Of a DNA stretch of 35,008 nt, positions 1-35,008 are shown in pieces (the first letter of the stretch is position 1; every line of letters starts with the position of its first letter). The position numbers and the translations under genes were made by a program. Source of the stretch: Pseudomonadales bacterium (GTDB taxonomy: Bacteria > Pseudomonadota > Gammaproteobacteria > Pseudomonadales > Azotimanducaceae); the NCBI GenBank assembly GCA_030728785.1, contig JANQYP010000007.1, positions 4,786 to 39,793 of the forward strand. The letters run 5' to 3'. The notes under the pieces are model-generated. The model was not told the DNA's origin. It made no database searches and saw only the letters and a list, made by a program, of their open reading frames with translations.

Positions 1-2
1 TA

Positions 3-113
3 GAAGATCGTTTAGTAGAAGTTCATGCGGTACCAGCAGCTTGGTACAGGCAGAGCGCCATGACAGGATTTTTGCCAGACACAGAGTCCGGTGATGAGTC
101 CAGGCAGGTATGA
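3..113 (+). CDS. Possible 3' end of an upstream gene (atpI position), truncated by the window start
   Basis: One plus-strand frame is open from the window edge to a TGA at 111-113, giving about 36 residues. It ends 18 nt before atpB, where gammaproteobacteria usually have atpI. The visible peptide is hydrophilic and does not resemble the membrane-spanning end expected of AtpI, so the frame may be non-coding leader. The assignment rests on position only. Confidence 0.2.
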   Translation, partial: EDRLVEVHAVPAAWYRQSAMTGFLPDTESGDESRQV

Positions 114-965
<852 letters not shown>

Positions 966-994
966 TCAGGCACCAGCACGTGAAGCAGTACCTT

Positions 995-1030
995 ATTACT
1001 CAGTTGTAAATGATTACTCAGTGGTAAATG
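995..1030 (+). repeat. 18-bp tandem direct repeat, two copies, after atpB
   Basis: ATTACTCAGTTGTAAATG (995-1012) is followed directly by a copy with one mismatch (1013-1030). A decayed third unit may follow at about 1031-1047. The array begins 29 nt after the atpB stop, in an AT-rich spacer. It is one of several short tandem repeats at gene ends in this window. Confidence 0.85.
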
Positions 1031-1070
1031 TAATTCGTAGTAAACACTTGTATTAAACATTCGAAGTAAC

Positions 1071-1095
1071 TTTTTTTGTGAGCATAGCGCAGGAG
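1071..1095 (+). promoter_or_regulatory. Probable atpE translation-initiation enhancer: U-rich tract plus strong Shine-Dalgarno
   Basis: A run of seven T at 1071-1077 precedes AGGAG (1091-1095), which lies 9 nt before the atpE ATG. In E. coli a U-rich leader before atpE raises translation, so that many c subunits are made per complex. The layout here is the same, but the function is inferred. Confidence 0.4.
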
Positions 1096-1098
1096 TAG

Positions 1099-1332
<234 letters not shown>

Positions 1333-1336
1333 CAGC

Positions 1337-1378
1337 CAGCTATTGACCGTCAGCTATTGACCGTCAGCTATTGAGAGT
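1337..1378 (+). repeat. 14-bp tandem repeat, three copies, just after the atpE stop
   Basis: CAGCTATTGACCGT occurs at 1337-1350 and 1351-1364. A third copy with two changes (CAGCTATTGAGAGT) is at 1365-1378. The array starts 4 nt after the atpE stop codon and runs into the inverted repeat between atpE and atpF. Confidence 0.9.
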
Positions 1379-1406
1379 CAGGTAAAGATTACCTTTTCCG
1401 ACTCTC
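1373..1406 (+). other. Inverted repeat (hairpin) between atpE and atpF
   Basis: GAGAGTC at 1373-1379 pairs with GACTCTC at 1400-1406. An inner stem, GGTAA (1381-1385) with TTACC (1389-1393), has a 3-nt loop. There is no T-run after the outer arm, so it does not look like a terminator. A structure protecting the upstream atpE mRNA or tuning atpF translation is plausible but inferred. Confidence 0.55.
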
Positions 1407-1428
1407 TGACTGAACGCCGAGGTGAAGT

Positions 1429-1899
1429 GTGACTATTAACTTAACGATGCTGGGCCAGTTGATATCCTTCGTGATGTTTGTGCTGTTCTGCATGAAATAT
1501 GTCTGGCCACCGCTGACACAAGCAATGCGTGAGCGCCAAAAGGCGTTGGCGGAGGGCTTGGAAAAGGCCGTTATGGCGGAGCAGAGGCTGGAACAGGCGA
1601 ACGATTCTGCGGCCCTGGAACTGGACGCAGCCAAGCAGCAGTCTGCCGAGCTGATTGCCCAGGCACGGCAACGTGCACAGCAGATCGTCGAAGAGGCCAA
1701 GGGTGTGGCCAGTGAGGAAGCCGAGCGTATTAAGCTTGGGGCCCAGGCAGAAATTGATCAGGAAGTGAATCGCGCCCGTGAAGCGCTGCGCGTTCGCGTC
1801 AGTGAACTGGCAGTGCAAGGTGCCGAGCAGATACTGGAAAGCACCATTGACCGGTCACATCACCAGGTCATGCTGGATAAGCTCGCGACACAATTATAA
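1429..1899 (+). CDS. atpF: ATP synthase Fo subunit b
   Basis: Subunit b (156 residues, the same as E. coli) is the peripheral stalk that links Fo to F1 as a dimer. An N-terminal membrane helix ([20 protein letters not shown], about residues 8-27) is followed by a long charged coiled coil rich in Ala, Gln and Glu. The start is GTG at 1429: the N terminus then aligns with known b subunits, and GAGGTGA lies just upstream at 1419-1425. The GTG may help lower output relative to atpE. The gene is 12 bp from atpH. Confidence 0.97.
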
Positions 1900-1911
1900 G
1901 GGCACCGGGAA

Positions 1912-2454
1912 ATGGCAGAGTCAGAAATTACCACCGTCGCCCGGCCCTATGCTCGGGCGGCTTTCTCCAAGGCTTTGGATGAGGCCTCGGGGCTGGCCAA
2001 CTGGTCACGCATGCTGGCTCTGCTGAGCTCGGCGGTGCAGAGTCAGCCGGTCCGCTTTGCGCTCGATAACCCGCGCCTGACAACGGAGCAGGAAGCGCGC
2101 CTGATGACCGACATCATGGGCGACGCCCTGTCTGCTAAAGGTCGGAATTTCGTCTCAATACTGGCATCCAACGGCCGCATGGCACTTTTGCCTGCGATTC
2201 ATGAAATCTATGAGATGCTCAAGGCACACCATGAGAAAACCATGGATGTGACTCTTACCAGCGCCTTTGAGATCAGTACAGACGACAGCAGGAAATTGGC
2301 GGAAGCCTTGAAGAAACGTCTGCAACGTGAGGTGCACTTGTCGTCTACAGTCGACAAGTCCTTGCTTGGTGGCGTCATTATCAGAACCGAAGATACCGTG
2401 ATAGACAATTCTGTGCGCGGCAGATTGCAGAAACTGGCCCGAGTACTGGGTTAG
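1912..2454 (+). CDS. atpH: ATP synthase F1 subunit delta
   Basis: Delta (180 residues, E. coli 177) sits on top of F1 and joins alpha to the b dimer. The N-terminal helical domain starts with TVARPYARAAF, the usual family signature. The C-terminal part carries SLLGGVIIRTEDTVIDNSVR, the most conserved stretch of delta/OSCP proteins, at about residues 150-169. It lies between atpF (12-bp gap) and atpA (111-bp gap) in the standard operon order. The gap before atpA shows no clear structure. Confidence 0.97.
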   Translation: MAESEITTVARPYARAAFSKALDEASGLANWSRMLALLSSAVQSQPVRFALDNPRLTTEQEARLMTDIMGDALSAKGRNFVSILASNGRMALLPAIHEIYEMLKAHHEKTMDVTLTSAFEISTDDSRKLAEALKKRLQREVHLSSTVDKSLLGGVIIRTEDTVIDNSVRGRLQKLARVLG

Positions 2455-2565
2455 TACAAGCAAGCCGTCGACCAGGGCCTGAGGCAGTAGATGACTGCTA
2501 AGGCACTAAGGCCGGCAGATGGATATTAAACTTTAACGAATTAGCCTTTCCTCGAGGAACGGAGC

Positions 2566-4110
2566 ATGCAGCAACTGAACCCGTCCGAAATCAGCGAGAT
2601 CATCAAGCAACGTATTGAAAAGCTTGATATCTCCTCGGAAGCCCGTAACGAAGGTACGATCGTCAGTGTATCTGATGGTATCGTCCGTATTCATGGCCTC
2701 GCCGATGTCCAGAACGGCGAAATGATCGAATTTCCGGGTAACCTGTTCGGGTTTGCCCTGAACCTTGAGCGCGACTCTGTCGGCGCGGTTGTGCTGGGTG
2801 ACTACAAGGAGTTGCGTGAAGGCCAGACCGTCAAGTGCACCGGCCGTATTCTGGAGGTGCCAACGGGTCCGGAACTGCTCGGTCGCGTCGTTGACGCTCT
2901 GGGTAACCCCATTGATGGTAAAGGCGCGTTGAATGCCCGCAGCAGTTCACCTGTAGAAAAGGTGGCACCCGGTGTTATTGCCCGCCAGCACGTTGACCAG
3001 CCTGTGCAAACCGGCTTGAAGTGTATCGACTCGATGATCCCTGTCGGCCGCGGCCAGCGCGAATTGATTATTGGCGACCGCCAGACCGGTAAAACCGCCA
3101 TTGCCATTGATGCCATCATTAACCAGAAAGATTCCGGCATCAAATGTGTGTATGTGGCTATCGGCCAGAAATTCTCCTCAGTGGCAAACGTTGTGCGCAC
3201 CCTGGAAGAGCATGGCGCCATGAAAAACACCATTGTTGTGGTGGCCGGTGCGGCTGACCCCGCCCCTATGCAGTATATTGCGCCTTACGCTGGTTGCGCG
3301 ATGGGCGAGTATTTCCGCGATATCGGCGAAGACGCCCTGATTATTTATGATGACCTGACCAAACAGGCCTGGGCCTATCGCCAAATCTCTCTGCTGCTGC
3401 GTCGCCCACCGGGCCGCGAAGCCTATCCTGGCGACGTATTTTATCTCCACTCCCGTTTGCTGGAGCGCGCTGCTCGGGTGAATGCTGATTATGTTGAAGC
3501 GCAGACCAACGGTGCCGTAAAGGGTAAGACCGGTTCGTTAACCGCGCTGCCGATTATTGAGACCCAGGCCGGTGACGTGTCTGCATTTGTGCCGACCAAC
3601 GTCATCTCCATTACTGATGGTCAGATTTTCCTCGAGAGTGACAAGTTTAATGCCGGCGAGCGGCCAGCCATGAATCCGGGTATTTCCGTATCCCGCGTCG
3701 GTGGTGATGCTCAGGTCAAATTCATGTCGAAAATTTCTGGTGGTATCAAGCTGGCACTGGCGCAATATCGTGAATTAGCCGCCTTCTCCCAGTTTGCCTC
3801 AGATCTTGATGAGGCGACTCGGCGACAGCTGGAGCATGGTGCGCGCATCAACGAACTGATGAAACAAAAGCAGTATTCGCCAATGAATGTGGCAGAGATG
3901 GGTACCGTATTGTTTGCCGCCAACGACGGCCTTCTGCGGGATATCGCTGTGGAAAAGATTGCAGATTTCGAAGCCGCGCTGGTCTCCTACATGAATGCCG
4001 AACACGCTGACTTCATGGCTGAGATCAATACCAAAGGTGCCTACACGCCTGAAGTAGTTGACGGCATGCGCAAGGCAATCGAGACCTTTAAATCCACCCA
4101 GACCTGGTAA
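2566..4110 (+). CDS. atpA: ATP synthase F1 subunit alpha
   Basis: Alpha (514 residues, E. coli 513) forms the non-catalytic nucleotide sites of the alpha3beta3 hexamer. The N-terminal beta-barrel comes first, then the Walker A motif GDRQTGKT at residues 170-177. The arginine finger reaching into the catalytic site is R377 in SVSRVGG (E. coli R376). The C terminus is helical. GAGGAACGGAGC just before the ATG supplies the ribosome-binding site. The gene is followed by atpG after 22 bp. Nothing is missing or unusual. Confidence 0.99.
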
Positions 4111-4132
4111 GGGCGAGCCGGACTAAGCTGAT

Positions 4133-6417
<2,285 letters not shown>

Positions 6418-6461
6418 CCGCGGCCAGCCGCAGTAACAGCAACAAGGAAGGACGAGGGACC

Positions 6462-6881
6462 ATGGCAGCAACTGTACATTGCAGTATCGTCAGTGCCGAG
6501 CGCGAGATTTTCTTTGGCGCCGTAGAGATGGTGGTCGCATCAGGCACCGACGGTGAGCTGGGTATTTTTCCTGGCCACACGCCATTGCTTACCGGCGTTA
6601 AGCCGGGTCCGGTGCGGTTGCGCCTGGAGGGTGGTGTCGAGGAGGTGTTTTTTGCCTCAGGGGGTTACATAGAAGTTCAGCCAAACGCAGTTACTATTCT
6701 TGCTGATACGGCCTTTCGAGCTGACGATATTGATGAAGCGGCAGCCATAGAGGCGCAACAGAAGGCGGCTCGTGAACTTGCTGACAATCGTGCCGATATC
6801 GATTTTGGACGGGTCAGCGCCGATCTGGCCGAACAGGCTGCCATGTTGCGAACCATTCGAAAGTTTCGTGAACAGCGCTAG
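6462..6881 (+). CDS. atpC: ATP synthase F1 subunit epsilon
   Basis: Epsilon (139 residues, the same as E. coli) binds gamma at the base of the rotor and can inhibit ATP hydrolysis through its C-terminal helices. The N-terminal beta-sandwich includes GELGIFPGHTPLLTGVKPG (about residues 31-49), the conserved core. The C terminus is an alanine-rich helical hairpin ending in RTIRKFREQR. A strong GAAGGACGAGGG precedes the ATG. It is the last gene of the operon and is followed by an intrinsic terminator. Confidence 0.97.
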   Translation: MAATVHCSIVSAEREIFFGAVEMVVASGTDGELGIFPGHTPLLTGVKPGPVRLRLEGGVEEVFFASGGYIEVQPNAVTILADTAFRADDIDEAAAIEAQQKAARELADNRADIDFGRVSADLAEQAAMLRTIRKFREQR

Positions 6882-6931
6882 AAGTCCCGTGTATTAAAGT
6901 AGCCTGAAAGTGATTATTCTGAACCGAATGA

Positions 6932-6957
6932 GGGTGGCGTAAGCCGCCCTTTTTTTT
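6932..6957 (+). terminator. Rho-independent terminator of the atp operon
   Basis: GGGTGGC (6932-6938), a GTAA loop, then GCCGCCC (6943-6949) form a 7-bp stem with one G-U pair. Eight T follow at 6950-6957. It lies 51 nt after the atpC stop and separates the atp operon from glmU. Confidence 0.88.
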
Positions 6958-7008
6958 CTTTTCACAGGCACCCGCCACCAGTGTGATTGAAGGGGATATT
7001 GCGCAGCT

Positions 7009-8367
7009 ATGAAGCCATTGGAAATATGTATACTTGCGGCCGGCATGGGCAGTCGCATGAAGTCGGATATGCCCAAGGTGCTGCACCCCTTGGCAGGCCA
7101 ACCCATGCTGGCGCATTTGCTGGCGACAGTGCAGGCACTTGAGCCCAGCAAAATTCACGTTGTTGTCGGCCAAGGTGCAGCACTGGTACAACAGGCGTTT
7201 GCGCACCGGGAGATCTGTTGGGCGCTGCAAGCCCAACAATTGGGCACGGGCCACGCTGTAATGCAGGCGCTGAGCGAAGTAAGTGCACGCTCAAGGCTGC
7301 TGATCCTGGCTGGCGATGGCCCCCTGATCAGCCTATCGACATTAAAATTGTTACTTGCCAGCGACGCTGACCTGGCAGTCTTGACTGTTGACCAGCCAGA
7401 CCCAACCAATTACGGTCGCATCGTTCGCGACAACAGCGGTTGTATCAAGGCGATTGTTGAAGAGCGAGATGCCACAGACGAGCAACGGCTGCTGACGGAG
7501 GTCAACACCGGCGTGATGCTCGCCGCCGCCGAGCAATTAAAAACCTGGGTAGGCCAGCTGACCACCAATAATGTCCAGGGCGAATACCTACTGACAGATA
7601 TCGTCGCGATTGCCGGCGCCGCCGGTGCCAGGGTTGAGCCTGTAAAGGCCACTGATGCCGGTGAGTTGCAGGGAATCAATAATTTTATCCAGCTGGCGCA
7701 GGCCGAGCGCTTTTACCAGGCCCGGCAGGCAGAACAGCTGATGCTGGCGGGTGTTCATCTTGTTGATCCGGCACGGATAGATATCCGTGGCAACCTGACG
7801 GCGGGCCGCAATGTTCACATTGATGCAAACTGCATTTTTGAGGGCCAGGTCAGCCTCGGCGACAATGTTCGTATTGGCCCAAACTGTGTGATCAAGGATA
7901 GCGTGATTGAGGCCGGGGTTGAGCTCAAGGCGTTTTCCATGCTGGACGGTGCCGCTGTTGCTGAGGGTTGCCAGGTAGGTCCCTTTGCTCGGTTGCGGCC
8001 TGGCACTCGGTTGCTGGCCAAGGCTGCGGTGGGCAACTTTGTTGAGGTCAAGAACACTGTGCTGGGTGCTGGCAGTAAGGCCAGCCACCTCTCCTATCTG
8101 GGAGATGCCAGCATTGGTGCCCAGGTCAATATTGGTGCCGGCACCATTACCTGTAATTATGACGGTGTTAGCAAGCACCAGACTGTGATTGAAGACCGGG
8201 TATTTGTCGGTTCTAATACTGCCCTGGTCGCTCCCGTTACGCTGGGTGCCGGCGCCACAGTAGCAGCAGGTTCGACTATCACCAAGGACGTCAAGCAACA
8301 GCAACTGGCAGTGGCACGGAGCCGCCAGACAGCAATCGACAACTGGCAAGGGCCACGGGACAAATAG
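7009..8367 (+). CDS. glmU: Bifunctional GlcN-1-P acetyltransferase / GlcNAc-1-P uridyltransferase
   Basis: GlmU makes UDP-GlcNAc for peptidoglycan and lipopolysaccharide. It acetylates glucosamine-1-P and then couples the product to UTP. The protein has 452 residues (E. coli 456). The N-terminal nucleotidyltransferase domain begins with ILAAGMGSRMKSDMPKVLH; Ser replaces the usual Thr in the G-x-G-T-R motif, a mild change. The C-terminal left-handed beta-helix has isoleucine-rich hexapeptide repeats and the catalytic histidine at about H360 (KASHLSYLGD), followed by NIGAGTITCNYDG. AAGGGGA lies 12 nt before the ATG. The stop abuts the glmS start, which suggests translational coupling. Confidence 0.98.
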   Translation: MKPLEICILAAGMGSRMKSDMPKVLHPLAGQPMLAHLLATVQALEPSKIHVVVGQGAALVQQAFAHREICWALQAQQLGTGHAVMQALSEVSARSRLLILAGDGPLISLSTLKLLLASDADLAVLTVDQPDPTNYGRIVRDNSGCIKAIVEERDATDEQRLLTEVNTGVMLAAAEQLKTWVGQLTTNNVQGEYLLTDIVAIAGAAGARVEPVKATDAGELQGINNFIQLAQAERFYQARQAEQLMLAGVHLVDPARIDIRGNLTAGRNVHIDANCIFEGQVSLGDNVRIGPNCVIKDSVIEAGVELKAFSMLDGAAVAEGCQVGPFARLRPGTRLLAKAAVGNFVEVKNTVLGAGSKASHLSYLGDASIGAQVNIGAGTITCNYDGVSKHQTVIEDRVFVGSNTALVAPVTLGAGATVAAGSTITKDVKQQQLAVARSRQTAIDNWQGPRDK

Positions 8368-10197
8368 ATGTGCGGAATCGTAGGTGCGGTAACACGCAGG
8401 AATGTGGCGGGTATTCTCCTCGAAGGATTGCAGCGACTTGAGTACCGAGGCTACGACTCGGCGGGTATGTCAATTATGGATGGTACAGGCGCTATCCAGC
8501 GTCTGCGCCGCGTGGGTAAGGTCAAGGAACTGGCCGGTGCCTGGCAGACCTCTCCAGTAGACGGCCAGACTGGCATCTCCCACACGCGCTGGGCGACCCA
8601 CGGCAAACCCTCGGAGAAAAATGCCCATCCCCACCACAGCAGTGAGGATGTCGCCGTGGTTCACAATGGCATTATCGAGAATCATGAAGCCTTGCGGTTG
8701 AGCCTTGTCGCAGCCGGTTACGTTTTTACCTCAGAGACAGATACTGAAGTTGTTGCTCACCTGATTCATCAGGAAGTGGCGCGCTGCAAGGATTTTCGGC
8801 TCGGCGTCAGCAAGGCCCTTGCACAGTTGCATGGTGCCTATGCCGTGGCTGTTATCCACGAAGCCTATCCGGCCACTGTTATCGCCGCCAGAGTGGGCAG
8901 TCCTCTGATTGTTGGCTTGGGTATTGGCGAGAACTTTGTAGCATCAGACCCGCAGGCGCTGCGACCCGTGACCGACCGCTTTATCTTCCTCGATGAGGGT
9001 GAGATGGTTGAAGTGACCCCTGACAGCATTGTTATCCATGGCAAGAACAAGGGCACTGTCGAGGAGCGCACTGTCCGCATCGATACGCGTATTGATGCCA
9101 CCGACAAAGGTAACCACCGCCACTACATGACCAAGGAAATTTATGAGCAGCCCCATACGGTGGCTGCCACCCTCGAAGGTCGAGTGACTGATACCCAGGT
9201 TCTGGAGAGTGCTTTTGGAGCGCGGGCCGGTGCTGTTTTTGCGCAGACTCGGGCGGTGCAGATTGTCGCCTGCGGCAGCAGTTATTATACGGGGCTGGTG
9301 GCGCGCTACTGGTTCGAGGAAATCGCCGGAATTCCCTGCAGCGTGGAAGTGGCGAGTGAATACCGATATCGCAAAGTTGCTGTGCAGGCGGGCACGCTGC
9401 TGGTGACTATTTCCCAGTCTGGTGAAACCGCCGACACCCTGGCGGCCCTGCGCAATGCCACCCATCCCAACTATGTCGCCAGCCTGTGCCTGTGTAATGT
9501 TGCTGACAGCAGCCTGGTGCGGGAATCAGACCTGAGTCTGTTGATTCACGCAGGACCGGAAATCTGTGTTGCCTCCACCAAGGCCTTTACAGCCCAGCTG
9601 GCAGACCTGTTGCTGCTGGTAATTGCTATTGCCAAACATAACGGCCTGAGTGCCGAGGCTGAAGCAACCCTGGTGCAGGCCCTTAACAGTGTGCCCATGA
9701 TGATCAACCAGGCCCTGGCCCTGGACGATACCATCAAGGTGGTTGCCGAACAGTTTGTGAACAAACATCACGCCTTGTTCCTCGGCCGCGGGCCCCACTA
9801 CCCCATTGCCCTTGAGGGTGCCTTGAAGTTGAAGGAAATTTCTTATATTCATGCGGAAGGTTATCCCAGCGGCGAGTTGAAACACGGCCCGCTGGCGTTG
9901 GTGGATGCGGCTATGCCGGTGGTGGCTGTGGCTCCAACTGATGAGTTACTCGACAAGCTCAAGTCCAATCTGCAGGAAGTACGCGCCCGCGGTGGCCAGC
10001 TGATCGTTTTTGGTGACTCCGCCAGGTTTCTGGACGAAGAAGGCACGATTGTTGTCCATATGCCTCACTGTCTGCCGCTGATAGCACCCATTGTTTATGC
10101 CATTCCCATGCAGCTGCTGGCTTACCATGTTGCGGTCGCCAAGGGTACAGATGTGGACCAGCCACGTAACCTCGCAAAATCCGTGACAGTGGAATAA
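8368..10197 (+). CDS. glmS: Glutamine-fructose-6-phosphate aminotransferase (isomerizing)
   Basis: GlmS converts fructose-6-P and glutamine to glucosamine-6-P, the entry step of amino-sugar synthesis. The length of 609 residues equals E. coli. The N terminus MCGIVGAV exposes the nucleophile Cys after Met removal. The glutaminase domain has RLEYRGYDSAG and HTRWATHGKPSEKNAHPH. Two SIS domains follow, with SQSGETADT in the first and the catalytic-site histidine at about residue 506 (GELKHGPLALVD). It ends in NLAKSVTVE like other GlmS proteins. The glmU stop and glmS ATG are directly adjacent, so there is no room for a leader or ribozyme. Confidence 0.98.
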   Translation: MCGIVGAVTRRNVAGILLEGLQRLEYRGYDSAGMSIMDGTGAIQRLRRVGKVKELAGAWQTSPVDGQTGISHTRWATHGKPSEKNAHPHHSSEDVAVVHNGIIENHEALRLSLVAAGYVFTSETDTEVVAHLIHQEVARCKDFRLGVSKALAQLHGAYAVAVIHEAYPATVIAARVGSPLIVGLGIGENFVASDPQALRPVTDRFIFLDEGEMVEVTPDSIVIHGKNKGTVEERTVRIDTRIDATDKGNHRHYMTKEIYEQPHTVAATLEGRVTDTQVLESAFGARAGAVFAQTRAVQIVACGSSYYTGLVARYWFEEIAGIPCSVEVASEYRYRKVAVQAGTLLVTISQSGETADTLAALRNATHPNYVASLCLCNVADSSLVRESDLSLLIHAGPEICVASTKAFTAQLADLLLLVIAIAKHNGLSAEAEATLVQALNSVPMMINQALALDDTIKVVAEQFVNKHHALFLGRGPHYPIALEGALKLKEISYIHAEGYPSGELKHGPLALVDAAMPVVAVAPTDELLDKLKSNLQEVRARGGQLIVFGDSARFLDEEGTIVVHMPHCLPLIAPIVYAIPMQLLAYHVAVAKGTDVDQPRNLAKSVTVE

Positions 10198-10297
10198 TGC
10201 CCTGACGGCTTTGCCTGTGGCTGCTGCGATTGATGGCGGTGGCCGCAAAGGTTTATGGCGAACGACTTCAAGGGATTTTATACAAGGAACCAGACTA

Positions 10298-12562
10298 TTG
10301 AATGTGGCTGACATTCTCGATTCGCTGAATGAATACCAGCGCCAGGCCGTCGCGGCGCCGACAGGTAGCTACCTGATCCTGGCGGGTGCCGGCAGTGGCA
10401 AAACCCGTGTCCTGACCCACCGTATTGCCTGGCTGATCCAGACCGCCGGCGTCTCACCCCATGGCATTCTGGCCGTGACCTTTACCAACAAGGCGGCAGC
10501 AGAAATGCGCGCCCGCATTGAATCCCTGATGGCAACGCCCCTGCGCGGCATGTGGGTGGGCACCTTTCATGGCATTGCCCACCGCCTGTTACGCAGCCAC
10601 TGGCAGGAAGCGGGTCTGGCCCAGAACTTCCAGATCCTCGACGGCGATGATCAATTGCGTCTGGTTAAGCGAGTGCTCACCAGTCTTAACCTGGATGAAA
10701 AAAAGTGGCCGGCCCGGCAGGCCCTGTATTTCATCAACGCCCAGAAAGACGAAGGCCTGCGGCCACGCCACATAGAGGATCATGGCGATCTGTACATCAA
10801 GACCCACCTGTCGATTTACTCCGCCTACGAGACCGCCTGCCAGCGCGGCGGCATGGTGGATTTTGCCGAGTTGCTCCTGCGCGCCCATGAGTTGTGGCTG
10901 AACAACCCACGCTTGCTGCAGCACTACCAGGATCGATTTGCCCAGTTGCTGGTAGATGAATTCCAGGATACCAACACTATCCAGTACGCCTGGCTGCGAC
11001 TCCTGGCGGGGGAGCGGAACAATATCCTGGTGGTCGGTGACGACGACCAGTCCATCTATGGTTGGCGCGGCGCCAAAATCGAAAATATCCAGAGGTTCAG
11101 CACTGACTTTCCCGGCAGTCAGGTCATCAAGCTGGAGCAGAATTATCGGTCTACGGGCTCGATTCTGAAAGCCGCCAACGGCCTCATCAGCGCCAACCCC
11201 TCGCGCCTCGGCAAAGAGTTGTGGACCGAGGCCGGCGATGGCGAACAGATTAGTCTTTATGCGGCGTTTAACGAGGTGGATGAGGCCCGCTATATTGTCG
11301 CGCGCATCAAGGACTGGGTGACTCAGGGTAACAACTACGCTGAATGCGCTATTCTGTATCGCTCCAATGCCCAGTCACGAGTGTTGGAAGAAGCCCTGTT
11401 GCGCAGCCACCTGCCCTACCGGATTTATGGTGGCCAGCGGTTCTTTGAACGTATGGAAATTCGTAATGTGTTGGCCTATATGCGCTTGCTGGGTAATAAA
11501 GATGCGGATGCCGCCTTTGAGCGGGTGGTCAATACGCCCAGCCGCGGCATAGGCGATCGCAGTATCGATGAGATTCGCCAGCTGGCGCGGAGCAAAAACA
11601 TTTCCATGTGGCAGGCAGCGATATTCCTCAAGGACCATGGCCAGGCCACAGGTCGAACCAAAAAGGCCATTGAGGGTTTTCTTACGCTGATCGACACGAT
11701 GGACGCCGCGACCGCAGATGCCGACCTGGCAGAGTTGTGCGAGACGGTGATCCGCATGTCTGAGCTGCGTGAATATTATGAAAAAGAGACCGGTGAGCGT
11801 GGCCAGGCCAGACTTGAGAACCTGCAGGAACTGATCACTGCGGCGCGGACCTTTGAGCCCGAGTCAGCCTCGGATTTTACCGACCCCGACGATGTTGCGC
11901 CCTTGTCCCTGCTCGAAGAATTTCTCAACCACGCCGCCCTTGAGGCCGGTGATGGTCAGGGCGACGCCAATCAGGACTGTGTGCAACTGATGACGTTGCA
12001 CAGCGCCAAGGGCCTGGAGTTCCCGTTGGTATTTCTGGGTGGTATGGAAGAAGGCCTGTTTCCCCACAAGATGTCCCTTGAAGAGCCGGGTCGCCTCGAG
12101 GAAGAGCGGCGCCTGTGTTACGTGGGTGTGACCCGCGCAATGCAGCAGTTGTACCTGACCTATGCCGAATCCAGGCGCATAAACGGTACCGAAACCTACA
12201 ACCGGATGTCACGGTTTGTCAAAGAAATTCCCGAAGACCTGATTCAGGAAGTCAGGTCCCAGCAGTCTGTCGTGCGTCCCGCCGCTGGTGGTTTTGCTGG
12301 TGCTGGTTTGCGGCCCCAGGGTAATCAGTGGAGCTCAAGGCCGGCTGCAGGCAGCAGTATTCGCGGATTAACATCATTCGCCGCGGCAGAGCTTGGCGGC
12401 ACCAGCCTGAAGCTTGGCCAGCGGGTTATCCACAGTAAGTTTGGTGAGGGTGTGGTGATCAACTACGAAGGCGAAGGCAAACAAGCCAGAATCCAGGTGA
12501 ATTTCAAGTCTGACGGCAGCAAATGGTTAATGATGGCCTACGCTAACCTGCAGCCCGCCTGA
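10298..12562 (+). CDS. uvrD: DNA helicase II (UvrD), SF1A 3'-5' helicase
   Basis: UvrD unwinds DNA in nucleotide-excision and mismatch repair. Motif I is AGAGSGKT (about residues 29-36 from the chosen start), with LVDEFQDTN, VGDDDQSIYGWRGA, LHSAKGLEFPLVFLGG and EEERRLCYVGVTRA in order. The C terminus (about the last 50 residues, LGQRVIHSKFGEGVV onward) is the Tudor-like tail that binds RNA polymerase in E. coli UvrD. I chose TTG at 10298 because AAGGA sits 9 nt upstream and the N terminus then aligns with E. coli (ILDSLN). This gives 754 residues (E. coli 720). GTG at 10304 is the alternative. An upstream TTG at 10211 would add 29 unconserved residues. The gene is followed by the TRAP binding-protein gene after 39 nt. 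Confidence 0.96.
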   Translation: MNVADILDSLNEYQRQAVAAPTGSYLILAGAGSGKTRVLTHRIAWLIQTAGVSPHGILAVTFTNKAAAEMRARIESLMATPLRGMWVGTFHGIAHRLLRSHWQEAGLAQNFQILDGDDQLRLVKRVLTSLNLDEKKWPARQALYFINAQKDEGLRPRHIEDHGDLYIKTHLSIYSAYETACQRGGMVDFAELLLRAHELWLNNPRLLQHYQDRFAQLLVDEFQDTNTIQYAWLRLLAGERNNILVVGDDDQSIYGWRGAKIENIQRFSTDFPGSQVIKLEQNYRSTGSILKAANGLISANPSRLGKELWTEAGDGEQISLYAAFNEVDEARYIVARIKDWVTQGNNYAECAILYRSNAQSRVLEEALLRSHLPYRIYGGQRFFERMEIRNVLAYMRLLGNKDADAAFERVVNTPSRGIGDRSIDEIRQLARSKNISMWQAAIFLKDHGQATGRTKKAIEGFLTLIDTMDAATADADLAELCETVIRMSELREYYEKETGERGQARLENLQELITAARTFEPESASDFTDPDDVAPLSLLEEFLNHAALEAGDGQGDANQDCVQLMTLHSAKGLEFPLVFLGGMEEGLFPHKMSLEEPGRLEEERRLCYVGVTRAMQQLYLTYAESRRINGTETYNRMSRFVKEIPEDLIQEVRSQQSVVRPAAGGFAGAGLRPQGNQWSSRPAAGSSIRGLTSFAAAELGGTSLKLGQRVIHSKFGEGVVINYEGEGKQARIQVNFKSDGSKWLMMAYANLQPA

Positions 12563-12601
12563 GCTAAGGCCCCGTATTCAATCTACGCAAGGATATTCAC
12601 A

Positions 12602-13726
12602 ATGTTGAAGAATTTAGCAGTGTTATGTCTGGTACTGGCGACGGCGACGCTGGCTGCTTGTGGTCATAACGACACCGCGGCGACCGCCGACAAGACCCAG
12701 GCCAGCGCAAAAATTCATAAGTGGCGAATGGTGACCACCTGGCCAAAAAATCTCCCTGGCCTGGGTGTTGCACCTGAGCGGATGGCGGACATGGTGCGCA
12801 CCATGAGTAACGGCCGCCTTGATATCACGGTATTTGGCGCCGGTGAAGTTGTGCCTGCCATGGGTGTGTTTGATGCTGTATCCCTTGGTAACGTCGAGAT
12901 GGGACATGGCGCGGCTTACTACTGGAAAGGCAAATTGCCTGCCGCGCCGTTTTTTACTGCCGTTCCCTTTGGCCTGACGGCTCAGGAAATGAACGGCTGG
13001 TTACTCCACGGCGGTGGCATGGCCCTGTGGGAAGAACTCTATGCGCCTTTTGACCTGGTGCCTCTGGCCGGTGGCAACACAGGTGTGCAGATGGCAGGCT
13101 GGTTCAACAAGGAAATCAATTCCCTGGCAGACCTGCAGGGCCTGAAGATGCGCATCCCCGGCCTTGGCGGTGAAGTCTTCGAGCGTGCCGGCGGCTCGGC
13201 CATCACCATTCCTGGCGGTGAGGTTTATACCAGCCTGCAGACCGGTGTAATTGATGCGGCTGAATGGGTGGGTCCCTACAACGACCTGGCTATTGGTCTG
13301 CACCAGGTGGCGAAATATTATTATTATCCAGGCTGGCAGGAGCCGGGGCCAACCCTTGAGGTTATCGTCAACAAAAACGCCATGGCTTCATTACCCGCCG
13401 ACCTGCAGGAAATCCTTCGGGTTGCCAGCCTGGCCATTAATGACGACATGCTGGCCGAGTTCACCACGCGTAATAACGCTGCACTGGAAGAAATGGTGAA
13501 TAAACATCAGGTGCAGTTACGCCGCCTGCCGAATGATGTGCTGGCCGAATTACAGCTGATATCTGCCGAGGTGCTTGCATCCATCCCCGGTGATGATGAG
13601 TTGGCCCAGCGTATTTATGCCTCTTACAGCCAATATCGGACCCAGGTGATGGCCTACCATGAGATCTCCGAGCGCGCCTATATCAATGCCCGGGCGGCTG
13701 GCGAGCAAGGTGACAAGGCGCCCTGA
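12602..13726 (+). CDS. TRAP transporter substrate-binding lipoprotein (DctP/TakP type)
   Basis: This is the periplasmic binding component of a tripartite ATP-independent transporter, 374 residues long. The N terminus is a lipoprotein signal with lipobox LAAC, so C20 would be acylated. The fold signature of the 2-oxoacid/TakP branch is visible: WRMVTTWPKN, GVQMAGWF (Q163), KMRIPGLGGE (R184) and DAAEWVGPYND (E221-W222). In TakP of Rhodobacter the equivalent Gln, Arg, Glu and Trp bind a 2-oxoacid and a cation, so a monocarboxylate or 2-oxoacid is the likely substrate (inferred). It is 39 nt downstream of uvrD on the same strand, yet its membrane partners dctQM lie on the other strand, with 3' ends 12 bp apart. 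No promoter of its own is obvious. Confidence 0.93.
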   Translation: MLKNLAVLCLVLATATLAACGHNDTAATADKTQASAKIHKWRMVTTWPKNLPGLGVAPERMADMVRTMSNGRLDITVFGAGEVVPAMGVFDAVSLGNVEMGHGAAYYWKGKLPAAPFFTAVPFGLTAQEMNGWLLHGGGMALWEELYAPFDLVPLAGGNTGVQMAGWFNKEINSLADLQGLKMRIPGLGGEVFERAGGSAITIPGGEVYTSLQTGVIDAAEWVGPYNDLAIGLHQVAKYYYYPGWQEPGPTLEVIVNKNAMASLPADLQEILRVASLAINDDMLAEFTTRNNAALEEMVNKHQVQLRRLPNDVLAELQLISAEVLASIPGDDELAQRIYASYSQYRTQVMAYHEISERAYINARAAGEQGDKAP

Positions 13727-13738
13727 TCTGCCGCGCTG

Positions 13739-15106
13739 CTACTTGGGGAACAACACGCCGGGCAGCCAGGTGGCGAGGCCCGGTTGCCAGGTGAGCAGCA
13801 CCAGCAGTAATAACTGCATGACAATAAACGGTACGACACCACGATAGATCTGCAGGGTCGCAACGGCTGCCGGCGCCACGCCGCGCAGGTAGAACAGGGC
13901 AAAGCCAAAAGGAGGGGTCAAAAAAGACGTCTGCAGGTTGACCGCAATCATGACCCCCAGCCAGATGGGATCCAGCCCCATGGCCATCAGTATGGGCCCG
14001 ACGATGGGCACCACCACAAAGGTGATCTCGATAAAATCGAGGATAAAGCCGAGCAGGAAAATCACCAGCATAACAAGGGCGGTGGCACCCACCACCCCGC
14101 CAGGCATATCACTGAAGATGGCGTGCACCAGGGTGTCGCCACCCAGGCCGCGAAAAACCAGGGAAAACACTGACGCACCAATCAGGATAAAAAACACCAT
14201 GGCGGTGGTCCGCGTGGTCGAGCGACCTATGTCCAGCAGCTGCTGGAGATCCAGGCTGCGGCTTTGCAGGGCCAGCATTAATGCCCCCATGGCACCAACG
14301 CCGGCGGCTTCCGTGGGTGTTGCAACGCCGGTGAGAATTGAGCCCAGCACAGCAAGAATCAGCAACACAGGTGGCAGGATACTGCCAATTATTTCCCCGG
14401 CGGTGACCGGTGCAGTCTGCACCGGTGGCGCGCGCTGGGGTGAGACGGTGGCGGTGATGATGATATAAGCCAGGTAAAACACCACCAGGCACAACCCCGG
14501 CAATATGGCCCCGGCAAACAGGTCGCCGACAGAGATGGTCTGGGGATTAAAGATACCCATACTCAGCTGGGCTTGCTGGTAGGCGTTACCCAGCACATCA
14601 CCCAACAGTACCAGGGCAATTGAGGGTGGGATAATCTGCCCGAGGGTGCCGGTCGCACAAATAGTGCCAGTGGCAAGCCGCGGGTCATAGTTGGCCTTGA
14701 GCATGCTTGGCAGGGCCATCATGCCCATGGTCACCACCGTCGCTCCAACAATGCCGGTGCTGGCGGCCATCAGCATACCCACCACGGTGACCGCAATCCC
14801 CAGGCCACCGGGAAAGCGCCCAAACAACTTGCTCATGGTGTCCAGCAGGCGCTCGGCCACCCGTGAGCGCTCGAGAATCACCCCCATCAGTACAAACAAA
14901 GGCACGGCCAGCAGGGTCTGGTTGGTGATAATGCCAAACAAGCGATTGGGTGTGGCCATCAGCAGAGCCGGCTCAAAGATGCCGCTGGCCATACCTGCAG
15001 CAGCAGCCAGCAGCGCAGTGCCTGCCAATGTGATGGCAACGGGATAGCCTAAAAGCAGAAAGGCGAAGGCCGCGACGAACATCCACAGGGCGGCATATTC
15101 AAGCAT
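13739..15106 (-). CDS. dctM: TRAP transporter large permease (DctM)
   Basis: DctM is the ion-coupled transport subunit in the inner membrane. It has about 455 residues, almost entirely hydrophobic, with roughly a dozen membrane segments. Typical DctM stretches are PNRLFGIITNQTLLAVPLFV, IPPSIALVLLGD and LLGFILDFIEITFVVVPIVG. The ATG at 15106 is preferred over an upstream start at 15136: GAGG lies 9 nt before it, and it overlaps the dctQ stop by 8 bp (ATGCTTGA), a usual coupling arrangement. It is transcribed towards dctP and ends 12 bp from that gene's stop. Confidence 0.93.
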   Translation of the reverse strand: MLEYAALWMFVAAFAFLLLGYPVAITLAGTALLAAAAGMASGIFEPALLMATPNRLFGIITNQTLLAVPLFVLMGVILERSRVAERLLDTMSKLFGRFPGGLGIAVTVVGMLMAASTGIVGATVVTMGMMALPSMLKANYDPRLATGTICATGTLGQIIPPSIALVLLGDVLGNAYQQAQLSMGIFNPQTISVGDLFAGAILPGLCLVVFYLAYIIITATVSPQRAPPVQTAPVTAGEIIGSILPPVLLILAVLGSILTGVATPTEAAGVGAMGALMLALQSRSLDLQQLLDIGRSTTRTTAMVFFILIGASVFSLVFRGLGGDTLVHAIFSDMPGGVVGATALVMLVIFLLGFILDFIEITFVVVPIVGPILMAMGLDPIWLGVMIAVNLQTSFLTPPFGFALFYLRGVAPAAVATLQIYRGVVPFIVMQLLLLVLLTWQPGLATWLPGVLFPK

Positions 15107-15635
15107 CTTGCATAGCCTCGGCAGGGGGCTGGCCAAATAATGTCAGCAGCGATCGGGCAATCTCGGCGAGGCCCTGCAGGCCCAGCAGAATAGCCATCAA
15201 GGGCATCAGGCTTTTCAGCAGGTAAACGCCGGGCAGGCCGCCCGGTTCGGCGGAGCCTTCCTGCAGGCGCCAGGACAGGCCAACATAGTCAATGCTGGAA
15301 TACAGGATAAATCCCGTCATGGGCAGCAGGAACACCAGGGCACCCAACAGATCGATGGCAGCCTGGCCCTTACTGGACAAGCGTTGGTAGATAATATCTA
15401 CCCGCACATGGGCGCCTGCTCTTAAGGTGTAGCCGATACCCAGCAGAAAAACACAGGCATGCAGATAAATGATGGTTTCAGTGACGGGCACCAGGCCGAT
15501 GTTGAACCAGTAACGCGCCACCACCACCACAACTGTCAGCAGCATCATCAGGTAGGTCATGGGTGCCAGCAGATTACCGGTGATATCAGCGACCCGATTG
15601 GCAAGGCGGTTAAAGGTCAGCAGGGCATGCAGCAA
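15099..15635 (-). CDS. dctQ: TRAP transporter small permease (DctQ)
   Basis: DctQ is the small membrane subunit that partners DctM. The 178-residue product has four hydrophobic helices (about residues 22-42, 58-75, 92-115 and 137-155) with the family pattern RYWFNIGLVPVTETIIYLH and LRAGAHVRVDI. The reading frame opens at a TTG (15635); an in-frame stop lies only a few codons upstream and no good ribosome-binding site is visible, so the exact start is uncertain. Its 3' end overlaps dctM. Upstream is a 141-bp gap to ubiA on the same strand, with no clear promoter or terminator. Confidence 0.9.
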   Translation of the reverse strand: MLHALLTFNRLANRVADITGNLLAPMTYLMMLLTVVVVVARYWFNIGLVPVTETIIYLHACVFLLGIGYTLRAGAHVRVDIIYQRLSSKGQAAIDLLGALVFLLPMTGFILYSSIDYVGLSWRLQEGSAEPGGLPGVYLLKSLMPLMAILLGLQGLAEIARSLLTLFGQPPAEAMQDA

Positions 15636-15776
15636 GGGTGTGACTCATTTTTGGTGGAAGGGCTCGCGCCTGCCGAGGCGTGTGTAGCGACAAGGCTGGG
15701 AACATATCGTGAAACCAGGCTGGAGTCCAGCGTCGGGCTTGGGGCCAGCTCTGCCGGCTGCGGGCTAAGCAACCCC

Positions 15777-16700
15777 TTAAAAATAAGTTGCTAAAATCCC
15801 CAGGAAAATCCCCAGGCCAACCCAGTGGTTATTCAGAAACGCCGCAAAACAGTCATCCCGTTGTCGTGCATAGATCAGGTATTGCTGGTAGACAAACAGG
15901 CCGGCGGCACAGCTGAGGCCAGCAAGGTAAAAATAACCCAGTTCCGCAGGACCCATGACCCCATACATGATCAGCAGAAATAATCCCTGCAAGGTACCCA
16001 CAGCCACCCTGTCCATATCGGCAAACAGAATGGCTGAGGACTTGAGGCCAAGCAGCAGGTCGTCATCCCGGTCGACCATGGCGTACTGGGTATCATAGGC
16101 GACAGTCCAGACCACATTGGCGACCACCAGCAGCCAGGCAACCTGGGGTACCTCGCCGGTCGTGGCGGCGAAGGCCATGGGCGTGCCGAAGGCAAATCCC
16201 AGACCAAGCACAGCCTGGGGCATATAGGTGTAGCGTTTCATCAACGGATAGATGGCGGCAATGATCACCGCGCCAAAGGCCAGCATGACTGTCAGGGTAT
16301 TGGTAGACAGCACCAGTAACAGTGCCATTAAAAGCAGGATGGCCATAAAAACCACGGCTTCGGTGACGGACACCTGCCCCTGCACCAGTGGTCGATTGCG
16401 AGTCCGCTCTACATGTCCGTCAAAGCCACGATCAAAAATGTCGTTGATGATGCAGCCAGCCGAGCGGGTCAGGATCGTACCCAGGACAAATACCAGCAGC
16501 AGGTGCCAGCCGGGGAAACCCTCAGCAGCAATCCATAATGCCCACAAGGTCGGCCACAGTAGTAGAAATATGCCAATGGGGCGATCCAGGCGCGCCAGCC
16601 TGAGCAGGGCTGGCAGTCTCGGAAACTGCCGGTCGAGACTTTCCAGGAGCGGCTCCAGCCATTTGCCAGGCACGGCCAGCAGCCGGTCCCAGGTCGACAT
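15777..16700 (-). CDS. ubiA: 4-hydroxybenzoate polyprenyltransferase
   Basis: UbiA attaches the polyprenyl tail to 4-hydroxybenzoate in ubiquinone synthesis and is an integral inner-membrane enzyme. The two Asp-rich motifs are present: NDIFDRGFDGH (about residues 86-96) and YDTQYAMVDRDDD (about 202-214), which bind Mg-prenyl diphosphate. RLDRPIGIFLLLWPTLWALW near the N terminus matches Pseudomonas UbiA. I chose ATG at 16700, giving 307 residues. A TTG at 16745 would add 15 residues and neither start has a strong ribosome-binding site. The last residues LGIFLGIL are encoded by a 12-bp tandem duplication. The gene is divergent from rubredoxin. Confidence 0.95.
   Translation of the reverse strand: MSTWDRLLAVPGKWLEPLLESLDRQFPRLPALLRLARLDRPIGIFLLLWPTLWALWIAAEGFPGWHLLLVFVLGTILTRSAGCIINDIFDRGFDGHVERTRNRPLVQGQVSVTEAVVFMAILLLMALLLVLSTNTLTVMLAFGAVIIAAIYPLMKRYTYMPQAVLGLGFAFGTPMAFAATTGEVPQVAWLLVVANVVWTVAYDTQYAMVDRDDDLLLGLKSSAILFADMDRVAVGTLQGLFLLIMYGVMGPAELGYFYLAGLSCAAGLFVYQQYLIYARQRDDCFAAFLNNHWVGLGIFLGILATYF
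15793..15816 (-). repeat. 12-bp tandem duplication inside the 3' end of ubiA
   Basis: On the plus strand AAAATCCCCAGG occurs at 15793-15804 and again, perfectly, at 15805-15816. It is in frame and encodes the repeated LGIF/LGIL near the UbiA C terminus, 13 nt from the stop codon. Confidence 0.8.
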
Positions 16701-16773
16701 GCTGGCGGTTGGTGGCTTTGTGCTTTGGTGTATTTGCTTGGCCAATTTGTGTCACGACAGGACTAAATACGAT

Positions 16774-16801
16774 AGTATACGTGGCTTGCGCGTCGCATCA
16801 A
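16774..16801 (-). promoter_or_regulatory. Candidate sigma70 promoter for ubiA
   Basis: On the minus strand TTGATG (16796-16801) and TATACT (16774-16779) are separated by 16 bp. This would start transcription near 16767, about 65 nt before the preferred ubiA ATG. Matches are 4/6 and 5/6. Evidence is consensus only. Confidence 0.35.
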
Positions 16802-16850
16802 ACGTTGCTTTGTTGGCGCACCGGTAAATATTGATAGGGGCTTGGGCTCG

Positions 16851-17015
16851 ATGAAAAAATGGCAGTGTATTGTGTGTGGCTTCATTTACGACGAAGCTGC
16901 AGGTCTGGCTGAAGAGGGCCTGGCGCCTGGCACCCGCTGGGAGGATATCCCTGCTGACTGGTGTTGCCCCGAGTGTGGTGTCAGCAAAGAAGATTTTGAG
17001 ATGATCGAAATTTAA
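16851..17015 (+). CDS. rubA: Rubredoxin
   Basis: This is a small electron-transfer protein with one iron bound by four cysteines. The frame encodes 54 residues, the standard rubredoxin size. The two knuckles are CIVCG (C6, C9) and CPECG (C39, C42), with WEDIPADWCCPECG typical of the family. Partners in proteobacteria include alkane hydroxylases, a rubredoxin reductase and oxidative-stress enzymes; none is in this window. It is divergent from ubiA; Pseudomonas also has rubredoxin genes in the general neighbourhood of ubiA. The ribosome-binding site is weak (GATAGGGGC at 16833-16841, about 9 nt before the ATG). A perfect palindrome follows 2 nt after the stop. Confidence 0.96.
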   Translation: MKKWQCIVCGFIYDEAAGLAEEGLAPGTRWEDIPADWCCPECGVSKEDFEMIEI

Positions 17016-17017
17016 TG

Positions 17018-17046
17018 GGTTTTTTGCGCCAAAGGCGCAAAAAACC
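17018..17046. other. Perfect 13-bp palindrome after the rubredoxin gene
   Basis: GGTTTTTTGCGCC (17018-17030), an AAA loop, then the exact reverse complement (17034-17046). The T-run is in the left arm and the A-run in the right arm. The RNA hairpin is therefore not followed by a U-tract on either strand, the reverse of a normal terminator. A 3'-end stabiliser or DNA-level site is possible. Confidence 0.7.
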
Positions 17047-17162
17047 ACTGCCAACAGCTATTCGCGCAGCGAAATACTCAGAGGCGGTGCTCAACCAGCG
17101 ATTCCCAACCTGTAGCGGAACCACCAGTCCAGACATCAGACACAACCAAGGCGTCGCGCGTT

Positions 17163-18431
17163 ATGGAGCATCATAAGCTAACCAGAAACATCCTTATTGG
17201 CATGGTGCTCGGCATTTTGCTGGGATCCATTGTGTTTAGCATGGGCCTGGCCGATGACCATCCGCTGCTGGTGTATGTCATCGACGGTCTCTTCGACCTG
17301 GGTGGCAAAATTTTTGTTATCAGTTTGAAGTTGCTGGTAGTGCCGTTGGTGTTTGTGTCCCTGGCCTGTGGTGCAAGTAATCTGGGTGACAACGCCAGCA
17401 TGGGACGTATTGGCGCCAAAACCGTGGGTCTTTATATGCTCACCACGGCCATCGCTATTACCCTGGGCCTGATGGCAGCTACGATTGTGGATCCTGGCAA
17501 GGGCATCAACCTGACCACTGAAGCCCAGTATGTGGCCAGCGAAAGCCCGTCCTTGAAGCAGGTAATTCTCGATATTTTTCCCGCCAATCCAGTGAAGGCC
17601 ATGGCTGATGGCAACATGCTGCAGGTGATTGTGTTTGCCATTCTGGTGGGTGTTGCCATCAGCCGCTGTGGCGATGCCGGGCAAAGGGTCAGGGTGGCGC
17701 TGAATGACTGGAATGAGGTCATCATGGCCATGGTCATGATGCTGATGGGTTTTGCGCCTATTGGAGTTTTCTGCCTGCTGATCGCCCTGTTTTCGCATAT
17801 GGGATTTTCTGCCATCTCAGACCTGCTGGCCTATTTCTTGACGGTTGCCGGCGTTCTGGTCGTCCATTTCCTGCTGACTTACGGCACCATGGTCCGGACC
17901 CTGGCGAATATCAGCCCCCTGACCTTCTTCCGCCATATGGCGCCCGTGATGGCCTATGCCTTCAGCACCTCCTCAAGTAATGCAACTTTGCCCGTCACTC
18001 TGGAAACAGTTGAAAAAAAGGTTGGTGTGAAAAATGAGATCGCCGCCTTTACCATTCCTCTGGGTGCCACCATCAATATGGATGGCACTGCCATCATGCA
18101 GGGTGTTGCCACAGTGTTTATCGCTGCCGCCTACAACGTTGACCTGGGAGTGGCGGATTATCTGGCAGTTATCCTGACTGCCACCCTGGCCTCCATCGGC
18201 ACCGCCGGTGTGCCTGGTGTAGGCCTGATCATGCTGGCTCTGGTGTTGCAGCAGGTGGGTTTGCCTGTCGAAGGCATCGCCCTGATTATCGGCGTTGACC
18301 GTCTGTTGGATATGCTGCGCACGGTAGTGAATGTCACCGGTGATGCGGCTGTGTCTGCCATCGTCGCCAAAAGTGAAGGTAAGCTGGATCTGGATATTTT
18401 TGCAGGTCGGGAGAAAGGTTATTCAATCTAG
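17163..18431 (+). CDS. Dicarboxylate/amino acid:cation symporter (SLC1 family), probably glutamate/aspartate
   Basis: This is an inner-membrane secondary transporter of the GltPh/EAAT fold, 422 residues. Hairpin 1 carries FSTSSSNATLP (serines at about 270-272), TM7 has NMDGTA (305-310), hairpin 2 has GTAGVPG (346-352) and TM8 has DRLLDMLRTVVNVTGD. In TM8, D383, R386, T387 and N390 correspond to D394, R397, T398 and N401 of GltPh. The arginine binds the side-chain carboxylate, pointing to acidic amino acids rather than neutral ones or DctA-type C4 acids. Specificity is inferred from these residues. It stands alone on the plus strand, convergent with recG. The 116 bp upstream of it after the palindrome show no clear promoter. 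Confidence 0.93.
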   Translation: MEHHKLTRNILIGMVLGILLGSIVFSMGLADDHPLLVYVIDGLFDLGGKIFVISLKLLVVPLVFVSLACGASNLGDNASMGRIGAKTVGLYMLTTAIAITLGLMAATIVDPGKGINLTTEAQYVASESPSLKQVILDIFPANPVKAMADGNMLQVIVFAILVGVAISRCGDAGQRVRVALNDWNEVIMAMVMMLMGFAPIGVFCLLIALFSHMGFSAISDLLAYFLTVAGVLVVHFLLTYGTMVRTLANISPLTFFRHMAPVMAYAFSTSSSNATLPVTLETVEKKVGVKNEIAAFTIPLGATINMDGTAIMQGVATVFIAAAYNVDLGVADYLAVILTATLASIGTAGVPGVGLIMLALVLQQVGLPVEGIALIIGVDRLLDMLRTVVNVTGDAAVSAIVAKSEGKLDLDIFAGREKGYSI

Positions 18432-18466
18432 GGCGCCGTCGGCTCTATACCTTCTTCACTCTCTCC

Positions 18467-18514
18467 ACGTTCTATACATGACACGTTCTATACATGACAC
18501 CTTCTATACTTGGC
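18467..18514 (-). repeat. 16-bp tandem repeat, three copies, spanning the recG stop
   Basis: On the plus strand ACGTTCTATACATGAC occurs at 18467-18482 and 18483-18498 (identical). A diverged copy, ACCTTCTATACTTGGC, is at 18499-18514. The third copy contains the recG stop codon (18504-18506) and its last codons. A decayed unit may lie near 18442-18450. It fills most of the gap between the two convergent genes. Confidence 0.88.
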
Positions 18515-20573
18515 TGAAAGCCTCGGGCATGGTGAGCCAGCGTTGCATGATTGTCATGGCGGCGCTGCGGTCCTCATCCAGCAGGGCCCTGGAGGTGCGG
18601 CTTACCTGGTCCAGCATGTGTTGGTCACGCAACAGGTCGGCAATGCGAAATTGTAATGAGCCGGACTGGCGTTGGCCAAACATCTCGCCGGGACCGCGAA
18701 TCAGCAGGTCTTGTTCGGCAATATAAAAGCCGTCATTGCTTTCACGCATGACATTCAGCCGTTGTTTGCTGACAAATCCCAGCGGTGGGTGATACAACAA
18801 CAAGCAGAAACTCTTGTTGGTACCGCGACCTATCCTGCCGCGCAGCTGGTGCAGTTGGGCAAGGCCGAGGCGCTCGGGGTTTTCGATGACCATCAGGCTG
18901 GCGTTGGGCACATCGACGCCAACTTCGATCACCGTGGTTGCCACCAGCAGGTCTGCCTGGCCGGCCTTAAACGCCGCCATGATGGCGGTTTTCTCATCCG
19001 CGGCCATGCGGCCGTGGATCAAGCGCACCCGCAGTTGAGGCAATTGCGCCGTTAATGCTGCAGCGGTGGCTTCCGCAGCCTGGCACTCAAGGACTTCCGA
19101 CTCCTCAATCAACGTGCAGACCCAGTAGGCCTGAGCGCCCTGTTCGCAGGCCGCCGCCACGCGGGCCACCACCTCGGCACGCCGACTGTCCGGTAGCACG
19201 CTGGTGGTCACAGGTGTTCTGCCCGGCGGCAGTTCATCTATCACCGAACAGTCCATATCCGCGTACAGGCTCATGGTCAGGGTGCGTGGTATCGGTGTGG
19301 CGGTCATCACCAATTGGTGTGGCATACGCCCCTGGCGTTCACCCTTTTCCCGCAGGGCCAGGCGCTGTAATACGCCAAACTTATGCTGCTCATCAATGAT
19401 CACCAGTCCCAGTGCGTCAAATATCACTTCTTTCTGGAATAGCGCATGGGTACCCACCACCACCCCGGCGCGACCGCTTTTGATGGCTTCCAGTTCGGCC
19501 TGGCGCTGTTTGCCCTTGACCTTGCCGGACAGCCAGGCCACCTGGATACCCAGAGGTACAAGCCATTGGCTGAAATTCTGGTAGTGCTGCTCTGCCAATA
19601 GTTCTGTCGGCGCCATAATGGCGGTCTGCAGCTGGTTTTCCATGGACTGGGTGGCCGCCAGTGCTGCAACCACTGTTTTGCCCGAGCCGACATCGCCCTG
19701 GACCAGGCGCAACATAGGTTGTGGACGTCCCAGGTCGGTGGCTATTTCAGCCAGCACTCTTTGCTGGGCGCCGGTGAGGGTAAACGCCAGGGACGCTTGC
19801 AGACTGGCGCAGGTGGCACCTGGTGGCGCAAATGCATAGGCCTGCAGGCGGCCTAATTCTTCCCGCACCAGACGCATGCTGGTCTGGTGCGCCAGCAGCT
19901 CTTCAAAGGCCAGGCGCTGCTGAGCTGGATGGGTGCCACTGCGCAGTTCGTCCATTGCCATGTTCGGGGTTGGGCAGTGCAGCAGGCGCAGGGCCTGGTT
20001 GATATCCATACGCAGAAAGCCGCTGCTGCCCAGAGGAATATCGGTGAGCAGCTTGCCCGCATCCATCATGGCCAGTACCTGGCTGACAAGGCTCCGCACC
20101 CTGCCCTGGCTGAGGCCTTCGGTGACGGGATAGACTGGTGTCAGGTGTTGGTCCAGGGGTGTCTGGGTGTCCTGGCTGTATTCCGGATGGTACAACTCCA
20201 GCCCTGCTGCACCGCGCCGCACCTCACCAAAACAACGCAGCCTGGTGGCATTCTTGAGACCTGCCTGCTGTTGTTTTGAGAAGTGGAAAAAACGCATGGC
20301 GATAGTGCCCGTATCATCCTGCACATAGGCCAGCAGGCTGCGGCGCTTGCCAAAGGCAATATCACAGGCAATGACCTTACCCTCAATGACCACGTGCTGG
20401 CCGGGCTGGGCAGCGCCTATGGGTGTCAGGCGAGTGCGGTCTTCATAACGCAGGGGCAGGTGGAACAGGACGTCCCGCAGATTGTGCAGGCCAACGCGGA
20501 CGAGTTTGTCGGTGAGTGCCGGGCCCACACCCTTAAGAGAGTTGATGGCAGCGGTTTCCAGGGATTCAGCCAT
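18504..20573 (-). CDS. recG: ATP-dependent DNA helicase RecG
   Basis: RecG remodels stalled forks and Holliday junctions. The product has 689 residues (E. coli 693). The N-terminal wedge/OB domain includes LFHLPLRYEDRT (about residues 36-47). The SF2 motor follows, with Walker A GDVGSGKT (293-300), DEQHKFGV (394-401) and QLHQLRGRIGRG near the C terminus. It is the last gene of the minus-strand gmk-rpoZ-spoT-ridA-recG set, 118 bp after ridA. The C terminus SQV and stop lie inside a 16-bp tandem repeat. No T-tract terminator is visible between recG and the convergent symporter gene. Confidence 0.98.
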   Translation of the reverse strand: MAESLETAAINSLKGVGPALTDKLVRVGLHNLRDVLFHLPLRYEDRTRLTPIGAAQPGQHVVIEGKVIACDIAFGKRRSLLAYVQDDTGTIAMRFFHFSKQQQAGLKNATRLRCFGEVRRGAAGLELYHPEYSQDTQTPLDQHLTPVYPVTEGLSQGRVRSLVSQVLAMMDAGKLLTDIPLGSSGFLRMDINQALRLLHCPTPNMAMDELRSGTHPAQQRLAFEELLAHQTSMRLVREELGRLQAYAFAPPGATCASLQASLAFTLTGAQQRVLAEIATDLGRPQPMLRLVQGDVGSGKTVVAALAATQSMENQLQTAIMAPTELLAEQHYQNFSQWLVPLGIQVAWLSGKVKGKQRQAELEAIKSGRAGVVVGTHALFQKEVIFDALGLVIIDEQHKFGVLQRLALREKGERQGRMPHQLVMTATPIPRTLTMSLYADMDCSVIDELPPGRTPVTTSVLPDSRRAEVVARVAAACEQGAQAYWVCTLIEESEVLECQAAEATAAALTAQLPQLRVRLIHGRMAADEKTAIMAAFKAGQADLLVATTVIEVGVDVPNASLMVIENPERLGLAQLHQLRGRIGRGTNKSFCLLLYHPPLGFVSKQRLNVMRESNDGFYIAEQDLLIRGPGEMFGQRQSGSLQFRIADLLRDQHMLDQVSRTSRALLDEDRSAAMTIMQRWLTMPEAFSQV

Positions 20574-20649
20574 AACGTTTAACCAAGGGGTTGGGCCAGC
20601 AAGCGCGTGTCAAAAGGCGGTACGGTATGCCAGCCTTGCGGCAAGCTGG

Positions 20650-20705
20650 CTGCTGCAGGTCAGCTGTTGCAGGTTAACTGCTGCAGGTTAACTACCGCAG
20701 GTCAA
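20650..20705 (-). repeat. 14-bp tandem repeat, four copies, ending in the ridA stop codon
   Basis: The units on the plus strand are CTGCTGCAGGTCAG (20650), CTGTTGCAGGTTAA (20664), CTGCTGCAGGTTAA (20678) and CTACCGCAGGTCAA (20692-20705). The last encodes the ridA C terminus VDLR plus TAG. In the outer copies that TAG has become CAG. The array occupies about half of the ridA-recG gap. Confidence 0.88.
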
Positions 20706-21075
20706 CAATGGCATCAATCTCAATCTTTACACCTCGGGGCAAGGCGCTCACCTCCACCACCGCCCTGGCTGGGTAGGGTGCCTGAAGCAGATTTTGCATA
20801 TAAGTGTTAACGCGGCCAAAGTGATTCAGGTCCGTGAGGTAGATATTCAACTTGATAGCCTGGTTCAGTGTTGTTCCGGCTGCCTGGCAGATACCCTCAA
20901 GGTTAGTGAATACCTGAGTGATTTGTTCATCGATAGTCTCTGCCACTAGCTCCATGGTCTCCGGTACCAGGGGAATCTGGCCACTGATGTACAGGCAGCC
21001 ATGGGCGGCGACAGCTTGTGAATAGATGCCAATAGCGGCAGGGGCAGCGCTGGTGTTGATAAACTCTCGGGCCAT
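20692..21075 (-). CDS. ridA: RidA family reactive enamine/imine deaminase
   Basis: RidA hydrolyses reactive enamine/imine intermediates released by PLP enzymes such as threonine dehydratase. The length of 127 residues is typical of the trimeric YjgF/YER057c/UK114 fold. Visible signatures are YSQAV (residues 18-22), LYISGQIP (28-35), the active-site arginine R104 in YPARAVVEVSALPRG, and E119 in KIEIDA. Its ATG lies 2 bp after the spoT stop, so it is almost certainly cotranslated with spoT, as in Pseudomonas. The stop codon is part of a 14-bp tandem repeat. Confidence 0.96.
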   Translation of the reverse strand: MAREFINTSAAPAAIGIYSQAVAAHGCLYISGQIPLVPETMELVAETIDEQITQVFTNLEGICQAAGTTLNQAIKLNIYLTDLNHFGRVNTYMQNLLQAPYPARAVVEVSALPRGVKIEIDAIVDLR

Positions 21076-21077
21076 GG

Positions 21078-23189
21078 TCAGCTTCTCATTCGAGTGATTT
21101 TGATGACACCTTTGATAATACGCAGCCGCTTGATGACATTTGCCAGATGGATACGGTCTCTGACGGCAAGCACCAGGTTGACGCTCGACAAGTGGGCATC
21201 ACGCTCCATCATGCTGATGCGCTCAACATTGGCATCGGCATTGGCGATGGTCGAAGCCAATACCGCAACAATGTTTTTTTCATGCTCCAGTTCGACCCGC
21301 AGCTCCACCGAAAATTCCTGGGTGACCCGCGGATCCCAGCGTACACTCATGGATTCTTCTGGTTTGGCCCGCAGTTCTGCCATATTTCGACAGGTATCCA
21401 TGTGAATGACGATACCCTTGCCAGCGCTGATATGGCCGATAATAGGGTCGCCGGGTATTGGCTTGCAACACTTGGCATAGGTCACGACCAGGCCTTCAGT
21501 ACCCATAATGGCCAGCGGGCTGTGGCGAATGGCGGGCTCTTTCGCGGCTTCGCCGACGGTAATGGCCAGGCGTCTGGCAATTACCGCGGCCATCTGGTTG
21601 CCCAGGCCAATGGCTTCCAGCAGCTGGTCCAGATTGGTCATGTTGCGCTCGCTGAGTACCTCCTGCAGGCGCTCGGGCTGAATGGCGTCAATACTGGTCT
21701 GGTGGGTCTTCAGGGTGCGTTCCAGCAGGCGCCGGCCGAGGGCCAGGGATTCATTCCGCTGCTGGTTCTTCAATGTATGGCGAATGGTACCGCGGGCCTT
21801 ACCGGTGATGACAAAACTCAGCCACGCCGGGTTGGGGTGAGCCCCCGGTGCCGTAATAATCTCCACAGTCTGGCCGCTTTCAAGGGTTGCGCTCAAGGGT
21901 GCCAGGCGCCTGTCGATGCGGCAGGCCACACAGGTGTTGCCAATGTCTGTATGCACGGCATAGGCAAAGTCCACGGGCGTCGCGCCCAGAGGCAGGTCAT
22001 AAATCTCGCCTCGTGGAGTAAAAACATAGACCTCATCAGGAAACAGGTCGATTTTGACGTTTTCGATAAACTCCAGAGAATTGCCAGCACTCTGCTGGAT
22101 CTCCAGCAGGCCTTTCATCCACTCCCTGGCCCGCTTGTGGCTGCCTGAGTTGCTTTCATCGTTGGCTTTGTAGAGCCAGTGCCCGGCAATGCCATTGTTT
22201 GCCACCATCTCCATCTCAAAGGTTCTGATCTGGATTTCGATAGGCAGGCCGTGCATGCCAAACAAGGTAGTGTGCAGTGACTGGTAACCATTGGCTTTGG
22301 GAATGGCAATATAGTCCTTGAAGCGCCCGGCCACTGGTTTGTAAAGGTTGTGTACCGAGCCCAGCACTCGGTAGCAGGTATCAACGGTATCAACCACTAT
22401 GCGAAACGCGTAGACATCCATGATCTCAGCAAAAGAGCGACGCTTGCTGCGCATCTTGTCGTAGATGCTGTACAGGTGTTTTTCTCGACCAAAGACCTCA
22501 CCATCGATACCGTCTCGGGTCAGGCAGTTGGTGATGGTTTCGAGAATGTTGTTGACGTATTCCTTGCGATTGCCCCGCGCCTTGCGCACGGCTTTCTCGA
22601 TCATCGAGGAGCGTAGCGGGTACAGCGCCTTAAAACCCAGTTCTTCGAATTCAACGCGTATGGTGTTCATACCCAGGCGATTAGCTATGGGTGCGTAGAT
22701 TTCCAGGGTCTCACGAGCGATTCGGCGTTGTTTCTCGCCGCTCAGGTGACCAATGGTGCGCATATTGTGCAGCCGGTCAGCCAGTTTCACCATGATGACG
22801 CGAATGTCCTTGGCCATGGCCAGGGTCATTTTCTGAAAGTTTTCTGCCTGGGCTTCGGCGCGGGTTTGGAACATCATCTTTAACTTGCTGACCCCGTCCA
22901 CCAGGTCCGCCACTTCTTCGTCAAATTCTTTGCTGATGGTGTGTTTGGGAATGCCCGTATCTTCGATGACATCGTGCAGCAGGGCAGCCATCAGGCACTG
23001 GTGGTCCATGTGCATGTCGGCAAGAATGGCCGCGACGGCCAGAGGATGAGAAATATAAGCCTCACCGGAACGCCGGGCCTGGCCTTTATGGGCTGCCTCG
23101 GCGAAATAGTAGGCTTTCTGGACCTGTTGTATCTGGTTTTCGCCTAAGTAGGCGCTAAGTTCCAACGCAAAAGAGTCAATGGTCAGCAA
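21078..23189 (-). CDS. spoT: Bifunctional (p)ppGpp synthetase/hydrolase SpoT
   Basis: SpoT controls the stringent-response alarmone. The product has 703 residues (E. coli 702). The HD hydrolase domain is intact: H48 in SHPLAV and HDVIED at residues 72-77. The synthetase domain also looks intact: D258 in EIMDVYAFR, GRFKDYIAIPKANGYQSLHT (about 288-307) and E319 in EIQIRT. TGS, the Cys/His region (YAKCCKPIPGD) and a C-terminal ACT domain follow. The protein is therefore probably bifunctional. The start is TTG at 23189, aligning with the E. coli N terminus and preceded by a G-rich stretch. It lies 128 bp after rpoZ and 2 bp before ridA. Confidence 0.98.
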   Translation of the reverse strand: MLTIDSFALELSAYLGENQIQQVQKAYYFAEAAHKGQARRSGEAYISHPLAVAAILADMHMDHQCLMAALLHDVIEDTGIPKHTISKEFDEEVADLVDGVSKLKMMFQTRAEAQAENFQKMTLAMAKDIRVIMVKLADRLHNMRTIGHLSGEKQRRIARETLEIYAPIANRLGMNTIRVEFEELGFKALYPLRSSMIEKAVRKARGNRKEYVNNILETITNCLTRDGIDGEVFGREKHLYSIYDKMRSKRRSFAEIMDVYAFRIVVDTVDTCYRVLGSVHNLYKPVAGRFKDYIAIPKANGYQSLHTTLFGMHGLPIEIQIRTFEMEMVANNGIAGHWLYKANDESNSGSHKRAREWMKGLLEIQQSAGNSLEFIENVKIDLFPDEVYVFTPRGEIYDLPLGATPVDFAYAVHTDIGNTCVACRIDRRLAPLSATLESGQTVEIITAPGAHPNPAWLSFVITGKARGTIRHTLKNQQRNESLALGRRLLERTLKTHQTSIDAIQPERLQEVLSERNMTNLDQLLEAIGLGNQMAAVIARRLAITVGEAAKEPAIRHSPLAIMGTEGLVVTYAKCCKPIPGDPIIGHISAGKGIVIHMDTCRNMAELRAKPEESMSVRWDPRVTQEFSVELRVELEHEKNIVAVLASTIANADANVERISMMERDAHLSSVNLVLAVRDRIHLANVIKRLRIIKGVIKITRMRS

Positions 23190-23317
23190 CGATTGGCCCC
23201 CCGTCGGCTGACCTGGATAGATAACGTGTGCCGAGCGACGCGGCAGATGGCCAGCCCTCAGTCTTAAGTCGACGCCTAAGTCTACTACTGCAGGCCCGCA
23301 GGGCTGGCTGGTCCCGT

Positions 23318-23596
23318 TTAGAAGTCTGGATCTTGTGGACGTTCAAATTCATGATGGGCAGCAGCTATGTTCAACCTGGTCGGTGCTTCCTGTATGCCTT
23401 CCTTGAGAATACTGGCATCAATAAAGCCGGCGGCAATTTCGCGTAATGCCAGTACGGTGGGTTTGTCATTTTCCACGGGCACCAAAGGGTCTTTGCCACC
23501 AGTGGCCAATTGGCGCGCGCGTTTGCTTGATACCATCACCAGCTCAAAACGGTTATCAACGTGTTCCAGACAATCTTCAACTGTCACTCGTGCCAT
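23318..23596 (-). CDS. rpoZ: RNA polymerase subunit omega
   Basis: Omega helps assemble beta' and forms part of a ppGpp-binding site on RNA polymerase, which fits its place before spoT. It has 92 residues (E. coli 91). The signature is [20 protein letters not shown] followed by SSKRARQL. A longer open frame to 23638 exists, but ATG at 23596 matches the family and has GGAG 9 nt upstream. The 180-bp gap to gmk contains no other gene, so rpoZ may have its own promoter there; I could not pick a convincing one. Confidence 0.97.
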
Positions 23597-23776
23597 CAAT
23601 CTACTCCGCGGGTTAGAAAAACAAAGGCCAAAGGCCACTTCACAGGACCGCGTAGTCTACCGAACGACCCCCTGCGACACAATAAATAGTTCCATTACTT
23701 ATCTTAACTGCCGGCGTTAACCCCTGATCGCAGCGACTGCGGTTGCTCGCTCCTCTTTCAACGCTGGCCGCCGCGT

Positions 23777-24448
23777 TCAGTCCGGCGCCCCTGACCCCAT
23801 GGCAGGACGCGCTGGATTCAGCAGGGATTCGATCAGCTGCGCATGTCGCGACTGCTGGCTACTGCGCCGCAGATCCTCTCCTCGACCCTCAACAACACGC
23901 GCCAGGTCGGCAAGGGCGGTGGCATAGTTGTCGTTAATGATCAGGTAGTCAAATTCACTGTAGTGGGAAAGCTCACTGAGCGCCTCAGCCATACGTTTGT
24001 CAATAGTGTCCGGATCATCCTGGCCACGACCCTGCAAACGGCTGCGCAGCGCCGCCAATGATGGTGGCAGGATAAAAATATGCACCGACGCCGGTTCCTG
24101 GCGGCGAATCTGCTGAGCGCCCTGCCAGTCAATTTCGAGAATGATATTGTGGCCACTGCTGATGATGGTCTCAATAGCCTGGCGACTGGTGCCATACAGG
24201 TTCCCAAACACCTGGGCAGACTCGATAAAGGCGCCCTCAGCCTGCATGGTGCGGAATTTTGGCTCACTGACAAAGTGATAGTTGACACCGTCAATCTCAT
24301 CAGGGCGGCGCGGTCGGGTTGTGTGTGAGACGGCCACCTTGACACTTGGCAGCCCCTCAATAAGGGATTTAACCAAGCTGGTTTTGCCGGCCCCGGAAGG
24401 TGCAGCAACAATAAAAAGCTGGCCATGGGTAGATTGATCGTCGGTCAC
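23777..24448 (-). CDS. gmk: Guanylate kinase
   Basis: Gmk phosphorylates GMP to GDP with ATP. It has 223 residues (E. coli 207); the extra length is a short N-terminal tail and a C-terminal tail. The P-loop is APSGAGKTS at residues 16-24. The GMP-binding region shows SHTTRPRRPDEIDGVNYHFV, then EIDWQGAQQIR and RMAEALSELSHYSEFDYLI. The start is GTG at 24448, with AGGGG about 10 nt upstream. It heads the gmk-rpoZ-spoT cluster, and the 535 bp upstream are free of genes. Confidence 0.97.
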   Translation of the reverse strand: MTDDQSTHGQLFIVAAPSGAGKTSLVKSLIEGLPSVKVAVSHTTRPRRPDEIDGVNYHFVSEPKFRTMQAEGAFIESAQVFGNLYGTSRQAIETIISSGHNIILEIDWQGAQQIRRQEPASVHIFILPPSLAALRSRLQGRGQDDPDTIDKRMAEALSELSHYSEFDYLIINDNYATALADLARVVEGRGEDLRRSSQQSRHAQLIESLLNPARPAMGSGAPD

Positions 24449-24983
24449 TGAATTACTGCCCCTGTTCTGCCGCGCGTCAAAAGGCTAAGTGTAATCAAAT
24501 TTTGCCGTCAGTGGCGGGAAAAATGCGTAGCAGGTGCCGAGCGACTTGCCGGCCACCAGCCAAGAGGCGGCGGGCAAAAAAAGGCCACCGGCAGTCAGTC
24601 ATGGAAAATGTGAACTGGCAGCGGGTGGCGCTTAAGGTGAAGGTAGTAATACCTTCAAGGGGGGAGCAGGCATCATCGCCGGCAAAGGTAAAGACTAAAC
24701 CAAGATTCAGGAAACCTTTGCTAAAGAGTGAGCCTTCTTTTGGCACCGATGCGGCTGTGCGCACAGCGGCAATGTAAATATGCCAACAAGATATCGCGAG
24801 CTTGTAAGTATCAGGTAAGTAACCTCACGGGTTCCGCAGACTTTACTCGACAGCAGGTAAAGCTTGCGTTAATCCGCTCGGCCAGGAATAGCAAAGTCAT
24901 ATCAAAGCGGCATAATGCGCGCGGCGTCAAATCACGTCGACCCGATCAACATTATTTCTTTGATATCATTTTGGGAGGTACCT
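24449..24983. other. 535-bp gene-free spacer between gmk and the TonB receptor gene
   Basis: This spacer separates two divergent genes and should carry both promoters. I found no hexamer pair good enough to call. On both strands about 90 codons are open antisense to each other (roughly 24495-24777), with no ribosome-binding site or recognisable family. This could be a decayed gene or a chance frame. The last 20 bp carry the receptor's ribosome-binding site, GGGAGG (24973-24978). Confidence 0.5.
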
Positions 24984-27341
24984 ATGAGGAATCCGTTACG
25001 CGCGGCGATTGCATTAGCAACGCTTGCTGCAGTTGGATCCGCTCCGCTTTTTGCTGACGACACGACGATGGAGGAAGTCACAGTTATCGGTGTAAGTACT
25101 ATTTACGCCAACAATGCCGTGACCGAAGGCATGGAAAAACAACAGACACCTATCACCAGTCCGCTGTCGATGATCGATAATTTGCCGGGCATATCCATCC
25201 AGGAAGGTGATACCTATGGTTTTGACGATTGGTCAACCACAATTTCCATGCGTGGATTCCAGGTCAGCCTGTCTGACCAGCAGATTGGTATGACCATTGA
25301 TGGCCTGCCCAACGGCAACTCTAACTATGGTGGTGGTGCCAAGGCCAACCGCTATATTGATAACCAGAACATCGCAGGTGTGAACGTATCCCAAGGTACA
25401 GCTGATATCGCTTCTCGGTCAAACGAAGCCTTGGGTGGCACACTGGATTTCCTTACCAGTGATCCCGAGCGTGAGGCTGGCCTGCTGGTGTCAGCGACTG
25501 GCGGTGAGTTTAATGGCAAGCGCTACTTCATGCGTTACAACACTGGTCAATTGTTTGGTAGTGAAACCTATGCCTGGGTTTCAGCCTCACATCAGGAAGC
25601 GTCCGACTGGGTAAATGGCGCGGCTGAAAACCAGCGTGATCACTTTGCCGGCAAGATTATTTCTGATCTGGACAACATCAAGTTAACGGGCTACCTGGCT
25701 TATGATGACACCCACGAAGACAACTATCAGCGCCTGTTCTCACCAGCCGACTTCAAGTCGAACCCAGAGTCAGACCAACTGACAGATACCTGGACCGGTA
25801 TACCCTACATAGATCAGCTGTACCGTAAGGGCTGGTCGACACTACGCGAAAATGTCTTTACCTACGCCAAGATCGACATGAACCCGACAGATGCTATTGA
25901 TTTTTCTGCCGCCTTGTACTACCACAATAACAAGGGTCGTGGTGACTGGGTTCCGCCTTACATCGTTGATGTTACCAATGATGGTTTGGGTGCACCGCAA
26001 TCTGAATTGACCAGCAACACCATTAACGGTGGTGCCTTCCTTGGCCAGATATTTTTTGTCAATGCTGCCGGTCAATCCCTGACGGCAACACCCGGCTGTG
26101 TGTCTGCAATCACCTACCCTTACGGCGGTGCTGGTGCAGAGTATGACCCGGCTTGTTATGCTCCTGGCGCCATTGCCGTGCAGTCTTATCGTCACACAAA
26201 CTACACTAAGGAGCGGACTGGATTGACTGCTGATCTGACCTTTAATGTCATGCTTGGCGGTATTGAAAACGAGGTGCGTACAGGCATCTGGTATGAGGAT
26301 TACCTGCGTGGTGAAGATCGTACCTGGCAAAAAATTATTGATACTCGAGTGGGTTACGATTTTGATCATACCCCCTACTGGCGTCAATATGACCGCGAAT
26401 ATCCCCAGACCACCTTCAAGTGGTATGTGGAAGACTCAGCGAGCATTGGTCCGGTTACTGTCAATTTTGGTGTTAAACAGTTTCTTGTCGATTTGGAGCG
26501 CCGGGACAAGTTTGGTGCCAGCAGCAATGTCAAGTTGAACTCAGACTCTGACGTGTTATTTTCTGGTGGGGCTATCTGGCGCCTGCCAGTTGATGGTTTG
26601 GAAGTCTTTGGCGGTTACTCAGAAAATTTCTCATCTCTGTCTGACGATATTCTTGAGCGGCCTGATTCCAACCTCGACCGTCTGGCACCAGAGACTGCTG
26701 ACAACCTTGAGATAGGCGCACGCTATGCAGACGGTATCTTTAAGGCTTCTGCGACCTACTACGACATCAGCTTCGAAAACCGAGTAATCTTTCTGGCGGC
26801 CAACACCACAGCCGGACCGGATTATTTGATCGGCACCAACGGTACTTACTTTAACGCCGGTGGCATCGATTCCAGTGGTTTTGAATTGTCAGGCAGTGTT
26901 GAGTTGAATGAGACGGTGTCAGCATTTATGTCCTACACCCACAATAAGGCTGAATATCTTGGTACAGGTGATACGAATGTGGATGCTGCCGTGGGTATTG
27001 TGCCTGGCAATGAGGTGGTGAATATGCCGAAAACCATGTATGTGGCATCGCTTGACTGGCGTAAAGGACCCTTCAGCGCCGGCATTTCTGCCAAGTATAC
27101 GGGCCAGCGTTTTGTTAACGTCAGTAATACCTGGCAGACTGAGGCCTATACCACCAGTGATGTGTACATGAATTATGTGCCGGAAAATTTGCCACAATTC
27201 ATGCGCGGTCTGGAGTTTAACCTGGTGCTGAACAATATTACTGACGAAAGTTATCTGGGGGGTATTTCCGGTGGTGGTGCATGGATTGGCGCACCAAGGA
27301 CAGTGGCCTTGTCGGTAACGATGGATCTTGATGGTGCCTAG
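24984..27341 (+). CDS. TonB-dependent outer-membrane receptor, substrate unknown
   Basis: This is a 785-residue outer-membrane active-import channel. The signal peptide is MRNPLRAAIALATLAAVGSA with cleavage expected after LFA (residue 24), and the TonB box is EEVTVIG (30-36). A plug follows (about 60-165; NLPGISIQEG, ISMRGFQ, IDGLPNG), then a long barrel rich in alternating aromatic strands. C372 and C391 in one loop may form a disulfide. I chose the ATG at 24984 because GGGAGG is 5 nt upstream and the signal peptide begins there. The C terminus ends SVTMDLDGA, without the terminal aromatic usual for barrel proteins. No TonB, ExbB, hydrolase or siderophore gene is nearby, so the ligand cannot be inferred. 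Confidence 0.95.
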   Translation: MRNPLRAAIALATLAAVGSAPLFADDTTMEEVTVIGVSTIYANNAVTEGMEKQQTPITSPLSMIDNLPGISIQEGDTYGFDDWSTTISMRGFQVSLSDQQIGMTIDGLPNGNSNYGGGAKANRYIDNQNIAGVNVSQGTADIASRSNEALGGTLDFLTSDPEREAGLLVSATGGEFNGKRYFMRYNTGQLFGSETYAWVSASHQEASDWVNGAAENQRDHFAGKIISDLDNIKLTGYLAYDDTHEDNYQRLFSPADFKSNPESDQLTDTWTGIPYIDQLYRKGWSTLRENVFTYAKIDMNPTDAIDFSAALYYHNNKGRGDWVPPYIVDVTNDGLGAPQSELTSNTINGGAFLGQIFFVNAAGQSLTATPGCVSAITYPYGGAGAEYDPACYAPGAIAVQSYRHTNYTKERTGLTADLTFNVMLGGIENEVRTGIWYEDYLRGEDRTWQKIIDTRVGYDFDHTPYWRQYDREYPQTTFKWYVEDSASIGPVTVNFGVKQFLVDLERRDKFGASSNVKLNSDSDVLFSGGAIWRLPVDGLEVFGGYSENFSSLSDDILERPDSNLDRLAPETADNLEIGARYADGIFKASATYYDISFENRVIFLAANTTAGPDYLIGTNGTYFNAGGIDSSGFELSGSVELNETVSAFMSYTHNKAEYLGTGDTNVDAAVGIVPGNEVVNMPKTMYVASLDWRKGPFSAGISAKYTGQRFVNVSNTWQTEAYTTSDVYMNYVPENLPQFMRGLEFNLVLNNITDESYLGGISGGGAWIGAPRTVALSVTMDLDGA

Positions 27342-27347
27342 GTCCGG

Positions 27348-27367
27348 CTGGCAGGCTCACCTGCCAG
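27348..27367 (+). other. Hairpin directly after the TonB receptor stop
   Basis: CTGGCAGG (27348-27355), loop CTCA, CCTGCCAG (27360-27367): a perfect 8-bp stem 6 nt after the stop. No T-tract follows. It probably protects the 3' end, or works with the true terminator 30 nt further on. Confidence 0.5.
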
Positions 27368-27396
27368 ACTCATCGCACTGGTTTATTTGACAGAGC

Positions 27397-27432
27397 AAGG
27401 CGCAGGTTCAGTGACGGGCCTGCGCCTTTTTT
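27397..27432 (+). terminator. Rho-independent terminator of the TonB receptor gene
   Basis: AAGGCGCAGG (27397-27406) pairs perfectly with CCTGCGCCTT (27419-27428) across a 12-nt loop, and the T-run spans 27427-27432. It lies 56 nt after the receptor stop. Confidence 0.85.
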
Positions 27433-27524
27433 GCGCTGCGGTCTCCGCAACTGGCAAGAAAACACTGACAGTGCTGGTCTGTGCCACTTCTTCGGTTGCA
27501 CAGACATGCACCTGCCTGCCCGAC

Positions 27525-27935
27525 TCAGCTTTGTTGAGCCATGGCGGGCAGACCTTCAGGAATAGTGACCCAGTGTTGTTTACTGTCACACCAGACGTGA
27601 AAGCCGGGCGTGAATCCATCGGTATTGTCCAGGGTGCCGGTTTTGATAAACAGGGTATCTGGTTGGGCTGGCACTACCGAATAGATGGGTGAGCCACAGT
27701 TACCGCAGAAAAAGCGCTGAACAGTGCTGCCGCTGCTGGTGGCTGCATCGGCGTAACATTTAGGCTGTTGTGCGGTTAAGGTGACGGCGGCTGCCGACAC
27801 CCCCCAGAGAGTTGAGAATGCTGAGCCAGCCTGGCGTTGGCAGTTCTTGCAATGGCAGACGCCAGCCATCAGTGGCTCGCCTTCGATTTCATATTTGATG
27901 TCGCCACATAAACATTGGCCCGTATAGGTTGTCAT
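27525..27935 (-). CDS. GFA/CENP-V domain zinc protein
   Basis: This is a member of the family named after glutathione-dependent formaldehyde-activating enzyme (PF04828), 136 residues, one domain. The zinc ligands are visible in order: C8 and C10 (CLCGD), C27, C29 and C32 (CHCKNC), C77 and C80 (CGNCGSP). AGGAGAAG precedes the ATG at 27935. The specific reaction is unknown; many members have no proven activity on formaldehyde. It is convergent with the TonB receptor gene. Downstream on its strand, an 8-bp stem (27477-27484 with 27498-27505) and a T-rich stretch may end its transcript. A 142-bp gap separates it from the SpoU methyltransferase gene upstream. Confidence 0.9.
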   Translation of the reverse strand: MTTYTGQCLCGDIKYEIEGEPLMAGVCHCKNCQRQAGSAFSTLWGVSAAAVTLTAQQPKCYADAATSSGSTVQRFFCGNCGSPIYSVVPAQPDTLFIKTGTLDNTDGFTPGFHVWCDSKQHWVTIPEGLPAMAQQS

Positions 27936-28077
27936 ACTGCTTCTCCTGCGTAGCTCGCTGAAGCTCAGAGTCTACGCAATAACAGCGCTGCAGCACAAGT
28001 AACCACCGGGCTTGAGCAGCTGCAGCTGGCTGCCGGCTAAGGTGAGCAAAAAGTTGTGCGTCGTTGGCGGGATCATT

Positions 28078-28608
28078 TCAGGGATGCGTTCTAACTTTGA
28101 CGCGGTTGTTGGTATCGCGACTGGCGCGGATCAGCACATCACCGGTCGTTGTCGGTGGTGACTTTGCCGACCGGTCATAGAGTACGATGTTAACCGTCGC
28201 AGCAAGATTCAGGCAGCCAGTGGTTGGGATATAGACCACAGCATCCGCGTGGTCGATGAGTTGCTGGCTGATAGTGCCATCCTCTGGCCCAAAAATATAA
28301 AATGCCGCGTGTGGGTGCTGGAAATCTGCGAGGGAAATCGCGCCTTCCACCAATTCAATGCAGACGATTTTGCAGTCGGCTGGTGCCACGTCAAGCAGGT
28401 CGCTGGCAGCGTTGAGGGGAATTCGGCTGCTGATATCTTTGGTATCCGTGTTAAAGCGTGCCGCACGCTCAAAGCGTGTGCCGGTATAAAACACCCCGGC
28501 GGCGCCAAAACAGCCGGCAGCACGCATCACAGAGCCTATGTTGGCCGGGCTCTTGGGGTTCACCAGGCCAATGACGGCAGCGGTTCTGGTTTTGGCTGGG
28601 TTACTCAA
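28078..28608 (-). CDS. TrmH/SpoU-family RNA 2'-O-methyltransferase
   Basis: This is a SPOUT-class methyltransferase expected to methylate a ribose 2'-OH in tRNA or rRNA using S-adenosylmethionine. It has 176 residues, a single domain. The three SpoU motifs are NPKSPANIGSVMRAAG (17-32), FGPEDG (106-111) and IPTTGCLNLAATVNI (127-141), which form the trefoil knot. The exact RNA target cannot be told. The start appears to be TTG at 28608 with only a weak upstream GAGA. This start lies at the end of the 14-bp repeat ladder that fills the gap from yicC, so the repeat also makes up its ribosome-binding region. Confidence 0.88.
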   Translation of the reverse strand: MSNPAKTRTAAVIGLVNPKSPANIGSVMRAAGCFGAAGVFYTGTRFERAARFNTDTKDISSRIPLNAASDLLDVAPADCKIVCIELVEGAISLADFQHPHAAFYIFGPEDGTISQQLIDHADAVVYIPTTGCLNLAATVNIVLYDRSAKSPPTTTGDVLIRASRDTNNRVKVRTHP

Positions 28609-28716
28609 AGGGCAATTCTCAAAAGCAGTTAATTAAAAACCAGTTATTCAAAAGCAATCATTCAAAAGCAATCATTCAATAGAAATTGTTCAACAGATAC
28701 TATTCAATGTTTTGAA
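28604..28716 (-). repeat. 14-bp repeat ladder filling the gap between yicC and the SpoU methyltransferase gene
   Basis: On the plus strand TTCAA recurs at 28647, 28661, 28675, 28689 and 28703, exactly 14 bp apart. Weaker units continue at about 28633, 28618 and 28604. Two units are identical (TTCAAAAGCAATCA at 28647-28660 and 28661-28674). The unit at 28689-28702 ends in the yicC stop codon, the one at 28703-28716 is coding, and the last degenerate unit overlaps the TTG start of the next gene. Confidence 0.8.
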
Positions 28717-29554
28717 TCTGTTCTCGCATCTGCTCGATGATAACCTTGAGTTCCACCGCCTGGATCGAGGTATTGGCGGCAACGGCCTTGGACGACAGGG
28801 TGTTGGCCTCGCGGTTCAGTTCCTGCATCAGGAAATCCAGGCGCCGGCCCACGGCGCCTGGTGTGTCCAGTGTCGACTTTACTTCTGCGATGTGAGTGTC
28901 GAGACGGTCGAGCTCCTCAGCGATATCGGATTTCTGCGCCAGATAGACCAGCTCCTGCTCCAGGCGGTTGCTGTCGACATCAATCTGCAATTCGTTGAGG
29001 CGCTCATCCAGGCGTGCCTTCTGGCGAGCGCTAATGATTGGTGCCTCAACACGCACGGCGTTTGTAAGGATCTGCAGTTCGGCAAGCTTGTCGAAAATGA
29101 TGCTGCGCAGTTCCTCGCCTTCTCTGGTGCGCATGGCAATAAGATCTGCCAGAGTGGCTTCGAACAAGTGAGTAGCCTGGGCAAAAATATCTTCCTGTAG
29201 CACAGTGCTGGTCTGCGTCACGCCGGGAAAACGCAGCAGTTCGAGTGGGCTCACGGGCGGGCTGGTGCCCATGATACGACTGACCTGGTCCAGGGCGTTG
29301 CGCAATTGGTGCAGAGCCTGTTCATTGACCTGCAGCCTGGCACTATCGTCAGTGTCTGGGTTGAGTCGCAGCAGACAATCTACCTTGCCTCTGAAGATAG
29401 TCTGCTTCAGCAGTTGACGCAATTCGCCCTCAATGGCGCGAAACTGATCCGGCATTTTGAAGCTGTGGTCCAGATAACGGTGGTTGACGGATCTGATCTC
29501 CCAGGAGAGAGTGTTGGCCTCGCGCTGGGCAAAGGCAGTCATGCTGTTGGTCAT
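28700..29554 (-). CDS. yicC: YicC family endoribonuclease
   Basis: YicC proteins are endoribonucleases implicated in small-RNA turnover in E. coli. The product has 284 residues (E. coli 287). The N terminus SMTAFAQRE followed by WEIRSVNHRYLD is the family hallmark. The C terminus (FLMQELNREANTLSSKA and MREQIQNIE) matches the DUF1732 region. I chose ATG at 29554, with AGGAAA upstream. The frame stays open upstream to 29737 across a 12-bp repeat that would encode LIAS units, but these are not part of the family. It is divergent from rph, as in Pseudomonas, but here gmk is not next to it. Confidence 0.95.
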   Translation of the reverse strand: MTNSMTAFAQREANTLSWEIRSVNHRYLDHSFKMPDQFRAIEGELRQLLKQTIFRGKVDCLLRLNPDTDDSARLQVNEQALHQLRNALDQVSRIMGTSPPVSPLELLRFPGVTQTSTVLQEDIFAQATHLFEATLADLIAMRTREGEELRSIIFDKLAELQILTNAVRVEAPIISARQKARLDERLNELQIDVDSNRLEQELVYLAQKSDIAEELDRLDTHIAEVKSTLDTPGAVGRRLDFLMQELNREANTLSSKAVAANTSIQAVELKVIIEQMREQIQNIE

Positions 29555-29594
29555 GGGCGGTTTCCTGTGGCCAGATTTCCTGCTGGTGTGTGTT

Positions 29595-29678
29595 AGCGAC
29601 GCTATCAATGACGCAATCAATGACGCAATCAATGACGCAATCAATGACGCAATCAATGACGCAATCAGCACAGCTATC
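29595..29678 (+). repeat. 12-bp tandem array, five perfect plus two degenerate units, between yicC and rph
   Basis: AATGACGCAATC repeats perfectly at 29607, 29619, 29631, 29643 and 29655 (to 29666). Degenerate units flank it: AGCGACGCTATC (29595-29606) and AGCACAGCTATC (29667-29678). It lies in the divergent spacer, 41 bp from the yicC ATG and about 100 bp before the rph -10 box. Five identical copies suggest recent slippage, so copy number may vary between strains. Confidence 0.93.
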
Positions 29679-29776
29679 ACGACAGGTTGCTGGTTAAAGA
29701 GGCCCTGTCTGCAGATTGCCTCGCGGCAGGGCGTCAAATCAAGGGCGTCTGGAAGTGCTTATTCGAGATAGGCCAG

Positions 29777-29782
29777 TATAAT
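29777..29782 (+). promoter_or_regulatory. Candidate -10 box for rph-pyrE
   Basis: A perfect TATAAT lies 40 nt before the rph ATG. The best -35 candidate, GTGCTT (29755-29760) at 16 bp, is poor, so an activator or a weak promoter is possible. The evidence is the consensus match only. Confidence 0.4.
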
Positions 29783-29821
29783 GGACTTCCATCGTTACTC
29801 TTAATGTTAGAAGGAAAATAC

Positions 29822-30547
29822 ATGTCAATCACCATAGTACAGAGGCCCGGTGGCCGAGCACTGGACGCTTTGCGTCCAGTGACTATCGAACGGGGCATCA
29901 ATAAACACGCTGAGGGCTCTGTCCTGATCGCTTTTGGTGACACTCGGGTTATCTGCACTGCATCAGTGGACAAAGGCGTGCCATCATTTCTGCGCGGCTC
30001 AGGCCAGGGCTGGATTACCTCAGAATACGGCATGCTGCCGCGCTCTACCAACACACGTATGGATCGGGAGGCTGCCCGTGGTAAACAAGGTGGACGTACT
30101 GTTGAGATCCAGCGCCTGATTGGTCGGGCACTGCGTACGTGTGTGGATATGAAGCGCCTGGGGGAATACACCATTCGTATCGACTGCGACGTTATTCAGG
30201 CGGACGGTGGCACTCGCACGGCGTCGATTACCGGTGCCTGTGTGGCCTTGTATGATGCGGTTCGACAGATGCGGCTGGCGAACAATCCATTCCAGCAGTT
30301 TGTGGGGGCTGTATCAGTTGGTGTGGTGGACGGCCGACCCGTGCTGGATCTTGAGTATACTGAGGATTCCCGGGCTGAAACGGATATGAATCTGGTCATG
30401 GCTGATGACGGCCGCTTTATTGAAGTGCAGGGCACGGCCGAAGGTGTGCCTTTTAGTCGCAGTGAGCTGGATGAGATGCTGGTCCTGGGTGATAAGGGTA
30501 TTCGGGAACTGATTGAGCTGCAGAAAACGGCCCTTGAGATTCTCTGA
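29822..30547 (+). CDS. rph: RNase PH
   Basis: RNase PH trims tRNA 3' ends by phosphorolysis and works as a hexameric ring. It has 241 residues (E. coli wild type 238). The conserved stretches [71 protein letters not shown] and [13 protein letters not shown] are all present, including the phosphate-binding GGRT. The ATG at 29822 has AAGGA 6 nt upstream; a longer frame from 29687 is not conserved. The TGA overlaps the pyrE ATG by one base, so the two are translationally coupled. Confidence 0.97.
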
Positions 30548-31194
30548 TGCAAGACTATCAGGCACAGTTTATTGAGTTTGCCCTGGCGCGCGGCGTCCTG
30601 CGTTTTGGCGAGTTTACGTTGAAGTCAGGGCGGGTCAGCCCGTATTTTTTTAATGCCGGGTTGTTCAATACGGGCGCCGCTCTGAGCCAGTTGGCTGACT
30701 ATTATGCTGCGGCGCTGGTCGATGCTGAACTCGATGTCGACCTGTTGTTCGGCCCGGCTTATAAGGGCATCCCGCTGGTCAGTGCCACTGCCATCGCCTT
30801 GGTGCGGAATCACCAGCGAGATTATCCTTTTGTTTTTAATCGCAAAGAGGCCAAGGCCCATGGTGAGGGTGGCAGCCTGGTAGGTGCTCCTTTGGCGGGC
30901 CGAGTCATGATCATCGATGATGTCATCACTGCCGGTACTGCCATTCGCGAAGTTATCGCCATTATCGAGGCTTCACCTGCAAAGGCGGTTGGTGTGCTGG
31001 TCGCCATCGATCGACAGGAAAAGGGACAGGGTGATCTTTCTGCCATCCAGGAGGTCGAGCGGGACTATGGTATTTCTGTAGTGAGCGTCGTAAAGTTGAG
31101 CGATATCGTTACCTATCTTGAACATCAACCAGCTTACAGCCAACAGATTGCCCAGATTCGCCGGTATCAGGCACAGTATGGTGTCGCTGGTTAG
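30547..31194 (+). CDS. pyrE: Orotate phosphoribosyltransferase
   Basis: PyrE converts orotate and PRPP to OMP in pyrimidine synthesis. It has 215 residues (E. coli 213). The catalytic lysine region is [13 protein letters not shown] (K26), the flexible loop is [11 protein letters not shown] (about 99-109), and the PRPP-binding motif is [13 protein letters not shown] (120-132). Its ATG overlaps the rph stop (TGATG), so there is no space for the rph-pyrE attenuator known in E. coli. Pyrimidine control, if any, must act elsewhere. Confidence 0.98.
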
Positions 31195-31325
31195 GGGCAA
31201 ACATTCGAGAGATGGTTTTGGGTCTCCAGGTTGCGCTGACCGAGATTGCCAGACTAGTTATGCATGACACCAAGCGTCTTCGAAAAATCAATGGGTATCA
31301 CATCTTTGCGGCAGGCGGCAGGCAA

Positions 31326-31988
31326 ATGCGTGCCTGGGTAGCTGCTCGAGTCGATGGTGCTGGTTCGGGCTTGAGGTTGACCGCCGGAATACTGATCTGG
31401 AGCCTTGGCATACCTGTGCCGGCCCACGCCGAGTTATACAAGTATGTCAATGAAGACGGTGTGACCGTTCTCGACAGCCATGTTCCGGCACGTTATGTGA
31501 AAGATGGTTATACGATCCTGAGTCTCGATGGTCGAGTGCTGGAGTTTGTGTCGCGGGCCTTGAGCGACAAGGAGATTCAGGAACGAGACAGCGCCCGGGC
31601 TGAGAGCGCGGCGCTGGAGCGCAGTGCGCGGGAACGCAAGGTTGCGGACCAGAATCTGCTGCGTATTTATGGCACCCCTGAGGATGTTATTCGGGCCCGT
31701 GATACCAAACTCGCCAGTATCGAGGGGTTCATTTCTGCCAGCCAGGGCAAGCTGCAGCGCCTGGAGACCCAGAAGCGGGACCTGCAGGCAGAGTTTGCCG
31801 CGGTGGAGCGCGGTGGCGGCACAATAGCGCCTGAGCGTCTTGAGTCTATGCGCGGCGTTGAGAATCGGATCCGCCTGTTCGAACGTGAAATTGATGGCAA
31901 GCGGGAAGAAATGGTGCAGCTCAGTCTTATGTATTCCGCCGACCTGAAGCGCCTCCGCGAGCTGCAGGGGACAAAACCCAAAGGCTGA
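31326..31988 (+). CDS. DUF4124-type secreted coiled-coil protein
   Basis: This is a periplasmic or envelope protein of unknown function, about 220 residues from the chosen ATG. The N terminus is a signal peptide (about 35 residues, ending PVPAHA before ELYKY). ELYKYVNEDGVTVLDSHVP is the short N-terminal DUF4124-like segment, which typically begins with a Tyr-Lys-Tyr/Trp strand. From about residue 85 to the end it is a long charged helix, probably coiled coil, rich in Arg, Glu and Gln. In-frame ATGs at 31212 and 31260 would add up to 38 residues before the signal, so 31326 is preferred although its ribosome-binding site is modest. It follows pyrE and is convergent with slmA. Confidence 0.75.
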   Translation: MRAWVAARVDGAGSGLRLTAGILIWSLGIPVPAHAELYKYVNEDGVTVLDSHVPARYVKDGYTILSLDGRVLEFVSRALSDKEIQERDSARAESAALERSARERKVADQNLLRIYGTPEDVIRARDTKLASIEGFISASQGKLQRLETQKRDLQAEFAAVERGGGTIAPERLESMRGVENRIRLFEREIDGKREEMVQLSLMYSADLKRLRELQGTKPKG

Positions 31989-32002
31989 TCCCCGCGCAGC
32001 AT

Positions 32003-32033
32003 CTGCCGCCAGATGTCGATTTGCGGGCGGCAG
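32003..32033. other. Inverted repeat between the convergent DUF4124 and slmA genes
   Basis: CTGCCGCC (32003-32010) pairs with GGCGGCAG (32026-32033) over a 15-nt loop, and GCGC flanks could extend it. Neither side has a T-run, so it may be a Rho-associated or structural 3' end for both genes. Confidence 0.4.
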
Positions 32034-32040
32034 TCCGCGC

Positions 32041-32631
32041 TCAGGAAAATATGGCGCGACTGATGGCCTGCCATTGTATATCCCAGCCTTCAGTAGGCAG
32101 GCGGGCAAAGTCACTGCGAACAAACTGGCTGATGCGACCCTCGGCGGTAGCCATCATCAGGTTGGCAGCGCTATGTGTCTCCATCAGGGGACGCTTACCC
32201 TCACGCATCTCGGCTTCCCGCAGGACTTGTTTAAGCTGGGTTTCGAAGCGTTCAAAAAACTGCGCGACCCTGACGCGCAGCCGGTCTGATTCACCCGCCA
32301 GGGGGTCGCCAGTGAGAATGCGGGTGATGCCAGGATTGCGCTCGGTGAAAGTCAGCAGCAAAAAAATACTCTGGCCGCATTTGGTGACAGTAGTGGTTTC
32401 TTCGGCGAGTATCAGCGTGATGCGCGAGAAGATCGTCTCCTCGATAAATTCGATCAAACCTTCAAACATTTTTGCCTTGCTGGGGAAATGTCGATACAGG
32501 GCCGCTTCGGAAACCCCCACCTGCCTGGCAAGCCCGGATGTGGTGATCCTGCCCCCAGGCGTCTCTTCTAACATAATGGCCAAGGCTTGCAGTATCTGGT
32601 TCTTGCGTGTGACTTTTTGCGGGTCCGACAT
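32041..32631 (-). CDS. slmA: Nucleoid occlusion factor SlmA
   Basis: SlmA is a TetR-family DNA-binding protein that blocks FtsZ assembly over the nucleoid. It has 196 residues (E. coli 198). The helix-turn-helix ITTSGLARQVGVSEAALYRH (about residues 29-48) is followed by FPSKAKMFEGLIEFIE. ERNPGITRILTGDPL and FERFETQLKQVLREAEMREG match the E. coli regulatory domain. It lies 75 bp downstream of argB on the same strand, the last gene of an algC-argB-slmA set. GGAAG precedes the ATG. Confidence 0.96.
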   Translation of the reverse strand: MSDPQKVTRKNQILQALAIMLEETPGGRITTSGLARQVGVSEAALYRHFPSKAKMFEGLIEFIEETIFSRITLILAEETTTVTKCGQSIFLLLTFTERNPGITRILTGDPLAGESDRLRVRVAQFFERFETQLKQVLREAEMREGKRPLMETHSAANLMMATAEGRISQFVRSDFARLPTEGWDIQWQAISRAIFS

Positions 32632-32706
32632 AAGCTTCCGTGGTCCTTAATCCTTGTAGCATTCGCTGTGCGCGAAGAACTGTGGTGCTGCGTTTAGTTG
32701 CTGAAT

Positions 32707-33609
<903 letters not shown>

Positions 33610-33653
33610 TTAAACATCCTGTATAATCTTTCTAACGATGAAGTAAAGGTGAG

Positions 33654-35008
33654 CTAAAAGTCAAGTTTCTGATCAACCTTGTGTAGTTGTTGGCGAAACA
33701 ATGACTCGATTCTTTCCAGGCCAGTCTGGTCATCCGCTTCAAAGCGCAAGGTCAGGCATGGGCCGGTGTTAGAGGCACGAACCAAGCCCCAGCCATCAGC
33801 AAAGTCAACCCTGATGCCATCCAGAGTGGAAACAGCACCAGCTGAGAAATCGCCGTGTTCAAGCAGCAGGTCTATGATTCTGAATTTTTCCAGCTCGTCA
33901 ACGGCTAACTTCAGCTCCGGCGTAGACACACTCTGAGGAAACTCCCGCATCAGTTCGTCGAGTCCGGCTGTTTGTGATCCAACAATTTCCAGCAGGCGTG
34001 CGCCAGCATAAATTCCGTCGTCAAAGCCGTACCAGCGTTCGTTGAAGCAGACATGACCGGAAAATTCCCCGCCAAGTGCCGCATCAGTCTCGGCCATTTT
34101 TTCCTTCAGGTAGGAGTGACCACTGCGGCAAATGATTGGTCGACCACCAAAGCCGCTGATAACGCTGTTAAGGTGGCGTGTGCATTTAATGTCGTAAACA
34201 ACATCTGAGCCAGGATTGCGGAAGACCACGTCCTTGGCAAACAGCATAAGCAATTGATCCGGTGCAATGATCTCACCAGAGCCAGTCACAGCCACTAACC
34301 GATCGCCATCACCATCAAGAGCCAAGCCAAGGTCTGCGCCCTGGGATTTTACCATCAGGATCAGGTCCTGCAGGTTGCTGGCAATGGTTGGGTCTGGGTG
34401 GTGATTGGGGAAGTTGCCGTCAACATCGCAATACAGGGGAATGACTTCACAGCCGAGGTTCATGTAAATATCAGGCGTGATATCGCCCGCTATCCCATTA
34501 CCGCAGTCAACGACAACGCGCAAAGGCTGGGCCACTACAACGTCATCGCTGATGGCATCAAAATATTGGTCGAGGATGTCGAGTTCGCGAAGCTCACCGC
34601 GGCCGCTGTTGAAATCCTCAGCAACAAAGCGCCTGTAGAGTCGCTGTATATCCGCATCCACCAGCGTTTTGCCCCTAAAAACTATTTTGAAGCCATTATA
34701 CTGCGGCGGATTATGGCTGCCGGTGATCATCACACCGCTGGTGGTTTCTGTCGTGTGGGTGGCGAAATACAGGACTGGTGTGGGTACCGCGCCAAGACGA
34801 ATAACGTCCATACCTGTGGCGAGAATGCCATTAATCAGAGATGCCATGACATCAGGGCTTGAGAGACGGCCGTCGGCGCCTACCAGCAAGGCCTGCTGGC
34901 CGAGTTGGATGGCTTCTGAGCCGATGGCAAGACCTATTTTGTAGATAACGTTTGGGGTCAGGGTTGCGCCAACAACGCCGCGAATATCGTAGGCGCGAAA
35001 TATGCTGC
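33654..35008 (-). CDS. algC: Phosphomannomutase/phosphoglucomutase (AlgC type), 5' end outside the window
   Basis: AlgC interconverts 6-P and 1-P forms of mannose and glucose for polysaccharide, LPS and rhamnolipid precursors. About 451 codons are visible. The frame is open to the window edge and begins with SIFRAYDIRGVVG, so only about 10 residues (P. aeruginosa has 463 in all) are missing. The phosphoserine loop is VMITGSHNPPQYNGF, the metal loop DGDGDR, the sugar-binding loop GGEFSGH, and the phosphate-binding loop RASNTG near the C terminus. Placement before argB is as in Pseudomonas. A TTG at 34889 could be taken as a start, but the conserved N-terminal domain continues upstream of it. 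Confidence 0.97.
   Translation of the reverse strand, partial: SIFRAYDIRGVVGATLTPNVIYKIGLAIGSEAIQLGQQALLVGADGRLSSPDVMASLINGILATGMDVIRLGAVPTPVLYFATHTTETTSGVMITGSHNPPQYNGFKIVFRGKTLVDADIQRLYRRFVAEDFNSGRGELRELDILDQYFDAISDDVVVAQPLRVVVDCGNGIAGDITPDIYMNLGCEVIPLYCDVDGNFPNHHPDPTIASNLQDLILMVKSQGADLGLALDGDGDRLVAVTGSGEIIAPDQLLMLFAKDVVFRNPGSDVVYDIKCTRHLNSVISGFGGRPIICRSGHSYLKEKMAETDAALGGEFSGHVCFNERWYGFDDGIYAGARLLEIVGSQTAGLDELMREFPQSVSTPELKLAVDELEKFRIIDLLLEHGDFSAGAVSTLDGIRVDFADGWGLVRASNTGPCLTLRFEADDQTGLERIESLFRQQLHKVDQKLDF

Follow-up and report, generated by a model that had tools for sequence, protein, structure and literature searches.

The yicC–methyltransferase junction

The window, that is, the whole stretch of 35,008 nucleotides that was analysed, carries yicC on its minus strand (28700–29554), which encodes a YicC/YloC family endoribonuclease (TIGR00255, PF03755, PF08340; 273.9 bits against TIGR00255, over the cut-off) and ends in the stop codon TAG at 28702–28700. 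Downstream on the same strand lies the gene for a SpoU-family RNA methyltransferase of 176 aa (28078–28608; PF00588, 73.6 bits). It begins with TTG at 28608–28606, and every NCBIfam equivalog that it touched scored below its cut-off. All 91 bases between the two genes belong to a ladder of eight 14-bp units that occupies 28595–28707 of the minus (coding) strand. Read as the two genes are transcribed, the ladder extends from the yicC stop codon to the methyltransferase TTG. Its full coverage of the spacer agrees with an earlier note on this DNA that had described the spacer as made wholly of the repeat.

Unit 1, TTGAATAGTATCTG (28694–28707), contains the yicC stop. It is followed by unit 2, TTGAACAATTTCTA (28680–28693), by two identical copies of TTGAATGATTGCTT as units 3 and 4 (28652–28679), by unit 5, TTGAATAACTGGTT (28638–28651), with one additional base at 28637, and by unit 6, TTAATTAACTGCTT (28623–28636). 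Unit 7, TTGAGAATTGCCCT (28609–28622), is degraded, and unit 8, TTGAGTAACCCAGC (28595–28608), which opens with the methyltransferase start codon, is the most degraded. Identity to the eight-unit consensus is 10, 11, 13, 13, 12, 11, 8 and 7 of 14 for units 1 to 8, so that the proposed gradient from a uniform centre to degenerate flanks is borne out by identical units 3 and 4 and a consensus match falling to 7 of 14 at the edge. Exact 14-bp steps had also been proposed. These hold for the five TTCAA sites on the plus strand (28647, 28661, 28675, 28689 and 28703) but not for the full set of units, whose starts on the minus strand (28707, 28693, 28679, 28665, 28651, 28636, 28622 and 28608) are separated by six steps of 14 and one of 15, from 28651 to 28636.

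The probability that this A+T-rich spacer acquired its periodicity by chance is practically nil. Its base composition would favour such an effect, but the lag-14 self-match of 28604–28716 (0.677) was reached by none of 20,000 dinucleotide-preserving shuffles, neither at lag 14 itself nor anywhere between lags 5 and 30. Tandem Repeats Finder (TRF) recovers the ladder independently (period 14, 4.3 copies, score 71). Taken alone, the ladder is an ordinary minisatellite, a tandem array with a unit in the range of about 10–60 bp and head-to-tail copies beyond chance. It is the host genome that is unusual.

The junction is known solely from this genome. yicC was present in 53 of 58 genomes searched. 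The methyltransferase is rare in the family: a search of 150 genomes with a threshold of E 1e-25 recovered it in two, the present genome and the congener G005, and a 31-residue piece of it lies at a contig end of a second congener, G004. In both congeners the methyltransferase is downstream of a different gene, YkgJ-like by eye. Among ten yicC flanks from relatives (L003–L012), the gene 3' of yicC was by eye gmk in six (L006, L008–L012), a transporter in two (L003, L004) and something else in L007; the sequence of L005 stops 59 bases past yicC. Neither these ten flanks nor the methyltransferase search of the 150 family genomes yielded a second case of the junction. The last yicC codons, ATTGAATAG, also terminate yicC in L006 and L011, and ladder unit 1 is therefore the native end of that gene. 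From the sequence, this native end may have been the seed of the ladder.

Other arrays are found in the window. The divergent spacer between yicC and rph holds a 12-bp array detected by TRF (29598–29667, plus strand; unit GACGCAATCAAT, 5.8 copies) that, at 98% match, is cleaner than the ladder; it was not seen in the yicC–rph spacer of L003–L005. Four more short arrays have unrelated units: 995–1030, 1337–1374 (intergenic, plus strand, 14-bp unit, 2.7 copies), 18466–18509 (at a gene border, plus strand, 16-bp unit, 2.8 copies) and 20650–20706. The word TGATTGC was noted by eye, on the minus strand, in both the ladder and the 12-bp array beyond yicC. A shared origin of these two arrays was considered on that observation only, and discarded as weak.

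Array density in the genome and its relatives

The genome is a metagenome-derived draft of 2.55 Mb, 84.91% complete. Arrays were counted with TRF (score 50, period 10–17) and genes were called with a simple custom caller in a sample made of 39 stretches plus the window, 756,060 bases in all, of which 98,624 are intergenic. This sample contains 138 arrays, 109 of them non-coding, equivalent to 110 per 100 kb of intergenic DNA. Eleven array pairs are single arrays split by one scaffold gap, and collapsing them gives a total of 127. A smaller sample (19 stretches plus the window, 363 kb) gave 74 TRF arrays. In 381 gap-free intergenic segments, 68 real arrays were found in 60 segments, against 0 or 1 array in each of ten shuffled sets.

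Bacterial intergenic DNA is commonly viewed as compact and pruned. Here, by a measure that also detects degraded ladders, a ladder signal is present in nearly one in four spacers of at least 80 bp (72 of 320; shuffled expectation 0.3), compared to 3 of 160 in 20 genomes of the family and order.

The most frequent period of the non-coding arrays is 14 (36 of 109), at least three copies are present in 53 of them, and 43 are 100% matched. Base composition of the 109 units, counted on the plus strand regardless of gene direction, is balanced (A 391, T 381, G 357, C 352). No k-mer of 5–8 was enriched across the units relative to random intergenic pieces, and units without a common motif indicate that the arrays are not a dispersed family. 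Yeast-like microsatellites were ruled out as an account of the arrays because the units are of 10–17 bp. Arrays lean toward gene 3' ends (27 versus 18.5 expected, sd 3.2) and, less so, toward 5' ends (18 versus 13.0, sd 2.9). The 3' lean may come from gene-caller errors or may be a genuine bias.

Same-genus controls gave 0 arrays in 20.0 kb (G001), 5 in 99.5 kb (G002), 1 in 56.3 kb (G003), 12 in 191.0 kb (G004) and 2 in 115.5 kb (G005). The 20 family and order genomes together yielded 9 arrays in 400.0 kb, 6 of them non-coding in 90.5 kb of intergenic DNA, and a single genome from another genus of the family, G029, supplied 4 of the 9. When 140 kb of G029 were analysed, 30 arrays were found, 23 of them non-coding, at 103 per 100 kb of intergenic DNA versus 110 in the present genome (the G029 loci are L172 and L215–L220). 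Four more genomes of the G029 genus had 0 arrays in 13 kb, too short a sample to be informative. The yicC loci of other gammaproteobacteria had 9 arrays of period 10–17 in 514 kb (L034–L111), and no arrays were present in the 95 kb of L007–L031. High array density is a patchy trait. This genome and G029, of an unrelated genus, set against their array-poor relatives, provide a natural contrast for asking what determines how often short tandem duplications arise in bacteria. In the open-licence literature of PubMed Central we found no paper that describes such a trait, either for this lineage or for bacteria generally, which is not proof of absence.

Origin of the arrays

The arrays probably originate de novo where replication slippage duplicates local sequence in tandem, and they are tolerated between genes. 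The ladder is one of them and would not have been built to regulate yicC and the methyltransferase. According to this model, the native yicC end ATTGAATAG would have been a short stretch recopied downstream through out-of-register replication. Later slippage would have enlarged the ladder centre or held it uniform, while point mutation degraded its edges, up to the methyltransferase start codon. The methyltransferase itself would have arrived behind yicC in this lineage. Other arrays across the genome would arise likewise, each from its own local sequence, and survive where they are harmless, either intergenic or in frame inside genes. The slippage history advanced in the earlier note gains from three sides: the centre-to-edge pattern of the ladder, the similar arrays across the sampled genome, and a pair of congeners that differ in copy number. 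In the latter, G004 carries the 15-mer AACCTATCGAGCACC twice behind a TetR-like gene and G005 has one diverged copy; their sequences differ there by 16 bases in length, and the remaining 1.6-kb alignment is gap-free at 90% identity.

Terminal identity points in the same direction. At least three extra bases of it were found in 11 of 25 clean two-copy arrays, when about 1.4 would be expected by chance; this test excluded 35 arrays that had a flanking copy. The excess fits slippage between short matches as the inferred mechanism, although eroded third copies may contribute in part. Periods divisible by three make up 26 of 29 arrays within genes and 37 of 109 outside (Fisher p 8e-8), the latter near the expected one third, and the frame kept in genic arrays implies that selection removes arrays that break it. 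Plain neutrality does not predict the lean of arrays to gene 3' (less so 5') ends.

Could the ladder instead be a regulatory or phase-variable element, whose unit number alters spacing or structure ahead of the TTG and so tunes translation of the methyltransferase? The last unit does provide the start codon, the units occupy the entire region before it, and repeats of a fixed word, TAACTGA, stand in Beggiatoaceae before start codons without a canonical ribosome-binding site, as described in an extract of PMC4679880. We nevertheless regard a regulatory role as unlikely. The ladder contains no promoter-like or terminator-like site (the sole promoter-like site of the scan is elsewhere, at 29804–29775), it matches no Rfam family, and its predicted RNA fold is not unusual (z 0.31), so these scans gave no support for a role in methyltransferase expression. 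In addition, 20 of 96 placed non-coding arrays sit between convergent gene ends, where no start codon is served, and only two central units of the ladder are identical, which means that there is no clean hypervariable tract at present. Viewed in its wider context, the ladder is most likely a neutral by-product, and we infer neutrality for both yicC and the methyltransferase. Because the ladder includes the annotated TTG, its growth shaped that start region. A single repeat can thus supply both start-codon and 3'-end sequence without evidence of function.

It is still less probable that the arrays belong to a mobile family of repeats scattered through the genome, or that they are the footprints of transposition with target duplications of 11–16 bp. 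The narrow spread of periods around the mode of 14 and the footprint-like appearance of two-copy arrays would agree with such an origin. However, the units share no motif, a single excision cannot produce the three or more copies present in about half of the non-coding arrays, terminal identity exceeds what footprints predict, and the 121-bp stretch of the ladder has no match in the genome other than itself. Array pairs about 100 bp apart, which were considered as a mobile element, proved to be arrays cut by 100-N scaffold gaps. These gaps bear also on whether the arrays are artefacts of a metagenome-derived assembly, since 26 of the 53 have an array no more than 15 bp away (4.6 for random intergenic positions) and some of them split arrays. 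That association is expected if arrays vary or exceed what reads can resolve. We consider an assembly origin very improbable, because assemblers are blind to the reading frame that genic arrays keep, most arrays (including the ladder) are away from gaps, and the better assembled G029 equals this genome in array density. One repeat often flanks both sides of a gap, as in L118, L126, L128 and L194.

Known systems and candidate causes

The tandem repeats of archaeal Borg elements are the closest known system. In an extract of PMC9879509, Borg arrays are described as scattered, intergenic and genic, with nearly all units unique and inferred to come from local sequence; unit lengths are divisible by three in genes and in only 14–38% of cases outside, arrays terminate contigs, and partial repeats flank them. 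Against that description, the present arrays are alike in their locus-specific units, with no enriched k-mer of 5–8, and in their divisibility by three (26/29 in genes, 37/109 outside). Also shared are the scattered placement between and within genes, the position at contig ends and the partial repeats alongside. The same extract describes Borg arrays as mostly perfect, A-biased, and carried on extrachromosomal elements of Methanoperedens. The arrays shown here differ in these respects: copies are imperfect (a 100% match is reached by only 43 of 109 non-coding arrays, and the ladder itself is imperfect), A is not enriched, and the host is a gammaproteobacterial genome with units of 10–17 bp. 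Since neither perfection nor A enrichment was found, we describe the arrays as working like Borg repeats and do not class them with those repeats.

Two other comparisons can be made. The TAACTGA direct repeats of Beggiatoaceae are, in the extract of PMC4679880, numerous and intergenic, some of them just before starts without the usual ribosome-binding site; they are one fixed 7-bp word, whereas the arrays of this genome have individual units and differ in period. Prokaryotic satellites, minisatellites and VNTR loci are head-to-tail arrays ascribed to replication anomalies in the available parts of PMC6749651 and PMC2884548. The survey in the former, which defines satellites in its own way, gives group medians of 0–3 per Mb, a figure not directly comparable to the 138 arrays counted here by TRF in 0.76 Mb.

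A broader and more tentative proposal, to which we give somewhat less than even weight, is that some lineages of the family carry a heritable, patchy trait that generates tandem duplications of 11–16 bp from local sequence. New minisatellites would thereby lengthen the spacers, including the one behind yicC, whose last unit is now a start codon. If true, this heritable duplication trait would give bacterial chromosomes an equivalent of the Borg repeats.

Several candidate causes of such a trait were discarded. Small genome size is not a correlate: G029 is array-rich at 2.1 Mb, but six other genomes of 1.9–2.8 Mb (G032, G019, G015, G026, G048, G050) had at most one non-coding array apiece in 20–100 kb. 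No Ku was detected in this genome or in five congeners, which speaks against Ku-type end joining. All tested repair genes were found in the genome, namely mutS1, recJ, xseA, the C-terminal ExoI domain and sbcD. The presence of the first four, in a draft 84.91% complete, means that their loss is not the cause. As for sbcD, it scored over the cut-off in this genome (L239, G000:C69:3492-4229), in none of the five congeners and in only 8 of 150 family genomes, and SbcCD was rejected as a general cause because of this low count and because the array-rich G029 has merely a weak match below the cut-off.
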